From Aliikangiella sp. G2MR2-5 (lineage in GTDB: Bacteria; Pseudomonadota; Gammaproteobacteria; Enterobacterales; Kangiellaceae): a stretch of DNA of 64,000 bases. Each line of letters begins with the position of its first letter. Position 1 is the first letter of the stretch. Made by a program: the position numbers and the translations under genes. The stretch is taken from assembly GCF_015687155.1 (NCBI RefSeq), contig NZ_JADPQF010000009.1:1-64000 (forward strand). The letters are read 5' to 3'. This document shows, in pieces, positions 1-64,000 of this stretch. The notes below the pieces were generated by a model, which saw only the letters and a list, made by a program, of their open reading frames with translations, was not told where the DNA came from and made no database searches.

Positions 1-549
1 CGAATAGATAGTAGTGAAATTCAGCGCATCGGCACCACTGCCCTGGTAGATATTATCATACTGGATTTTTTGGCCGCTGGAGCAGCTGATAGGATTGCCT
101 TCAGCGAGTTCTATTTTACACTCTTGTCTTCCGCAGGCTTCGGGGGTTCCGTCTTTGTTGGCATCTAGCACAGAGGCATGAGATGAACTATCACAATAAG
201 TTTCAGCAACATTAATGCTGTAAAAATCTTTGGTAAGCCAATTTCCACTAGATGGGCATCCTTTGCTGGCTAATCGATATTGAACACTAAATCTTGCAAC
301 TTCACCGTCGTAAAGAAAACCGACAAATGATTCCTGACAAACAATCCAGCTTTGACTACTTTTCCACGCTTCATATGCTTCTACTTCTGTCGAATATTGC
401 TCATCATTGACTAGCCATTTTTTAACATTTGGATCGTCTACCGGTGCAATCCAATTTAGTTCCTGAGCGTGCACTTCATAAGTGACCAAAAGAAAAAAAG
501 AAATTATTAAACTAGAGGTTAAGTGTTTCAAAAGCTGTTTGGCAATCAT
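1..549 (-). CDS. N-terminal part of an unidentified secreted protein (runs off window)
   Basis: An open frame of 183 codons starts with ATG at 549 and runs off the window start, so the C-terminus is missing. The first ~30 residues form a signal peptide with a hydrophobic core and a VHAQ-type cleavage site. The visible mature part has many cysteines and aromatic residues and a DANKDGTPEAC stretch that resembles a calcium-binding loop. I do not recognise the family. Such starts occur on large secreted or cell-surface proteins, for example RHS-type proteins, but nothing in the visible part settles this. Reading frame and signal peptide are seen directly; function is unknown. Confidence 0.7.
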   Translation of the reverse strand, partial: MIAKQLLKHLTSSLIISFFLLVTYEVHAQELNWIAPVDDPNVKKWLVNDEQYSTEVEAYEAWKSSQSWIVCQESFVGFLYDGEVARFSVQYRLASKGCPSSGNWLTKDFYSINVAETYCDSSSHASVLDANKDGTPEACGRQECKIELAEGNPISCSSGQKIQYDNIYQGSGADALNFTTIYS

Positions 550-770
550 TTTACATTCCTTGAAATATCCTAGAACCAAAAACATATTTTTATAATGATT
601 TAAAACCAACGATATGATTAGGTATCAGGTTATCTAGGTGCGGTTAGCGTTAGGCGGCGCATCGTAGCGAAAAAGGGCTAAAAAAGCTACAGGCAGGCAA
701 GCATATCCTTAGTAAATATTACACATATCAAATAATTAATTCGCTCCATAAACCAATTTATTTGATTCAT

Positions 771-802
771 AAAAAAACGCCGGATATTGACCGGCGTCTT
801 TT
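771..802 (-). terminator. Rho-independent terminator of sspB
   Basis: A 7-bp perfect stem (777-783 with 791-797, ACGCCGG/CCGGCGT) encloses a 7-nt loop. On the minus strand it is followed by a run of seven T. It lies about 45 bp past the sspB stop, so it ends sspB and possibly the upstream sspA transcript. Confidence 0.85.
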
Positions 803-844
803 GGAATAATCAAATTATGGATTTTAGAAAAATCGACTAAGAAC

Positions 845-1372
845 CTACTTGATAACTTTCAGATGGGAACCACTACGACCTTTGTCACCACTTTTGTCGT
901 CCGTCTGAGCTTTACCTTTTGCTCTTGAATCTTTTGCTTCAGAACTGGTTGGTGACTCCACCGCTTTAAGACCCTGAGACTTGTTCGGCTCATCTTCTAC
1001 AAGTGCATCAGTTTCGACGATTTCTTCAGACTCATCCGCCTCTTCCGTTTCCAGAACCGGAAACGCCATTCCCTGACCATTTTCCTGCGCATAGATGGCA
1101 AGAATAGCATTCATTGGAACATATATTTGTCGAGACTTGCCTGAAAACCTTGCGCTAAAAGATACCGCATCATTGTCAGCAAACCAGTCTCTTACCGCAC
1201 CAGGACTCGCATTAAGTACGATTTGATCATTTTGAATGTGCTCAACCGGTACATCGACATTTTTTTGAGTGGTATCAACTAAAATATAAGGCGTCGCACC
1301 GTTATCCAGAATCCACTCATAAATTGCGCGGAACAAATAAGGTTTGTTGGAACTAAAATTGTCTTCGTGCAT
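845..1372 (-). CDS. sspB: ClpXP protease specificity-enhancing factor SspB
   Basis: 175 residues, slightly longer than the usual ~160. SspB is a cytoplasmic adaptor that binds the ssrA degradation tag on proteins released from stalled ribosomes and delivers them to ClpXP. Residues 8-110 contain the SspB fold signature, including KPYLFRAIYEWILDNG near the N-terminus and the FSARFSGKSRQIYVP strand. An acidic, low-complexity linker (~110-165) leads to a short basic C-terminal tail ending LKVIK, matching the ClpX-docking tail of the family. It lies 75 bp after sspA, the standard sspA-sspB order. Identification is firm. Confidence 0.96.
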   Translation of the reverse strand: MHEDNFSSNKPYLFRAIYEWILDNGATPYILVDTTQKNVDVPVEHIQNDQIVLNASPGAVRDWFADNDAVSFSARFSGKSRQIYVPMNAILAIYAQENGQGMAFPVLETEEADESEEIVETDALVEDEPNKSQGLKAVESPTSSEAKDSRAKGKAQTDDKSGDKGRSGSHLKVIK

Positions 1373-1447
1373 GATTTCTTGAACAGGTAATTTGAGAGGT
1401 GCTTTAACGGGAGCGATTAAACTCCCGTCAAGCGGGTAAATAATGAC

Positions 1448-2077
1448 TTAGTTACGCAAGTCGCGTTCTGAGTCAGTTAAGCTGGCTTCGAAAGAATCAC
1501 GCTCGAAAAGTAACTGCATGTAGTTACTGACTTCCTTCGCGCCACGACCAGTCAACTTGATTCCCATTGCCGGTAAACGCCACATAAGAGGAGCCAGACA
1601 GCAATCAATCAGAGAAAACTCTTCACTTAAAAAGTAAGGTGTTTCACTGAATACTGGTGCAAGTGTTAGCAAGCTTTCGGTTAGTTCTTTACGAGACTTC
1701 TCAGCTTCTTTTTCTTTTCCATTCAGGATGGTATTCATCAGACTGTACCAGTCTTTCTCGATTCGATGCATCATCAAACGAGAACGTGCGCGAGCTACAG
1801 GATAAACCGGCATCAAAGGTGGATGCGGAAATCTTTCATCCAGATACTCCATAATGATTGGAGACTCAAACAATACCAACTCTCTGTCCACTAAAGTCGG
1901 TACAGTGTTGTATGGGTTAAGGTCAATTAAATCTTCAGGTGGCTGCTGATTTCCAACCACTTCGATGGCTTCAAAGTTAACCCCTTTTTCAGCCAGAACA
2001 ATACGAACCTGATGGCTGTATACATCGTCTGAGCCTGTGTAAAGAGTCATTACTGATCGTTTGGCTACTGTTGCCAT
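1448..2077 (-). CDS. sspA: Stringent starvation protein A
   Basis: 209 residues, a glutathione-S-transferase-fold protein that binds RNA polymerase and modulates transcription in stationary phase and stress in enterobacteria. The thioredoxin-like N-domain contains KRSVMTLYTGSDDVYSHQ, and the conserved surface segment ERFPHPPLMPVYPVARAR is present, followed by the all-helical C-domain. The ATG at 2077 is chosen because it has a GGAGAG ribosome-binding site 7-8 bases upstream and gives the family N-terminus. An upstream in-frame ATG at 2101 would add eight residues without family support. It sits downstream of petABC on the same strand and upstream of sspB. Confidence 0.96.
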   Translation of the reverse strand: MATVAKRSVMTLYTGSDDVYSHQVRIVLAEKGVNFEAIEVVGNQQPPEDLIDLNPYNTVPTLVDRELVLFESPIIMEYLDERFPHPPLMPVYPVARARSRLMMHRIEKDWYSLMNTILNGKEKEAEKSRKELTESLLTLAPVFSETPYFLSEEFSLIDCCLAPLMWRLPAMGIKLTGRGAKEVSNYMQLLFERDSFEASLTDSERDLRN

Positions 2078-2186
2078 TGAGAGCTCTCCGTAATTGCACA
2101 AAAGAGTAGCGAGCTAAAAACTCACTACTCTTTACAAACTAATAATTAAATCAAACGAAATCTATTCTTAAAAGCTTTCGCATTTA

Positions 2187-3065
2187 TTAGTGAATATCTT
2201 TCCAGTATTCTTTCTTCAAGAAGTACGCCAAAACACCAAAACCAAGAATAAACAACAGAACCCAAACGCCCAATCGTTTTCTTTCCTGCTTAATAGGCTC
2301 CCCGACGTAATCCAGGAAATAAACCAGATCAGTCATCGCATGATCAAACTCTTCTGGATTCAAGTTACCTTCTTGAACGATCTCGAAGTACTTACCTTCT
2401 TTAGAAAGTTTCACCAGTTCAGCTTCTTTTTCGTGAACCAGTTTTTCTGCTGCAGAAAGAACTTTTCTGGCCGCTTCAACATCGTTTCCATCTTCAATTT
2501 GCTTACGCGCATTGGCGATATCCGCTTTTGCGTACTCGATATCATTTTCAAGACCTTTAACCTGCTCGGTTTTGGCTTGAATACCTTGCATTAGCTCGAG
2601 CACGTGTGGCATACCAACATCTTTAAAGACACCGTTGTTTACCCCATAAGGACGCGACTCATCCTGATAGAAACCACGCAAATAGTTATACAACCAGTGG
2701 TTTCCACGAGAGCGAGCGATAAGCGAAAGATCCGGCGGCGCAGCACCAAACCAGTTAGCCGCAGCCTTCTTGTTCATATTGTTGGTCATCAAATCACCGA
2801 TTTTTCCACCGGTAAAAATCAGATTGTCCAACATTACATCTTCAGGAATTTTCAAGTCTGTCGCAGTACGCTTATAACGCTGAAAGCTCAGTGCATGACA
2901 ACCCATACAGTTGTTCATATAGATTTGTGCACCATTTTGTTGAGCAATAATCAGCTTGTCGCCAGTCAACTTTGGCATGTCATCATTTGGAAAAGTGAGC
3001 CCTGCTTCCGCCGCAGAAAGAGACAATGAAAACAGCGCACTGATTGCTATAATTAATTTTCTCAT
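2187..3065 (-). CDS. petC: Cytochrome c1 of the bc1 complex, with a coiled-coil insertion
   Basis: 292 residues, clearly longer than the ~240-260 usual for proteobacterial cytochrome c1. A signal peptide (1-19) is followed by the heme site C53-x2-C56-H57 and the axial Met region VGMPHVL (Met152). The C-terminal membrane anchor lies at ~265-283. Cytochrome c1 passes electrons from the Rieske protein to soluble cytochrome c on the periplasmic side. Residues ~163-225, just after the Met ligand, form a charged heptad-rich segment predicted to be coiled coil, and this accounts for the extra length. The ATG overlaps the petB stop by one base, indicating coupled translation. Confidence 0.96.
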   Translation of the reverse strand: MRKLIIAISALFSLSLSAAEAGLTFPNDDMPKLTGDKLIIAQQNGAQIYMNNCMGCHALSFQRYKRTATDLKIPEDVMLDNLIFTGGKIGDLMTNNMNKKAAANWFGAAPPDLSLIARSRGNHWLYNYLRGFYQDESRPYGVNNGVFKDVGMPHVLELMQGIQAKTEQVKGLENDIEYAKADIANARKQIEDGNDVEAARKVLSAAEKLVHEKEAELVKLSKEGKYFEIVQEGNLNPEEFDHAMTDLVYFLDYVGEPIKQERKRLGVWVLLFILGFGVLAYFLKKEYWKDIH

Positions 3066-4285
3066 TAGTGTGTCACCCTCTCTGGAACAGGCTTAGTTTC
3101 TCCCCAAGTACTCCACCAAGGCATCAACAGGAAGAAGGCGAAGTAATAAACCGTACAAATCTGAGCGACCAAAGTTCGCATAGGTGTTGGTCCCTTCATT
3201 CCCAGATACCCCAGGATAACAAAGGCAACAACGAACAAAGCAACCCATAGTTTGAAGCTCCAGTGCTTGTAACGAACCGACTTAACTTTTGCTCTGTCTA
3301 ACCATGGCATAAAGAAAAGTACGATTAATGAAGCAGCCATTGCAACAACACCTAACTGTTGATCAGGAACCGCACGCAGAATCGAGTAGAAAGGTGTGAA
3401 GTACCAAACCGGCGCAATGTGTGCAGGTGTCTTTAATGGATCCGCTGGCGTAAAGTTTGGTGGCTCAAGGAAGAAGCCGCCCATTTCTGGCGCAAAGAAA
3501 ATAACCAGACAGAACAGGAACAAGAATCCAGCAACACCCACAATATCTTTTACTGTGTAGTAAGGATGGAATGGAATGCCGTCTAACGGAATACCATTTT
3601 CATCTTTGTTTTTCTTGATTTCGATACCATCAGGGTTGTTAGAACCAACCTTATGAAGTGCAACGATATGCAAGAAAACCATCAATAATAATGCCATTGG
3701 CAAAGCAACAACGTGCAATGCGAAGAATCGGTTCAAGGTAGCGCCAGAGATAATGAAGTCACCACGGATCCACTCAGTGATATCTGCGCCATAAACAGGA
3801 ATTGCACTGAACAGATTAATAATTACCTGAGCACCCCAATATGACATGTTACCCCACGGAAGCAGATATCCCATGAAAGCTTCTGCCATCAGAAGAACAA
3901 AGATGATCATACCGAATAGCCATACAAGCTCGCGAGGTTTACGGAAAGAACCATAAATCAGACCACGGAACATATGCAGGTAAACCACAACGAAGAAAGC
4001 CGACGCGCCAGTGGAGTGCATGTAACGCAGTAACCATCCCCACTCAACGTCACGCATGATAAATTCAACCGATGCGTAAGCGCCTTCACCTGAAGGGTTA
4101 TAATTCATAGTTAACCAGATACCAGTCAGAATTTGGTTGACCAGTACAAGTAACGCTAAAGAGCCAAAGAAATACCAGAAGTTGAAGTTCTTTGGAGCGT
4201 AATATTCGGCCAGATGTTCATTCCAGACTTTTGTCGCAGGGAAACGATCATCGACCCATTGCATCAATGCAGCCATTTTAGTCAT
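3065..4285 (-). CDS. petB: Cytochrome b of the ubiquinol-cytochrome c reductase complex
   Basis: 406 residues, with about eight membrane helices. Paired heme-ligand histidines are visible in helix B (MHSTGASAFF; YLHMFRG) and helix D (FALHVVALP; FLHIVALH). The Qo-site motif reads PVWY, a known proteobacterial variant of PEWY. The protein carries both b hemes and both quinone sites of complex III in the inner membrane. It sits between petA and petC with one-base overlaps on each side, so the three genes form a tight operon. Length is normal for an unfused bacterial cytochrome b. Confidence 0.98.
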   Translation of the reverse strand: MTKMAALMQWVDDRFPATKVWNEHLAEYYAPKNFNFWYFFGSLALLVLVNQILTGIWLTMNYNPSGEGAYASVEFIMRDVEWGWLLRYMHSTGASAFFVVVYLHMFRGLIYGSFRKPRELVWLFGMIIFVLLMAEAFMGYLLPWGNMSYWGAQVIINLFSAIPVYGADITEWIRGDFIISGATLNRFFALHVVALPMALLLMVFLHIVALHKVGSNNPDGIEIKKNKDENGIPLDGIPFHPYYTVKDIVGVAGFLFLFCLVIFFAPEMGGFFLEPPNFTPADPLKTPAHIAPVWYFTPFYSILRAVPDQQLGVVAMAASLIVLFFMPWLDRAKVKSVRYKHWSFKLWVALFVVAFVILGYLGMKGPTPMRTLVAQICTVYYFAFFLLMPWWSTWGETKPVPERVTH

Positions 4286-4869
4286 TATGCGGCCCCCTCA
4301 TCGACACCGATCATGATTGATGAATCGGAAGTATAAGAATAAGGTGGTACTTCAAGATTTTTTGAAGCCGGAACACCCGAGAAAACACGACCAGCAAGGT
4401 CAAAACGAGAACCGTGACATGGGCAGAAGAAACCGCCGCCCCAATCAACTTCGGTTTCTTTCTGATGCTGTGGTACACATCCCAGATGAGTACAGATACC
4501 AACGAGTACCAGTACGTCTGGTCTGACAGAACGAACATCTTTGTCGACGTAAGCTGGTTGCTGTTCAGGAAACTTTTCTGAAGTAGGATCTTTTAAATCA
4601 TGTTTTGTATTTTTAAGCGCCTCAATCACTGAGTCGCTACGCTTAACCACAAAAACGGGTTTTCCACGCCACTCAACCTTGACCATTTGGCCCACTTCCA
4701 ATTTATCAAGAGAAACTTCTACAGGCGCACCAGCAGCTTGTGCTTTTGCGCTAGGGTTCCACGACTTGACAAAGGGTACGGCCACGCCAACCGCGCCTAC
4801 TGCACCAACAGCAGAGGTTGCTAGCGTTAAGAAACGGCGCTTGCCGTTATCTACACCATCATTACTCAT
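4285..4869 (-). CDS. petA: Rieske iron-sulfur protein of the bc1 complex
   Basis: 194 residues. The N-terminus has a twin-arginine-like motif (KRRFLTLA) and one hydrophobic helix, consistent with Tat export and membrane anchoring. The 2Fe-2S binding boxes CTHLGC and CPCHGS are intact. The protein accepts an electron from quinol at the Qo site and moves it to cytochrome c1. It is the first gene of petABC; a GGGGAG ribosome-binding site precedes the ATG. A good sigma-70 promoter lies ~120 bp upstream at 4992-5020. Confidence 0.97.
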   Translation of the reverse strand: MSNDGVDNGKRRFLTLATSAVGAVGAVGVAVPFVKSWNPSAKAQAAGAPVEVSLDKLEVGQMVKVEWRGKPVFVVKRSDSVIEALKNTKHDLKDPTSEKFPEQQPAYVDKDVRSVRPDVLVLVGICTHLGCVPQHQKETEVDWGGGFFCPCHGSRFDLAGRVFSGVPASKNLEVPPYSYTSDSSIMIGVDEGAA

Positions 4870-4991
4870 TCGGATAGTCTCCCCATCGACCGGTAATTCT
4901 ATTCATTACATTGTTTTTATCTGGCAGTTTGATTCAATTTTCAGCCATTTTTCGGGCCATCAAACCACCGAGAAATAGGATTCGCGGGCAG

Positions 4992-5020
4992 ATCATAAAG
5001 AAAACCTATAACTTTTACAA
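4992..5020 (-). promoter_or_regulatory. Predicted sigma-70 promoter of petABC
   Basis: On the minus strand TTGTAA (5015-5020) and TATGAT (4992-4997) are separated by exactly 17 bases. Transcription would begin near 4985, leaving a leader of about 115 nt before petA. This is inferred from consensus only. The rest of 4870-5286 is AT-rich and shows no further gene. Confidence 0.55.
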
Positions 5021-5286
5021 GGAAATGGCATTTTTTGTTTATAACATATTGTTTTATAACATAATTTATTTTCTAATTCAGAAAAGTCGCTGCTATGTTC
5101 CAGCCCTTTTTGTACTAAGAAATTAAGGTTATTTGGCTTTGTCGTTAAAAAGAGGATATTTTTAACTAAAACCAGCATGTTTTACTCTGTGAGCAAATTA
5201 TGACAATGTTGCTCGCGAGCCCTGAGTTAGCACCGATATAAAGCAGGCTACCAACAATCCGATAAAACAACTAGTCAAACGCCCAT

Positions 5287-6540
5287 ATGAACAAAAGCAA
5301 GCTCCACTTTAAACTACCTCAGCTGGGACCAGCGATATTGGTTACCGCTGCATTTATAGGTCCGGGTACGGTGATTACAGCAAGCCTGGCGGGGGCAAAT
5401 TTTGGTTACGCCTTACTTTGGGCCATTTTATTTTCAGTGCTGGCAACGATTATATTGCAGGAAATGACCGCAAGACTGGGAATTGTAACCGGCAAAGGTC
5501 TGGGGGAAAATATTCGAGCCAATCTGAAACACCCTTTGTTGCGAGCGCTTTCAATATTGATGGTCGTTAGTGCGCTCATTATTGGCAACGCAGCCTATCA
5601 GGGTGGCAATATCTCGGGAGCAAGTCTCGGGCTGTCAGCTCTTGCGGGAGATTTAGCCATCTCAAGTCAATCTATTAATAATCAATCGATTAATTTCTGG
5701 CCACTAATTATCGGTAGCATTGCCTTTTTCCTGCTTTGGCGTGGCAGTTTTAAACTGGTTGAAAAGTCATTGATGGTTCTGGTTGGCTTAATGAGTGTTG
5801 CTTTTTTAGTGACCTTTCTGCTAACCCGTCCTGATATTGGTGCGCTATTTTCGGGATTATTGCTTCCGGTTTTTCCAGAGGGAGCAACATTAACCATTAT
5901 CGCGTTAATTGGAACGACGGTAGTTCCCTATAATCTTTTTCTGCATGCTGCCAGTGTCAGTCAAGAATGGAAGCATCCGGAAGATCTGGGCAAAGCAAGA
6001 AAAGATCTGTTTATTGCCATTCCTGTTGGCGGTCTGATTTCTATCGCCATTGTGTCAACCGCTGCCGCTGCGTTTTTCGGAAAACAGATTCAACTCTCTT
6101 CGGCGGCAGATCTCGCACCAGCCCTTGAGCCGCTTTTTGGCGAGTGGGCAAAAGTGTTTATGGCATTGGGTCTTTTTGCTGCCGGGATCTCTTCGGCGAT
6201 TACTGCACCACTTGCTTCGGCCTATGCGCTAAGCGGTATTCTCAATTTGAATAACCAGCTGAACTCTCTGCCATTCCGAATAGTATGGATCGTCATTCTA
6301 TTGGTCGGAGTAACTATTGCTAGCGCCGGATATCGACCAGTAACCGTGATCTGGTTTGCACAGGTTGCCAACGGCATTTTATTGCCCATCGTCTGCATTT
6401 TCTTGCTGTGGCTGATGAATCAGCCGATACTTAAAGAGCATAGAAATGGAACCATCCAGAACATTCTGGGATTTATTGTTTTGGCAGTTACCCTGGTTCT
6501 GAGTGCGCGAAGCTTAATGTCAGCTTTTGGATTGTTGTAA
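5287..6540 (+). CDS. Nramp-superfamily transporter (YcsG-like), lacking the usual metal ligands
   Basis: 417 residues with ~11 predicted membrane helices and the LeuT-type Nramp layout. Helix 1 contains IGPGTV where metal-transporting Nramps have DPGN, so the conserved Asp and Asn ligands are replaced by Gly and Thr. Helix 6 reads VPYN instead of MPHN, losing the Met ligand. It therefore is unlikely to be an ordinary Mn/Fe transporter. It is 52 bp upstream of pxpABC, the same partnership as ycsG beside ycsF-kipI-kipA in Bacillus subtilis. A role in uptake of 5-oxoproline or a related compound is an inference from neighbours. Family assignment is firm; substrate is open. Confidence 0.85.
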   Translation: MNKSKLHFKLPQLGPAILVTAAFIGPGTVITASLAGANFGYALLWAILFSVLATIILQEMTARLGIVTGKGLGENIRANLKHPLLRALSILMVVSALIIGNAAYQGGNISGASLGLSALAGDLAISSQSINNQSINFWPLIIGSIAFFLLWRGSFKLVEKSLMVLVGLMSVAFLVTFLLTRPDIGALFSGLLLPVFPEGATLTIIALIGTTVVPYNLFLHAASVSQEWKHPEDLGKARKDLFIAIPVGGLISIAIVSTAAAAFFGKQIQLSSAADLAPALEPLFGEWAKVFMALGLFAAGISSAITAPLASAYALSGILNLNNQLNSLPFRIVWIVILLVGVTIASAGYRPVTVIWFAQVANGILLPIVCIFLLWLMNQPILKEHRNGTIQNILGFIVLAVTLVLSARSLMSAFGLL

Positions 6541-6592
6541 CTTTGAGCGGGATTCTTTTTTTGAGAAATAATTTTTATCAGGTATAGCTTTT

Positions 6593-7339
6593 GTGGATAT
6601 TAACTGCGATATGGGAGAAGGAATAAGTCTCGCTGACTGTCTGAGCGACAATCAGTTAATGCCTTATATCACCCGTTGTAATATTGCCTGCGGTGGACAT
6701 GCCGGTAGTGAAGCGATTATCAGAGAAACCATTCTTAATGCCAAAAGACACAAGTTGTCTATTGGCGCTCACCCCGGATATGAAGACAAAGCTAACTTTG
6801 GTCGCAAGTCTCTTGATCAATCAGTAGAAAGAACCGTTGAATCAGTGCAAAAACAGCTTGAATGCTTTTTTGAGATCGCAAGGCAGTGCGAAGTTAAAGT
6901 CGACCATATTAAACTGCATGGTGCGCTCTACAATGATATAGAAAACAGTGAAAACTCAAGGTCAGAGAATGAACTGGGCAGAAGACTGGTGAAACTTTTT
7001 CAGAGTGATTACGATCAAGTTCTGATTCTGGGCCTTGCACAGGGACAACTTGCTCATCTTTGTAAAAACAGTGGGTTGATATTTTTTGGAGAAGCCTTTA
7101 TCGACAGACGATATTTGGCGAATGGAAAACTGAGTCCGAGAAATATTTCCGGCGCAGTCATTCAAGATGCAGAACAGGCATCCGCTCAAGCACTCAACCT
7201 TATAGAAAAGAAACCAATTGAAACGCTGGATGGGCACTCTATCTTGATAGAAGCCCAAACTCTGTGCATTCATGGGGACAATCCGGCAGCACTCGGAATA
7301 TTGCAGGCAATTCAATCACGATCTAAGATTAATCATTGA
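6593..7339 (+). CDS. pxpA: 5-oxoprolinase subunit A (LamB/YcsF family)
   Basis: 248 residues, normal length. With PxpB and PxpC it forms the ATP-dependent 5-oxoprolinase that opens 5-oxo-L-proline, a damage product of glutamine and glutamate, to glutamate. The family signatures are clear: DINCDMGEG at the N-terminus, CNIACGGHAG, IGAHPGYEDKANFGR, HIKLHGALYN, and the FIDRRY and CIHGDN segments towards the C-terminus. The start is GTG at 6593; no ATG lies upstream in frame and the following residues match the family N-terminus. It is the second gene of a transporter-pxpABC operon. Confidence 0.94.
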   Translation: MDINCDMGEGISLADCLSDNQLMPYITRCNIACGGHAGSEAIIRETILNAKRHKLSIGAHPGYEDKANFGRKSLDQSVERTVESVQKQLECFFEIARQCEVKVDHIKLHGALYNDIENSENSRSENELGRRLVKLFQSDYDQVLILGLAQGQLAHLCKNSGLIFFGEAFIDRRYLANGKLSPRNISGAVIQDAEQASAQALNLIEKKPIETLDGHSILIEAQTLCIHGDNPAALGILQAIQSRSKINH

Positions 7340-7382
7340 CTCGGTATTTCACACTTAAAATTCATTAAGCCAAGGATCAACC

Positions 7383-8123
7383 ATTAATCCGCCAGACTAT
7401 AAAATTATTGCCAATGGCGACAGTGCGCTGACAGTTGAATTCATGGCGCGCGTAAGTCCCCTTTTATCCCAATATATTCATCAGTTAAGTGAGAATTTAA
7501 AAAACCATAAGCCTCAGTGTGTGAATGAAATAATACCGGCGTATCGAAGTTTGACTGTTTGTTTTGATCCTCTGATTTTTGAGCACAAAATAGTTGAGGA
7601 ACAACTGGAAAAAGTAATCGCTCAATCGTATTTTAATGACCTGCTGGAAGCCAATGAAACGCTCATTAAAATTCCAGTTTGTTATCAGGGAGATTTCGCG
7701 TCGGACCTAGCCTTTGTCGCAGAAACAAATAATCTGACCTGCGAACAGGTTATTGAGCGTCATACAAAGCCAACCTACCTGGTCAATATGCTTGGCTTTC
7801 TTCCCGGCTTTTTATATCTCAGCGGTTTGGATGAAAGTTTACATACAGCCCGTAAAGCGATCCCTGCGCTTCAAGTGGAAGCGGGAGCCATTGGTATCGG
7901 CGGAGGACAAACCGGAATTTATCCTTTTGCCAGCCCCGGAGGGTGGCATATCATAGGTCAAACACCAGTCAAAATATTTAAGCCTGAATCAGACACACCT
8001 TTTATCGCCAAACCTATGGATCATATTCAATTTGTTCCAATTGACGAAGCTGAATTCCAAAGAATCGCCCGGTCAGAAAACGAGTTTTCAGGTGTCGATA
8101 TTAGTGAGAAAAACCGGCTATGA
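7383..8123 (+). CDS. pxpB: 5-oxoprolinase subunit B (KipI family), apparent AUU start
   Basis: 246 residues if read from the ATT codon at 7383. The first ATG in frame (7443) would delete the conserved KipI N-terminus, because codons 7395-7442 encode DYKIIANGDSALTVEF, the family's first strand and GD-AL motif. No ATG, GTG or TTG occurs between the upstream stop (7356-7358) and 7395, whereas ATT at 7383 has an AAGGA ribosome-binding site (7372-7376) at ideal spacing. AUU initiation is known for infC. Downstream motifs include GFLPGFLYLSGL, AGAIGIGGGQTGIYP and SPGGWHIIG. A sequencing error could mimic this. Confidence 0.88.
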   Translation: MNPPDYKIIANGDSALTVEFMARVSPLLSQYIHQLSENLKNHKPQCVNEIIPAYRSLTVCFDPLIFEHKIVEEQLEKVIAQSYFNDLLEANETLIKIPVCYQGDFASDLAFVAETNNLTCEQVIERHTKPTYLVNMLGFLPGFLYLSGLDESLHTARKAIPALQVEAGAIGIGGGQTGIYPFASPGGWHIIGQTPVKIFKPESDTPFIAKPMDHIQFVPIDEAEFQRIARSENEFSGVDISEKNRL

Positions 8124-9064
8124 GTTTACGATTTATTAAACCAGGGTTACAAACCAGCCTGCAGGATTCTGGTCGTTCAGGCTTTATGCATCATGGAATA
8201 GGCGCCGGTGGTGTAATGGATAGTGATTCAGCTAGTCTGGCAAACTGGCTGGTTGGCAACCCTGCTAACGCCGCGGTACTGGAGATCACCTTAATAGGCC
8301 CGGTAATTGAGTTTTTGTCACCGATGACGATTGCCGTATGTGGCGCAGAGTTTGTTCTGTCCCTGAATGAATTCCCAATTGAAAATGGCGAGAGCATTGA
8401 AGTTGAAAAAGGAGATATTTTGACTTTCGGTCACAGAGAAAGCGGTTCACGTGCTTATCTGGCTTTTTCCGCCGAGCCCGATGTTGAAAAATGTTTCGAC
8501 AGTTTTTCAACCCAGCTCTCAGCCGGTTTCGGTGGTTTTAAGGGCAGAGCATTTCAAGCCAATGAAGAACTTGCACTGAAGAAGATTCGTCAGACGAAAA
8601 CTCGTCGCCTACCGCGTAGTCTGGTTGCAAACTATCTGGGAAAATACCTGTTTCGCTGCTGCCCTGCGGTGGAAACCGAAAAATTTGAAACATCTGTACT
8701 GCAAAAGTTTCAACAATCGGCCTATCAGGTTTCAGCGGATTCAAATCGAATGGGAGTCAGGCTAATTGGCGAGCCTATCGACTACCAGGCAATTGGCGAA
8801 ATAATATCCGGCGGCCTTACTCAGGGCTCCATTCAGTTACCCTCGTCAGGCTTGCCTATTATTTCGTCAGTGGATGGACAAACTATCGGCGGTTATCCCA
8901 GAATAGCCAATATTATTAGTGCCGACCTTCCGCTGCTGGGTCAATTAAGAGCAAATGACAGAGTAAGATTTCAAATAGTTACTCTTGAAAAAGCAGTCAA
9001 TTTTCTACGACAGAAACAGGCTTATTATAATCGGCTTTTAGCAGGCAAACTCACAGCACATTAA
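8120..9064 (+). CDS. pxpC: 5-oxoprolinase subunit C (KipA family)
   Basis: 314 residues. The ATG overlaps the pxpB stop (ATGA), which indicates translational coupling. Family signatures include PGLQTSLQDSGRSGFMHHGI near the N-terminus, GVMDSDSASLANWLVGN, and the C-terminal core SNRMGVRLIGEP, GSIQLPSSGLPIIS and DGQTIGGYPRIA. It forms the carboxyltransferase-like half of the PxpBC part of 5-oxoprolinase. Last gene of the operon; a hairpin lies 60 bp downstream. Confidence 0.95.
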   Translation: MSLRFIKPGLQTSLQDSGRSGFMHHGIGAGGVMDSDSASLANWLVGNPANAAVLEITLIGPVIEFLSPMTIAVCGAEFVLSLNEFPIENGESIEVEKGDILTFGHRESGSRAYLAFSAEPDVEKCFDSFSTQLSAGFGGFKGRAFQANEELALKKIRQTKTRRLPRSLVANYLGKYLFRCCPAVETEKFETSVLQKFQQSAYQVSADSNRMGVRLIGEPIDYQAIGEIISGGLTQGSIQLPSSGLPIISSVDGQTIGGYPRIANIISADLPLLGQLRANDRVRFQIVTLEKAVNFLRQKQAYYNRLLAGKLTAH

Positions 9065-9122
9065 ACGACTATTTGACTTGTTCACTAAGACTCAACTTAA
9101 ACCTGTGTGTAATCATGATAGC

Positions 9123-9167
9123 AGGTAGAAGGACTTCATAAATTCATTTATTTCCTTCCTTCTACCT
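9123..9167. repeat. 11-bp perfect inverted repeat between convergent genes
   Basis: AGGTAGAAGGA (9123-9133) and its exact reverse complement (9157-9167) are separated by 23 bases. It lies between the convergent pxpC and VWA-lipoprotein genes and could act as a transcript-end hairpin for both. There is no T-run, so it is not a classical intrinsic terminator. Confidence 0.6.
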
Positions 9168-9186
9168 TCTACAAAGCAGATCTTCA

Positions 9187-9852
9187 CTAGTAGCTAATCA
9201 GCCTGTCCAGACGCTCCAGGTCATTAAGCACTCGCCATATTCCTCCCCCTTTTTCGACTCGCTGCTGCCAGGCCAGTAATCGATGTTTATAGTCTCGAGG
9301 GTCAACATTATCACTACGCAATTTGGTAACGTTTAAAGCAACAACATTGATCCCGTGGACATCAATTGGAAAATTTCGAATATGCCCTTTGGGTAGATCC
9401 TCTTCCAGATCGGAAAAGATAAATACATATTTCTCTCCGGCCTGAGTCTCATTAACAAAGTCTGATGCTTGAACAACCCCGCCAGTAATATCTGTATTGC
9501 GGCTACCGAATTTTACCTGCGCAACAAAGTTATCAATTTGTTGCTTAAACAGTCGCTTTTGATCATTAGCGGTACTAGGCCTTAGATCGAAGGTAGCTTT
9601 GGCAATAATATCTTTTTCGCTAAAACTTCCACTATCAATTCGAGCAACCGCTATCGAATCACCACTATCGAGAGTCGCCAGTAAATAATTGATTATTACC
9701 TGTGCTTTTTGCAGCTCTTCTGTGTAAGTTCCGGATGTATCGAGCAACAAGTAAACAGCCCTGTTTTCTCGCTTGCCTTCACCGCAAGCAGAGAGTAGCA
9801 GTACTCCAAGCACAAAGCTGATAGCTATCACACATTTTATCAGTTGTTTCAT
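9187..9852 (-). CDS. Lipoprotein with a von Willebrand factor A-like domain
   Basis: 221 residues from the ATG at 9852, which has a strong GGAGG ribosome-binding site 7 bases upstream. An ATG 15 bases earlier (9867) abuts the stop of the preceding gene and lacks such a site. A lipoprotein signal ends in LLSAC (Cys23). The mature part carries a VWA-like fold: the metal-site motif reads DTSGT (Asp38, Ser40, Thr42) where DxSxS is usual, followed by an ITGG segment and the IFSDLEED strand. It should be a membrane-anchored extracytoplasmic protein. It is encoded directly downstream of the coiled-coil membrane protein gene and opposite a two-component pair, so a shared signalling role is likely. 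Exact function unknown. Confidence 0.8.
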   Translation of the reverse strand: MKQLIKCVIAISFVLGVLLLSACGEGKRENRAVYLLLDTSGTYTEELQKAQVIINYLLATLDSGDSIAVARIDSGSFSEKDIIAKATFDLRPSTANDQKRLFKQQIDNFVAQVKFGSRNTDITGGVVQASDFVNETQAGEKYVFIFSDLEEDLPKGHIRNFPIDVHGINVVALNVTKLRSDNVDPRDYKHRLLAWQQRVEKGGGIWRVLNDLERLDRLISY

Positions 9853-9867
9853 TTTACGCTCCTCCAT

Positions 9868-11322
9868 CTAGCCCAACTTCTGCACCGATACATTTTCTTT
9901 CTGTTGTTCGGATTTGCTTTTATCGCTTTGCCTGGACTTTACCAGCTGTTCGATACTCAAAGGCAACATAATAAAAATATCAAAAAGATAAATCATCATC
10001 TTGCTGAGGTGTTTAAAAAAGCCTCCGACCATTCTCAAGACTAATCGTAGAGTTCTTAACAATCCGATGGCAACTAACCCTAAAACAACCCTGAGAGAAT
10101 GAATAAAACTCTCCAGAGGAATTGCAATAAACGCGAGTGCAAAAGGCAAAATAAATCCCATAATCATCTGTCCTATTGAAGGTATCCAGCGGAACTGTGC
10201 TTCGACAATCCCTCCCGCTGCACCGACGTTAACAAGAGATTGTTGCAGCGCTTCCCGATCAAGCGCTAACAGATCACGCATATAAGCCAGGGATGCTTCA
10301 ATCGTTGCCAGGATTGTCAAAAGAATAAAGGTCACAACCATCATCCGACGGCGCATTCGATCTTCCATTGTTCCGATGATGGGAAATAAACCAGTAATTC
10401 TGAGCGACTCGAATAAAAACAGTCCCATGGCGATTTCAATCAGAATAATCACCAAAGCAGCAATGTCTGAAGTTTTCATGCTACCAATATAGCTTGAGCC
10501 ACCAACCATTTCAGACATAGGCATAGCGATTAATTGAAAATTGATTAAGCCGCCCAGCACGGCAATAATCAACACCAGCCCGGAAATAAAAAACTGGGTC
10601 AAAGCTGATGAACCTAGAGCACTTAATGCAGAGTCTTTTTTATGCAGTATTTCAGCATAGTCGGCGATCTGCTGATCGATGTTTTTCGAACACTGATCGA
10701 GACCATTGATCTTTTCATCAACCTGGTTCAACTTGCTGTCAATATTTCGCCAATGGGGCTGCATTGCGGAGAGCAAGCGGTGGCTTTCTGCTGCCGATTT
10801 TTTAAAAGCTTTCAGAGTTTGCGCATGGGATTCATCCACTGCTTTCTTGATATTAGTTAGTATTTTAACGACTGTTGGATCGCCACTACTTGGCAAACTG
10901 GCAATCGTTTCCACAACATTACCCCATGCCGGTGGAAGTGGGGCCACCTGGGTCGACTTCTGATAGTCCGATTCAATATTTTCTATCGACTCTGAAATTT
11001 GCCGGTGAAGCGACGGATACCCGGACAGATCTCGCTTTACGATATTATTGATGCGGGTAAACTCTCTCTCTATGGCTTTTTCCGCCGCTTTTTCGCCATT
11101 AGCTAGCAGGACCTCATGATTTCTTTGAGTTAAACGTTTCTCCAGTTTGGACACACCAAATGCCCAAACTCTCAGCGTAGAATAAATGGAGTATCCACTT
11201 GTCCAGAAAAGCTGATGAGCCTGTTTACGACCCAGATACAAAATAATAATCGCGATAACAGCCCAGATAACCAGCGAAGTCGCCGGGCTATCGGACCAAA
11301 CCTGTAGTAATTCATTAGCCAT
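9868..11322 (-). CDS. Polytopic membrane protein with a large cytoplasmic coiled-coil region
   Basis: 484 residues from the ATG at 11322, which has an AGGAG site; the frame is open further upstream but with no better start. One membrane helix lies at ~17-35, followed by ~200 residues rich in charged heptads (about 60-265, two coiled-coil segments split by a Pro-rich PLPPAWG turn). Then come four to five further helices (~268-295, 320-345, 365-390, 415-445) and a charged C-terminal tail. I recognise no family. Its stop abuts the downstream VWA-lipoprotein gene, so they are one operon. The topology suggests a sensor, scaffold or channel-like partner for the VWA lipoprotein; that is inference. 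Confidence 0.75.
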   Translation of the reverse strand: MANELLQVWSDSPATSLVIWAVIAIIILYLGRKQAHQLFWTSGYSIYSTLRVWAFGVSKLEKRLTQRNHEVLLANGEKAAEKAIEREFTRINNIVKRDLSGYPSLHRQISESIENIESDYQKSTQVAPLPPAWGNVVETIASLPSSGDPTVVKILTNIKKAVDESHAQTLKAFKKSAAESHRLLSAMQPHWRNIDSKLNQVDEKINGLDQCSKNIDQQIADYAEILHKKDSALSALGSSALTQFFISGLVLIIAVLGGLINFQLIAMPMSEMVGGSSYIGSMKTSDIAALVIILIEIAMGLFLFESLRITGLFPIIGTMEDRMRRRMMVVTFILLTILATIEASLAYMRDLLALDREALQQSLVNVGAAGGIVEAQFRWIPSIGQMIMGFILPFALAFIAIPLESFIHSLRVVLGLVAIGLLRTLRLVLRMVGGFFKHLSKMMIYLFDIFIMLPLSIEQLVKSRQSDKSKSEQQKENVSVQKLG

Positions 11323-11510
11323 TGCTACTCTCCTAATTTGAATGCTGGTTGAATGAACCTGCAATTTGATTGAGCCTGGATTATCCCCCCCTCCAGTGAA
11401 AAATCTGTGAGAAAAATACGGCCTTCTGTGCGATAAAATATTTGAACTAAGTCGATGCATCCGACCCAAGCTATTGATAAGATAAAATTAACTAATATGA
11501 GGAGCGAGTT

Positions 11511-12308
11511 TTGGCGAGAATTTTCTGGGTTGAAGATCAATTTCACTGGATTGACAAGTTCAAGCCAATACTGGAGTCATCTGACTTTGGAGATTCTTCA
11601 CTGACACCTATAAACAAGGTTGAGATTCATAAATTTCAGGAATCAGCCTGTCGCGCGATAAACCACGCGACAGACGAACCGGATATTGCCATTCTCGATG
11701 CGAATTTAAACGGAAATGATGATGCAGGGCTTACCATATCAAAGTTGATCACTCAAAAATGGCCCTCAGTACCTATCATCTATCTGTCTGAGCATAGCGG
11801 TACCGGAATCGAGCAAAAGGCCTTTGAAGAATCCAGTGCGCAAGACTTTATCGCCAAACATCAAAGGAATGTTGAGCAAGTCCTTACCTGGCGAATAAAG
11901 GCCTTACTACGTCATAAACAGATGCAGTCAACCAGTTTATCTTCTACCTGCGACAGAATAGTGAGCGGTCAACTAACTATCGACCTGACCACCTGGAACG
12001 TCTACTGGCATGGTGAACGGCTGATGAATCCCAGCAATGCTCAAAGACCACTTGCGCCGATGCCGCGAAAAATACTTAAATTGCTGGTTGAAGCATCTCC
12101 CAGTCCATTAACAACAGACCAAATAGCCGATAAGCTCGGTGTAGAAAGTTTCAGTTACGCCAACTATCGACAACACATAAAAACGCTACGTCACTCGTTT
12201 GAACAAGCCTGTCAGCGAAAACAGATAGACAGCTTTATTGACCAGGCTAAAAAAGGAAAGGGAATAGTCACTTTTGGTGACGAAGGAGCTTATCAATGGA
12301 TGAAATAA
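11511..12308 (+). CDS. Response regulator, receiver plus winged-helix output
   Basis: 265 residues starting at TTG 11511. A GAGGAG site lies at perfect spacing and the nearby ATG (11497) is out of frame. The N-terminal receiver keeps the acidic pair (VEDQ), phosphoacceptor Asp (AILDANL), the switch Ser (YLSEH) and Lys (FIAKH). It has a longer-than-usual loop before the second strand. The C-terminal half (~155-265) looks like an OmpR/PhoB-type winged helix (PRKILKLL... LTTDQIADKL), followed by an unusual Lys/Gly-rich end. It overlaps the downstream kinase gene by 13 bp and is divergent from the VWA/membrane pair. Confidence 0.85.
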   Translation: MARIFWVEDQFHWIDKFKPILESSDFGDSSLTPINKVEIHKFQESACRAINHATDEPDIAILDANLNGNDDAGLTISKLITQKWPSVPIIYLSEHSGTGIEQKAFEESSAQDFIAKHQRNVEQVLTWRIKALLRHKQMQSTSLSSTCDRIVSGQLTIDLTTWNVYWHGERLMNPSNAQRPLAPMPRKILKLLVEASPSPLTTDQIADKLGVESFSYANYRQHIKTLRHSFEQACQRKQIDSFIDQAKKGKGIVTFGDEGAYQWMK

Positions 12309-13984
12309 TCGAGCCTGAGAAGGTAAAAGCATCAATGGCATCTTCAAGTTTTCAACCGTTAAAGACTGTCAAAAGGCCTTTCTTTCATACGCCCTGGCTA
12401 AGTTTAATCACAAGCGTCATTTTAATCTTATACCTTTTCGCTACCAGTACGCCCCAGGTTTTGCAGAATTACGAATTTGTTAAAACTTTTCTTTCGCCAC
12501 AGATTAGAACGCCGCTCCTGGTTGTTTTTTTTACCATCTATTTATTTGATTTTTATCTTTTGAAAAAAAGTCAAAAAAAAATAAAAGCACGACTTATCAG
12601 TCTTGACGAACAACTGGAACTTGCCTGGAAACAAAAAGCGAAACAACAGGCAAGAGCGAATACCTACTCTGGTCAGACCGATAAGCTGAAAGGCTTTATC
12701 AGTGACAAACTTCTGGAGTTTATGGAGTTTGATGAAAAATTTGTTCATTTTAAAGGGATCGCGAGCGAGGTCAGGCACAATGGCGTTATCAGCTTTGATA
12801 AAGTTATGAGTGCCTTGAAAAAAGCGATAGAACAACAAGGTTTCCTTTCGATCTATGAACAGAACAAGCAAGAGAATGACGACAATGAGCAATTATCCAG
12901 TCAAACTTTAAATGCAATGGCGCAATACCAGGACGCGCAGGACGCGATGGAATATCTATGGGCACTACTTGATCTATCTACGGCAGATAATATGGCAATT
13001 CATATTGGCAACCAGTTAATAGAGTGCGAAGAACATTATTTTCAACTTCAGCTGGATGCTGAAAAAAGTATGGACATAACACAAAGCATTCCGGTTTCGC
13101 CAACATTCTACCCACAACTCTCTCTTCTATTGACTTTATCATTATTGTCAAATGAACAAGAAATTAGGAATATGATTGCCTTATCAAGAATCAATCACAG
13201 GGTATTTGAGGAGCCGATCGAATTTTGCAATGAACAATTCTCTGTTTACGCAGAAGCTACTGACGAACTCCTTGGCAATTATAACCATATTATTCTGTTA
13301 TTGGAGAATCTTATTAAAAATGCGCTTTTTTTTAGTAGAAAAACACCTTACAAACAGTCTGCTGATAAAGTTGTAATAAGACTATTCAATGAGACATCAA
13401 AAAACATTACTTTCTCTGTTTACAACAGAGGACCACATATCGGCATTAACGAAATGGAGAATATTTTTACTCTGGGTTACTCAACCCGTCGTAATCATAA
13501 ACACAATGGAAAAGGCCTCGGACTTTTTTTTGGCAGACAAATCATTGACGGTTATCAGGGAGAAATTAAGGTTGAGAATATAGCGACGAACGCTTCGAAG
13601 CTTATAGTAAAATTAGTATTAACTAATGGAGAAGAGCTTTGTCACGAAATAGAATCCATTGCAGATAATGGGCGTCCGCAATGTCGTCTGGCTGAAGAAA
13701 AATTTACTGATAAAGTCCAGCTCAACTCTGTTATTCCTGTAAAAACACTCATATTTTGTCTTGCAGATACTTCATCAGAGCAATTCGACTTAGCTACGGA
13801 AGACCTGACAATGGAAAACCTGGCAATGGAAGACTATATCTACAATGAAGAAAAACTGCCTGTCTGGCAATTCAATTTCAGATCCTCAAAAAAGTCCAGC
13901 TCGCTTATATTAAAGGCGTTAGATACCACAGGGGTTCAGTTTAAATTTAGCCTGCCTTCGGCAAGCTCATTGTTGGAGGAATAA
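12296..13984 (+). CDS. Atypical membrane histidine kinase, partner of the response regulator
   Basis: 562 residues. Two membrane helices (~35-52 and 72-90) enclose only ~20 periplasmic residues, so there is no large external sensor. A coiled-coil/linker follows. The ATP-binding domain (~330-445) shows an N-box (LLENLIKNAL), a G1 box VYNRGPHI in which the usual Asp is Asn, an F-box (IFTLGYSTR) and a G2 box (GKGLGLFFG). I cannot find a standard H-box such as SHELRTP; His161 in the EVRHNG segment is one possible phosphosite. A C-terminal extension of ~115 residues is unassigned. An AAGGAG site precedes the ATG inside the regulator gene, so the pair is translationally coupled. Confidence 0.82.
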   Translation: MDEIIEPEKVKASMASSSFQPLKTVKRPFFHTPWLSLITSVILILYLFATSTPQVLQNYEFVKTFLSPQIRTPLLVVFFTIYLFDFYLLKKSQKKIKARLISLDEQLELAWKQKAKQQARANTYSGQTDKLKGFISDKLLEFMEFDEKFVHFKGIASEVRHNGVISFDKVMSALKKAIEQQGFLSIYEQNKQENDDNEQLSSQTLNAMAQYQDAQDAMEYLWALLDLSTADNMAIHIGNQLIECEEHYFQLQLDAEKSMDITQSIPVSPTFYPQLSLLLTLSLLSNEQEIRNMIALSRINHRVFEEPIEFCNEQFSVYAEATDELLGNYNHIILLLENLIKNALFFSRKTPYKQSADKVVIRLFNETSKNITFSVYNRGPHIGINEMENIFTLGYSTRRNHKHNGKGLGLFFGRQIIDGYQGEIKVENIATNASKLIVKLVLTNGEELCHEIESIADNGRPQCRLAEEKFTDKVQLNSVIPVKTLIFCLADTSSEQFDLATEDLTMENLAMEDYIYNEEKLPVWQFNFRSSKKSSSLILKALDTTGVQFKFSLPSASSLLEE

Positions 13985-14051
13985 TCAGATATCCCTGATA
14001 TATTCGGGTTATCTGGCAAATAGAATATTCTTTGCTAAACTTTTGAGTACC

Positions 14052-17000
14052 TTAGCTGGATAACTGGATCCAGAAGGTACTTCCTTCCCCCTCCTGACTG
14101 TCAACGCCTATTACACCGTTCATTGCTTCGATAAGCTTTTTGGATATGGCGAGCCCCACGCCGGTTCCTTCTATTCCTGAGTCAAGGTTAACCAGACGCT
14201 CGAAGGGTTTAAATATTGCTTCATGATACTCGGATGGGATTCCGCCGCCTTCATCTTGAATAGAAAGTTTCACCAGGCTCTCCGGTTGCTTTTCAAAAAA
14301 GATATTAACTGTTCCTTGTTGACGGTTATACTTGATAGCGTTACTGAGTATATTCATTACCACTTGTCTTAAACGGAAAGGATCGCCCATTACCATGTAG
14401 TGATGTTCGTCTCTTTCATAAACTATTATATTCTCTCTTTCCTTTGCCATTGGCTCACATTGTTTAATACAATCTTCCACTATGTCTCTCAAAGAAACTT
14501 CGTCTAATCGAATATCGAGCCTTCCACTCTCTATCCTGCTAAGATCAAGTACTTCATTGACCAACCCTAATAGATGACGTCCCGCCCGCATTATTTCTTC
14601 TAAACTATCTAGCTGATCACCATCTAGCGGCGAGGCCTCGCTTTGTTGTAGTAACTGTCCAAAACCTAAAATAGCATTTAATGGCGTGCGTAACTCATGA
14701 CTCATTCTGGATAGAAATTCTGTTTTTGCTGCGCTCGCCTTCTCCGCATTCTCCTGAGCGTTTTTCAACTCGGCCGTTCGCTGCTCCACCAACTCTTCCA
14801 AATGATCTCGGTAGTTTTCCAGCTCCAGTTGTGACGCCTTTCTCTGTGTGAGCTCCTGTGAAACGGTTGCCATGGCGATAGGCCTTCCTTTATCATCATC
14901 GACTCGAAATATGTCGAACCACATCAAGATTCTGTTTTTGTTCTTAAAGTGCTGAAAATAGAACTCACCAGACCATCGCCCCTGACTTAACACCGTGGGA
15001 ATAATCTCATTGTTAACCTGCGGCTTATCTTCATCTGCAAAAAAATCAATAACCGTTTTACTATTAAACTCCTGATCACTTTCAATTCCAACCAGCTGCC
15101 TTCCCGAACTATTCAGGAAAAGTGCATTTCCCTGAATATCAGCGATACCGATAAAGTCGGAGGAATTATGAACAATAGATGCCAGCCTGGTCACTCCCTC
15201 CTCAGCTTTTTTTCTACGTTCAATATCGGTAATAAAACCAGTCATGATTTCTGGTTTACCTTCACTATCAAACTGAACCTGCCCCCTGGACTGTATCCAG
15301 CGATACTCACCATTTTTTTGTTTCAAACGCATCTCTACATCATAGGGAATATCTTCACTAAAGTGCATTTCCAGTGCTGACTTTACTCGTTCCATGTCCG
15401 CGGGATGAACAAGGGATGAGAAAGTATCGACATGATAGGGAAGTTCTTGTGGTTTGTATCCTAAAATCTCAAACCAGCGAGGCGAAAAATAGTCATGACC
15501 GGTTTTTATATTCCACTCCCAAAGGCCATCATTGGTTCCTTTTTCAGCTCTTCTATAGCGAGCTTCGCTATTCTTAACAGCTTTTTGAGCCAGGTATAAA
15601 TCTGTAACATCCTGTACAGTTCCTCTTGATACGAGCGGTTCGTCATTTTCGTCAAATTCGGTATTACATCTTTCTTCCACCCATTTAACTCTTCCGTCCT
15701 TCATTAATAGTCGATGAGTAATTCGATAGGGCTCCTTTGTTTCAAGCGATATAGAATAAGCCTCGTTAACCCTATCCCGATCTTCTTGATGAATAGCCTC
15801 AATAAACGCTTCATAAGTTGCAGGAAACTTACTTTGATCAATTTCAAATAGTTTAAATATCTGGTCTGTCCAAAACAATTGGTTAGTTTTTAGGTCTAAC
15901 TCCCAGCTACCGATCCTGGCGATATCCTGAGCACGATTTAATCTTTCTTTGCTCGCCTGCAATGTCTCATCTTTTTGCTTGCGCTCAGAAATATCCCTGA
16001 CCACACCGGTAAAAAACGAACGGGAATCTCGCCTGGTTTCACTAACAGTTAACTCTATTGGAAAAACGGTTTGATCTTTTTTTATGGCATTAACTTCTCT
16101 TCCCAAACCTATCATCTTCTTTTTTCCGGTGTTTAGATAGTCTTTAATATATTGAGCATGGTCACTGTGGTATGGTTCAGGCATTAAAATTGAAATTTTT
16201 TTTCCTAACAGTTCATCTTTTGTATATTGAAAAAGTTCTAAAGTTGCGGGATTGACGTCCTGAATGATTCCACTGTCATCGATCAAAATAATACTGTCTA
16301 CCGCAGCCTCAAGAATGTTGCGAATATTTTTTTCGCTTTCACGTAATGCTGTCCATGCTTTTGTTTGCTCAGAAATATTCTGACCAATACATATCAGAGA
16401 GGTATGTCCAGCTCCCGTATCTTCGAGCATTTCGGAATACCAGGCTATCGGAACCAGGTGCTTCTCTTTATTAACCACTGGAATTACCAAAGAGTTCATA
16501 TGCTGTTGAGAGCAAGCCTTTTCAAAAGCCTCTCGAGCCTTGCTTTTGGTTTCAAGTGAAGCAAATAAAAAGCCCCACTCCTGCCCAATAGCGTCTTCCT
16601 CAGTAAATCCTAATAACTGAGTAAACCATGAATTAGTTTTTTGAATAACGCCCTTCTCATCCAGTTCAATAATAATCATCGGAGCGGTTTCAACAATACT
16701 TTTGGCAAAGTCTCTTTCTTCAGTAAGTTGAGTAGTTAACTCGTCAAATTTCTTTGCCAAAACCCCAAACTCATCTAATGTACGAGGTTTTATCCTCACT
16801 GGGGGAGAACCAATTTGACTGTTTACTTGGGTAAGATTTTTTAATGGAATAATACCTTGCTGAAAACTATTCCAGGCCAGTCCGGTACCTCCGACGGCTA
16901 ACAATAGTAAAGTTAACCAGATAATCACGGTTTCTATGCCGAAGTAACCTGTTTTATTATAAAAATATCCAAGGAGAAAGCAGTCAACCAATAAAGGAGT

Positions 17001-17549
17001 AACTATCCCCAACATCATCACCTTATTTTTTATGGGCACAGCGTTGACACACACGTCATGAGGGATAACATATTTTCCCAATCGATCAACAAAATAAAAA
17101 AACAATGGAAATGACGAAATAAGTACGACAGGAACGATACCCAGCTGATGAACCAGCTTGTCATCTAGAGAGTATTCTGCGTAGCCTAGTCTTTGAAGAG
17201 TAATGTCTGCAAGATAAATCCCTCCCATAGAATACAGCGCAATTGCTGAAAAGGTAAACCAGGGCAAATGAGCTAAAACTGTTTGAACTTTTTGTTCAGC
17301 CTGGAATCTATCCGCACCGAGAATGCTTTCAAACCATCTCGCAAACTTCTTGGCCATTAACAATCCAGAAAACAGCAATACCAATACATATATTCCGCCA
17401 ATATCGATAAAAATCAGATAAAACTCTGGCATTGGATAAAAGCCAGCTAATGCCATAAGCGAACCACCGACAAAAGGCGGTAAAAAACATGCTAAGATGA
17501 TAAAACGGTAAGCCAAGCCAGTAATCGAATCTCCCTTATTTTTAGTCAT
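14052..17549 (-). CDS. Multi-PAS membrane sensor histidine kinase
   Basis: 1165 residues. The N-terminal ~235 residues contain six or seven hydrophobic helices, followed by a HAMP-like linker (~235-275). About five PAS domains follow (~275-395, 400-520, 535-655, 660-785, 790-905). The second resembles oxygen-sensor FixL-type PAS domains in its LMPEPYHSDHAQYI segment; whether it binds heme cannot be judged. The kinase core has an H-box (MSHELRTPLNAILGF) and a complete ATPase domain with GTGVGLAIS, and there is no receiver. It starts 6 bp after the upstream hybrid kinase gene, so the two are cotranscribed. It may pass phosphate to a receiver of that neighbour; inference only. Confidence 0.93.
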   Translation of the reverse strand: MTKNKGDSITGLAYRFIILACFLPPFVGGSLMALAGFYPMPEFYLIFIDIGGIYVLVLLFSGLLMAKKFARWFESILGADRFQAEQKVQTVLAHLPWFTFSAIALYSMGGIYLADITLQRLGYAEYSLDDKLVHQLGIVPVVLISSFPLFFYFVDRLGKYVIPHDVCVNAVPIKNKVMMLGIVTPLLVDCFLLGYFYNKTGYFGIETVIIWLTLLLLAVGGTGLAWNSFQQGIIPLKNLTQVNSQIGSPPVRIKPRTLDEFGVLAKKFDELTTQLTEERDFAKSIVETAPMIIIELDEKGVIQKTNSWFTQLLGFTEEDAIGQEWGFLFASLETKSKAREAFEKACSQQHMNSLVIPVVNKEKHLVPIAWYSEMLEDTGAGHTSLICIGQNISEQTKAWTALRESEKNIRNILEAAVDSIILIDDSGIIQDVNPATLELFQYTKDELLGKKISILMPEPYHSDHAQYIKDYLNTGKKKMIGLGREVNAIKKDQTVFPIELTVSETRRDSRSFFTGVVRDISERKQKDETLQASKERLNRAQDIARIGSWELDLKTNQLFWTDQIFKLFEIDQSKFPATYEAFIEAIHQEDRDRVNEAYSISLETKEPYRITHRLLMKDGRVKWVEERCNTEFDENDEPLVSRGTVQDVTDLYLAQKAVKNSEARYRRAEKGTNDGLWEWNIKTGHDYFSPRWFEILGYKPQELPYHVDTFSSLVHPADMERVKSALEMHFSEDIPYDVEMRLKQKNGEYRWIQSRGQVQFDSEGKPEIMTGFITDIERRKKAEEGVTRLASIVHNSSDFIGIADIQGNALFLNSSGRQLVGIESDQEFNSKTVIDFFADEDKPQVNNEIIPTVLSQGRWSGEFYFQHFKNKNRILMWFDIFRVDDDKGRPIAMATVSQELTQRKASQLELENYRDHLEELVEQRTAELKNAQENAEKASAAKTEFLSRMSHELRTPLNAILGFGQLLQQSEASPLDGDQLDSLEEIMRAGRHLLGLVNEVLDLSRIESGRLDIRLDEVSLRDIVEDCIKQCEPMAKERENIIVYERDEHHYMVMGDPFRLRQVVMNILSNAIKYNRQQGTVNIFFEKQPESLVKLSIQDEGGGIPSEYHEAIFKPFERLVNLDSGIEGTGVGLAISKKLIEAMNGVIGVDSQEGEGSTFWIQLSS

Positions 17550-17555
17550 TCTTCT

Positions 17556-20500
17556 CTATCCAAAAAACTGACTTAATTTTTGTTTAAATTGCTTTACATC
17601 AATTGGTTTTATTAGATAATCAACAAATCCAGCTTTTTTTCCTCGCTCAATATCGTGTTGCATTGCATTAGCAGTGATGGCAATTACAGGAATATTGCTA
17701 GTTAACTCATTATTCTTTAGTTCATCTAGTACCTGATATCCGTCCATTCCAGGTAAATTAATATCCAGTAAAATAAGATCTGGATGATAAGAAATGGCGA
17801 TTTCTATGCCTAGCTCCGGGGAAGGGGAAGAAAGTAAGTTAATATCATTATTTGCTTGAATTATTTTTTCAACCAATTTTAAGTTAGCAGGGTTATCTTC
17901 GATATACAGAACCTTGTGTTGTTTATGACCATGTGACATGGAAGAAGTAGCAGTAGTTTTTTCTCTAATATTCTGGTAGCTTAAATTCGAGCGGCGGCTA
18001 GCATTTCTGGACAAACTCCCTTCGGGCAAAGTAATCCAGAATGTGCTTCCTACACCAGCTTCCGACTCAACGCCTACTGACCCTCCCATTTGCTCAACAA
18101 TACTCCTGACAAGGGCAAGTCCAATGCCTGTACCTTCAATACTGCTATTTTCGGCTTCTAATCGATTAAATGGCTGAAAAAGTTCTCCGATTCTATTTTT
18201 TGCAATCCCTAGTCCTGTATCGATAATCAATATTTTTGTTTCTCCATTTTCTTTCTTATCAAGTTTTAGTTCGACCGAACCATTTTTCTTGTTGTATTTA
18301 ATCGCGTTGGACAACAAGTTGAGTAAAACCTGACGTAGCCTTACTCTATCAGACCAGACTGTTCCTGAGCCAATAGAGTCATACCGGATTTCTATATTTT
18401 TACCTTGAGCAAGAGGTGATACCAGTTTCATACAATCTTCAACCGTTTTCCGCACACTCACAGGCTCCAAAGTCAGGTCAATTTTTCCCGATTCAACTTT
18501 TGCCAGGTCTAACACATCGTTAATCAGCGATAGTAAATGCTTTCCAGCTTTTTCTACTTCTTGTGCGCACTCTTTTTCGTCTGCATTAATTGATTTACTA
18601 TTAAGAATTAGCTGATTAAACCCAATAATCGCATTCATGGGTGTCCTCAGCTCATGACTCATATTGGATAGAAAATCCGACTTGGCCTGATTCGCTTTTC
18701 TCGCTTCTTCCAAAGAAATCAGCATTTCCTCTTCAGCTCTTTTACGCTCATCAATATTTATTGAATAGCCTAATATTTCCTGAGGTTCGCCTAATTCATT
18801 CTTTATCAGTACCAGCTTATCCATAACCCAGCTATATTGTCCTGAAGCATCTAATATGCGGTACTCTCGCTGATAGGTCCCTGCTTGCATCAACTTTGAG
18901 TAATCATCCTCCAATTTTTTTCGATCGTCTGGATGAATTCTATCTAACCAGAAATCCTGACTTTCGATAAATATTTTTGGTGAGTATCCTAACTGTTTCT
19001 TAATGTTTGAACTAATCCAGGTCATTTTTAAGGGAGGATTCTTATCGCAGGTAAACAGTGTCACCGGAGTTTCGGAAATTAAAAAGTCCAACCTCGACTC
19101 ACTTTCTTTGAGGATTTCCTCAGCATTTTTTCTTTCACTAATATCCCGCACTATTGCAACGAGGTTCGACTCAGCTCCATGTGAACCGATATACTGCAGA
19201 AAGATCTCTACCGGTGTTTTTCGACCATCTTTGGCTTTTACTATAGCTTCCTTCCTGAATGTGGACAGCTCGCCAAGTCTCATCGAGTTGGCCAGGTTAA
19301 CCATTTGCTCTTTGCTGACATTTACCAGAATTTCATCCGGAAGGATCGAAAATATCTCTTCGCGAGTATAGCCGAGAAGTTTTAATGCGCCTTGATTAAC
19401 ATAGGTAAAGCTGAGATTTTTGGCGTCAGCAATAAATACGGCATCGAGAGTTTGATCAAGCGTTTCTCTAAATCTTTGAAGTACCTGTTCAGAACTACGT
19501 CTTTCAATTTCATTTTCGATGCGAGAAGCAAATATTTTCAGAATTGCGAGTTTGTTGCGGGGATCATGAATGACCTTCTTATCCATAATTCCTATCACAC
19601 CAATACTTTCACCTTTTCGGTTTATCAACCTAACGCCGATAAAACTTTCAATATCATTCGTGTTGGCCCACTGTATATCGGAAAAACTTTCACTCATACC
19701 ACTCGAACAAAGATAAGTCTTTTGTTCAAGCAAGTACTCTATGGGAGTTCCTTTTGCGTCAAATTTATAACTTTTAACAAGGTTGCTATTATCCCAATAG
19801 GCGAGCATTTTGAAATGTGTTTTCTCGGTTGGAATGGCGAAGAAACAGGAGTCAACTTGACAGGTTTTCGCCAGTCCTTCCATCATTCGTTGAAAGAAGT
19901 TTTTGTCGGTAACGGCGACCATATTTTCTACGAGCGCCTGTAGTGCGAATTGATGTTGCTTAGTCTCAGTAATGTTCGTTCGAATTGAGGTATATCGGTA
20001 CGGTTTTCCTTCATTATCAAGAAACGGTGTAATCGTTGAGCTAACCCAGTAGAGACTGCCATCCTTACGACGATTACAAATTTCACCATGCCAGGTTTTA
20101 CCAGATGATATACAACTCCACAAACTTTGATAAAAGTCTGACGAATGAACTCCGGACTTGAGAATTCGATGATTTTGTCCAATTAACTCTTCTTTTGAAT
20201 AACCGCTAATATTACAGAATCTTTCATTAACGGCAATGATGTTTCCTCGTCTATCAGTCGTACTGACTATGGCGTGTTCGTCCAGTGAATATTGAATTCT
20301 TTCCAATTCGTAGAGATTCTTTTCAAGCCGTTGTTTGGTCGCTTTTATTTCTCTGTACCTGAAGGCTCTAACCGTAACCATCGAAACAAGATGCTTGCCA
20401 TCAACCGGTTTCACCAGAAAATCATCACCTCCTAATCTCAAAGCATTAATCTGTTGTATCGGATCTTCCTCGGAGGAGAGAAAAATGATCGGAATATCCA

Positions 20501-21497
20501 GATATTCAGACTTAAGCCGTATCATCGATGCAAGTTCAGGTCCCATTATTTTTGGCATATAGACATCAAGCACAATAACATCCGGCCGAAAAGATTCGAG
20601 CAAATCCAATGCTTTTGTTGGGTCAGAAAGTTCTTCTACTTCTATCCCCACCTGGGCGAGATTAAGACTCTGTATCTCTAATACAAACTTGTCGTCATCA
20701 ACCATCAATACTTTTATTGGTTTTTGCGGCCTTTTCTGTGCAAGCATTGAGATCCCTTCTATCAAGGTATCGGGGTCAAATGGCTTACAAATATATCGAC
20801 TCGCGCCAGCTTTAAATGCCGCTAAACGTGCTTCTTGTGATTGTTCTACGGAAACAACAATTATGGGAATTGTATGCCTTTGCTGATCGGTAAGATTCTG
20901 AATTGCCTCTATACCGGCATAGTGATTTCCTTCCAGATTTAAATCCATTAGTACGACATTGGGTAACTCAGAATTTTCTTTAAGTAACCCTTTTTTGAAC
21001 TGTTCTGTCGAAAAAAAACACTTGGCTCGAAAACCTGATTGAACAACCAGATTTTCTAGCACTCTGGATTGCTCTTCATCATCTTCGACAATAAAGACCA
21101 AAGGACTGTCTTTTAGAACATTGCTCCCAGCGGTTTGAAATGAGCCGAACGGACGGATTTTAGGTGGTGAAGTTAGCTGGTTTTGAATAGTACTAAGTAA
21201 TGAATCAATGGTCTGCCATTCTGTTTCGTTGGCAGACAGTTCATGCAACTTTTCATTGAGTAGCAGTAGTTCTAGCTGTCCCGCACTATTATAAACGGAT
21301 GAATGCTCATACACCCCGGCTAAACCTTTCAGGTTGTGCACCAGCAGCCGCAAATCAATTTGTAGCTCGGGCGAATTGGTTTCTTTCTTGAGCTTTTGAC
21401 AAAGACCATAAATTTCGACAAACCTGGCTTGAAGCTTACTAACGTAAGCTTTGTCAATTTTGCTAAGGCTGACAGCTGGTGATTTATCGCTTTTCAC
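17556..21497 (-). CDS. Giant hybrid histidine kinase: Hpt-REC-REC-PAS-GAF-PAS-PAS-HK-REC
   Basis: 1313 residues, GTG start at 21497 with a weak ribosome-binding site. Domains in order: Hpt with HNLKG (His54); receiver 1 (~133-250, Asp185, Lys238); receiver 2 (~261-378, Asp311, Lys363); PAS (~400-515); GAF-like (~520-680); two PAS domains (~685-925); HisKA with SHELRTPMNAIIGF; ATPase with GTGIGLALV; and a C-terminal receiver (LLDINLPGMDG). It is cytoplasmic, with no membrane helix seen. Having the Hpt and two receivers at the N-terminus is the reverse of the common order and would allow an internal multistep relay. It precedes the multi-PAS kinase in one operon. Confidence 0.93.
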   Translation of the reverse strand: MKSDKSPAVSLSKIDKAYVSKLQARFVEIYGLCQKLKKETNSPELQIDLRLLVHNLKGLAGVYEHSSVYNSAGQLELLLLNEKLHELSANETEWQTIDSLLSTIQNQLTSPPKIRPFGSFQTAGSNVLKDSPLVFIVEDDEEQSRVLENLVVQSGFRAKCFFSTEQFKKGLLKENSELPNVVLMDLNLEGNHYAGIEAIQNLTDQQRHTIPIIVVSVEQSQEARLAAFKAGASRYICKPFDPDTLIEGISMLAQKRPQKPIKVLMVDDDKFVLEIQSLNLAQVGIEVEELSDPTKALDLLESFRPDVIVLDVYMPKIMGPELASMIRLKSEYLDIPIIFLSSEEDPIQQINALRLGGDDFLVKPVDGKHLVSMVTVRAFRYREIKATKQRLEKNLYELERIQYSLDEHAIVSTTDRRGNIIAVNERFCNISGYSKEELIGQNHRILKSGVHSSDFYQSLWSCISSGKTWHGEICNRRKDGSLYWVSSTITPFLDNEGKPYRYTSIRTNITETKQHQFALQALVENMVAVTDKNFFQRMMEGLAKTCQVDSCFFAIPTEKTHFKMLAYWDNSNLVKSYKFDAKGTPIEYLLEQKTYLCSSGMSESFSDIQWANTNDIESFIGVRLINRKGESIGVIGIMDKKVIHDPRNKLAILKIFASRIENEIERRSSEQVLQRFRETLDQTLDAVFIADAKNLSFTYVNQGALKLLGYTREEIFSILPDEILVNVSKEQMVNLANSMRLGELSTFRKEAIVKAKDGRKTPVEIFLQYIGSHGAESNLVAIVRDISERKNAEEILKESESRLDFLISETPVTLFTCDKNPPLKMTWISSNIKKQLGYSPKIFIESQDFWLDRIHPDDRKKLEDDYSKLMQAGTYQREYRILDASGQYSWVMDKLVLIKNELGEPQEILGYSINIDERKRAEEEMLISLEEARKANQAKSDFLSNMSHELRTPMNAIIGFNQLILNSKSINADEKECAQEVEKAGKHLLSLINDVLDLAKVESGKIDLTLEPVSVRKTVEDCMKLVSPLAQGKNIEIRYDSIGSGTVWSDRVRLRQVLLNLLSNAIKYNKKNGSVELKLDKKENGETKILIIDTGLGIAKNRIGELFQPFNRLEAENSSIEGTGIGLALVRSIVEQMGGSVGVESEAGVGSTFWITLPEGSLSRNASRRSNLSYQNIREKTTATSSMSHGHKQHKVLYIEDNPANLKLVEKIIQANNDINLLSSPSPELGIEIAISYHPDLILLDINLPGMDGYQVLDELKNNELTSNIPVIAITANAMQHDIERGKKAGFVDYLIKPIDVKQFKQKLSQFFG

Positions 21498-21685
21498 AGT
21501 CTAAGATCCCATAATTTTCCTGTCCAGAATGTCACAAGGCTCTGATGCATCATCCCCCATCAGACCTGAACTATTTATTTTTTCTCTTTGTTTTCTCTGT
21601 TATCATCACAATCAACCTCTTTATAAAAATCAACAAGCCAGACAATCTCAAAGTTTTCACTTTGAAATACTAATCGGTTGCTTGT

Positions 21686-22741
21686 CTAGTCAGAAAATCG
21701 TGATCGAATTTCGAGAATACCCGGCAATATATTCAAAAACGTCTCGACTACTCTTGGTTCGAAATGGCTGCCCTTGTTAGTCTGGATAAACTCTATAGCT
21801 TGTTCGATAGGCCAGGCTTTTTTGTAAGGACGTTCAGAAGTTAGAGCATCAAAAACGTCAGCAAGCGCAGCTATTCTGCCGGCTTCAGGAATTTCTTCAC
21901 CTCGGGTTCCATTGGGGTAGCCTGAGCCATCCCATTTTTCGTGGTGAGTAAGGGCGATCTCTCTCGCCATAACGAGAAGCTCAGAGTCATCCCCGTCGAG
22001 TAGTTGAGCACCTATTTGCGCATGGGTCTTCATAATCTCCCACTCATCAGGTTCAAATCTTCCCGGCTTAAGCAATATGTGATCTGGGATCCCTATTTTG
22101 CCAATATCATGCATGGGACTGGCGTTAAGTATCAATTTACAATCTTTCTCATTCCAGCCAAGCGCCTCTGCCAGTAATGCGCAAGAGTGACTCATGCGCA
22201 AAATGTGATTACCTGTCTCTTCATCGCGATATTCGGCTGCTTTACCCAACCGCTGCACCACTTGTAACCTGGTATCTTCCAGCTCCTTAGTTCGCTCCTG
22301 AACAAGTTGCTCCAGCAAAGCTTTTTGATCATGAAGAAAATGATGGGCAAGTTGAGCATCAAGCAAATTTTTAACCCGCATCAGCAGCTCATTAGTGTCA
22401 AAAGGCTTGGAAATGTAATCTCGAGCCCCAAGTTCAAGCGCTTGAAATAACGTATCCTGACTATTTTGTGCCGTTAAAATAACTACCGGAGGTAACAAAT
22501 CGTCGTTTAATGCATTCAGCCGCTTTAACACCTCGAACCCGTTCAAATAAGGCATATTGATGTCCAGCAAGATAAGCTCTGGACGATTTGCTCTATAGGT
22601 ATCGACGACCTCCCTGGGATCATCGATTAATACGAGGTCTTTATAGTTACTCCGGCGTAAAACTTTTTCGACTAGCTTCAGGTTCGACTGGTTGTCATCG
22701 ACAATCATTATTTTTTTCGAATAATTGTCTGTTTGATACAC
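21686..22741 (-). CDS. Response regulator with HD-GYP cyclic-di-GMP phosphodiesterase domain
   Basis: 351 residues from GTG 22741, chosen because GGGAG lies six bases upstream. A GTG ten codons earlier (22771) has no clear site. The receiver (~8-125) shows IVDDN, phosphosite LLDINMPYLNG and the Lys in ISKPFD. A helical linker leads to the HD-GYP domain with HDIGKIGIPD, THAQIG and HHEKWDGSGYP, all metal and signature residues present. It should hydrolyse cyclic-di-GMP under control of phosphorylation and so affect motility or attachment. It lies 188 bp upstream of the hybrid kinase gene on the same strand and is probably a target of that relay. Confidence 0.92.
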   Translation of the reverse strand: MYQTDNYSKKIMIVDDNQSNLKLVEKVLRRSNYKDLVLIDDPREVVDTYRANRPELILLDINMPYLNGFEVLKRLNALNDDLLPPVVILTAQNSQDTLFQALELGARDYISKPFDTNELLMRVKNLLDAQLAHHFLHDQKALLEQLVQERTKELEDTRLQVVQRLGKAAEYRDEETGNHILRMSHSCALLAEALGWNEKDCKLILNASPMHDIGKIGIPDHILLKPGRFEPDEWEIMKTHAQIGAQLLDGDDSELLVMAREIALTHHEKWDGSGYPNGTRGEEIPEAGRIAALADVFDALTSERPYKKAWPIEQAIEFIQTNKGSHFEPRVVETFLNILPGILEIRSRFSD

Positions 22742-22889
22742 GCTAAACTCCCACAAATACCGCCCATTCACTAAGAATAGTAGATTTTGTGAAATTCTCC
22801 TTAAAATTCACGGTATTACTGATTGTTCTGTCGCCTGCTGGGCTATCCATACACAGCGCCATTCGCACCAGAACAACGCCCCTCTTATT

Positions 22890-24704
22890 TTAGCGCTCGT
22901 TACTATCCTTTTTCTCCTTTTTATCTCTTTGCAGCACCTGTTTAAGATCTTCCATTCGCTGTCTGACCGCTGCGCCATAACTTTTGTCATCTCCCCATAG
23001 AGAAGCCAGCATCGTCAGTGACTGTTGATCATGTAGCGCAAACATCTTACCAGCCTCTTCAGCTTGCTGGTAATTAACGCCCAACTCAGTTAATGCCTGG
23101 ATACCGAGGCGCAGCGCAGAGTCAAATGTTTCTCTTTGGTATCCGGCAATGTCTTCTCGAATTAACTCGTAGGCATGACGTCTGTCGATAGCTCGTGCGA
23201 GTATTCTCAAGTGTGGAAAATACTTTTTTGAAGTCTTTACAATTTCAAGCGTTTTATCTGGCTCATCAACCGCGATAACTAAAACCTGGGCTTCGTTTGC
23301 TCCTGCCGCAATCAACAGATCTTTCCTCGAAGCATCTCCGTAGTACACCTTGTTGCCAAAACGCCGTAACAAATCGATTTGACTGGGACTATGATCGAGA
23401 ATGGTTAAATGAAATCCTTGAGAGTCCAGTAAGCGGCCAATGATTTGTCCAAAGCGGCCGTATCCTGCAATAATTGCGTTACAGGTAGGTTCGATTTCAT
23501 CTTTTTCGCCATTTAACACTTTTTGCCCTGGTTGACTGTTATACCATTCGAAAAAAATAATCAGTAACGGAGAAACCAGCATCGAGAGTGCAACCACCAC
23601 AGTTAAAGTATTACTAATTTGATGATCAAACACTCCAAAATTTAAGCCTGTTGAAGTAATTACAAAGGCAAATTCACCTCCTTGAGCAAGAGCGAATGTA
23701 AACAGGAAGCCTTGTTTATTACCCATCTTAAAAATAATGGAAAGAACTGCCAAAACCAGCGCTTTGAGTGCAATCAAACCAATTGTCGCTCCCGAAATCA
23801 GAAGAGGTGATTCAATGAGCACAGAAAAGTCAATATTGGCGCCAACGGTTATAAAAAAGAGTCCTAAAAGCATTCCCTTAAACGGCTCGATATCAACTTC
23901 CAGTTCATGTCTGAACTCACTTTCAGCCAACACCACGCCAGCAAGAAAAGTCCCCAGTGCAGGAGACAGTCCAATCGCTTGCATAAGCACCGCAGTGGCA
24001 ACAACTATCAACAAAGCAAATGCGGTAAAAATTTCGCGCAAATGAGTTTCAGCAATAAAACGGAATATAGGTGCTGACAAGTATTTTCCACCGACGACAA
24101 TACTGACGACAGTTGCGATGGTTACGATAATCTGTACCCAGACCGGGTAATCAGCAATCAAACTTTGATGAGAAACAGGATCATTGGTAGCAGCCGAGGA
24201 AACCGCCAATAATGGTAGTAAAGCGAGAATTGGTATTACCGCAATATCTTGAAAAAGTAGTACCGAAAAGGCATTTTTCCCGGCCTGTGTTTTCAGAAGT
24301 CCTCGCTCAGATAGCGACTGAATCACAATCGCTGTTGATGATAAAGCGATAGCCAACCCTATCCCCAGGCTGGTTTTCCAACTTAATGAAGACAGTTGCA
24401 TTATAAAAAAAGTGACAAGCAACGCAGTAGCCGCAACTTGTAGAACGCCGAGTCCGAGAATTGTTTTTCTTAATCCCCAAAGTAACCCCGGACGAAGCTC
24501 CAGGCCTATAAGAAAAAGCATCATAACCACCCCAAACTCAGCGAAATGCATTAGATCGGCATGATTATCAACTAGCTTGAGCGCAAAAGGACCGATTAAA
24601 ATCCCTGCGAGTAAATAACCAAGTACCGAGCCCAACCCCAATCGTTTAGCGATAGGAACAGAAATTACGGCAGCACATAGATAAATCATTGAAGCGGCGA
24701 GCAT
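22890..24704 (-). CDS. KefB/KefC-type potassium/proton antiporter
   Basis: 604 residues. Residues 1-380 form the CPA2 exchanger with ~12 helices, including LGSVLGYLLAGILIGP and LFLIGLELRP. Residues ~405-520 form a nucleotide-binding RCK domain starting AIIAGYGRFGQIIGRLL and including VYYGDASRKDLL, closely like E. coli KefB/KefC. Those proteins release K+ and acidify the cytoplasm when glutathione adducts of electrophiles bind. Full length matches KefB/KefC. No KefF/KefG-type oxidoreductase gene is adjacent. Divergent from the UspE-like gene, a plausible stress-response pairing. Confidence 0.9.
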   Translation of the reverse strand: MLAASMIYLCAAVISVPIAKRLGLGSVLGYLLAGILIGPFALKLVDNHADLMHFAEFGVVMMLFLIGLELRPGLLWGLRKTILGLGVLQVAATALLVTFFIMQLSSLSWKTSLGIGLAIALSSTAIVIQSLSERGLLKTQAGKNAFSVLLFQDIAVIPILALLPLLAVSSAATNDPVSHQSLIADYPVWVQIIVTIATVVSIVVGGKYLSAPIFRFIAETHLREIFTAFALLIVVATAVLMQAIGLSPALGTFLAGVVLAESEFRHELEVDIEPFKGMLLGLFFITVGANIDFSVLIESPLLISGATIGLIALKALVLAVLSIIFKMGNKQGFLFTFALAQGGEFAFVITSTGLNFGVFDHQISNTLTVVVALSMLVSPLLIIFFEWYNSQPGQKVLNGEKDEIEPTCNAIIAGYGRFGQIIGRLLDSQGFHLTILDHSPSQIDLLRRFGNKVYYGDASRKDLLIAAGANEAQVLVIAVDEPDKTLEIVKTSKKYFPHLRILARAIDRRHAYELIREDIAGYQRETFDSALRLGIQALTELGVNYQQAEEAGKMFALHDQQSLTMLASLWGDDKSYGAAVRQRMEDLKQVLQRDKKEKKDSNER

Positions 24705-25270
24705 AGAAATATTCTTTTTATGTTGGTTCTATGTTAAATCTAGTTGAGAAGCGACTATTTTTGAAGTCGGTTGTTGTGGCGCAGTATTTCATTCGCTCCG
24801 AAGAGCCTGCCAGGGAGTGCTATTCAGAGCTATTCAGAGTTATTGAGTGATACAGGCGAAATCTGAAGCAGGACAGCTCAGTTAGCAGATTCAAATGGAG
24901 GATTAACTGACCAGAACAGTGCAGGATGGATACTTTGAGAATATTCATACTGCGACATACGATCTACAACTAACAACTAACAAAACAGTCATCACCTACT
25001 TTTTATCGTTTCGATAGAAAGCTGAGTTAATGACAACTTGCATTCCAACTTTTTGTTTAATCCCTAAAATATCTCAGGGCGATATTTATTAGACTGTCTG
25101 ATGCTTATTGGTGACTGCTCGTTTTTATAGGCATATACTTTTTTAGACCACTTGGAATACCAATCCGGTTCGGCTAAATAAAACCTATTCTCCAGGACGG
25201 TTCACTAAATTTTTCGATATCTACAGCCTGTTTATAACAGGATTTCGTGTTGTCGATAAGGAGGAGCAAA
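24705..25270. other. Intergenic region between divergent kef-like and uspE-like genes
   Basis: About 560 bases without a credible gene. It holds a short tandem repeat (24821-24845, 10-bp unit CTATTCAGAG/TATTCAGAGT, 2.5 copies) and an AT-rich part before the UspE-like gene. Promoters for both flanking genes must be here, but I cannot point to a convincing pair of boxes. Confidence 0.5.
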
Positions 25271-26167
25271 ATGGACAGTTTCCGCAAGGTACTAATTATT
25301 GATAATGACAACGAAAGTCTGCAATTAGTCATTGACCATGCCTTAACGGTAAAAGATTCGTCTGACACCGAGTTTCACTTTTTAAGTTGTAAACCTCAAG
25401 AAGTCCCGTTTATATCGGAGGCCAGTCCAGACAGACATAAGCAGTTTTTTCATGAACGAAAAGAAGAGCGAGTGAACTACCTCGTTCAACTTGCTGAAGA
25501 ACATATTCCCGCAACCCATAGAGTTGAAATCCATGATTTATGGACTCATCCTCCGATGGAAGCTATCGAACTCGCTTGTGAACTAATCAAACCCGACCTA
25601 CTGGTTAAGTTATCGGATCCGAATCATTATTCGGAGTTTTTTCATAGTAGAACGCTAGATTACAAGCTCATTAAAAGCTGTCCAACGGCATTAATGCTCG
25701 TTAGAAAAGACGAATTTGGAGATAAAAAGGTACTTGCCGCAATCGATGGCGGAACACAAGATAACGTAAAATGTGAGTTGAATGAAAACATTCTGGAGTG
25801 GGCAGAATCTATTGCCGGCTCTTTCGGCTCTTTACCTAGTCTGATCAGTGCTCATATGACTCCGATCCTCGATCCGGCTGAGTCGTATCAAAATAAAACA
25901 CTCCGCAGATACCGTCAGAAAGTCGTTGAAGAACAGCACGAAAATATTCAATCATTGGTGAAGCATAGACACTTTCACCTGAAAGACAGACACATTGTAG
26001 AGGGCTATATAGAAGATCGAATTAACGAGTTGGTCGAAAAAGAAAACTATCGGCTGGTCGTTTTAGGCAATCACAGAAACCGAGGACTTAGAGGGCACTT
26101 TGTTGCCAATACCGCAGAGCGATTAATGGAAAGAGGAAAGTCTGATTTACTTCTTGTCCCCTATTAA
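25271..26167 (+). CDS. UspE-like tandem universal stress protein
   Basis: 298 residues from the ATG at 25271, which has a near-perfect AAGGAGGAG site (25258-25266); an upstream TTG is not needed. It is a double Usp protein. The first half begins KVLIIDNDNESLQ. The second half begins KVLAAIDGG and ends with the ATP-binding-type signature VVLGNHRNRG...GHFVANTAERLM and the terminal LLLVPY strand. Arrangement and C-terminus resemble E. coli UspE. The first half lacks the glycine-rich nucleotide loop, as is usual in such tandem proteins. Cytoplasmic stress role is by family. Confidence 0.85.
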   Translation: MDSFRKVLIIDNDNESLQLVIDHALTVKDSSDTEFHFLSCKPQEVPFISEASPDRHKQFFHERKEERVNYLVQLAEEHIPATHRVEIHDLWTHPPMEAIELACELIKPDLLVKLSDPNHYSEFFHSRTLDYKLIKSCPTALMLVRKDEFGDKKVLAAIDGGTQDNVKCELNENILEWAESIAGSFGSLPSLISAHMTPILDPAESYQNKTLRRYRQKVVEEQHENIQSLVKHRHFHLKDRHIVEGYIEDRINELVEKENYRLVVLGNHRNRGLRGHFVANTAERLMERGKSDLLLVPY

Positions 26168-26235
26168 CAAGAGTTAAATCGCTATCGAAATACAAACACG
26201 ATTTTTTCACCAAAAAAGAAAATAATATTCTGCCC

Positions 26236-26266
26236 AACAAAAAATGCCACCCTGGTGGGTGGCATC
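26236..26266 (-). terminator. Rho-independent terminator of the TonB-dependent receptor gene
   Basis: A 9-bp GC-rich stem (26244-26252 with 26257-26265) with a TGGT/ACCA tetraloop is followed on the minus strand by T6. It lies just past the receptor stop. Confidence 0.85.
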
Positions 26267-26299
26267 AGATTACAGGTGAATCAAATCGATCTTATTTGC

Positions 26300-29284
26300 C
26301 TAGAACTCGACTCTTGCAATAAGTGAAAGATATCTTTCCTGCTGATAGATCTCTGTCAATCCATAGTTTCCACTATTAGTCCATTCATTGACATCGACTG
26401 CAGTATCCGCCGCAAACAAGTTATAAACGGTAGCTTTCAACAATAGACCTTCGAGAATCTCATCGTTTCGATAGCTGAACGAAAGATCAACATTATGCGT
26501 CCAATCCAGATTGCCAGCGGAACCACGTGGAGAAGGATTTCCTTCAGCATCGTAGAAACCACCAATATACCAACGGCTGACACAATCAGACCAAGGGCTA
26601 TCAGGTGCACATGAATCCACTCCTTCAGGATGCGGAGTCAAAGTATTTAATGGACGACCTGAAGCACCACGATATACAAAGCTCAAAGCCATGCTGTCAC
26701 TAAGATCATAAACTCCAGAAACCTTGACTGAGTGGCGTCTATCATTCGGTAAATCACCATAGGCATGATCGAGTGCATCACCGTAGTCATAGTCAGACGT
26801 CCAACCAGGATCCGCCTGACCATTGGTTGTTTTTACCAACCCTTCGGTATTACCGTAGCTGTGAGACCAGGTGTAAGAAGCAAATATTTCAAAGTCATCG
26901 GTAACAGGACCGTTTATCTGAAAATCCCATGCGATATATTTTCTAACCGGTTTCGCGAGCTGCAATTCATCAGGTGTCAAAGTAACATTATCCACCGTTC
27001 CATCGCCATCAAAGTCATAGGCAATCTGAACCTCATCACCAGGATTTGCAAGAATATAGAAGCTACCTTGTCCGGTATTGTTATCGATACCAAGTTCTTC
27101 CAGCTTGGTTGATAAAACCGGCATATAGTCAGTATCTTCAACTGAACGGCCGAGTTCATTATAGGTCGCAGTAACACTTGCGGTGTATTCATTTAGTTGA
27201 GTAGAGTAGCCTATCGACAACTGGTCAGAATACATGGCTTTTAGATTTTTGGATGCGATCAGGTTTGGATCGGTAATTCCTCTTTGACGATAATCTCGAG
27301 GAAGCAAACGATCTCCACGAGCTGGAGAACCATCTTCCAGACGCGCTGGAACTTCACCTGGCGTTAGATTCTCATAATAGTCAAAGTACTCGACTGAAGA
27401 AGATCCCTGAACAATGTTCATCCGCGCAGCAACAGGTTGAAAGTAACGCCCAAGCGACATAAACAATTTGTCTTCACCTTTGCCATCAATGTCCCAGATA
27501 GCAGCCAGTCTTGGTGCAATATTGCCCGAAGTATCAACATATTTTTCTCCACTGGAAACAGTGTTAGCAAAGTCGACAACACGAACCCCATAATTGAATG
27601 TCCATTCATCATTGAACTTCCAGCTATCTTGCGCATAAAACGCTTTTGAACTCACCGTTGAGTCTGAAAAGCGATTTCTGATTCTGCGTCGAACAAATTC
27701 GGTACCTTCTGCCAATCCAGCTTCAACAGCAGCGGTTCCAACACTTCCATAAGCGTCACCCGCAATACCGTAGGCCCACCAACCGGTAGCCGCGCTGTCA
27801 TCCAGATCATTAAGGTCACCAACAGCAACACCATTTTGACGATTGTTAACATATACATCGATATCGTATTGATCGATACCAAAGGCAATAGAGTGACGAT
27901 CAAGGTCAAAACGAAAATCTACCCTAAACTGATCGCGAGTAAACTTCTGTGGTTCAATACTGGAATTGCTGTAGGAATATCCGGGGATATCAGTACAGGT
28001 TCCGGTGCTGCAATCTAACACTGAAGGATAAAAGTTAGCGGGTACTGGAACCTCCTCTTCTTCAGTTTGACCCCAGACCATATCCAGAGAGAAAACGTCA
28101 TTGAATTCACCGTGATAAGTGATCCCCTTGAACATGCCGCCATCTTCAGCAAAAGATATACCATTAGACTCAGGCGCAATTGTATCGCTGGCAACATCGT
28201 ATGAATGATTGAGAGTAGTGAATTCCCTTTTTGTATTGAAAGCTGTTACCCCGACAGAGTGACCTTCAAACATGTGCCAGTCAACATTAAGGAACCAACG
28301 GTCTGATTTAGTTTCCGTGCTGTACCAGGAAGAATTTCCCGCGCCTTCGGAATTGGTCGTTTGTGGGTTGTACAAGAAATAGAAGAAAGCTTTGTCTTCG
28401 ACAATAGGACCGCTTGCCCAGATATTGTACTCGGAAAACTCTAGCTCATCTCTTTCGTTATTCAGCTGGTATAACTCAGGATCACTCATCAGCCTGACAG
28501 AATTATGTGGCTTGTAACCAAATTCTGGATCGATTCGGTATTGAGCACCGAATTTGAATTCATTATCACCTGATTTAGAAACTGTATTAACAATACCACC
28601 AAGGGCACCACCAAACTCAGCTGTAATTCCGCTGGTTTGAACATTAGTCTGTTGAATAGCTTCCCACGGCATTCTGAAAGAGCCTAAGCCAGATTCAATC
28701 TGAGTAATATTAATACCATTCAGGTAATAACCATTTTCTGCAGAAGATGCACCCCCTATCGAAGACGCGCCATTGAACGCTCCTGGTGCAGCATTTTCTA
28801 CCGTACCCGGTGTCATTAATACCATTGACTCAAGACCCGCTTCTACCGGCATAATCTTGATTTCTTCAAAATCAAAAGCACGACCAGCAGTTGTCTCTGC
28901 CATATCGAGCTTTTGCATGCGGGTCCCGACAATCTGTAGGACCTGACCACGGTTTTCCTCTCCGAGGACAGTCTCCATAATAACGGGCTTACCAATCAAT
29001 ACTTTGAATGACTCAGCCTCAGCTTCAAATCCATCTCTCTCAATCATTAGCTGGTACTCACCAGCAGGAAGATTTCTCAGGGTGTAATTTCCCAGAGAGT
29101 TGGTTCTTATGGTTCGCGTTATACCCTTTGTTTTGTGAATAACGGTAATCGCAGCATTTGCTACGTCTTTACCACTTGCCGACTCAACGTGTCCGCGCAA
29201 CTCCCCACCTGTATCTGCCGCCATAACAGCGGCTGAACATAAAGAGAGTGCGAAGCCAGCAAGTATTTTTGTTTTTAGTTTCAT
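26300..29284 (-). CDS. Oar-like TonB-dependent outer-membrane receptor
   Basis: 994 residues. A signal peptide (1-22, ending VMAADT) is followed by a carboxypeptidase-regulatory-like beta-sandwich (~26-110, with SLGNYTLRNLPAGEYQL). A plug domain comes next (~125-240), with VQTSGITAEFGGALGGIVN, then a large outer-membrane barrel ending in an aromatic-rich strand and a terminal Phe (LIARVEF). Oar-type receptors move large or peptide-like substrates and are active in marine bacteria. No TonB-ExbB-ExbD, protease or regulator gene lies beside it, so the substrate is unknown. It is a single-gene unit with its own terminator. Confidence 0.92.
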   Translation of the reverse strand: MKLKTKILAGFALSLCSAAVMAADTGGELRGHVESASGKDVANAAITVIHKTKGITRTIRTNSLGNYTLRNLPAGEYQLMIERDGFEAEAESFKVLIGKPVIMETVLGEENRGQVLQIVGTRMQKLDMAETTAGRAFDFEEIKIMPVEAGLESMVLMTPGTVENAAPGAFNGASSIGGASSAENGYYLNGINITQIESGLGSFRMPWEAIQQTNVQTSGITAEFGGALGGIVNTVSKSGDNEFKFGAQYRIDPEFGYKPHNSVRLMSDPELYQLNNERDELEFSEYNIWASGPIVEDKAFFYFLYNPQTTNSEGAGNSSWYSTETKSDRWFLNVDWHMFEGHSVGVTAFNTKREFTTLNHSYDVASDTIAPESNGISFAEDGGMFKGITYHGEFNDVFSLDMVWGQTEEEEVPVPANFYPSVLDCSTGTCTDIPGYSYSNSSIEPQKFTRDQFRVDFRFDLDRHSIAFGIDQYDIDVYVNNRQNGVAVGDLNDLDDSAATGWWAYGIAGDAYGSVGTAAVEAGLAEGTEFVRRRIRNRFSDSTVSSKAFYAQDSWKFNDEWTFNYGVRVVDFANTVSSGEKYVDTSGNIAPRLAAIWDIDGKGEDKLFMSLGRYFQPVAARMNIVQGSSSVEYFDYYENLTPGEVPARLEDGSPARGDRLLPRDYRQRGITDPNLIASKNLKAMYSDQLSIGYSTQLNEYTASVTATYNELGRSVEDTDYMPVLSTKLEELGIDNNTGQGSFYILANPGDEVQIAYDFDGDGTVDNVTLTPDELQLAKPVRKYIAWDFQINGPVTDDFEIFASYTWSHSYGNTEGLVKTTNGQADPGWTSDYDYGDALDHAYGDLPNDRRHSVKVSGVYDLSDSMALSFVYRGASGRPLNTLTPHPEGVDSCAPDSPWSDCVSRWYIGGFYDAEGNPSPRGSAGNLDWTHNVDLSFSYRNDEILEGLLLKATVYNLFAADTAVDVNEWTNSGNYGLTEIYQQERYLSLIARVEF

Positions 29285-29503
29285 GCTATCTCCTAGTTCC
29301 CCTAATCGACTTGCTTACAATCGATAGATAGTTGTTTCTCGGTTGTTAGAGCAACAATGAAATCAGCGACTCTTAGAATCGCCAGTTTGCATCTGATTAC
29401 TCGAAGGCAACACTATCACAACAAAGCTATTGCGCACAATAAACATTTTTTTATATACACATAATTGAATTTCAAGGAGGGTCTGACAGTTTTTGACGGG
29501 CAT

Positions 29504-29535
29504 AAAAAAACGCCTCCAGAAGGAGGCGTTTTGAT
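29504..29535. terminator. Bidirectional-looking terminator after rpsI
   Basis: An 11-bp stem (29507-29517 with 29522-29532, core CGCCTCC/GGAGGCG) with AGAA/TTCT loop. The minus-strand copy is followed by seven T, so it ends the rplM-rpsI transcript. Confidence 0.88.
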
Positions 29536-29577
29536 AAGCAAAACCGTTTGGGGAGGGGCTGTTCCCCGAATGAAATT

Positions 29578-29970
29578 TTAACGCTTTGAGAACTGTGGAC
29601 GCTTACGCGCTTTGTGAAGACCAACTTTCTTACGCTCAACAGCACGAGCATCACGTGTAACGTAACCTGCTTTGCGAAGTGTTGGACGCATTTCTTCATC
29701 ATATTCCATCAATGCACGAGTGATTCCTAAACGGATTGCACCAGCTTGACCTGTATCACCGCCACCTTTAACAGTAACGTATGCATCGAATTTCTCTAAC
29801 GTCTCAGTCAACTCAAGTGGCTGACGAACAACCATTCTTGAAGTTTCACGACCGAAGTATTCATCCAAAGGCTGTTGGTTAACAACAATGTCACCTTTAC
29901 CTGGGCGAAGGAATACACGAGCGGTTGAGCTCTTGCGACGACCTGTACCGTAATATTGAGTATTTGACAT
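29578..29970 (-). CDS. rpsI: 30S ribosomal protein S9
   Basis: 130 residues from the ATG at 29970, preceded by a GGTGAAG site; an earlier in-frame ATG (29982) would add MVKI without family support. The N-terminus [17 protein letters not shown], the [19 protein letters not shown] segment and the C-terminal tail ending FSKR are diagnostic. The final Lys-Arg tail reaches the peptidyl tRNA in the P site. Directly after rplM, the universal pair. Confidence 0.98.
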
Positions 29971-29982
29971 TATCTTCACCAA

Positions 29983-30411
29983 TTAAATGTTAAGTTCTTT
30001 TGGTTGCTGTGCCTGATGCGTATGCTCAGGACCAACAAAGATTTTTAGCTTGCGTAAGCAGGCACGACCAAGAGGATTGCTTGGGATCATACCTTTTACC
30101 GCGTTGTGTAAAATGCGCTCTGGCGCCTTTTCTCTTAATTTATCAAGAGTAATTCCGCGGATTCCACCTGGGTAGCCGGTGTGGTGGTAGTATGTCTTAG
30201 CAGCTTCTTTATTACCTGTTACAGCAATTTTCTCAGCGTTAACAACAACGATGTAATCACCGGTATCAACGTGAGGAGTATATTCTGCTTTGTGCTTGCC
30301 GCGTAAACGACGAGCGATTTCTGTGGCCAAACGGCCAAGTGTTTTACCAGTTGCGTCAACAACGTACCAATCACGTTTAACTGACTCTGGCTTTGCACTA
30401 AAAGTTCTCAT
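29983..30411 (-). CDS. rplM: 50S ribosomal protein L13
   Basis: 142 residues from the ATG at 30411, the normal bacterial length, with a GGAG site in the preceding bases. Signatures: [49 protein letters not shown] and [17 protein letters not shown]. It is a 23S rRNA-binding early-assembly protein. First gene of rplM-rpsI, transcribed from a strong promoter 60-90 bases upstream. Confidence 0.98.
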
Positions 30412-30475
30412 TTTTAGCTCCAATTTCGGGCTTTGCTAGGCCTTGTTTAAGTTATTACTTTAAAAAAGAGCGCGA

Positions 30476-30504
30476 ATTTTACAGAAATGGTAGCGCTAGC
30501 ACAA
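30476..30504 (-). promoter_or_regulatory. Predicted sigma-70 promoter of rplM-rpsI
   Basis: On the minus strand TTGTGC (30499-30504) and TAAAAT (30476-30481) are 17 bases apart. A GC-rich discriminator (TCGCGCTC) follows the -10 box, typical of growth-rate-controlled ribosomal promoters. Start of transcription would be near 30469. Confidence 0.65.
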
Positions 30505-30652
30505 CCTATTTTAGCTAAAAAATAGCCCGATATCGGTAATTATGGTTATTAATTCGACAATTTAACCAAACCCCATGAATCACAAGGGCTAGATAGTGCA
30601 AATAATCGAGTTTTTTTGCAAATAATGCTTTATTTCCGCGGGTTTCTAAGTT

Positions 30653-30680
30653 AAAAAGCTCTACAGCTAGGGGCTTTTTT
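30653..30680 (+). terminator. Terminator-like hairpin in the leader of the HU-like gene
   Basis: AAAAGCTCT (30654-30662) pairs with the AGGGGCTTTT region (3069-78 of this block) using G-U pairs, with a 7-nt loop and a T6 end. It lies ~85 bp upstream of the HU-like start on its coding strand. It could be an attenuator or end a short upstream transcript. Just upstream is a 9-bp direct repeat GCAAATAAT (30598-30606 and 30618-30626). Confidence 0.45.
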
Positions 30681-30766
30681 CAATTAACCCACATTTTTGG
30701 CTAAATTTCGAGCTTTTGCGGCTCAATCGTTAACTTCTAATCATAATTTAACTTTCAGGAACTAAA

Positions 30767-31105
30767 ATGGCTGCTAAAAAACCAAAAACCATTAAAGAAA
30801 GATACACTAAAACTCAGATTCTTAACGAAATTGCCGAGTCTACTGAGCTTTCCAAGAAGCAAGTTGGTGCTGTACTGGACGAGTTGACTGACATTATCGA
30901 TCGCCATATTAAAAAGCGTTCTTGTGGTGAGTTTGTTTTGCCGGGATTGTTGAAGATTCAAGCGCAAAAAGTACCTGCTCGTAAAGCGAAGAAAGGCGTT
31001 CCAAACCCATTTAAGCCTGGCGAACTAATGGACGTTGCAGCTAAGCCGGCGTCAATTCGTGTAAAAGTGCGTCCTTTGAAAAAATTGAAAGACATGGCCA
31101 GCTAA
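30767..31105 (+). CDS. HU-family DNA-binding protein (divergent)
   Basis: 112 residues, longer than the ~90 of true HU because of a basic N-terminal tail (AAKKPKTIKERYTKTQ). The HU core follows: the ILNEIAESTELSKKQVGAVLDEL helices, the FVLPGLLKIQ strand and a basic arm VPARKAKKGVPNPFKPGE, where HU normally has an RNPxT-type arm. It should bend or coat DNA in the nucleoid, but it belongs to a side branch and not the hupA/hupB type. Stands alone, divergent from rplM, with its own terminator. Confidence 0.85.
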   Translation: MAAKKPKTIKERYTKTQILNEIAESTELSKKQVGAVLDELTDIIDRHIKKRSCGEFVLPGLLKIQAQKVPARKAKKGVPNPFKPGELMDVAAKPASIRVKVRPLKKLKDMAS

Positions 31106-31130
31106 TCGCGGTTATTTCATTCAAAGAATT

Positions 31131-31164
31131 AAAAAAGCCGTGGTCATTACCACGGCTTTTTTGT
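31131..31164. terminator. Terminator between HU-like gene and zapE
   Basis: A 13-bp perfect stem (31132-31144 with 31151-31163, core GCCGTGG/CCACGGC) with A6 on one side and T6 on the other, so it should work in both directions for the convergent HU-like and zapE genes. Confidence 0.9.
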
Positions 31165-31198
31165 TTATGATTGAGAAAAAAACAAATAAAATACAAGG

Positions 31199-32296
31199 CT
31201 AAGCAAGATGCTGTTTTGCCAGGTAGTCATGTGACTGCATTTCCTGTAGACGACTGAGTGTCCTTTTAAACTCGAAAGCTAACTGGCTCCCCACATAGAG
31301 CTCTTCCAACTCAACTGCAGCAGTTATCATCAACTTGACATTTCGTTCATAAAACTCATCAACAAGACTGATAAAACGTCTTGCCGCTGAATCATCCTTT
31401 GCCTCGAGTTGAGGTATATCACTCACCATAACTGTATGGTAACAGCGAGACAACTCAATATAATCGGAATGGCTTCTCGCAGTCTCGCAAATTGCTTTAA
31501 AGTCGAACCAGACGACGCCTTCCGCCAGACGAATAGTTTCAATCATTCTATGTTCAACTTCAATAGATGTTCCTTGTCCCACTTCTTCAGTCGCTAACTG
31601 GTCAAAACTGACATTTAAATTATCAATGGCAGCCTGATCATGGGGAGTATGGAAAATATCTGCTTGCTCCAAAGTTCTTAGTCGATAATCAACGCCGCCA
31701 TCAACATTTACAACCTGAGTATGGGCTTCAATTAATTTGATTGCGGGTATAAATCGTTCCCTCTGCAAGCCGTTCCAATAAAGACGCTGGGGAGGAATAT
31801 TTGACGTTGCCACTAATGCCACTCCGCGCTTAAATAGCGCTTGAAACAAGCCTCCTAATAACATCGCATCGGTGATGTCACTGACAAAAAATTCGTCAAA
31901 ACAGATGACACAGGTTTTGTTCGCTATATCATCCGCGATTTTATTTAGAGGGTCGCTTTGCCCCTTGTGTTCGGTCAGCTGCTCGTGTAGCTGATGCATA
32001 AACCGATGAAAATGCAGTCGCATTTTGTTTTCTAGCGGTAATAGATCGTAAAACATATCCATTAAATAGGTCTTACCACGACCGACGCCCCCCCAGAAAT
32101 AAAGCCCTTTGACCGGCTCCGGAGTTCCGCCAAGCCAGGCTCTAAACTGCGTAAGCATCCCTTTAGGCTGATTCGCCCGTATTAGACGATGAAATAAGTC
32201 ATCAAGCAGCTCGACAGCCATTGCCTGAGCGGCATCATGCGTATATTGACCTGACGCCATATCTGCTTGATATTTTGACAAAGGAGTTTGTTTCAT
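31199..32296 (-). CDS. zapE: Cell division protein ZapE (AFG1-like ATPase)
   Basis: 365 residues, family-typical. Walker A is GGVGRGKTYLMD, Walker B reads VICFDEFFVSDITDAMLL, and an arginine-finger region lies in SNIPPQRLYWNGLQRERFIP. ZapE is a cytoplasmic P-loop ATPase that joins the FtsZ ring late in constriction in E. coli. It lies in the same order as in E. coli (rpsI-rplM-zapE-zapG-degS), here with an HU-like gene and a hydrolase gene interposed. Confidence 0.95.
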   Translation of the reverse strand: MKQTPLSKYQADMASGQYTHDAAQAMAVELLDDLFHRLIRANQPKGMLTQFRAWLGGTPEPVKGLYFWGGVGRGKTYLMDMFYDLLPLENKMRLHFHRFMHQLHEQLTEHKGQSDPLNKIADDIANKTCVICFDEFFVSDITDAMLLGGLFQALFKRGVALVATSNIPPQRLYWNGLQRERFIPAIKLIEAHTQVVNVDGGVDYRLRTLEQADIFHTPHDQAAIDNLNVSFDQLATEEVGQGTSIEVEHRMIETIRLAEGVVWFDFKAICETARSHSDYIELSRCYHTVMVSDIPQLEAKDDSAARRFISLVDEFYERNVKLMITAAVELEELYVGSQLAFEFKRTLSRLQEMQSHDYLAKQHLA

Positions 32297-32343
32297 AGTC
32301 TTGGTGTTAATTTCCTGCTGCAGGTTAATGATTATCGCTGGCG

Positions 32344-32997
32344 CTAAAATTTAGATGACAAATTTACATGATGACTCACAATTTCTTCGATATGACTACG
32401 CAGCTCCACCAGGCGCCCGTGAAAAAAGTGGCTGGCACCTTTCATTGTAATCATTGAAGGAGTTTTTTCGAACAATTTGACCCATTCAACCACTTCCGAA
32501 TAATCCACTAACTCGTCGTCGTCCCCCATAATAATACGCCAGTCGCAATCCGGACGAACAAACCCGTTAAAATCAAATCGCTTAACCGGTGGCGCAACGC
32601 TTATCAAAAGTTCTGGTCGCAGTCGCGGTGAAGCAAAGGAAGATACATAGGCTCCGAAAGAAAAACCACTCAATATCAATTTTTTATCTGGAAATTTTTG
32701 CTGCATCCATTTAATGACAAACTCGAGATCTTGCTGTTCTCCTCTGCCCTCATCATATTTTCCTTCACTATTACCAACCCCTCGGAAGTTGAATCGAATA
32801 CTCGGAAATCCAAGACCAGCAATAGTTCGTGACAAAGTATGAACAACTTTGTTAGATAACGAACCTCCATGAAGAGAGTGAGGATGACAATTGACAGAAA
32901 AATAAGGAGCACTGGACAAGTTCTCCGGCATATCGAGCAAAGCTTCTATTGTACCGTCAGGCCCAGCGATGGTTACTTTTTCGCTTGTTAGTTTCAT
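32344..32997 (-). CDS. Alpha/beta-hydrolase
   Basis: 217 residues, of the small alpha/beta-hydrolase type (COG2945-like). The nucleophile elbow is GFSFG (Ser113), the oxyanion-side motif NCHPHSLHGG is near residue 40, the candidate Asp is in the MGDDDELVDYS segment and the catalytic His in KGASHFFHGRL. No signal peptide, so cytoplasmic. Substrate unknown. It is 47 bp upstream of zapE on the same strand and probably cotranscribed. Confidence 0.85.
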   Translation of the reverse strand: MKLTSEKVTIAGPDGTIEALLDMPENLSSAPYFSVNCHPHSLHGGSLSNKVVHTLSRTIAGLGFPSIRFNFRGVGNSEGKYDEGRGEQQDLEFVIKWMQQKFPDKKLILSGFSFGAYVSSFASPRLRPELLISVAPPVKRFDFNGFVRPDCDWRIIMGDDDELVDYSEVVEWVKLFEKTPSMITMKGASHFFHGRLVELRSHIEEIVSHHVNLSSKF

Positions 32998-33308
32998 TAC
33001 AGATATATTAATTGACTATTCAGACTATCAAAATCGCGGCATTTTCTCACTAAACCACTAAAACTGCCAGAGCTTCATCCAGTCTGCTCATATACTCAAC
33101 CTGTTGCAGCTCAAACTGACAGCAAAAACTTTATGACAAGGATCAAATTAGACCAAATGCTATTCGACTAGACAGGCTAACTGGTATATATTTAAGGAGG
33201 TAGTATGATCTATATGTTAACAAGGTTAAGCAAGGCCAAATACCTGTAGAATCAGGTTGTATAGTTCATCTGACAAGCGACTTGACGTATTAATTATGAG
33301 GTAAGCTA
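32998..33308. other. Intergenic region between divergent hydrolase and zapG genes
   Basis: Holds promoters for both neighbours and the small open frame at 33205-33249. On the plus strand TCGACT (33164-33169) and TATATT (33187-33192) are 17 bases apart, a possible promoter for zapG. Confidence 0.4.
33205..33249 (+). CDS. Possible 14-residue leader peptide upstream of zapG
   Basis: ATG at 33205 follows a perfect AAGGAGG site (33194-33200, only 4 bases spacing) and opens a 14-codon frame ending in TAG (MIYMLTRLSKAKYL). It lies 60 bp upstream of zapG. The strong site argues for translation, but the possible promoter at 33164-33192 would start transcription at or after the site, which argues against it. 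Function unknown; could be chance. Confidence 0.3.
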   Translation: MIYMLTRLSKAKYL

Positions 33309-33875
33309 ATGGAATATTTTGCAACAGTTCTGGGAATAATTATTGCGGGAGCAGCAGGCTTTATATTCGGACGCAATTATTCTACAGATGCAAAAGAAAA
33401 GTCGAGATTAGAGCAGGATCTTAAGAACAAACAGGCCGAGCTAGAGGCATTTAGAGGAAAAGTAACCAGTCATTTCGAAAAGACTGCTGACTTGTTTAAC
33501 CAGGTTTCTGATAGTTATCAATCACTTTACGATCACATTGCTAAAAGTTCTAATCAGCTATGTTCAGCCCCCAGCTTTCAATCTCTCCCCAAAAAAGAGA
33601 CTGAACATTTAGGCGCTCCTGAGAAGCAGGCGCCAAAAGCTGGAGGAGAAGAGCTGTTTGATGCAAACAAGCTCTACAATGCACATGACTATAGGAATCA
33701 CCTTGAAGAGACTGCGACGGAAACTGAGAAAGAGTCTGATACCGTTGTCAAATTTAGTAAAGCGAAAGAAAAGGATAGCAGCAACTCTAGCGAGCCAGCG
33801 TTGGACTATGCAGTAAAAGCAGAAGGTGTAATCAATCACAACAGCCTTGATATAGACGGCGTTAAAACTTCCTAG
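33309..33875 (+). CDS. zapG: ZapG/YhcB family (DUF1043) inner-membrane protein
   Basis: 188 residues, longer than E. coli YhcB (~130) because of an acidic, low-complexity C-terminus (~105-188). An N-terminal helix (FATVLGIIIAGAAGFIFGR) anchors it, followed by a cytoplasmic coiled coil (~28-60) and the conserved HFEKTADLFNQVSDSYQSLYDHIA segment. YhcB/ZapG links division, cell shape and envelope synthesis. Position between zapE and degS agrees with E. coli order. Confidence 0.92.
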   Translation: MEYFATVLGIIIAGAAGFIFGRNYSTDAKEKSRLEQDLKNKQAELEAFRGKVTSHFEKTADLFNQVSDSYQSLYDHIAKSSNQLCSAPSFQSLPKKETEHLGAPEKQAPKAGGEELFDANKLYNAHDYRNHLEETATETEKESDTVVKFSKAKEKDSSNSSEPALDYAVKAEGVINHNSLDIDGVKTS

Positions 33876-33909
33876 TTACCCGGCAGCCATTCGCCAGGAC
33901 CGATTTCCC

Positions 33910-33937
33910 CAAAAGAGACTTTCGAGTCTCTTTTTTG
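33910..33937 (+). terminator. Terminator of zapG
   Basis: AAAAGAGACT pairs with AGTCTCTTTT (33911-33920 with 33925-33934) around a UUCG tetraloop, followed by T6. Confidence 0.9.
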
Positions 33938-34095
33938 ATTACCAATTGCACATTCCAGAGATAGTCACAACGCTTAGTGGAATAAGACACAAGAAGTTTC
34001 GTTTTCCTGTGGTATGATGTGTTGCCTCGGCTTCTCGCAGTGCAGCCGAAATAGCATCAATAACAGGAACAAACGACTGAAATCAGGAAGTTATA

Positions 34096-35382
34096 ATGAA
34101 AAAGCTCTTAATCATCATCATTTTACTGGCTGCAATTTTGCTTGGTGCGCCATTTTTTATTGGTTCTTCAGCTGAATCACAGGTTCGTCAGATGTATACA
34201 TCAATAGATGAGCATCCGGCTATCTCCCTAAAACTAACCGAGTACCAAAAGGGCTGGTTAGAATCGGCAGCTAAAGTTGAACTATCTTTCGAAGCGCCAG
34301 AATTTAATGAAGTACCACGAATTGTTTTTACCCAGAAGATCTATCACGGTCCGATTCTATGGAAAGCAAACGGATTTGGACTTGGAATTGCTGACTCCAT
34401 ATATGGTGCAGAATTACCCGATGACGTGAAAGCAGAACTAGCAAAAGTCGACTCTATCAATGAGGACACTTTTAAAGTTACAACACGTATTGGATTTGGT
34501 GGCTCATTTGAATCGCACCTGGCACTTAAGCCTTTTTCATTTGAAAAAGACAATGTTAAGTTAGATGTGGAAGCCGCAAATATTGACTCTAACTTTGATG
34601 CAAGCGGCATTATCAAGGGTGAAGGTCACTGGGGTGGTATGACTGTCACCAAAGAAGGAAATGAAGCGTTTACAATGAAAGGAATGACTCTTTCTAGCAA
34701 CCAAACCCTAATTAGTGGAACTATGTTCAGCCCTGATATGCTAACAGCAGGCGATGTAAAATTTTCTATCGAGCAAATCAATGTAGTTGGTGAAAACCCG
34801 GGACAAAATGTGAAGGTTGGCGATGCCTATATCAACGCAGATTCTTCGGTTGAAGCAGGACTAATGAACTTCAGCCTGGTGTTTGGCGCAAAATCAATTG
34901 ACGCTATCGGAAAGAGCTTTACTGATTTAATCTATGATATATCCTTTGATAACCTCGACATAGAGTCAGTCCAGGAGTTAAACAAGCTGGCGAGTGATCC
35001 TGTATTGAAAACTAACCCAATGGCAGGAATGGCTAAGATTCAGGGAATGCTACCACAACTGGTTGAGAAGAACCCTATTATTAAAATCAACCAATTGGGA
35101 GTTGTTACCCCGGAGGGTGATATCTCTTCAGATTTAGTTTTTGCGATTGATCAAGAACTTTATGATGCAAACAACCCTATGACCATGATGTTTGCTATGG
35201 ATGCAAAGGCCAAAGGCCATGCACCAGAGTTATTCTTCACTCAAATGGGTCTGGGTGGTCAAATAGAGCAGATGATTCAACAAAACTTTCTGGTAAGAGA
35301 CAATGGCCAGCTAAAGTTTGACTTTATGTTTAAGCAAGGCCAGGCGACCTTGAATGGTCAGCCTATGCCGATGGGTATGTAA
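34096..35382 (+). CDS. DUF945 (YdgA-like) family protein
   Basis: 428 residues. The N-terminus is a signal anchor (KKLLIIIILLAAILLGAPFF), followed by the DUF945 start EYQKGWLESAAKVELSF. The rest is a long beta-rich periplasmic body with AsmA-like repeats of charged and hydrophobic residues, ending in a Met-rich tail (QPMPMGM). YdgA-family proteins are inner-membrane or periplasmic proteins without a firmly known role. Monocistronic: it has its own terminator and lies between zapG and degS. Confidence 0.88.
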   Translation: MKKLLIIIILLAAILLGAPFFIGSSAESQVRQMYTSIDEHPAISLKLTEYQKGWLESAAKVELSFEAPEFNEVPRIVFTQKIYHGPILWKANGFGLGIADSIYGAELPDDVKAELAKVDSINEDTFKVTTRIGFGGSFESHLALKPFSFEKDNVKLDVEAANIDSNFDASGIIKGEGHWGGMTVTKEGNEAFTMKGMTLSSNQTLISGTMFSPDMLTAGDVKFSIEQINVVGENPGQNVKVGDAYINADSSVEAGLMNFSLVFGAKSIDAIGKSFTDLIYDISFDNLDIESVQELNKLASDPVLKTNPMAGMAKIQGMLPQLVEKNPIIKINQLGVVTPEGDISSDLVFAIDQELYDANNPMTMMFAMDAKAKGHAPELFFTQMGLGGQIEQMIQQNFLVRDNGQLKFDFMFKQGQATLNGQPMPMGM

Positions 35383-35407
35383 TCCTTAACCCAACAAATC
35401 ATTTGTA

Positions 35408-35441
35408 CCGAATAAGGCTCCTACAAGGAGCCTTATTTTTT
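35408..35441 (+). terminator. Terminator of the DUF945 gene
   Basis: AATAAGGCTCCT (35411-35422) pairs with AGGAGCCTTATT (35426-35437), loop ACA, followed by T-rich sequence. Confidence 0.9.
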
Positions 35442-35586
35442 ACAAATCCACAATTAGTTGCTGATGTCTGCTTGCTATGAACCTCAGGTGTGAATTACCA
35501 TTATTTGCCAAGCGGACTTCAAAAATACCAGGGGAAACCAAAGGCCTTTATTACCCTGGCACCAAAAAACAGTGAAATTAAGATCT

Positions 35587-36723
35587 ATGACAAAATTTAT
35601 TTTCTACTTTAAGTCTATTTTCTGGGGTGTGCTGTTCGGCCTTACAATCCTTTTTTTCCTCCCCAATAGCAAACTACCTTTTAACTGGGAAGTTGCCAAT
35701 GAAATGTATCAATTTCTGAAAAGTGAACATCACCGCCATCTGGATGATAGAAATCAGATACTAACGATTGAAAGCCTGTCTCTCGCGCCAGCTGTAGATG
35801 ACGCCTCCCCTTCAGTAGTTAGTATTAATGTATTTCGTCCCAGACGCTTGCGCTCTGATAGCCGGTTAGCGCCAAATCAAAGAATAGTAGACTTCACAGT
35901 AGGTATTGGCTCCGGGGTAATTATTTCAGAAGAAGGATATATTGTTACCAATAACCATGTTATCGAAAATGCAAAGCAAATAAGCATCAATCTACCGGAT
36001 GGACGAAAGCGGTTTGTTGAGCTGGTTGGCAGGGACAAAGAAACTGATCTTGCGGTATTAAAGACCGACTTGAAAGGGTTAAAGCCAGCTAAACTGGCTG
36101 ACTCTTCAAAAATAAAACCGGGAGAACTAGTCATGGCAATCGGCAGTCCCTTTGGTGCTACCCAGTCAGTTTCACTGGGAATTGTCAGCGCAATTACTTA
36201 TGGTCTGCCTTTCAACAGAATTCAGACAGATGCAGCCATCAACAGCGGTAACTCTGGAGGAGCCCTGATCAATACCAAGGGTGAAGTGGTTGGTATTAAC
36301 CAGATGATTTTAAGCTCATTGGGAGGCGGGCAAACAGGCGTTAACTACGCTATTCCAATCAACTTTGTAAAACGCATCGCATCTGAAATCATCAGCGATG
36401 GATTTGTCAGACGAAACTGGCTGGGAATAAATGTTGGTGAACTATCCGCAGAAATCTATCAACGCTATTTTCCAGATGTCGAATCAGGAAAAGGGGTCGG
36501 CATATCATCAGTGGATAAGGATAGTCCGGCAGAAAAAGCAGGCTTAATGCAGAACGACCTGCTTATTTCGTTTGATGGACAGACAGTTGAAAATTTGAAA
36601 CTGTTTTATGAACTATTTTCTTCTACTCCTATCGGAAAAAATGTAGAGCTTGAGGTTATTAGAAGTGGGGAAACGCTAAAACTCAATGTCCAGCTGATTG
36701 AAAAACCATTTGGACTCGATTGA
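35587..36723 (+). CDS. degS: DegS/AlgW-type periplasmic serine protease
   Basis: 378 residues from ATG 35587; GTG 35572 is a possible earlier start. One N-terminal membrane helix (IFWGVLFGLTILFFLP), then a trypsin-like domain with the full triad: His in TNNHVIEN, Asp in KETDLAVLK, Ser in NSGNSGGAL. One PDZ domain follows (~275-375). This single-PDZ, membrane-anchored layout is that of DegS/AlgW, which senses unfolded outer-membrane proteins and cuts the anti-sigma factor RseA/MucA to release sigma-E. Position next to murA fits. The assignment to DegS over DegQ rests on the anchor and single PDZ. Confidence 0.9.
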   Translation: MTKFIFYFKSIFWGVLFGLTILFFLPNSKLPFNWEVANEMYQFLKSEHHRHLDDRNQILTIESLSLAPAVDDASPSVVSINVFRPRRLRSDSRLAPNQRIVDFTVGIGSGVIISEEGYIVTNNHVIENAKQISINLPDGRKRFVELVGRDKETDLAVLKTDLKGLKPAKLADSSKIKPGELVMAIGSPFGATQSVSLGIVSAITYGLPFNRIQTDAAINSGNSGGALINTKGEVVGINQMILSSLGGGQTGVNYAIPINFVKRIASEIISDGFVRRNWLGINVGELSAEIYQRYFPDVESGKGVGISSVDKDSPAEKAGLMQNDLLISFDGQTVENLKLFYELFSSTPIGKNVELEVIRSGETLKLNVQLIEKPFGLD

Positions 36724-36759
36724 GACCTCAGCAAAACACTGGTAGGTAGAAACCTGTGT

Positions 36760-36792
36760 GTAAAAAAGCCGTCAATCGACGGCCTTTTTAGT
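36760..36792. terminator. Terminator between convergent degS and murA
   Basis: GCCGTC (36768-36773) pairs with GACGGC (36778-36783), loop AATC, flanked by A6 and T5, so it can act in both directions. Confidence 0.85.
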
Positions 36793-36812
36793 TTTAAACA
36801 ATTACCTGCAAA

Positions 36813-38343
<1,531 letters not shown>

Positions 38344-38665
38344 TTAGCTTCTCGTCAGTTTGACAGACCTGCAATTTAGCCGCGCATTGTACCGCGAAAC
38401 AAATGTAAGTATAAACTTTCTGTTACCTAAATTTGTGTTTTTCTGGCGTACAAATGTGACGGAATTAAGTATAATAGCGCGCTTTTTAGGCAAGACTTAT
38501 CGCGCAGAACGCGTTATTTCGCCAGTTTGGGGACGAGTCTGTTAACCTTTAAGTTAACGGATTGATACAATTTTCTTTTTGCTAATCAATTAATTAGAGA
38601 ATTACACTAGGCATTCTTTTAGTTGTTTTAGCTGTTATTAGAACAAAGGTAATAATCTAACCGAT
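38344..38665. other. Divergent regulatory region between ibaG and the yrbG-kds-lpt genes
   Basis: About 320 bases without a gene. A TATAAT box (38470-38475) followed by a GC-rich discriminator points to plus-strand transcription, but no good -35 box sits 17 bases before it. In E. coli the mlaFEDCB genes lie at this place; none are present here. Confidence 0.45.
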
Positions 38666-39643
38666 ATGCTTCTTAATTTTGCGATGGTCATCTCTGGCAT
38701 TTCTTTGCTGGTATGGAGTGCTGACCGATTTACAGACGGAGCAGCCGCGATCGCGAGAAATTTGGGGATATCACCACTGATTGTAGGTCTGACTGTAGTA
38801 GCAATGGGCTCTTCAGCTCCGGAAATTATAGTGTCACTCAATGCAGCAGCCGCAGGCACGCCGGGTCTGGCAATAGGAAACGCCATCGGTTCAAATGTAG
38901 CAAATGTCGGCATGGTTTTAGGAATTGCAGCAATAGTCACTCCGCTACATGTTCAGTCGGCAACCCTGAAGCGCGAAATTCCGATACTTTTTGGAGTGAT
39001 GGTGCTTGCTTTTGCGCTGATGATCGATCACGAACTATCAATAGCCGATGGCCTCATTCTTTTGTCCAGTCTGGTGGGATATCTCGTCTGGCTTACTTTT
39101 TCAGCTCTACGCGCTCGACACAAAAAAGACTTGATGCTTGAAGAAATTATCGAAGAACTTCCTGAGCAAATGGCGACCTGGAAAGCGACCCTTTGGGTAA
39201 TTGCCGGACTTTTACTGCTTCAAATCAGTTCAAAGCTTCTGGTAACCGGGGCGGTAAGTATTGCTCACAATATTGGCGTAAGCGACTTCGTTATCGGAGT
39301 TACAATTGTTGCAGTAGGAACCAGCTTACCTGAATTGGCAGCTTCTGTGACAAGCGTGCTCAAAGGTGAACATGAACTAGCTATTGGTAATGTTATTGGT
39401 TCAAATATTTTTAATTTGCTCGCCGTACTGGGCGTACCTACACTAATCACACTGGTTGATGTCGACCAAAAAGTATTAGTCATCGATTATGCCTTCATGG
39501 TTGGTCTAACTGTCGCAGTCTGTTTTATGGCGTGGGGACAGAAAGGAAAACCGGGTGAAATAACCAGGTTTGAAGGGGGACTGCTTCTTGCCTTTTTTAT
39601 CGGCTACCAGGCCTATCAATTTATTTCAGTGTCAAACCATTAA
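38666..39643 (+). CDS. yrbG: Sodium/calcium exchanger-family protein (YrbG-like)
   Basis: 325 residues with ~10 membrane helices in two inverted halves, each carrying the CaCA motif: MGSSAPEIIVS with GNAIGSNVANVG, and VGTSLPELAAS with GNVIGSNIFNLLAVLG. It should exchange cations across the inner membrane. Physiological role in bacteria is unclear. First gene before kdsD, as in E. coli. Confidence 0.94.
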   Translation: MLLNFAMVISGISLLVWSADRFTDGAAAIARNLGISPLIVGLTVVAMGSSAPEIIVSLNAAAAGTPGLAIGNAIGSNVANVGMVLGIAAIVTPLHVQSATLKREIPILFGVMVLAFALMIDHELSIADGLILLSSLVGYLVWLTFSALRARHKKDLMLEEIIEELPEQMATWKATLWVIAGLLLLQISSKLLVTGAVSIAHNIGVSDFVIGVTIVAVGTSLPELAASVTSVLKGEHELAIGNVIGSNIFNLLAVLGVPTLITLVDVDQKVLVIDYAFMVGLTVAVCFMAWGQKGKPGEITRFEGGLLLAFFIGYQAYQFISVSNH

Positions 39644-39845
39644 GCCGCACAACTTAGATAAACGGCTTATTTCCTAAACCAAATGAAGTCACCTCTGTTT
39701 GGACCAATGGAATTTGGTAAACAACTTCTTCCTGAGCCCTATTTTAAGTCAGAAGCAAATAACACAGGTCAATAGTCTACAAATATTGTTAAAATAGACT
39801 GACAATCAACGATATACTTGGTTAACTTAGTTAATCGAACAGACA

Positions 39846-40838
39846 ATGGTAAAATCTAGCACTATGACTGACCCAGCCCAGCTTATTCGCTGCGGACAAA
39901 ATGTAATCGACATTGAGCAGTCCGCAGTTTCAAAGTTAAAAGACAAAGTTAATCAGGATTTTGTTAAAGCCTGCCAATTGATTCTCTCGTGCAAAGGGCG
40001 TGTTGTTGTCATTGGAATGGGTAAGTCCGGACACATCGGCAATAAAATCGCGGCTACACTGGCTAGCACAGGCACCCCCTCATTTTTTGTTCATCCAGGA
40101 GAAGCCAGTCATGGTGATCTCGGAATGATTACTGAAGCAGATGTTGTCCTTGCTCTTTCTAACTCCGGAGAAACCAGCGAGTTAACCAGCATCCTTCCCG
40201 TGATCAAGCGCAAGGGAATACCTTTAATTAGCATGACAGGAAACGCAAAATCGACACTTGCAAGTGCTGCAACTGCCAACCTCGATACGAGCGTCGAAAA
40301 AGAAGCTTGTCCAATGAACCTGGCTCCGACCGCATCAACGACTGTATCTCTGGTTATGGGAGATGCTCTGGCAGTAGCTTTGTTGGATGCAAAAGGATTT
40401 ACCGAAGACGACTTTGCTCTATCTCACCCAGGAGGAAGTCTGGGCAGACGTTTGCTACTAAAAGTAGAAGATATTATGCACAAGGATAAGGATATTCCGA
40501 TTGTTAAACAGGATACGCCGATTAGTGATGCCCTACTGGAAATTAGCGAAAAACGTCTGGGTATGACTTGCGTGGTTGACGATTCAGGGAAACTTGTCGG
40601 AATTTATACTGATGGCGATCTTAGACGAACTCTGGAAATGGACGTCAATTTTAAGACGACACCAATCAGTCATGTTATGACAGCTGGCGGGAAAACCATT
40701 GGCGCTAATAAATTAGCTGCCGAAGCTTTACAAATTATGGAAACCAGCGCTATCAATGCATTAATAATTACAGACAAAGATCACCGCCCTACAGGCGCGT
40801 TGAATATGCACGATTTATTGAAAGCAGGAGTTGTTTGA
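39846..40838 (+). CDS. kdsD: Arabinose-5-phosphate isomerase
   Basis: 330 residues: a SIS sugar-isomerase domain (~30-200, GMGKSGHIGNKIAATLASTGTPSFFVHPGEASHGDLG) and two CBS domains (~210-330). KdsD turns ribulose-5-phosphate into arabinose-5-phosphate, the precursor of Kdo. ATG 39846 is used; ATG 39864 is an alternative that would remove six residues. Overlaps kdsC by 4 bp (ATGA). Confidence 0.97.
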   Translation: MVKSSTMTDPAQLIRCGQNVIDIEQSAVSKLKDKVNQDFVKACQLILSCKGRVVVIGMGKSGHIGNKIAATLASTGTPSFFVHPGEASHGDLGMITEADVVLALSNSGETSELTSILPVIKRKGIPLISMTGNAKSTLASAATANLDTSVEKEACPMNLAPTASTTVSLVMGDALAVALLDAKGFTEDDFALSHPGGSLGRRLLLKVEDIMHKDKDIPIVKQDTPISDALLEISEKRLGMTCVVDDSGKLVGIYTDGDLRRTLEMDVNFKTTPISHVMTAGGKTIGANKLAAEALQIMETSAINALIITDKDHRPTGALNMHDLLKAGVV

Positions 40839-41377
40839 TGATACTCAATTATGAGCATTCGCTCCTGGAAAAAGCGTCTCAGATTAAACTACTAATTTGC
40901 GACGTAGATGGAGTACTTAGTGACGGTAAAGTTTACTTTGGTAATGAACAGGAAGAGCTTAAGAACTTCAATATCAAAGATGGGCTTGGCATCAAACTAA
41001 TGCAAAAAAATGGTATCACTGTAGCGATAATTACCGGTCGCCAATCGAATATTGTCGAACGCAGAGCCAAAGAGCTTGGTATTGAAAAAGTATATCAAGG
41101 CAGAAGTGATAAGCGAGCTACCTACCAGGAAATAATTGAAGACATGGGACTTCAAAAAGAACAGGTTGCGCATATTGGAGATGACTTACCAGATCTACCT
41201 TTGATGAAACGCTCCGGACTGGGTATCTGCGTTAATGATGGTTACTACTTCGTTAAACAACACGCAGACTGGGTCACTCCGAGTAACGGTGGCAGCGGCG
41301 CAGTAAGAGATGTCGCAGACTTATTACTAACTGCTCAGGGAAAACTACCGAATATCCAGGCGGAATATCTACAATGA
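40835..41377 (+). CDS. kdsC: Kdo-8-phosphate phosphatase
   Basis: 180 residues, a HAD phosphatase of the tetrameric KdsC type without a cap domain. The nucleophile motif is CDVDGVLSDG; then IITGRQS, the conserved Lys region, and GDDLPDLPLM. It removes phosphate from Kdo-8-P. Overlaps both kdsD and lptC by 4 bp. Confidence 0.97.
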   Translation: MMILNYEHSLLEKASQIKLLICDVDGVLSDGKVYFGNEQEELKNFNIKDGLGIKLMQKNGITVAIITGRQSNIVERRAKELGIEKVYQGRSDKRATYQEIIEDMGLQKEQVAHIGDDLPDLPLMKRSGLGICVNDGYYFVKQHADWVTPSNGGSGAVRDVADLLLTAQGKLPNIQAEYLQ

Positions 41378-41970
41378 GTATGACTTTAAAAACGGCGATC
41401 ATATGTAGCCTGCTGGCTGCTATCCTTGCTTTTTTCTATTGGTCGCCCGTTTTTATTGCCTCTTCTGACAAAGAGGTGAGTTCATTCAAGAAGCCAGACA
41501 CCCAAGCCGACTACTATTTCGAGAATGTAAAAATCGAAACTTTCGATGCGAGTGGCTTCCGCCTCAATCAAATTGTCGCTCAGAAAATAGAGCATTTTGA
41601 TTCCACCAAGACCTCGGAGATAGCTGCACCGAAGGTAATCGCCTATAGCGAAAGCGACGCTCAATGGCTAATAAATGCAGCACATGGCAAAGTAAATCAT
41701 CAGAGCGAAGAGATACAGTTGGAAGGTAGCGTGAAATTAACTCAAACAGCCCAGTATCAGCTTACGAGCCCGACAACGACACAAATTGATGTTGATGACC
41801 TGAGTATAAGCCTTAACCAGAACACTGCTACCAGTGAGAATGGCGTTAAAATTCTTTCAGGTAATTACTACACGACGGCAAAAAAATTAAACGCGCAGTT
41901 AAAAGAAAACACTATTTCCCTTTCTGGGCAAGTTGTGTCTTCAGAGTTAGAAAGTGAGCTCCAAAAGTAA
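41374..41970 (+). CDS. lptC: LPS export protein LptC
   Basis: 198 residues: one N-terminal membrane helix (AIICSLLAAILAFFYWSPVF), then the periplasmic beta-jellyroll with DYYFENVKIETFDASG and VNHQSEEIQLEGSVKL. LptC links the LptBFG pump to the LptA bridge. Sequence is poorly conserved, as in all LptC, but position between kdsC and lptA makes the call firm. Overlaps neighbours by 4 and 1 bp. Confidence 0.93.
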   Translation: MSMTLKTAIICSLLAAILAFFYWSPVFIASSDKEVSSFKKPDTQADYYFENVKIETFDASGFRLNQIVAQKIEHFDSTKTSEIAAPKVIAYSESDAQWLINAAHGKVNHQSEEIQLEGSVKLTQTAQYQLTSPTTTQIDVDDLSISLNQNTATSENGVKILSGNYYTTAKKLNAQLKENTISLSGQVVSSELESELQK

Positions 41971-42704
41971 TGAACAATAAAAACGCAACAAAATTGTATC
42001 GCAAGTTATTCCTCGCTTTTCCTTTGAGCGTTGTATTTTTCTTATCTTCTACCGCCAATGCGGTAACGAGTAGCGAGATTGGCAACAATAAAATAACTAG
42101 CGACAGTTCCAAATTTGATTTAAATAGTAATCGGGTTTATTACATGGGGAACGCCCTTTTTACCAACAATCTGTTTTCCATTAGTGGTGAAAAAATAATT
42201 GCGCAAAAAAATAGCGCACAAGATACCAGCCAGATTGAAGTTGAAGGTAATTTTGCTCAGGTTCTGCGGAAGAAAGGCGTCGATGGAAATCAACTTAATT
42301 TTTCAGCAAAGCGCATAAAATATGAGATGTTAAACAAAAAAATGCTCGGAGAAGAGCTGGTTAGTCTGGAAATAAATACTATAGAAGGAAATCATTTTCA
42401 ACTACAAGGAGAGCGTCTGGAAATGCTTGAAATCCCTACCGGGGACTTAAACTTAAAAGGACGCCCGTTAACACTTACTATATCTCCTGGCGATGGACAA
42501 AAGTTAACCGCAACTGCAGAGATACTCAATTATACTCAGAAACAACAAGTATTTGAGCTAGTAGGAAATGTACAGCTTAAAACGAGTAGAGAAACGATAA
42601 AAGCTGACCGACTTTTTTATGACGCAAAAAATAAACTCATAGATATTCCCCGCTCACAAAAGCAACAAGAAATGGTTCAACGTGTTAAATCCAATAACAA
42701 TTGA
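41970..42704 (+). CDS. lptA: LPS transport periplasmic protein LptA
   Basis: 244 residues, longer than the ~185 of E. coli. A signal peptide (ends STANAVTS) is followed by the OstA/jellyroll fold with [30 protein letters not shown] and the C-terminal [16 protein letters not shown]. It forms the periplasmic bridge to LptD. The extra length is in the central repeats (~95-200), suggesting one or more additional beta-strand layers. Coupled to lptC and lptB. Confidence 0.93.
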
Positions 42705-42724
42705 AAAAATTAAAAGATAGACTC

Positions 42725-43450
42725 ATGACAATACTTTGCGCTCAACATTTAGCCAAGATATATAGTGGAAGAGCTGTTGTATCCGATGTATCCCTAAAGG
42801 TGTCAACAGGAGAAATAGTCGGACTACTCGGTCCCAATGGTGCGGGAAAAACGACTTCTTTTTATATGATAGTAGGACTAGTTGCTGCCGACGGCGGAGA
42901 AATCACACTGGATGATGAGTCTCTCACCGCAATGCCAATGCATCAACGAGCTCAAATGGGAATCGGCTATCTTCCACAGGAAGCTTCCGTTTTTCGAAGG
43001 TTAACTGTTGAACAAAATATTCTCGCAATACTTGAGCTAGATACAACTTTGAGCAAGACGCAAAGGACAGACAAAATGATGTCCTTGTTGGAAGAGTTCC
43101 AAATTACACATATTCAGAAAAGTCTCGGAATGTCGCTGTCAGGCGGAGAAAGACGACGGGTCGAAATTGCCAGAGCGCTGGCCAGTGATCCTAAGTTTAT
43201 TTTGCTGGATGAACCATTTGCAGGGGTCGACCCTATATCGGTCAGCGAAATAAAAAGTGTCATACAACAGCTAAAAGCCAGAGGCCTGGGAATACTGATC
43301 ACCGATCACAATGTTAGAGAAACGTTAGATGTTTGTGAAAGAGCCTATATTGTAGAGTCAGGTAAGCTGTTAGCAGAAGGTACTCCGGAACAGGTACTGG
43401 CAAACGAACAGGTCAAGAAAGTTTATCTTGGCGAGAACTTTCGACTCTAG
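42725..43450 (+). CDS. lptB: LPS export ATPase LptB
   Basis: 241 residues from ATG 42725, matching the E. coli N-terminus; TTG 42701 overlapping lptA is an alternative. ABC signatures: Walker [15 protein letters not shown]-loop [10 protein letters not shown], signature [15 protein letters not shown], Walker [14 protein letters not shown], and switch His in ITDHNVRET. It powers LPS extraction from the inner membrane with LptFG. Confidence 0.97.
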
Positions 43451-43700
43451 CAGATTACTGCTCGAGTCCCCTTTTGTCCTCACCCTTGATTGCAGGCTGT
43501 TTCTTTTTTATACAAAAAGTAATAAAAAATAATTTTGTTACTCTTTTGACTTGAATCGTGAACAAGTCAGCATCATATTAGTCTCATAGAAGATAAATTC
43601 TGCATAGAAACGAATAAGAATTTTTATCAATCAAGCTCGTTTACTGCTATAGTTAGAATTAAGTGGGGCAAGTTAAAACAGCCTCCGGAAAATAAAATTA

Positions 43701-45218
43701 ATGAAACAATCTTTACAGCTTAAAATCAGTCAATCTCTAACCATGACGCCTCAGTTGCAGCAGGCGATTAAATTATTGCAACTTTCCAGTCTTGACCTTC
43801 AATCAGAAATACAGCAAGCATTAGATTCCAACCCTTTACTTGACTCCGAACAGGGCGATGACGCAACCTTTGACGGTTTGGGCGAACAGGATTCCAAACG
43901 AGATGCAGAAGATAATTCTGAACGGACGCTACTGGATGCATCGGAAACAGAAACCTCTGACAAGATAAATAGCGACAAAATAGACTCAGATCTAAGTATC
44001 GATACCCAATGGGAAGACTGGGGATATACCAGCACATCAAGCGGCAATCGAAACAGTGAAGAATCTTCCCAGTTTGAATATCAGGGCGAAACATCAGAGT
44101 CGCTGAGAGATCAGCTCCAATTCCAGATAGATATGCTTCGTCTTTCCGAAGTAGATAGAGCAATAGCGACAATTCTTATCGACTCAATTGACGAACGTGG
44201 ATATATGAATGCCTCGATAGAAGATATTGTGGAAATGTTCCGGGAAGAGAAAGACGATCTACTTGATACATCAGAAGATATCGACATTGTTGAAGAAGAT
44301 GAAGTAGAAGCAGTATTACACCTATTGCAAAGCTTCGAGCCGGCGGGTATAGCAGCTAGAGATTTGCAGGAATGTTTATCCCTCCAACTTGATAGACTGG
44401 AAAAACAGACTGTTGAAGTTGAGCTGGCAAAAGCAATTGTTGGACAAGAGTTTAAAAATCTTTCCAGTCGAAATTATCGCCAGATAATGAAGTCTATGGG
44501 GGTTAATGAGGAACAATTGAAGCGTGCGGTAGAAGTCATCCAGTCTCTAGATCCTCGTCCTGGCAATCAATTGACTCAAAATACGGCTGAATATGTAATT
44601 CCAGATGTCTTTGTTGCAAAAAATAGCAAAGGCGAATGGACTGTCGAACTAAACAACAGCGTAGCCCCAAAGTTAACAATTAATGAAAATTATGCAGCCT
44701 TGATTAAAAGAGCTGACAACAGTCCGCAAAACCAATATCTAAAGAATAATTTGCAAGATGCCAAGTGGTTCATAAAGAGTTTACAAAGCCGCAATGAGAC
44801 GCTTCTGAAAGTTGCGGCTTGTATAGTCAAGAAACAGGAAGGCTTTCTGGAGTATGGCGAAGAAGCCATGAAGCCAATGGTTCTTAATGATGTTGCAGAA
44901 GAAGTCGAAATGCACGAGTCCACCATTTCTCGGGTCACTACTCAAAAGTATATGCACACCCCAAGGGGAATATTTGAGTTGAAGTACTTCTTTTCCAGTC
45001 ACGTTGGAACAACTGCCGGTGGAGAGTGCTCTTCAACTGCTATTAGAGCAGTCATAAAAAAGCTTATTGCCGCTGAAAACCAGCAAAAACCTTTGAGTGA
45101 TAGCAAGTTAGCAAACTTGTTGAAAGAGCAGGGTATAAAAGTAGCGAGAAGAACGGTCGCTAAATATAGAGAAGCTATGTCCATACCACCATCAAATGAG
45201 AGGAAAAAATTGATCTAA
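43701..45218 (+). CDS. rpoN: RNA polymerase sigma-54 factor
   Basis: 505 residues. Region I is Gln/Leu-rich (QSLQLKISQSLTMTPQLQQAIKLLQ), region II is acidic (~55-150, larger than average), followed by the core-binding region. The promoter-binding RpoN box ARRTVAKYREAMSIPPSNERKK is near the C-terminus with one conservative change. It directs nitrogen, motility and other enhancer-dependent promoters. The 250 bp upstream likely hold its promoter; lptB is not overlapping. Confidence 0.98.
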   Translation: MKQSLQLKISQSLTMTPQLQQAIKLLQLSSLDLQSEIQQALDSNPLLDSEQGDDATFDGLGEQDSKRDAEDNSERTLLDASETETSDKINSDKIDSDLSIDTQWEDWGYTSTSSGNRNSEESSQFEYQGETSESLRDQLQFQIDMLRLSEVDRAIATILIDSIDERGYMNASIEDIVEMFREEKDDLLDTSEDIDIVEEDEVEAVLHLLQSFEPAGIAARDLQECLSLQLDRLEKQTVEVELAKAIVGQEFKNLSSRNYRQIMKSMGVNEEQLKRAVEVIQSLDPRPGNQLTQNTAEYVIPDVFVAKNSKGEWTVELNNSVAPKLTINENYAALIKRADNSPQNQYLKNNLQDAKWFIKSLQSRNETLLKVAACIVKKQEGFLEYGEEAMKPMVLNDVAEEVEMHESTISRVTTQKYMHTPRGIFELKYFFSSHVGTTAGGECSSTAIRAVIKKLIAAENQQKPLSDSKLANLLKEQGIKVARRTVAKYREAMSIPPSNERKKLI

Positions 45219-45306
45219 AACACTATTTAATATGACTACCAGCGTTAACCTGTTAACCAGGAAATGCAGAAAACAGTTTCCGTTCAACTAAAGAAGGAAT
45301 AATACT

Positions 45307-45594
45307 ATGCAAATTAATTTAACTGGCCACCATTTAGAAATCACTGAATCTTTACGTAATTATGTTCATGAAAAATTCGAACGGATCGAGCGTCACTTTG
45401 ATCATATTAACAATGTCCATGTGATTCTACAGGTTGAAAAGCTTCGTCAAATTGCCGAAGCAAAATTGAATGTCAATGGCGGAGAAATATTTGCAAATAG
45501 TGAGTCTGAGGACATGTATGCTGCAATAGATACCTTGATCGATAAGCTTGATCGCCAGGTGATCAAACACAAAGAGAAGCTGATCCGACACTAA
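45307..45594 (+). CDS. hpf: Ribosome hibernation-promoting factor (short form)
   Basis: 95 residues, the short HPF type: QINLTGHHLEITESLRNYVHEKFERIERHF, and the basic VILQVEKLRQIAEAKLNVNGGE strand. It binds the decoding centre and promotes 100S ribosome dimers in stationary phase. Between rpoN and ptsN, the standard place; it ends in a strong terminator. Confidence 0.97.
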   Translation: MQINLTGHHLEITESLRNYVHEKFERIERHFDHINNVHVILQVEKLRQIAEAKLNVNGGEIFANSESEDMYAAIDTLIDKLDRQVIKHKEKLIRH

Positions 45595-45640
45595 GGCATC
45601 AAATTTTTATCTATTTAGTAAAAAATAACTAAAAATATCG

Positions 45641-45687
45641 GGGTCGATTGTGCTAGAGTTATGCCTCAATCGACCCTTAGTTTTTTT
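45641..45687 (+). terminator. Terminator after hpf
   Basis: GGGTCGATTG (45641-45650) pairs with CAATCGACCC (45667-45676), 16-nt loop, followed by a T7 run. It separates rpoN-hpf from ptsN. Confidence 0.88.
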
Positions 45688-45703
45688 ATCGCCAATTTGA
45701 CCC

Positions 45704-46165
45704 ATGAAAATCAGTCAAATCCTATCGCCTGAAGCGACCTTTTGCAGTGTTTCCATTTCGAGTAAAAAGAAAATTCTGGAAAAAGTCAGTGAAGAAATGT
45801 CCAAATCTATTGATTGCCCTGCCCAGGACATATTTGAAAGCCTGTTTGCCAGGGAACGTCTGGGAACTACAGGTTTGGGAGAAGGTATTGCGATCCCCCA
45901 TGGTCGAATAACAGCCTGTGAAAAGGCCACTGCGGTCTTTTTATTACTGGATGAGGCAATTGACTATGATGCGCCAGACGGCAAGCCGGTGGACATTATT
46001 TTTGCCATTTTGGTTCCAGAAAATGCTAATAGTGAGCAGCTAAAGTTTTTAGCTGAGATTGCAGAAGTTCTATCACAGCCGAATGTTGTATCTCAAATTC
46101 GCCATGCACACTGTGGTGATGCTTTGTTTCAAATTATCGATCAGGCAACTCAAAGACTTCATTAA
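45704..46165 (+). CDS. ptsN: Nitrogen PTS enzyme IIA
   Basis: 153 residues of the fructose/mannitol IIA fold. The phosphorylated His lies in GIAIPHGRI; LGTTGLGEG precedes it. With PtsP and Npr it forms the nitrogen-related PTS that regulates potassium and nitrogen balance rather than carrying sugar. Confidence 0.97.
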   Translation: MKISQILSPEATFCSVSISSKKKILEKVSEEMSKSIDCPAQDIFESLFARERLGTTGLGEGIAIPHGRITACEKATAVFLLLDEAIDYDAPDGKPVDIIFAILVPENANSEQLKFLAEIAEVLSQPNVVSQIRHAHCGDALFQIIDQATQRLH

Positions 46166-46253
46166 TACATTAAATTTTACTAACATTTAATGGCAATTTA
46201 ACGCGGCAACGCTAGACTTATAATTAGAAAGTCCATTTTAATAACGGAATGAA

Positions 46254-47108
46254 ATGATGAAGCGAATCATCGTTAGTGGTCGCTCTGGATCGGGGAAAAC
46301 TGTCGCCCTTAGAGCCCTGGAGGATCAAGGTTTTTATTGTGTTGATAATATTCCTATCAAATTGATTCCAGCCCTTCTGGAGCAGGTTGAGTCCCATTAT
46401 CCCGGCCTGGCGCTAGGTATTGACGCAAGAAACGTCACCCATACCGTAGAAGAATTTGACGCGCTTATTCAGCAGATAGAACAAAGCCAATACCACTTTG
46501 AAGTCGTATTTATTGATGCCAACGATGCAACATTACTAAAAAGATTTAGCGAAACTCGCCGACGCCACCCAATGACAGTTGAAGGACTTTCTTTGTCGGA
46601 AGCGATAGAGCAGGAAAAAAAGCGACTGGAGCCAATTAGCCGGTATGCTGAACTTGTGATCGATACCACCTCCAAATCGCCACACGAACTTTGCGAAGTG
46701 GTTATAGAAAGAGTGCTGGGTAACAAATCATCAAGGCTAAGCTTGTTGTTTGTCTCTTTTGGCTTCAAATACGGCGCCCCAAATGATGCAGATTTCGTGT
46801 TCGACGCCCGCTGTTTGCCCAATCCTTACTGGGACGAATCATTGCGTCCATTCAGTGGTAAAGATCAAGCCATCATAGAATATCTGGAGAACCAGCCGGC
46901 GGTACAAGAATACTACTGGCAGCTCAAAGTATTCCTGCAAACCTGGATACCAAAGTTTGAGCAGGATAATCGAAACTACCTGACAGTGGCTATAGGCTGC
47001 ACCGGGGGCCATCATCGTTCGGTTTACGTCGCAGAGAAGCTGGCAAAGAACTTCTCGCCAGTCTACCCTGAAATTCAAATCAGACACAGAGAGCTGGACA
47101 AACATTAA
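46254..47108 (+). CDS. rapZ: RNase adapter RapZ
   Basis: 284 residues: an N-terminal P-loop (VSGRSGSGKTVALRALEDQGFYCVDNIP) and a C-terminal domain with FVSFGFKYGAPNDADFVFDARCLPNPYW and CTGGHHRSVYVAEKLA. RapZ directs RNase E to the sRNA GlmZ in enterobacteria and so controls cell-wall precursor synthesis. It lies 3 bp before npr. Confidence 0.97.
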   Translation: MMKRIIVSGRSGSGKTVALRALEDQGFYCVDNIPIKLIPALLEQVESHYPGLALGIDARNVTHTVEEFDALIQQIEQSQYHFEVVFIDANDATLLKRFSETRRRHPMTVEGLSLSEAIEQEKKRLEPISRYAELVIDTTSKSPHELCEVVIERVLGNKSSRLSLLFVSFGFKYGAPNDADFVFDARCLPNPYWDESLRPFSGKDQAIIEYLENQPAVQEYYWQLKVFLQTWIPKFEQDNRNYLTVAIGCTGGHHRSVYVAEKLAKNFSPVYPEIQIRHRELDKH

Positions 47109-47111
47109 TCT

Positions 47112-47375
47112 ATGCCAACAATTACTTGTCAGGTTGTCAACCTAAAAGGAATGCACGCCAGAGCAGCTGCACAGATAGTCAAGCTGGTTTGTGGCTACCA
47201 TAGTCAGGTTACTTTAAGACATAAAGACAAGGAGGCTCCCGCCGATAGTCTGATAAAGCTATTAACCTTAAATGCTCCCCAGGGGTCGACAATTACCATT
47301 GAAGCAAGAGGAAACGATAGCGAACAAGTTCTTGAAGCTTTGAATGAACTTTTTGCAATAGGATTTGGAGAGTAG
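47112..47375 (+). CDS. ptsO: Nitrogen PTS phosphocarrier Npr
   Basis: 87 residues, HPr fold. The phosphorylated His is in LKGMHARAAAQIVKL; the ADSLIKLLTLNAPQGSTITI segment is family-typical. It takes phosphate from PtsP and gives it to PtsN. Last gene of the ptsN-rapZ-npr group. Confidence 0.95.
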   Translation: MPTITCQVVNLKGMHARAAAQIVKLVCGYHSQVTLRHKDKEAPADSLIKLLTLNAPQGSTITIEARGNDSEQVLEALNELFAIGFGE

Positions 47376-47404
47376 GTTTTCCGTTGAAACCGAAATCAAT
47401 CCAG

Positions 47405-48316
47405 TTACCCTGCCGCCATAATTTCACCAGCTTCATCTTGTACAGTTTGCAGTAACCAGTCAGTAAATGCCTTTATTTTAGGTCGCTGCGCTGACTCCTT
47501 AGGGCATACGATATCGTAAGAAAAATCACTTTCCAGCATTAGCTCGAAAGGTCTGACAAGTCGACCAGCCTGAACTTCGGCTTGAGAGAGTACAATATGC
47601 CCCATAGCAATTCCCTGCCCATAGATTGCGGCCTGTTGCACCATTGAGGTGTGACTAAAAACGGGCCCCTGATTAAGGTTGATACCTTTCACTCCTGCAA
47701 ACTTTAGCCAGCGACGCCAGTCATTTGTATTTCCGTCATGCAACAAAGTATGTCTGCGAAGATCTTCTGGCGACTGCAGTGGTTTATCTCCTTCGAGCAA
47801 GGCAGGCGAGCATAAAGGGGTCAGGCGCTCACTTAAGAGAGTAACTGAGTGCATACCCGGATAATCGCCGGTATCATAATAGATCGCGACATCAACATCT
47901 TCACGCACAAAATCAACTGTCTCATCACTCGCTTTAAGGCGAACTTCAATATCTGGATATAGCTGATTAAAACGAGATAGCCTCGGAACTAACCATACCG
48001 TTGCAAAAGTAGGTACCACGCTGACGGTTAAGGCTCCAGAGGCTCTTTGCGCTTTGATTTCTTCAGTTGCATTGCTAAGAATTTCAAATATATCTCTGAT
48101 TTTCGGCCAATAGTTCTGACCTTCATCAGTCAATAGAAGCTGCCGATTTCTTCTAACGAAAAGCGGCACTCCCAGAAACTCTTCAAGTGATTTTATCTGA
48201 TGGCTAACAGCTGCTTGTGTCACAAAAAGTTCATCTGCGGCGCGAGTAAAGCTTAAGTGTCGCGCCGCAGCCTCAAAGGCCCTCAGGCTTTTAAGTGGTG
48301 GTAAACGTCTTCCCAC
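47405..48316 (-). CDS. GcvA-like LysR-family regulator
   Basis: 303 residues starting at GTG 48316 with an AGGAG site. The helix-turn-helix begins LPPLKSLRAFEAAARHLSFTRAADELFVTQAAVSHQIKSLE, the GcvA subgroup pattern, followed by the effector domain. In E. coli GcvA regulates glycine cleavage and the divergent sRNA gene gcvB; here a structured RNA candidate is also divergent. Glycine-cleavage genes are not in the window, so the effector cannot be stated. CTAAT boxes lie just upstream. Confidence 0.92.
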   Translation of the reverse strand: MGRRLPPLKSLRAFEAAARHLSFTRAADELFVTQAAVSHQIKSLEEFLGVPLFVRRNRQLLLTDEGQNYWPKIRDIFEILSNATEEIKAQRASGALTVSVVPTFATVWLVPRLSRFNQLYPDIEVRLKASDETVDFVREDVDVAIYYDTGDYPGMHSVTLLSERLTPLCSPALLEGDKPLQSPEDLRRHTLLHDGNTNDWRRWLKFAGVKGINLNQGPVFSHTSMVQQAAIYGQGIAMGHIVLSQAEVQAGRLVRPFELMLESDFSYDIVCPKESAQRPKIKAFTDWLLQTVQDEAGEIMAAG

Positions 48317-48325
48317 ACACCTCTC

Positions 48326-48348
48326 CTAATTCATTAGTTTTTCTAATG
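48326..48348. promoter_or_regulatory. Cluster of CTAAT boxes, likely binding site of the GcvA-like regulator
   Basis: CTAAT (48326-48330), ATTAG (48333-48337) and CTAAT (48343-48347); the last two form the inverted repeat CATTAG-T5-CTAATG. A CTAAT core is what I recall for E. coli GcvA sites. It sits between the LysR start and the divergent promoter at 48370, where it could control both. Confidence 0.5.
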
Positions 48349-48369
48349 TGAAACATTATAATTGATCGT

Positions 48370-48398
48370 TTGAAAAGGTACAAATCGATGCGTATAGT
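48370..48398 (+). promoter_or_regulatory. Predicted sigma-70 promoter of the structured RNA
   Basis: TTGAAA (48370-48375) and TATAGT (48393-48398) with 17 bases between; transcription would start near 48404. Confidence 0.65.
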
Positions 48399-48403
48399 TC
48401 GCC

Positions 48404-48816
48404 CTGTGTTCAGCAGCGACTGTTCACACTACTGAAACATGATTGGTATACGCTATTTTGTAAACCGCTAGTTTCTGCTGATGACAAAGCTTTGTTAATC
48501 AGTAAATTTTCCAGTTATGCAGGGCGTTATTCGCTTCTGACTAACTAACACTCTAACAGAGTGTAGTCCTCCGCGGATGGTTAGTCATGGAATTAGAGGC
48601 TATGCCTCGAGATACATTGACTTGTATCAATGCTTGCCAGGTTAGTCTGCCCAATAATGGCAAGCACAGGGTTGAGAAACCCAAGTTTTGAGAGTTGTTT
48701 TTTGTTTCTGTCCCAACAGAATTTAATTAGTGAATGCTGTGGCCTCCTACCCCTTTTTTGGTCCTAAATTTCACAGCAAATTACTAGTAAGGCTTGCATT
48801 GCAAGCCTTTTTTTTT
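48404..48816 (+). ncRNA. Candidate structured non-coding RNA, ~410 nt
   Basis: No open frame of note, but a chain of hairpins between a good promoter and a strong terminator. Stems: TGACTAAC/GTTAGTCA (48538-48545 with 48580-48587) enclosing ACACTCT/AGAGTGT; GAGGC-TAT-GCCTC (48596-48608); GATACA/TGTATC (48611-48628); TGCTTGCCA/TGGCAAGCA (48631-48639 with 48658-48666) whose loop repeats GGTTAGTC; GGGTT-GAGA-AACCC (48669-48682, GNRA-type loop); TTCTGT/ACAGAA (48706-48721); TGCTGTG/CACAGCA (48735-48778); and the terminator. A G/U-rich stretch (48690-48711) could be a target-binding site. It is divergent from a GcvA-like gene, as gcvB is in E. coli, but I see no sequence likeness to GcvB. It may instead be the leader of the CtlX-type gene. 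Confidence 0.6.
48789..48816 (+). terminator. Terminator of the RNA candidate
   Basis: AAGGCTTGC (48789-48797) pairs with GCAAGCCTT (48801-48809), loop ATT, followed by nine T, a strong intrinsic terminator and a typical Hfq-binding 3' end. Confidence 0.92.
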
Positions 48817-48920
48817 GCCTGAATTTCACGGTATTATCTAAAGCTATCAACAACTCGACAAAAACCAGCACAACTTGAAAAAGCTCAGTTGCTGGAAAAT
48901 GGCAGGAGCAAGCTACAGCA

Positions 48921-49898
48921 ATGTCCACAAATGTGAATACACAGGATAATAACCTACATCGGCAACCTCATCTTACCGAGTCGTTAATAATGGTGGAGCC
49001 GCTGGACTTTGGATTCAACCCTCAAACCGGGCTTGATAACGAGTTTCAACACCAGCCAAGTTCAAATCAGTCTGAGGAAATCAAGCTTTCTGCCCAGAAA
49101 GAATTCAATCAAATGGTTGAAAAACTGTCTCGAACAGGCCTCGAAATCATCACTCTTGGAAAACCACATACAAAAGCTCCCTTGCCTGATGCAGTATTTC
49201 CCAACAACTGGTTTTCTACCAGAAATGACGGAACTCTGTTCATCTATCCCATGAAAACTGAGAATCGTAAAGCCGAAGTACAACAGGACTCTCTTTCACA
49301 GAAGCTATCTGGAGAAGGCTACCAGATAAAAAAAGTGATGGATTTAAGAAATCAGTATCAACCGAAAGTTGCTCTTGAGGGCACTGGAAGTCTGATATTT
49401 CACCATCCAAGCTCACAGGTTTTTGCCGCTATCTCAGAGAGGTGTGACCCGGAAGCTTTCAAAGAATTTTGTGACACCTATGGTTACCGAGCTAACCTGA
49501 TGCAAACCAAAAGCGCGAAAGGAACACCTATTTACCATACCAATGTTCTAATGAGTTGCGGTGAAAATTTTGCGCTGATAGCTGAGCCGGTAATTTCTGA
49601 TGACATTAGCTCACAACAAACTTTGTCGAATCTGCGGGACATTGTTAGTGACGTAATCACTATCAGTGAAGCGCAAATGGCGGAAAACTTTTGTGGCAAT
49701 ATTTTACAAGTAAAGAATAATGAAGGTACTCCTCTCATTTTGATGTCGCAATCAGCATTAGAAGGATTTAACCGGGCTCAGATTAAAACCCTTGAGGCTC
49801 ATGGTGAGATAGTTGCCTGCGCCATTCCCACTATAGAATATGTAGGGGGGGGAAGCGTTCGTTGTATGCTCGCAGAGAACTTTCTTCCCAGAAGATAG
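48921..49898 (+). CDS. ctlX: CtlX-type amidinohydrolase (arginine deiminase-like fold)
   Basis: 325 residues of the guanidino-group-modifying superfamily (COG4874/CtlX). Conserved pieces: the Asp/Asn region LPDAVFPNNWFSTR, the catalytic His in TPIYHTNVLMSCG, and the catalytic Cys in GGGSVRCMLAE at the C-terminus. CtlX members act on citrulline or related ureido/guanidino compounds. It starts 105 bp after the RNA terminator; its own promoter is not obvious, so read-through from the RNA promoter is possible. Gene name by family likeness; substrate not proven. Confidence 0.85.
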   Translation: MSTNVNTQDNNLHRQPHLTESLIMVEPLDFGFNPQTGLDNEFQHQPSSNQSEEIKLSAQKEFNQMVEKLSRTGLEIITLGKPHTKAPLPDAVFPNNWFSTRNDGTLFIYPMKTENRKAEVQQDSLSQKLSGEGYQIKKVMDLRNQYQPKVALEGTGSLIFHHPSSQVFAAISERCDPEAFKEFCDTYGYRANLMQTKSAKGTPIYHTNVLMSCGENFALIAEPVISDDISSQQTLSNLRDIVSDVITISEAQMAENFCGNILQVKNNEGTPLILMSQSALEGFNRAQIKTLEAHGEIVACAIPTIEYVGGGSVRCMLAENFLPRR

Positions 49899-49982
49899 CA
49901 GGGTTACATCGCGATTAAAGGAAATTCCGGACTTTTGGGTCTAAAATGGATATAACGTAAAATATCCAGAATAAATAGTTCT

Positions 49983-51680
49983 ATGGGATTTCCGCTCCTC
50001 GACGGATACAAAATCAATAAAGAGTTTGCCTCTGGCGGTATGGCGAAGATTTATGATGCGGTTCAGATATCCCTTAACCGCCCGGTAGCCATCAAATTTC
50101 TAAGCAAGCAGCTTCTGACTCATCGAGAAGCCAAAGAGCTCTTTGAGCGAGAATCATTGATTATTGCTCAGCTCAACCATCCAAACATCGTTCAGGTGAT
50201 CGACAAAGGAATCTCAAAAGAGTCCCAGCCCTATTTTGTTATGGAGAAGCTCAAAGGAATTGATCTTTCCCAATTACTTGGTGGTGGAGAGCTCCCATAT
50301 AGCAAGAAGATGGATATCGCTATTCAACTGTGCAAAGGGTTAGCCTATGCACACAAAAACGGTGTTATACATCGAGATATCAAACCTTCAAATATCATTA
50401 TTGATCAACACGGTGATGTAAAAATACTCGACTTTGGTATTGCACTGGATAGTGAACAGCAATCGCCGGATTCAACACAATCAGCAGTCATGGGAACGCA
50501 GGGATATGTTGCTCCAGAGCAAATCGATGATTATAGTAACGCAACCTTCGTGAGCGATATTTTTTCGGTCGGGGTGCTTTTGTATGATCTTTTCGGCAAA
50601 CCAGCTAAGGATGGAAAAAGAAGAGCGGATGCTCGACTGGATAATCAACTACCCTCTGACCTCGTCAAATTAATAAAGAAATGCGCACATGAAGATCCTC
50701 AACAAAGATATCAGTCATTATCATCTGTTCGTGATGAATTGCTGCGAATATCTCAAGGTACTCACCTTGGGAATACTGTCAAACAGGCCAAAAAAGACAA
50801 TGAGGATCTGACCAAGAACTTTAATCTTCTGGATATATTAAGCGACCAAAAATATAAGAAAGTTTATTTATTTCAGAAAAAGAGCAATAAGCAACTACTC
50901 GTTATTAAAAGAACTGTCGGTGATAGTTCCGGGGTGAAAGAAGCCAAATATCTGTCAAGCCTGAAACATCCAAACATTGTCAATATTTATGCTGCGGTGA
51001 AATCAAAACAGAACTCAACTGTAATCAGTGAGTATCTTCCCGGCGGAAGTCTGAGCAATCAACTCATCCAGGATATCGGAGAGCAGGAATTTTTGGTCCA
51101 GGCCTGTCAAATATGTTCAGCTCTTTATTTCGCGCATCAAAATAAAATTCTCCATGGCAATCTATCTCCGAATAATATTTTGCTTGATGAAAAACAGAAT
51201 CTTAAGTTAACCGACTTTGGGCAAAAAGCGAGCGCAAATGACAACCCCGAAGAAATCAAGGCTTACCATCCTCCCGGTCAACAAGGTCTTTGTGAGCAAT
51301 ATGACATCTATTGCATGGGTGCAATATTTCACCATATGCTATACGGCGTTCCTCCGGGGACCTCTACACCAAATTCTCATCGAAAAGTATCTTTCCGTCT
51401 CGAAAAGTTGATTGATTCGATGTTAGCGCTCGATCCTCAACATCGCCCCTCCACCGCCCAACAAGTCCTGGTAGAACTGCAGCGGATCGCAAATAACCCT
51501 GCAAACAAGAAGCTGAAGTCTCAGATGGGGGAAGATAACGACGATGCTTTCTTTCGAAAGAGAAAGCGTACCAGAAGAAAAGCTCAGGAAAAAAACAGCA
51601 ATAGCTTGTGGCTTTCAATCCTGCTGGTACTTTCGTTAATGCTTAACGTCGCTTTAATTGTACGAGAATTAGTTAAATAA
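49983..51680 (+). CDS. Membrane Ser/Thr protein kinase fused to a pseudokinase
   Basis: 565 residues. Kinase 1 (~8-260) is complete: Gly-loop FASGGMAKIYDA, Lys38 in VAIKFL, HRDIKPSN (Asp132) and DFG (Asp150). A second kinase-like domain (~285-505) keeps the Lys (LVIKR) and DFG (Asp411) but its catalytic loop reads HGNLSPNN, so the catalytic Asp is Asn393, and it lacks a glycine-rich loop. A basic linker leads to one C-terminal membrane helix (~543-562) with almost nothing outside. The second domain is probably an activator or scaffold. It faces a triple-FHA protein gene, the classic kinase-FHA partnership. Confidence 0.9.
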   Translation: MGFPLLDGYKINKEFASGGMAKIYDAVQISLNRPVAIKFLSKQLLTHREAKELFERESLIIAQLNHPNIVQVIDKGISKESQPYFVMEKLKGIDLSQLLGGGELPYSKKMDIAIQLCKGLAYAHKNGVIHRDIKPSNIIIDQHGDVKILDFGIALDSEQQSPDSTQSAVMGTQGYVAPEQIDDYSNATFVSDIFSVGVLLYDLFGKPAKDGKRRADARLDNQLPSDLVKLIKKCAHEDPQQRYQSLSSVRDELLRISQGTHLGNTVKQAKKDNEDLTKNFNLLDILSDQKYKKVYLFQKKSNKQLLVIKRTVGDSSGVKEAKYLSSLKHPNIVNIYAAVKSKQNSTVISEYLPGGSLSNQLIQDIGEQEFLVQACQICSALYFAHQNKILHGNLSPNNILLDEKQNLKLTDFGQKASANDNPEEIKAYHPPGQQGLCEQYDIYCMGAIFHHMLYGVPPGTSTPNSHRKVSFRLEKLIDSMLALDPQHRPSTAQQVLVELQRIANNPANKKLKSQMGEDNDDAFFRKRKRTRRKAQEKNSNSLWLSILLVLSLMLNVALIVRELVK

Positions 51681-51709
51681 AAGTCTGATTTATTTTTATT
51701 CGCCTGGTT

Positions 51710-52873
51710 TTAAATAACACCAGAAAAAACCAGCGCAGCAACAATAGCGGCAATAGCGATCAAACCAATAACCAACTTTCCACTACTGGCACTGCTTTGC
51801 ATTGGTTTGGCGTAATCCAATGGTTTATCACCAACGGATTGAAACTTCAGCAGAGTTCCTCCGACTACAAGTTCATCGCCATCTTGCAAAATAGCCTTGG
51901 CTTGCATTTTGCCATTGACCAGGAGACCGTCTGCCGCACCATTATTCTTTATTTCCCAGCCGAGCTCTGTTTCAGTCAAATAAACGTGTCGTGCAGAGAC
52001 ACTCTTTTCACTTGTAGACAAGTGATGTCCCAACATACGAGAAATATGATTCTCCGCATTCGTTATTTCGAACACTTTTCCCAAAGCATCAGATGACAAC
52101 CCGTGCATAAAAACCTTGTGACTTGCTTTACCGTCCTTACTTATTACTTTACCATTAGATTTTGCTTTCGATTTTTTAGGCTTTGACACAGCATCTCGAA
52201 CAACGGTTCTTGGTTTTGCTTCAGTATTCCCCTCAGGTCCTACAAGACTAAAAATAAACTCGTCCAGCCTGATTTCATCACCGTTACGCAACTCACAGGA
52301 TTTAACTCTTTCGCCATTGACATAGGTTCCATTCGAAGAACCGAGATCCTGAATAGTCAATTTATCTTTATCAGAATGAAATTTGGCGTGCTTTCGTGAG
52401 ACGTAACTCAAAGGAACAACAATATCACAAGCGTTATCTCGTCCAAGTACGGCTCCGCTGGTAATTGAAAAGTATTGACCTTCAAGTGGTTTGGTAAGCG
52501 CTTTTAACATCCAGGGGCTCACCGCCTGACGAATAACAGTTTTTGGAGCGTCGTGTTCGGGTTCGTTAGATCTGCGACTTCTCTCGGTTAAAGGATCAAT
52601 GATTTCCAGCTCACTCTGACCAAGTCTGATGATATCCCAAGCCTTTAGTTGTGTTTGTTTGACAATAGGCACCTCATTGACAAAAACACTTCGCTTGGCG
52701 CTAATGTTTTTAAGCACCAGTTCGTCTTGCTGAATCACAATCTGGACGTGTTTTCCGTCCACGCCTTCATCAGAAACAACAATTTGACAATCCGGATCGG
52801 AACCAATCTCTAGCGTGGAGTCGACTAACCACATTGCTGGCTTCCTTCGATCCTTGAATTGAATTTTAAGCAT
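51710..52873 (-). CDS. Triple FHA-domain tail-anchored protein
   Basis: 387 residues. FHA domains at ~1-95 (EIGSDPDCQIVV), ~125-210 (complete: GRDNACDIVVPLSYVSRKHAKF and DLGSSNGTYVNGERV) and ~255-350 (degenerate: HHLSTSEKSVSARHVYLT). A C-terminal helix (~363-385) would anchor it in the inner membrane. FHA domains bind phosphothreonine. It is convergent with the kinase-pseudokinase gene and is its likely substrate or reader. The second FHA has the best-preserved binding residues (Gly, Arg, Ser-x2-His, Asn). Confidence 0.9.
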   Translation of the reverse strand: MLKIQFKDRRKPAMWLVDSTLEIGSDPDCQIVVSDEGVDGKHVQIVIQQDELVLKNISAKRSVFVNEVPIVKQTQLKAWDIIRLGQSELEIIDPLTERSRRSNEPEHDAPKTVIRQAVSPWMLKALTKPLEGQYFSITSGAVLGRDNACDIVVPLSYVSRKHAKFHSDKDKLTIQDLGSSNGTYVNGERVKSCELRNGDEIRLDEFIFSLVGPEGNTEAKPRTVVRDAVSKPKKSKAKSNGKVISKDGKASHKVFMHGLSSDALGKVFEITNAENHISRMLGHHLSTSEKSVSARHVYLTETELGWEIKNNGAADGLLVNGKMQAKAILQDGDELVVGGTLLKFQSVGDKPLDYAKPMQSSASSGKLVIGLIAIAAIVAALVFSGVI

Positions 52874-53043
52874 CAGAGTAGGAATTCCCTATTTTATTGT
52901 TGTATTTTCAGAAATCAGTTAAATAACTTAAGTAGTTACTTTTTCAGCCATATAATAACTGTAAATCAAGGATTTAAAAATAAAATTTTGCCTGTATGAA
53001 AGGGTTTCTGTACTAAGTTTAGTTGATTTAGGCTAGATTTTCG

Positions 53044-53076
53044 GCAGAAAAAGCCGGGATACCGGCTCTTTCTCAC
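53044..53076 (-). terminator. Terminator of the DUF819 gene
   Basis: AGCCGG/CCGGCT stem (53052-53057 with 53062-53067), followed on the minus strand by T5. Confidence 0.8.
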
Positions 53077-53122
53077 AAATTTGAGAGTGTTTCAACTACT
53101 CTCCTCTACCTGTGTATGATGT

Positions 53123-54469
53123 TTAAACGGCCGCTGCCTTGAGTATCAACCCACAAATATAGGCAGCATAAGTTCCAAGCGCGTACCCCAGCACAGCGAG
53201 TAGAACACCTACCGGCGCGAGCGAAGGATGAAAAGCAGAAGCAACGATTGGAGCTGATGCCGCACCACCAACATTGGCCTGGCTACCAACAGCCATATAA
53301 AACACAGGAGCTTTGATCAATTTAGCGACAATAAGCATTAACGAAGCGTGAATAAGCATCCAGATGGCACCGACTACAAATAACCAGGGACGTTCAAAAA
53401 TCGCCGAGATATCCATATGTAAGCCGATACTCGCAACCAGAACATAAATAAAGACAGAGCCTACTTTTGAAGCACCAGCAGCTTCAAATTGTCTAAGCCT
53501 GGTGGTTGAAAGAATCAGTCCAACGGTTGTTACAGTAACAATTAACCAGAAAAACTTGCTGGTTAAAGAATACTGCTTCGCTGCCGGCCAAACTTCTGCA
53601 ATATATGGAGCCAAATTGTCCGCAACGAGATGACCCAGCGAAGTGGCGCCAAAAGCAATTGCAACAATGAGCATGAGATCAGTGAGATCGGGATTGCGCG
53701 AATGCTTTTTGTGAAACTGTTCTACTGTAGTTTTTAATTCTTCAATTGCTGAAGTATCGGCTCCAGAAGCTTCATCAAGCTGTTTGGCTCTTCCCGCCAT
53801 TAACAACAGAACCGCCATCCATACATTTGCAACTATCACGTCGACAGCAATCATACTGGAGAACAATTCACCAGAAACCTCAAACACTTCCTTCATTGCC
53901 GCCTGGTTAGCACCACCACCAATCCAGCTACCGGCAACAGTGGTCATGCCTCGCCACACATCTCCGGCGACTACGTCAGGATTAATTGCCGCCATAATCA
54001 AAATTGCAATGGGTCCCCCGATAACAATTCCCATAGTACCGGTGAGAAACATAATCAGGGCCTTTGGTCCTAAAGCTTTTATCCGTTTAAAGTCGATGCT
54101 GAGAGTCAAAAGTACCAAGCTGGCGGGCAATAAGAATCTGGAGGCGACATAATATAGTTGCGCACCACTGGCTTTTATTTTTTCGTCAGTAGGGTCATCA
54201 AATGCCTGGCATTGCTCTAAAACTTTTGTGCCAGCATCGATCACTCCACCGAGTACTTTTCCACAATCATAGTCATAAGGAACAATATGAAACGTGTGTA
54301 GTAATGAAGGAATGAAATAACATAAAAGTAACGCTGGAACATATTTATAAAAAGATTTTAAAGTCGGGTGCTCACTTTTATGGGTATAGAAAACCAGTCC
54401 GAGAATAACGGTCAAAATACCAAATACAACGCCGTTATTAGTAATTAAATAGGTTATCGGTTCTTGCAT
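53123..54469 (-). CDS. DUF819 family membrane protein
   Basis: 448 residues with ~11-12 membrane helices. DUF819 (YjcL-like) proteins are related in shape to the sodium-symporter group. Conserved runs include GSWIGGGANQAAMKE and the C-terminal GSQANVGGAASAPIVASAF, which look like two inverted half-repeats with substrate-binding loops. Substrate unknown. Monocistronic, with a terminator. Confidence 0.88.
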   Translation of the reverse strand: MQEPITYLITNNGVVFGILTVILGLVFYTHKSEHPTLKSFYKYVPALLLCYFIPSLLHTFHIVPYDYDCGKVLGGVIDAGTKVLEQCQAFDDPTDEKIKASGAQLYYVASRFLLPASLVLLTLSIDFKRIKALGPKALIMFLTGTMGIVIGGPIAILIMAAINPDVVAGDVWRGMTTVAGSWIGGGANQAAMKEVFEVSGELFSSMIAVDVIVANVWMAVLLLMAGRAKQLDEASGADTSAIEELKTTVEQFHKKHSRNPDLTDLMLIVAIAFGATSLGHLVADNLAPYIAEVWPAAKQYSLTSKFFWLIVTVTTVGLILSTTRLRQFEAAGASKVGSVFIYVLVASIGLHMDISAIFERPWLFVVGAIWMLIHASLMLIVAKLIKAPVFYMAVGSQANVGGAASAPIVASAFHPSLAPVGVLLAVLGYALGTYAAYICGLILKAAAV

Positions 54470-54831
54470 GATTGCCCTTAGATCGTTTGATTGCCTTAGA
54501 ATTTTCTTATAATTATTATTTTAACCGTCCATCAGGACGAACAACTCCCACCTGAGGCTTGTACTAACGCCTCGCATAAGCCGAGTCATAAGATAACAGC
54601 AGGCCGCCGAAATGTCATATCTATTGTCATTGATTTAATCAATATAAAATAGTCGGCAGCCTTGCGAGCAATCGATAATAGTCTTATAGTTCAATGAGTT
54701 AGATTCATAAAAATGGAAAAACTTGCATAGTTCCCGTAAGCGCGAGCCAAAAATCTATATTTATTTTATTTCAAAACCAACTTTTTACCTCTGCTTAACG
54801 ACTTAGGTAAGCAGAAATTAACTAATCACTT
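54470..54831. other. Intergenic region before the ECF sigma operon
   Basis: 360 bases without a gene. It holds the short palindrome ATTGAT-TTA-ATCAAT (54629-54643) overlapping a weak promoter (TTGTCA, 54624-54629, and TAAAAT, 54645-54650, only 15 apart). No sigma-E-type promoter for autoregulation was seen on the plus strand. Confidence 0.4.
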
Positions 54832-55395
54832 ATGCCCATGTTTATTAAAAAGAGCGATGAAAAACTAATTGAGCAAGCCCTCGATGGCTCTCAGAGCTCC
54901 TGGGTCAAACTGGTGAAGCGTTATGAAGGACTGGTCTACAACTATTGCCTGAGAATGACGTTTCAACAAACCGATGCCATGGATTTAATGCAGGAAGTAT
55001 TTTTAGCGGTGTATCGCAACCTTCCAGCCTATCGAGGGGATGGACAGTTTAAGGCCTGGATGATGCGGATAGCAGCCAATAAGACAGCTGACTTTTTAAG
55101 AGCAAGAGGACGTAATCCTCTCTATCAGGCCGGAGAAGTAGAACATGATAAATATCATTCAAGCTCTTCACCTGAAGCAGAATACCAGCAATTTAGTCAA
55201 AATAGAGAGATCCTCAAAATGCTGAGTACGCTCTCAGAAGAGCAAAGAATGGTGGTTGAACTCAAGTTTTTTCAACATTTTACTTTTGAAGAGATCAGCC
55301 AACAAACCGGTGTTGCTATTAGCACCATAAAAACCCGTTTGTATTCGGCCCTACAAAAACTGAAAGGCCAGATGGAGGTTCAAAATGCACTGTAA
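54832..55395 (+). CDS. ECF-family RNA polymerase sigma factor
   Basis: 187 residues, RpoE-like group. Region 2 has LVYNYCLRMTFQQTDAMDLMQEVFLAVYRNLPAYRG and FKAWMMRIAANKTADFLR; region 4 has LSEEQRMVVELKFFQHFTFEEISQQTGVAISTIKTRLYSAL. It should redirect RNA polymerase when released by the anti-sigma factor encoded next, which overlaps by 11 bp. ATG 54838 is an alternative start. Target regulon unknown. Confidence 0.93.
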   Translation: MPMFIKKSDEKLIEQALDGSQSSWVKLVKRYEGLVYNYCLRMTFQQTDAMDLMQEVFLAVYRNLPAYRGDGQFKAWMMRIAANKTADFLRARGRNPLYQAGEVEHDKYHSSSSPEAEYQQFSQNREILKMLSTLSEEQRMVVELKFFQHFTFEEISQQTGVAISTIKTRLYSALQKLKGQMEVQNAL

Positions 55396-56056
55396 CCATC
55401 AAATTGTCACAGAGCACCTGACAGACTATATCGAAGGTAGACTATCGCCCGCTGTTAAAAAGCAGCTTGAGGAAACCCTTAATAATTGTGAAAGTTGTGC
55501 CCAGGTCTATCAAAATGCTCTCGCATTAGAGCAAGCAGCTCATCAATGGCAAGAACAAGTCGTGCCTGACTGGCACCGCACAGAATATGCAGTAAGGCCT
55601 AAGCCTAAAGTGAGTAATTGGCTTAGCTGGGGGGCATTAGCCACATCAACACTTGCGATATTCATGGTTATCTTTCAAGTTCAGATAGAAAGTACCGAAT
55701 CAGGCTTTAACGTAGCTTTTGGTGGAGCCAGTGAGCAAAAAGTTAACCGGCTTGTTGAGAAAAGGCTTGCCGCTTACCAAAAACAGCAAAGCGTTTTGCT
55801 CGATGCAAGATTAATCGAACAAGAACAGAAGCTAAGCGATGCCAACAAAATAGCGCTTGCCAGCTTTCTTGAAAAAACTCGAGAAGAACGGCGCGATGAT
55901 CTTAACTTTCTGGTAACAGGAATTCAGAGTCAACGAATGGCTGACCGACAGAAAGTCGAACGCCAAATTACCGCACTTGCTGATAACCAGATAGAGAATA
56001 ATCAGTATATTAATCAACTAATCCAGTCTGCAAACTTAACTGAGGGAGACAAGTAA
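55385..56056 (+). CDS. Transmembrane anti-sigma factor with a variant zinc-finger motif
   Basis: 223 residues. The N-terminus resembles the zf-HC2 anti-sigma domain (Cys3, His5, TDYIEGRLSP, then NCESC with Cys35 and Cys38). The usual HLxxCxxC reads TLNNCESC, so the conserved His is Thr31; zinc may be bound through His5 or lost. One membrane helix (~80-97), then a periplasmic part (~98-223) that is almost wholly helical. It holds the sigma factor at the membrane until a signal arrives. Overlaps both neighbours. Confidence 0.88.
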   Translation: MHCNHQIVTEHLTDYIEGRLSPAVKKQLEETLNNCESCAQVYQNALALEQAAHQWQEQVVPDWHRTEYAVRPKPKVSNWLSWGALATSTLAIFMVIFQVQIESTESGFNVAFGGASEQKVNRLVEKRLAAYQKQQSVLLDARLIEQEQKLSDANKIALASFLEKTREERRDDLNFLVTGIQSQRMADRQKVERQITALADNQIENNQYINQLIQSANLTEGDK

Positions 56057-56949
56057 TGAAACTCAAATTGTCTACAAATAAAACAATGCGTGTATTAACT
56101 ATTGCATTAGCAAGCTTCGCATCTTTTTCACTAACTAGCGTAGCCGCCCAAATGGGAGAGGAGCAATATCAACGCTCGCAAAAAGAGCTAAAAATTATGA
56201 GCAAAATTTTTGAAGCATCGCTCACAGAAAATAAGGACCGCAGAAAAAATGTATTTTTTACTACGAAGCCCAAAGCAACCTATCTAGCAAAACAGGGTAT
56301 GGTCTTTAGTTTCAATTTTGGTCGAACGAGTTTCGAGCATGCTAGTGACTGGGCTGCATTTGGAGAGGGCGTTGGCGCCCTGGTTGGTGAAATTGCGTCC
56401 GATGTGGGTAGTGCACTGGCAGAAATACCGGAAGCCCCTCCAGTTCCTGAAATCAATATTATGACAGAAGAGTACATTGAAGATTTTGCTGAAGCTTATG
56501 GTCATAGAATGGAAGTTCTGGAAAAAATGCGTGAAGAAAATCGAATGCAAAGAGAAAAAGTTAGAGAGTTGCAACGCGAAATTCGTTCAATAGAAAGAGA
56601 TGCTGAAAGAGATAGCTCAGAGTCCGAGCGACTTAAGCGCAAACTTGAAAGCAAGCTGGAATCTCTTGAAAAACAAATGCGAGAGTACAAAAAGTCGATG
56701 GAGGAATATCGTCAGAAAAGAGATGCAAAATATACCGAAAGTCAACGTAAAAAAAGTGATGCTTTACTAACAACCTTATGTGACTATGGATCAACCTTGC
56801 GAAGCCTGAAAAGTGATGAATATGTGACTCTGATATTTGAGAACTATGAGAATAATAAAGACCAGGTCTATGTTTTTGAGTATGACGATGTCAAAAACTG
56901 TGACTCGGGTAGAGATTTACTGAAACGAGCTATAAGTTATCAGAATTGA
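56056..56949 (+). CDS. Periplasmic coiled-coil protein of the ECF operon
   Basis: 297 residues. A signal peptide (1-31, ends SVAAQM) is followed by a segment resembling outer-membrane or lipid-binding N-domains (MVFSFNFGRTSFEHASDW). A Pro-rich hinge (EIPEAPPVPEI) comes next. A long charged coiled coil follows (~150-235), and a folded C-end with CDYG and KNCDSG, perhaps one disulfide. No family recognised. As third gene of a sigma/anti-sigma unit it may act as a co-sensor or target in the envelope. Overlaps the anti-sigma stop by one base. Confidence 0.8.
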   Translation: MKLKLSTNKTMRVLTIALASFASFSLTSVAAQMGEEQYQRSQKELKIMSKIFEASLTENKDRRKNVFFTTKPKATYLAKQGMVFSFNFGRTSFEHASDWAAFGEGVGALVGEIASDVGSALAEIPEAPPVPEINIMTEEYIEDFAEAYGHRMEVLEKMREENRMQREKVRELQREIRSIERDAERDSSESERLKRKLESKLESLEKQMREYKKSMEEYRQKRDAKYTESQRKKSDALLTTLCDYGSTLRSLKSDEYVTLIFENYENNKDQVYVFEYDDVKNCDSGRDLLKRAISYQN

Positions 56950-56973
56950 TACTCCGTACGCCAGTCACTACTT

Positions 56974-57006
56974 TTTAAAGGCACCCCTCTGGTGCCTTTT
57001 CATTTT
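56974..57006 (+). terminator. Terminator of the ECF operon
   Basis: AAAGGCACC (56977-56985) pairs with GGTGCCTTT (56991-56999), loop CCTCT, followed by T-rich sequence. Confidence 0.88.
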
Positions 57007-57073
57007 TTGACAGTTTATCGACAGCCTGTCATGATTAGAGAAAAATTAATAATAGATAAGCAAAGTCGACCGA

Positions 57074-57994
57074 ATGCGAATTACTATACCAGCTTTCCTC
57101 CTATCACTGTTTGCCCTTTCAGCTTCGATTGAGATTTTCGCCAACGATAGAGATAAAGATAAAAATCCTTACAATATCTACTCAAAAGAAAGCTGGTCAG
57201 AATGGAAAAAAGGTTACTGGCAAGAAGTTGCCGGACCTGGCGGCTGGCTTTCACTTAGAGGGCTTTTCTGGTTAACTTCCGGTATCAACAGTATCGGCTC
57301 TGACGCCCAAAATGCTCATCAATTTCCTTCGGATACACCCGCTTTTTTGGGAACTTTAGAGGTGTCTGAATCGACTCCTGATAGCGTACTTTTTGAAACA
57401 AACTTGCCGCAAGTCCTAATTAACGGAAAGAATTTGAAACAGTCCGAATTATCTCTATTGAAGCGAGATAAAGTCAGTTTTGAACATTATGAGTTTTTTA
57501 TTATTCATCGAGAAAAAGGTTTTGCCGTCAGGCTACTCGATAAGTCCTCAGAAAACAGTCAAACTTTTAATGAGATGAAGTTCTATCCCTTTTCTACTGA
57601 TTGGGTTATACCTGCAACGCTTATCAAGAGTAGCCCCAAGGATACCATTCGGATGGGAACCGTTTATGGAACAACACGTGAAGAAAAATCAGCAGGTTGG
57701 TTGGAATTTAAGGTGAAAGGAGAACTACATCGTCTCGAAGCTGTAGATTTTGGCAAGAATACCCCTCTTTATGTAATGTTCTCTGATGATACCAATGGTG
57801 AGACGACCTATGGAGCTGGTCGATATATTGAAGTCGACAGGCCAATAGATGGTAACAACACTATAATTGACTTCAATCGAGCTTATAATCCACCTTGCGC
57901 ATACACCCCGTATGCTACCTGCCCGTTGACCCCTATTCAAAACGTCCTCTCGGTCAAAATTCTTGCCGGAGAACTCGACTTCCACAAAAAATAA
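57074..57994 (+). CDS. DUF1684 family exported protein
   Basis: 306 residues with a signal peptide (1-23, ends IFANDR). The DUF1684 core is clear: GPGGWLSLRGLFWLTSG near the start, then the C-terminal signature PLYVMFSDDTNGETTYGAGRYIEV, IIDFNRAYNPPCAYTPYATCPL and a final LAGE. The function of this family is unknown. Conserved Cys residues near the C-terminus may form a disulfide or bind a ligand. Single gene between the ECF operon and the BlaI-like regulator. Confidence 0.88.
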   Translation: MRITIPAFLLSLFALSASIEIFANDRDKDKNPYNIYSKESWSEWKKGYWQEVAGPGGWLSLRGLFWLTSGINSIGSDAQNAHQFPSDTPAFLGTLEVSESTPDSVLFETNLPQVLINGKNLKQSELSLLKRDKVSFEHYEFFIIHREKGFAVRLLDKSSENSQTFNEMKFYPFSTDWVIPATLIKSSPKDTIRMGTVYGTTREEKSAGWLEFKVKGELHRLEAVDFGKNTPLYVMFSDDTNGETTYGAGRYIEVDRPIDGNNTIIDFNRAYNPPCAYTPYATCPLTPIQNVLSVKILAGELDFHKK

Positions 57995-58016
57995 CTGCTG
58001 TTTTATTGGACTAGAC

Positions 58017-58045
58017 TTGACAGCTCACCTTACATTCTCTACAGT
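58017..58045 (+). promoter_or_regulatory. Promoter of the blaI/blaR1-like operon
   Basis: TTGACA (58017-58022), the perfect -35 consensus, is 17 bases from TACAGT (58040-58045). The -10 box lies inside the operator palindrome, so bound repressor would block it. Confidence 0.8.
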
Positions 58046-58072
58046 TGTAGATATAAATATCTACAACTGTAG
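58039..58072. promoter_or_regulatory. Perfect 34-bp palindromic BlaI-type operator
   Basis: Two 16-bp arms (58039-58054 and 58057-58072) are exact reverse complements around a central AA. Each arm contains a TACAnnTGTA box (58040-58049, 58062-58071), the known BlaI/MecI recognition core. It overlaps the -10 box and is 15 bp before the repressor gene's start. Confidence 0.9.
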
Positions 58073-58087
58073 ACATAAGGAGGAATT

Positions 58088-58462
58088 ATGGAGTTATCTG
58101 ACTTCGAGTTAGAAGTAATGCACATCCTGTGGCGAGCAGGCGAATCCAGCGCACCTCAAGTTCACAAGGCGATTGAGCAAAAGCGCGAAGTAGCCTACAC
58201 CACGGTAAAAACCATAATAGATCGACTAGAGAAAAAAGGAGCGCTCGAGCGCACCCGGCAAGAAGGACGTACAATATTTTTTACCGCAACTATTGAGAAG
58301 AGCCAGTATCGTAAACCCATTATTCGCGATTTTATAAATCGAGTGTTTCTAGGAAACAGCAAACCGTTAGTGGCTCATATTCTGGAAGAAGAAGAGCTCA
58401 GCAAGGATGATATTCAATACCTTGAAGCGTTACTGAAGGAAAAGAAAAAGGAGCTAAAATAA
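58088..58462 (+). CDS. BlaI/MecI-family repressor
   Basis: 124 residues, family-typical. Winged helix: LSDFELEVMHILWRAGESSAPQVHKAIEQ and VAYTTVKTIIDRLEKKGAL; C-terminal dimerisation helices. A strong AAGGAGG site precedes the ATG. It should bind the palindrome upstream and repress its own operon until cut or released by signalling from the downstream protease. Overlaps it by one base. Confidence 0.95.
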   Translation: MELSDFELEVMHILWRAGESSAPQVHKAIEQKREVAYTTVKTIIDRLEKKGALERTRQEGRTIFFTATIEKSQYRKPIIRDFINRVFLGNSKPLVAHILEEEELSKDDIQYLEALLKEKKKELK

Positions 58463-60042
58463 TGCTGACTTATTTAGCGGTAAACTCTTTAATTTCATTG
58501 CTAGTTTTGTTGGTTGTGAAGAGAATACAAGGACAAATAGATTACCGCTATTACCTTACTCTTTTTGCACTGATATTCTGGTTAATTCCTATACCGTATT
58601 TAAAAACACTATTACCAATGGAAGCTCAAGTCACAGGAGCAAACTGGCTGATTCCAAATGTCGAAATCACCCAGCCTCTGACATTTGTTGATAATATTGA
58701 GACCACCTCACCTGTTAACCTTACCCTTATTGCCAAAATTTTATTTAGTGTGGGTTTTCTTATTTTTGTTTTTGAATTAATTCGACATTTTTTATGGAAA
58801 AATTCACTGAAGCAGGAGCAATGTGGGACATTGACGATAAATAGTCCGGAAAAAATCAAAGTTAACCTAAGTAAAAAAATCTCCAGCGCCGTTCTTATTG
58901 GCTGGTTAAATCCAACGATTTGGATGAATCCCAGATTTTCAGCCAAACAATATATGGATGTAATAGTTACTCATGAAATTACTCATTTAGAGTCTCATGA
59001 CAATATCAAACTTTTACTATTAACACTGGTTAAATCCCTGTTCTGGTGGAACCCACTTGTTCGACTACTTGTGAAAGAAATTCACTTTCTTATCGAAGCC
59101 AGCTGCGATAGAAAAGCAAGCAATAAGCTGGGGAGTTCAAAATACTTAACCGCTCTATCTGAAATTATGCTGCAAACAACCCGTTCCAAACCTCAGCTTT
59201 CTAGCAGTATGGCTTCAAGCACTCACACTAATCTCAAGCGAATTCAAATCATTAAGGAGAATCCTCAAATGGATACGACGAGAAAAATAACCTATATGTT
59301 CACCCTGACTTTTTCATTGGCATTATTTGCACTGGCTTCATTTAATACTCACTCCGAGTCTTACAGAATAAAGCAGGAATCGGTCAATATGAAAAAGTCG
59401 GAAGCCCCTGTTTCCATGCACTTTGAAAAAATCCCATTAAAAACAGCCTTTGAACTAATCGCGGACTTTACTGAAGCAAAAGCGATTGAGGTTGATAAGA
59501 GCATACAAAATACTCCTATAGACATCGAGGTAGAAGAGATATCAACCATTCAGTTAATGGATTTAATGGCATCGCACTTCAATCTCAAAATTATCAGTCA
59601 GTCGCAAAAGCTTTTTGTGAAACCAGGCAGCGGTGGCGTTAATGCAGAATCGAAGCTAGTTTTTGTTAAGGACAATAAGCCGGAAGGCGCTCATATTAGC
59701 TTTGCTATAAAACTCGAAATCAAGGACCCGGATAATTCCGAAAAGACCAACACCAAAAAAGTCGACTTCTCTGTTTGGAGCGAGTTCGACAAGCAGTCTT
59801 TTATAAAACTTCCTAACAATTGGCAAATGGTTATAAAGATCTCGGATAAAGACAATATAGCAATGCTAGATGTTAAGATGTTGGACTCGTCAAAATCTCC
59901 TATCATGGAGCTTATCGCCGAACCAAAATTATTGACGCCTTTTGGAGAAGAAGCTTCTATCGAAATGGGAGACGATAATCAGATGCTTTCGATAACGATC
60001 AGGGCAAACCGTTCATCTCTGGAGGATGCCCAAAAAGGATAG
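58462..60042 (+). CDS. BlaR1-like M56 membrane metalloprotease with a secretin-type C-terminal sensor
   Basis: 526 residues. Four membrane helices; the cytoplasmic zinc-protease motif HEITH (His171, Glu172, His175) with the third ligand in EASCD. After the last helix (~278-294), the periplasmic region is not a beta-lactam-binding domain. Residues ~318-388 resemble an STN/secretin N-domain (PLKTAFELIADFTEAK, PIDIEVEEISTIQLMDLMASHFNL, FVKPG), followed by ~130 residues ending with EPKLLTPFGEEASIEMGD, which resembles the secretin-domain strand. The signal it senses is therefore probably not a beta-lactam. No beta-lactamase gene is in the unit. Confidence 0.87.
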   Translation: MLTYLAVNSLISLLVLLVVKRIQGQIDYRYYLTLFALIFWLIPIPYLKTLLPMEAQVTGANWLIPNVEITQPLTFVDNIETTSPVNLTLIAKILFSVGFLIFVFELIRHFLWKNSLKQEQCGTLTINSPEKIKVNLSKKISSAVLIGWLNPTIWMNPRFSAKQYMDVIVTHEITHLESHDNIKLLLLTLVKSLFWWNPLVRLLVKEIHFLIEASCDRKASNKLGSSKYLTALSEIMLQTTRSKPQLSSSMASSTHTNLKRIQIIKENPQMDTTRKITYMFTLTFSLALFALASFNTHSESYRIKQESVNMKKSEAPVSMHFEKIPLKTAFELIADFTEAKAIEVDKSIQNTPIDIEVEEISTIQLMDLMASHFNLKIISQSQKLFVKPGSGGVNAESKLVFVKDNKPEGAHISFAIKLEIKDPDNSEKTNTKKVDFSVWSEFDKQSFIKLPNNWQMVIKISDKDNIAMLDVKMLDSSKSPIMELIAEPKLLTPFGEEASIEMGDDNQMLSITIRANRSSLEDAQKG

Positions 60043-60051
60043 CCGGCTTGA

Positions 60052-60082
60052 AGAAGTCACTCAGTTACTGAGTGACTTTTAT
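60052..60082 (+). terminator. Terminator of the blaI/blaR1-like operon
   Basis: AAGTCACTCAG (60054-60064) pairs with CTGAGTGACTT (60068-60078), loop TTA, followed by TTTATTTT. Confidence 0.88.
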
Positions 60083-60108
60083 TTTATATCCAGACAGTGC
60101 AAACAGTT

Positions 60109-60669
60109 CTAGAAATTATATCTAACACCGAACATCGTTTGATCAAAATCGGATTCTTTTTTAAAGTCCAGAGTCAGAGCTATATTTTTGTTGATATTAT
60201 AAGCACCACCAACAACAAACACACTCATATCATCATCACCTACATCGGTATATTCATAGGCAAGCTTACCTTCAAATTCCTTAGTTAGCATACTTCTTAC
60301 ACCCACACTAGCACGATAGCCGTCATCATCGAACCCGAATGAATTTTCTGCATTAATCCAGTCTAGTTGAGCAAAAAATGTTGATGAATCGCTCACATCC
60401 GACATAAACCCTAACCCTAAAGCAGTTGACTCTACCTTTGCGCCAGACTCTGCGAAATTTGTATAGTCGACATTCAGATAGAGTGAATCGGTTAGTTCAT
60501 GATTCCATTTGACTTCGAATCCATCCAGATCACCTCCAGCATCATAGTCAAGATTAGCGTGGCTCACTTGCAAATAATCAAATTCCGGAGTTTCCGCAAA
60601 GGCCTGGTTTGTTGTTCCAGCTAAGGCTACTGCCGAGGCAACAATGGTTGAAAGTAATAGCTTTTTCAT
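60109..60669 (-). CDS. Small outer-membrane beta-barrel protein
   Basis: 186 residues. Signal peptide (1-25, ends AFAETP), then alternating-residue strands typical of an 8-stranded barrel. The last strand ends GVRYNF with a terminal Phe, the BAM recognition signal. Acidic loops (DYDAGGDLDG, GFDDDG, VGDDDM) suggest cation binding or a hydrophilic surface. No specific family recognised beyond the OmpA/OmpX-like barrel type. Convergent with the blaR1-like gene. Confidence 0.85.
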   Translation of the reverse strand: MKKLLLSTIVASAVALAGTTNQAFAETPEFDYLQVSHANLDYDAGGDLDGFEVKWNHELTDSLYLNVDYTNFAESGAKVESTALGLGFMSDVSDSSTFFAQLDWINAENSFGFDDDGYRASVGVRSMLTKEFEGKLAYEYTDVGDDDMSVFVVGGAYNINKNIALTLDFKKESDFDQTMFGVRYNF

Positions 60670-60834
60670 AATCCTTTTCCTTTATGATTAATAAACACGG
60701 GAGCAAGGTTAGCTTTTTGAAAGTTAACGAAAACTGAATAGCAACTTTTAGTTACATTTAGCGGGTATTAAAGCTAGAATCTAGTTGAGCACAATTTAAA
60801 CAACAACTATCGATAAAAGGGATATCATCTGGCC

Positions 60835-62094
60835 ATGAAAAGAACACCTCTCATATCGCTATTATTCAGCTTATTCGTTTTTCACAGTTTTAATATTGAA
60901 GCCGGAGAACTAACAAGAGAAAAAATAAAGGGCACTTACTATCTGGGAACACCAGAGCGAGGGAAGCAGCAAGTAGAAATTGACTTTGGGCAATTGGGTA
61001 ACAAGTATGTCTTAGCTGTTGCCTGCAAAGGCTGCGCGCCTGCGACTTACAGCTTTCTCAAAGAGGAAAGCTCTACTCTTCAGGTAGCAACTTTTATGAC
61101 GGCAGGATTATATGTATTTCAATTTAGTGATGATAGTTTCGTAGTCGTTCAACCGGATGCTTTACTTGGAAGAAAAGTATGGTCTCAAATTAAATATGCC
61201 AATATTTATTCAAAAAATCCGGATACCGCAAAGTCAATAACGAAGGAGCAAATTCAAAATTTTGCGCTCGATTTATCAAGAAAGATAATGAATCAAGACG
61301 TGGGTAAAATGGCGCATAGTGGCGGTACTTATCATCTAGCTGTTCCTATGAAGCATATGGGTAAAGCTCAAAAACAGCATCAAGTTACTTTCATCAGCGA
61401 AGGTCAAAAGCAGATCGATGTAAAACCCTGTGAAAGATGTGGTGTTAATCAATACAAATATTTACCTGAAGAAAGCGCTATTGCCGGGGTTGATATTTAT
61501 CGCCATGCTACAAGTTACTACCTGTTTGATCTTAAAGACGGAGTTTTGATCTATACATTTGCCAACGCTTCCGGTTTAGGTAAAGTGTTATGGGGAAAAA
61601 ACAACCACTACAATGTCTGGTCTAACAATCTTAATTACATCCGTCAGTTATTGAATAGTAAGGACAAGCAAAACGCTATTGACAAGTTAATGAGCAACTA
61701 TTTTGCATCAATAAAATCTGAATTTGAAAAACGTGCACAAGAGGCTCATCAAAAAAAGGTCGCCAAACAGGAACTTCCAACGTCGGGGTTGAATGATAAC
61801 AATCAGCGCAAGCAGGCTACGGCGGCAGCGAAACGTTGGGCAAAAGCCTGGGGCTGGAAAGAGTCAATAAAGGATGCTTACTTTACATCAGCAGACTGGG
61901 CCATTACTCGAAATCCCCTCTCAGGTATAATCACCGGGAAGGTCATTCGAGGTTTTGTCACTATGACTCACCCCGATGGTCGCTGTCGTTTTCAATATGT
62001 CAGTTTTCGACAGGACTATGATGGCACGCAATATATGAATTTTCATATGACAGGTGTCGGACCGGTGTATGATTTAGGCTGCGACAGGATTTAA
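60835..62094 (+). CDS. Exported protein with an internal duplication
   Basis: 419 residues, signal peptide (1-22). Two related units are visible, ~30-125 and ~158-270: each starts GTYYL/GTYHL, has a paired-Cys site (CKGCAPATY; CERCGVNQY), then FLKEES/YLPEES, a YVFQFSD/YLFDLKD strand and a GRKVW/GKVLW motif. A charged linker (~275-325) leads to a C-terminal domain (~330-419) with Cys residues near the end (GRCRFQ, LGCDRI). I know no family for it. The CxxC pairs could bind metal or form disulfides. Single gene with a terminator. Confidence 0.82.
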   Translation: MKRTPLISLLFSLFVFHSFNIEAGELTREKIKGTYYLGTPERGKQQVEIDFGQLGNKYVLAVACKGCAPATYSFLKEESSTLQVATFMTAGLYVFQFSDDSFVVVQPDALLGRKVWSQIKYANIYSKNPDTAKSITKEQIQNFALDLSRKIMNQDVGKMAHSGGTYHLAVPMKHMGKAQKQHQVTFISEGQKQIDVKPCERCGVNQYKYLPEESAIAGVDIYRHATSYYLFDLKDGVLIYTFANASGLGKVLWGKNNHYNVWSNNLNYIRQLLNSKDKQNAIDKLMSNYFASIKSEFEKRAQEAHQKKVAKQELPTSGLNDNNQRKQATAAAKRWAKAWGWKESIKDAYFTSADWAITRNPLSGIITGKVIRGFVTMTHPDGRCRFQYVSFRQDYDGTQYMNFHMTGVGPVYDLGCDRI

Positions 62095-62100
62095 GTTTTT

Positions 62101-62128
62101 TAAGGGCGTCAAGTGACGCCCTTTTCTT
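62101..62128 (+). terminator. Terminator after the duplicated exported-protein gene
   Basis: AAGGGCGTC (62102-62110) pairs with GACGCCCTT (62115-62123), loop AAGT, followed by TTTCTTT. Confidence 0.88.
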
Positions 62129-62129
62129 T

Positions 62130-62156
62130 ATATTTTTTATATTTTTTATATTTTTC
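62130..62156. repeat. AT-rich tandem repeat, 9-bp unit x3
   Basis: ATATTTTTT occurs three times in a row (last copy ends in C), directly after the terminator. Such tracts bend DNA and can vary in copy number by slippage. Confidence 0.8.
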
Positions 62157-62631
62157 ATACTTTTAGTATTGGCTAGCCATCAGGTACTTTTGTTTTTATC
62201 TTTATCTTCGTCCTTATTCTCTCGCCTGAAAAACAGTTCCAGAATTATTTTGTCGCTCAAATCCGACATTGATTATTAACCAAACGACATATCCGTCCAC
62301 TTTTGAAACTACTTTTCTTCATTTTTTAGAAGTAACCTAAATATGTTTCCTTTTTGAACAAACTCTTTTTCAGCAAAAATTCTGAAATATTGACTCATCG
62401 AATTTGACTGTGACGGAAAAATTTTTCACCGAATGTCGCTTTCCAGATAATCTTTGTCGTCTTTGTACTAGCCCCAGTTTTTTCTTCAGTGCTAAAACTA
62501 TTTACGTCGCTACGGCGAAATATCAAATAGTTCCAGTCGCTATTTTGTAATCATTCAAGTCCGATTTTCTTTGTTTAAACATAAAGAAAAAGAAGAAGTA
62601 AGTATGATAAATATTAAAAAAGGTAAAACTT
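62157..62631. other. AT-rich intergenic region before the S8 protease gene
   Basis: About 475 bases with no credible gene on either strand. It likely holds the protease promoter and a long leader. No convincing boxes, riboswitch or repeat could be named beyond AT-richness. Confidence 0.45.
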
Positions 62632-64000
62632 ATGAAGTCCAAAATTGCATTAGTAACCGCTGCAACTTTGTTGGCGCTAGGCGCTAACGCTGAAGCAGCA
62701 AATAAAGAGCGAGTAATCGTAAAATTTTCACCGGGTAAAGGTCAATTGGTTAAGTCTCTGGCAAAAAAAGCTGGCGGCCAGATCAAAGTTGACCTTCAAA
62801 AGCATGATGCTTTTGCTATGGAAGTGCCCTCTTCTGCGTTAAATGGACTGCGTAACAACCCAAATATTGAGTATATTGAAGCCGACGCCAAACGAAAGCT
62901 ACTTTCAACTAATCTCAATGCAACCGAACTCGAGCCATGGGGAATTAGCCGAGTACAGGGCGACATAGTATCAGACAGCCTAGCTGGTAATCGCAATGTT
63001 TGTATCATCGATTCGGGATACGATATTCGCCACTCCGATTTAAGTGGCAATGTGGTTTCTGGAACAAGCGATTCAGGCACAGGTGACTGGTCTACGCCAG
63101 GAGGTTCTCACGGAACTCACGTAGCCGGAACTATTGCCGCTATCAATAACGGTTCTGGTGTTGTCGGCGTCATGCCAAATGGCAATGTCAATCTACACAT
63201 CATTAAAGTATTTAACGAATCAGGTTGGGGCTACTCTTCCAGTCTGGTGAGCGCGGTTGATAACTGTGTAAACGCTGGAGCCAATGTTATCAGCATGAGC
63301 CTGGGTGGTGGACGTAGCAGCAGAACTGAAAAAAATGCGTTCAGCAATTACTATGGCCAAGGCGTGCTTAGCATTGCCGCTGCTGGTAATGACGGAAACA
63401 CATCTCACTCTTACCCTGCGTCTTACGATGCGGTTGTTTCTGTTGCAGCTGTCGACTCTGGCAATAAGCACGCAAACTTTTCACAACGCACCAGCCAGGT
63501 TGAACTTTCCGGTCCGGGCGAAGCAATTCTTTCCAGTGTCGGTCTTGGCGATGGCCAACTAGCTCAGCTAAGTGTTGGTGGTACAGACTATTTTGCCAAC
63601 GGCGTTGTTCCCCATATCTTCTATAACAGCAGCCTTAGCTACGATCCTCGTGGTAACGATGGTTCGGCTTCAGGCGAACTCGGCGTATGTACAACTACCG
63701 GTACTAGCTACAACTGTGGCGATATGACCGGAAAAATCTGCCTGGTTGAACGTGCTGAAAACCAGCAAGATGATTCAAGTTCAACCGAAAATAAATACCC
63801 TGAATTCCGTGGCGCGAATGCTTGTGCCGACGCAGGAGCTGCTGGGATCGTGATATACAGTAATGCTGCTCGCCCAGGCTTGCAGGCTCCATTTATGATC
63901 GACTTCAATAGTAAAATTGCCGGTATTCCAACGGCTTCTATTGATCGCGCAACAGGGTTAGCCATCGCTGCAAAAGCAGGACAATCTGCCAGCCTTTCCA
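62632..64000 (+). CDS. S8 (subtilisin-like) secreted serine protease with PA domain, truncated by window end
   Basis: 456 codons are visible; the C-terminus is outside the window. An AAGGT site precedes the ATG. Signal peptide (1-23, ends EAANKE), an I9-type propeptide (~27-95), then the catalytic domain: Asp127 in CIIDSGYD, His160 in SHGTHVAGT, and the oxyanion Asn in AAAGNDGN. A PA domain (~330-456) is inserted before the Ser, shown by CLVERAE, CADAGAAGIVIYSN and IPTASIDRATG. The catalytic Ser motif (GTSMA) lies beyond the edge. An exported protease, probably for degrading extracellular protein, fitting a marine proteolytic lifestyle. Confidence 0.93.
   Translation, partial: MKSKIALVTAATLLALGANAEAANKERVIVKFSPGKGQLVKSLAKKAGGQIKVDLQKHDAFAMEVPSSALNGLRNNPNIEYIEADAKRKLLSTNLNATELEPWGISRVQGDIVSDSLAGNRNVCIIDSGYDIRHSDLSGNVVSGTSDSGTGDWSTPGGSHGTHVAGTIAAINNGSGVVGVMPNGNVNLHIIKVFNESGWGYSSSLVSAVDNCVNAGANVISMSLGGGRSSRTEKNAFSNYYGQGVLSIAAAGNDGNTSHSYPASYDAVVSVAAVDSGNKHANFSQRTSQVELSGPGEAILSSVGLGDGQLAQLSVGGTDYFANGVVPHIFYNSSLSYDPRGNDGSASGELGVCTTTGTSYNCGDMTGKICLVERAENQQDDSSSTENKYPEFRGANACADAGAAGIVIYSNAARPGLQAPFMIDFNSKIAGIPTASIDRATGLAIAAKAGQSASLS

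Follow-up and report, generated by a model that had tools for sequence, protein, structure and literature searches.

Why should a histidine kinase without a large external sensor, together with its response regulator, lie back to back with the genes of a lipoprotein and a membrane protein? The question is raised by a locus of Aliikangiella sp. G2MR2-5, analyzed here within a window (the whole stretch of DNA under study) of 64,000 nucleotides. Comparison of related sequences leads us to an answer that we hold to be probable: the kinase and the regulator would make up a dedicated, almost single-target two-component system (TCS) that activates the operon of the membrane protein (P2) and the lipoprotein (P1), and that was added once to an older gene pair. 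All four open reading frames proposed in an earlier sequence-only reading were found as described (Table 1), and their conservation in relatives indicates that they are real genes. The claim that they form a unit holds in one lineage, and the remark that no described system has this gene set is borne out by the family libraries and open-licence papers searched, where none was found. A third conserved partner gene was not seen, and the neighbours beyond the four genes differ between loci.

Table 1. Genes and predicted promoter elements of the locus (window coordinates).
Feature	Position	Strand	Basis
VWA-like lipoprotein (P1)	9187-9867	-	ORF; invariant lipobox Cys28, MIDAS-like residues
Membrane protein P2, 484 aa	9868-11322	-	ORF; no Pfam family
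Response regulator	11511-12308	+	TTG start; receiver and OmpR/PhoB-like winged helix
Histidine kinase	12296-13984	+	ORF; HATPase_c, two TM helices, invariant H161
-10-like hexamer GATAAT of the P2-P1 promoter	11380-11385	-	10 nt past the box
Putative regulator operator CTCACAGATTTTTCAC	11396-11411	-	TCAC/TCAC direct repeat, 11-bp period, 73 nt ahead of the P2 start

The lipoprotein had been credited with a VWA-like metal site at a DTSGT motif. Conservation supports a MIDAS-like site, and its description is corrected to D43-x-S45-x-T47 with T/S125 and D153. Residues D43, S45, D126, S152 and D153 are invariant in the 29 aligned members; T47 is kept in 27 (the remaining two have E or D), and so is T125 (S in two). 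The Pfam model VWA_2 gives 23 bits on the window protein, below its cut-off of 27, and matches 26 of the 29 family members at E ≤ 0.01. On the combination of VWA_2 match and MIDAS-like residues, the family is predicted to consist of VWA domain proteins. Its members also qualify as predicted bacterial lipoproteins by their signal peptide and invariant lipobox cysteine: Cys28 is present in 29/29, with a hydrophobic segment ahead of it. Residue +2 is Asp in just three of the 29, so that by the +2 rule we take most members to reside in the outer membrane. A search of the PDB with the lipoprotein profile yielded no match at E ≤ 1.

The P2 family shows five strong TM-like hydropathy peaks, and weaker peaks near residues 422 and 448 are read as amphipathic. 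Between the first two TM peaks lies a charged, coiled-coil-type region of about 200 residues. The mean number of K+R is 30.8 in this region and 0.0, 0.0 and 1.8 in the three loops read as external, a distribution that makes the coil probably cytoplasmic. Pfam returned nothing significant for the window protein, and a scan of 39 aligned members revealed no consistent family, the commonest weak match being a coil model (10/39). The best PDB profile matches, to angiotensin receptor chains (E 0.006), were judged to be due to chance. Plasmids, phages and viral contigs yielded no relative of P2, and a mobile-element origin was discarded for this reason. We also considered that P2 might be a stator of the MotA/ExbB/ZorA type and the locus a motor or defence system. 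Hints in that direction are a PADLOC match of P2 to ZorA2 (E 0.0048), a MotA chain among the weak PDB matches (E 0.32) and the proximity of the gene pair to chemotaxis-type genes in some Desulfobacterota-type loci. The ZorA match, however, spans coil residues 171-235 only, hhalign against ten MotA/ExbB proteins of the same genome gave a probability of 0.65%, and the plasmid, phage and viral searches gave no relative of P2. A MotA_ExbB domain was not among the Pfam matches listed for P2. We thus regard a stator as very improbable.

The view that no H-box can be recognised in the kinase is not supported, since an atypical R-H-N motif is present: H161, within E-V-R-H-N-G, is invariant in the 23 aligned kinases. 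N338, N342 and GxGxG are found in all 23, and N377-R-G379 replaces the usual D-x-G of the G1 box (23/23; R378 in 21). HATPase_c is detected in every member and HATPase_c_5 (GHKL) in 16 of 23, while no match of the window kinase to HisKA was listed at E ≤ 1. An HATPase_c domain and a candidate phospho-acceptor histidine place the protein among predicted histidine kinases. As anticipated, there is no sizeable periplasmic domain: family hydropathy indicates two TM helices separated by a periplasmic loop of about 11 residues. These helices and the loop are poorly conserved, so sensing through a conserved TM contact is not favoured. The helix ahead of the H-box is highly conserved, with 16 of 36 columns at ≥ 90%. 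An additional C-terminal region, residues 441-562, has no Pfam match and is weakly conserved (7/122 columns at 90%). A PADLOC match of the kinase to PDC-M43B (E 3.9e-5) covers just part of the ATPase domain.

In the regulator, residues E8, D9, D63, S93 and K116 are invariant (24/24); we take them to be all the catalytic positions expected of a receiver. Response_reg scores 34 bits, over its cut-off of 30.2, and Trans_reg_C is a weak match (18.8 bits, under the cut-off of 26.2). The family profile aligns with the receiver and winged helix of BaeR over profile positions 53-243 of 266 (E 4.2e-7), and the protein falls far below the cut-off of every NCBIfam family among the matches listed.

The distribution of the four families was examined at several scales. 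A pattern-based, non-exhaustive search of a one-genome-per-species collection detected 43 P2 loci, with a lipoprotein adjoining in 41 (L045 and L048 being the misses). All four genes are present in 24 of the 43, counting one locus whose kinase is cut by the contig end (L028) and another whose kinase is split over two frames (L017). Five further gammaproteobacterial loci (L011, L013, L015, L026, L031) are truncated by a contig end that falls within or ahead of the regulator-kinase side. The other 14 have P2, mostly with the lipoprotein, and no two-component genes: 13 belong to records named outside the gammaproteobacteria (Desulfobacterota-type, Nitrospira) and one, L033, to a gammaproteobacterium. 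Gene calls on 93 loci, some of them near-duplicates, gave 75 with one P2 and one lipoprotein, in all cases on the same strand and with a median overlap of 4 nt; 17 had no lipoprotein call and one had no P2 call, and some of the missing lipoproteins are explained by the simple caller having kept a longer antisense ORF. In Gammaproteobacteria, Desulfobacterota and Nitrospira alike, the genes of the lipoprotein and P2 are tightly paired. The marine strains Aliikangiella coralliicola M105 and Thalassolituus marinus are among the carriers of the locus.

Among 321 sampled gammaproteobacterial genomes, P2 was found in 45 (E ≤ 1e-5) and the lipoprotein in 42 (E ≤ 1e-10); in 41 genomes both are present. 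The remaining four P2 genomes (G072, G202, G207 and G263), which gave no lipoprotein match, all carry long-branch P2 relatives. Kinase (E ≤ 1e-30) and regulator (E ≤ 1e-25), at strict thresholds that would miss more distant members, were detected in 13 genomes each; the two sets are identical, and all 13 genomes contain both P2 and the lipoprotein. The hypergeometric p for 13 TCS genomes falling among 45 P2 genomes is 1.5e-12, a figure that treats non-independent genomes as independent. Independent distribution of the four genes, which the sequence-only reading had named as a refuting condition, is thus found in one direction only: the TCS depends on the pair, and the pair does not depend on the TCS. 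Since the lipoprotein-P2 pair has a much broader distribution than kinase and regulator, the four families do not make up a single obligate set.

A maximum likelihood tree of 81 P2 proteins, from which 12 duplicates, short contigs or partial genes had been removed by hand along with repeat copies of loci, separates 35 kinase-linked rows from 46 others by a single branch with 100/100 support. One TCS change suffices, compared with about 26 in shuffles; six long-branch rows of unsure position lie elsewhere in the tree. Because the tree is unrooted, we infer, rather than read directly, that the TCS was gained on this branch. Gene order within the clade is mostly divergent, with exceptions: L067 reads P2-lipoprotein-regulator-kinase, L101 reads regulator-kinase-P2-lipoprotein, and in L065, L085 and L031 the kinase lies upstream on the same strand, about 5.7 kb away in L065 and about 2.9 kb in L085. 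Linkage has been kept through rearrangement, which argues for function.

The guess that the regulator acts within 11323-11510 receives strong support from a promoter box that is conserved across loci. The sequence CTCACAGATTTTTCAC is common to the divergent intergenic regions and occurs exactly in the window. There it is the sole match within two mismatches in 64 kb; since 35 of 100 shuffles also match at such laxity, it is conservation that gives the match its weight. In the 200 nt that precede P2, 28 of 39 TCS+ loci have the strict box and none of 49 TCS- loci does; a relaxed form, TCAC-N7-TYAC, is present in 38/39 and 1/49, respectively (Fisher p 1.3e-22, a lineage-dependent value). In the TCS+ exception, L016, the box lies 334 nt upstream of P2, separated from it by an inserted segment that has 27-nt terminal inverted repeats; counting this locus, the box precedes P2 in 39 of 39 kinase-linked loci. 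The single TCS- match, in L106, is out of phase and lacks the phased A residues described below.

These counts have a defined scope. For 36 of the TCS- loci the entire genome was searched for the TCS, and among these is L100, a second P2 copy in a TCS+ genome (G288); the other 13 are represented by contig flanks only. Duplicates (L073, L096) and loci cut upstream (L015, where the box is present, L047 and L089) were left out. The box was derived from 28 divergent loci, all of which are counted again among the 39, and seven TCS+ loci that scored below 14 with the first matrix were caught by the relaxed pattern. As this pattern was chosen after inspection of variant loci, the relaxed count is descriptive and is no blind test. 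Furthermore, a single branch sets the TCS+ loci apart, and some of them form near-identical pairs; box and TCS hence share ancestry.

Ungapped alignment of the 39 TCS+ promoters places an A at +26 from the box start in all 39, an A at +28 in 90% and a T at +30 in 72%. These positions belong to a -10-like hexamer 10 nt past the second half-site. In the five non-divergent TCS+ loci (L031, L065, L067, L085 and L101) the box still precedes P2, and none was found in the 400 nt before the regulator in L067, L085 and L101. The box overlaps the -35 region, and in the window the six bases located 17 nt before the -10 are ACAGAT, which is not sigma-70-like. In PhoB-type activated promoters the box takes the place of the -35, and a box in phase with the -10 over a -35 that does not resemble the sigma-70 hexamer is the layout of an activator-dependent promoter. 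Overlap with the -35 region would also suit a repressor, and repression of the P2 operon by the regulator must be weighed. The overlapped -35, however, does not look like that of sigma-70, and the box is phase-locked to the -10 in 39/39; hence we consider repression improbable and activation the better reading. The TCAC-N7-TYAC direct-repeat box before P2, in phase with a -10-like hexamer, is new here.

The number of targets was then assessed. The 5.0-Mb genome of the window contains one exact box site, at P2. At up to two mismatches there are 32 sites against 38 for a reversed control; 30 of them have two mismatches, and the one-mismatch site falls inside a coding frame. A wider regulon in this genome was discarded on these grounds, the sole exact site being that of P2. 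Across 25 genomes (13 TCS+ and 12 TCS-) seven exact sites were detected; every one belongs to a TCS+ genome, and six lie at P2. Allowing a single mismatch adds 11 sites in the TCS+ genomes (one, in G019, is at P2) and 10 in the TCS- genomes; being as common in the latter as in the former, they are mostly noise. Of the 14 matches that a strict promoter pattern gave in the 13 TCS+ genomes, 12 lie at P2; in 41 TCS- genomes it matched five times, never at P2. This pattern missed the variant box of G155. Additional in-phase sites in G265 and G052 indicate that the system is not always strictly single-target. The extra site of G265 precedes a 163-aa secreted-type protein that has no Pfam match and was not found in the other 24 genomes tested; that of G052 has no ORF called within 200 nt.

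Altogether, co-occurrence, the box, its phase with the -10 and the near-single target lend comparative support to a simple scheme. The kinase, with two TM helices and no recognised sensor domain, would phosphorylate the neighbouring OmpR/PhoB-like regulator, presumably through H161 and D63. The regulator would then bind the tandem TCAC direct repeat that overlaps the -35 region of the promoter at 11380-11411, and the bound protein would activate the operon of P2 and the VWA lipoprotein, most likely as its almost sole target. The P2-lipoprotein pair would be the older functional unit, and the arrival of kinase and regulator a single event within one gammaproteobacterial lineage.

What the kinase senses is a separate matter. 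It is conceivable, at somewhat below even chances, that P2 and the lipoprotein also supply its signal, closing a feedback loop. This arrangement would be that of a Bce-like module, proposed tentatively and by analogy: the pair would be output and sensor at once, and the kinase would read the state of P2 through its coil or its TM segments. BceS is described as relying on BceB for sensing (PMC7951975). The two TM helices and short periplasmic loop (about 11 residues) of the kinase fit such an arrangement, as do the conserved helix before its H-box and the fact that every TCS-bearing genome among the 321 also has P2. In addition, conservation of P2 loop 347-381 is 0.80 in the TCS clade and 0.50 outside, whereas that of the coil is 0.61 and 0.59 (eight long-branch rows were left out of this comparison). 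However, outside the coil most regions of P2 show slightly higher conservation in the clade, so that loop 347-381 is not unique and the conservation of the second external loop fits signal input but weakly. Clade-specific P2 residues amount to 11 scattered columns, and their use as a kinase contact map was discarded. The kinase TM helices are variable, and 32 of the 45 genomes with P2 have the pair, or P2, but not this TCS.

Alternatively, the kinase might sense a membrane or cytoplasmic signal alone, for instance through region 441-562, and set the dose of P2 and lipoprotein; we would bet slightly against this as well. The additional C-terminal region without Pfam match and the autonomy of the pair elsewhere speak in its favor, while the weak conservation of that region speaks against it. 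A bolder proposal, which we consider unlikely, is that P2 and the lipoprotein form an undescribed envelope-spanning sensor-effector complex that became self-regulating in this lineage: the complex would provide the signal for its own sensorless kinase and would also be what that kinase chiefly controls.

Under the activation scheme, a widespread and conserved gene pair gains a predicted promoter, regulator and operator; with these at hand, the pair could be switched on or off and its signal sought. Many other bacteria carry the pair without the TCS switch. If true, a single recruitment with an operator in 39/39 sampled kinase-linked loci would be a clean case of the birth of a dedicated signalling pathway.

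How does the locus compare with known systems? The proteobacterial dedicated sortase system (TIGR03785/TIGR03787), whose name also denotes a dedicated TCS, is the best NCBIfam match of the regulator and the third of the kinase, but the scores (38.6 and 38.9 bits) are far from the cut-offs (335.7 and 612.2). The kinase resembles the HPK10 kinases AgrC and ComD in its candidate R-H-x phospho-acceptor without an H-box proline, in the lack of a D-box aspartate and in the HATPase_c_5 (GHKL) match of 16 of 23 members. HPK10 boxes are described as FRHDY with no D-box (PMC12323615, PMC3353171), and the criteria given for the family are a Tyr two residues past the H-box His, no H-box Pro and no D-box (PMC3353171). 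Unlike them, the kinase has Gly163 at His +2 (23/23), its partner is OmpR-like instead of LytTR, and its membrane part differs; lacking the Tyr, it is HPK10-like and not HPK10. With PhoB/OmpR regulators the regulator shares a receiver, a predicted winged helix and a putative tandem direct-repeat operator, PhoB being described to bind in tandem head-to-tail (PMC4415409); the difference is that almost one target per genome is found here. In Bce-type modules (BceRS-BceAB, GraRS-VraFG), too, the kinase has two TM helices and hardly any external loop, and the TCS adjoins genes of a membrane complex switched on by the regulator, as is predicted here. In contrast, P2 and the VWA lipoprotein are no recognisable ABC transporter, the four-gene unit has no ABC gene, the hosts are Gram-negative, and the pair is cast as a sensor by analogy. 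Should the feedback loop prove closed, which we find doubtful, the locus would be a Gram-negative counterpart of the Bce modules, built from unrelated parts.

The putative regulator site, a direct repeat in phase with a -10-like hexamer before the gene of the coiled-coil membrane protein P2, was found a second time in exact form in only one of the 25 genomes tested (G265). There, an exact box with a phased -10 lies upstream of a gene for a 163-aa secreted-type protein (L148 and L177) that has no Pfam family. In Thalassolituus alkanivorans, a segment of about 266 bp (L016) separates the operator from P2. Its ends are 27-nt terminal inverted repeats, 89% complementary, and the segment resembles a transposable element of the small, non-coding kind.

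Second, divergent P2 copies are found in G101, G301 and G288 (L075, L103 and L100, respectively), where the standard copy is present too. The VWA-like lipoprotein accompanies the second copy in G101 and G301, and was not detected with that of G288.

Reading of the sequences, rather than family search, assigned MCP-like and HAMP-type labels to genes upstream of P2 in several Desulfobacterota-type loci (L038, L039, L042, L043 and L048), a CheW-like label to a gene also present in the first four, and a FliA-like label to a sigma factor adjoining P2 in two gammaproteobacterial genomes (L092, L098).

Coordinates of flanking genes, second box and inserted segment
Feature	Location
Tandem very large PAS-rich kinases (1165 + 1313 aa)	window 14052-21497
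Nramp-family transporter, then LamB/YcsF and two carboxyltransferase-domain genes	window 5287-9064
Second box, G265	L148:1501-1516
	L177
Segment between operator and P2	L016:6571-6836

The PAS-rich kinase pair, whose second member contains three receiver stretches, directly adjoins the histidine kinase of the four-gene locus; it was not seen in the corresponding position of the related loci whose gene maps were drawn. On the lipoprotein side the gene group is ordinary, and its LamB/YcsF and carboxyltransferase-domain genes are presumably the 5-oxoprolinase PxpABC set.
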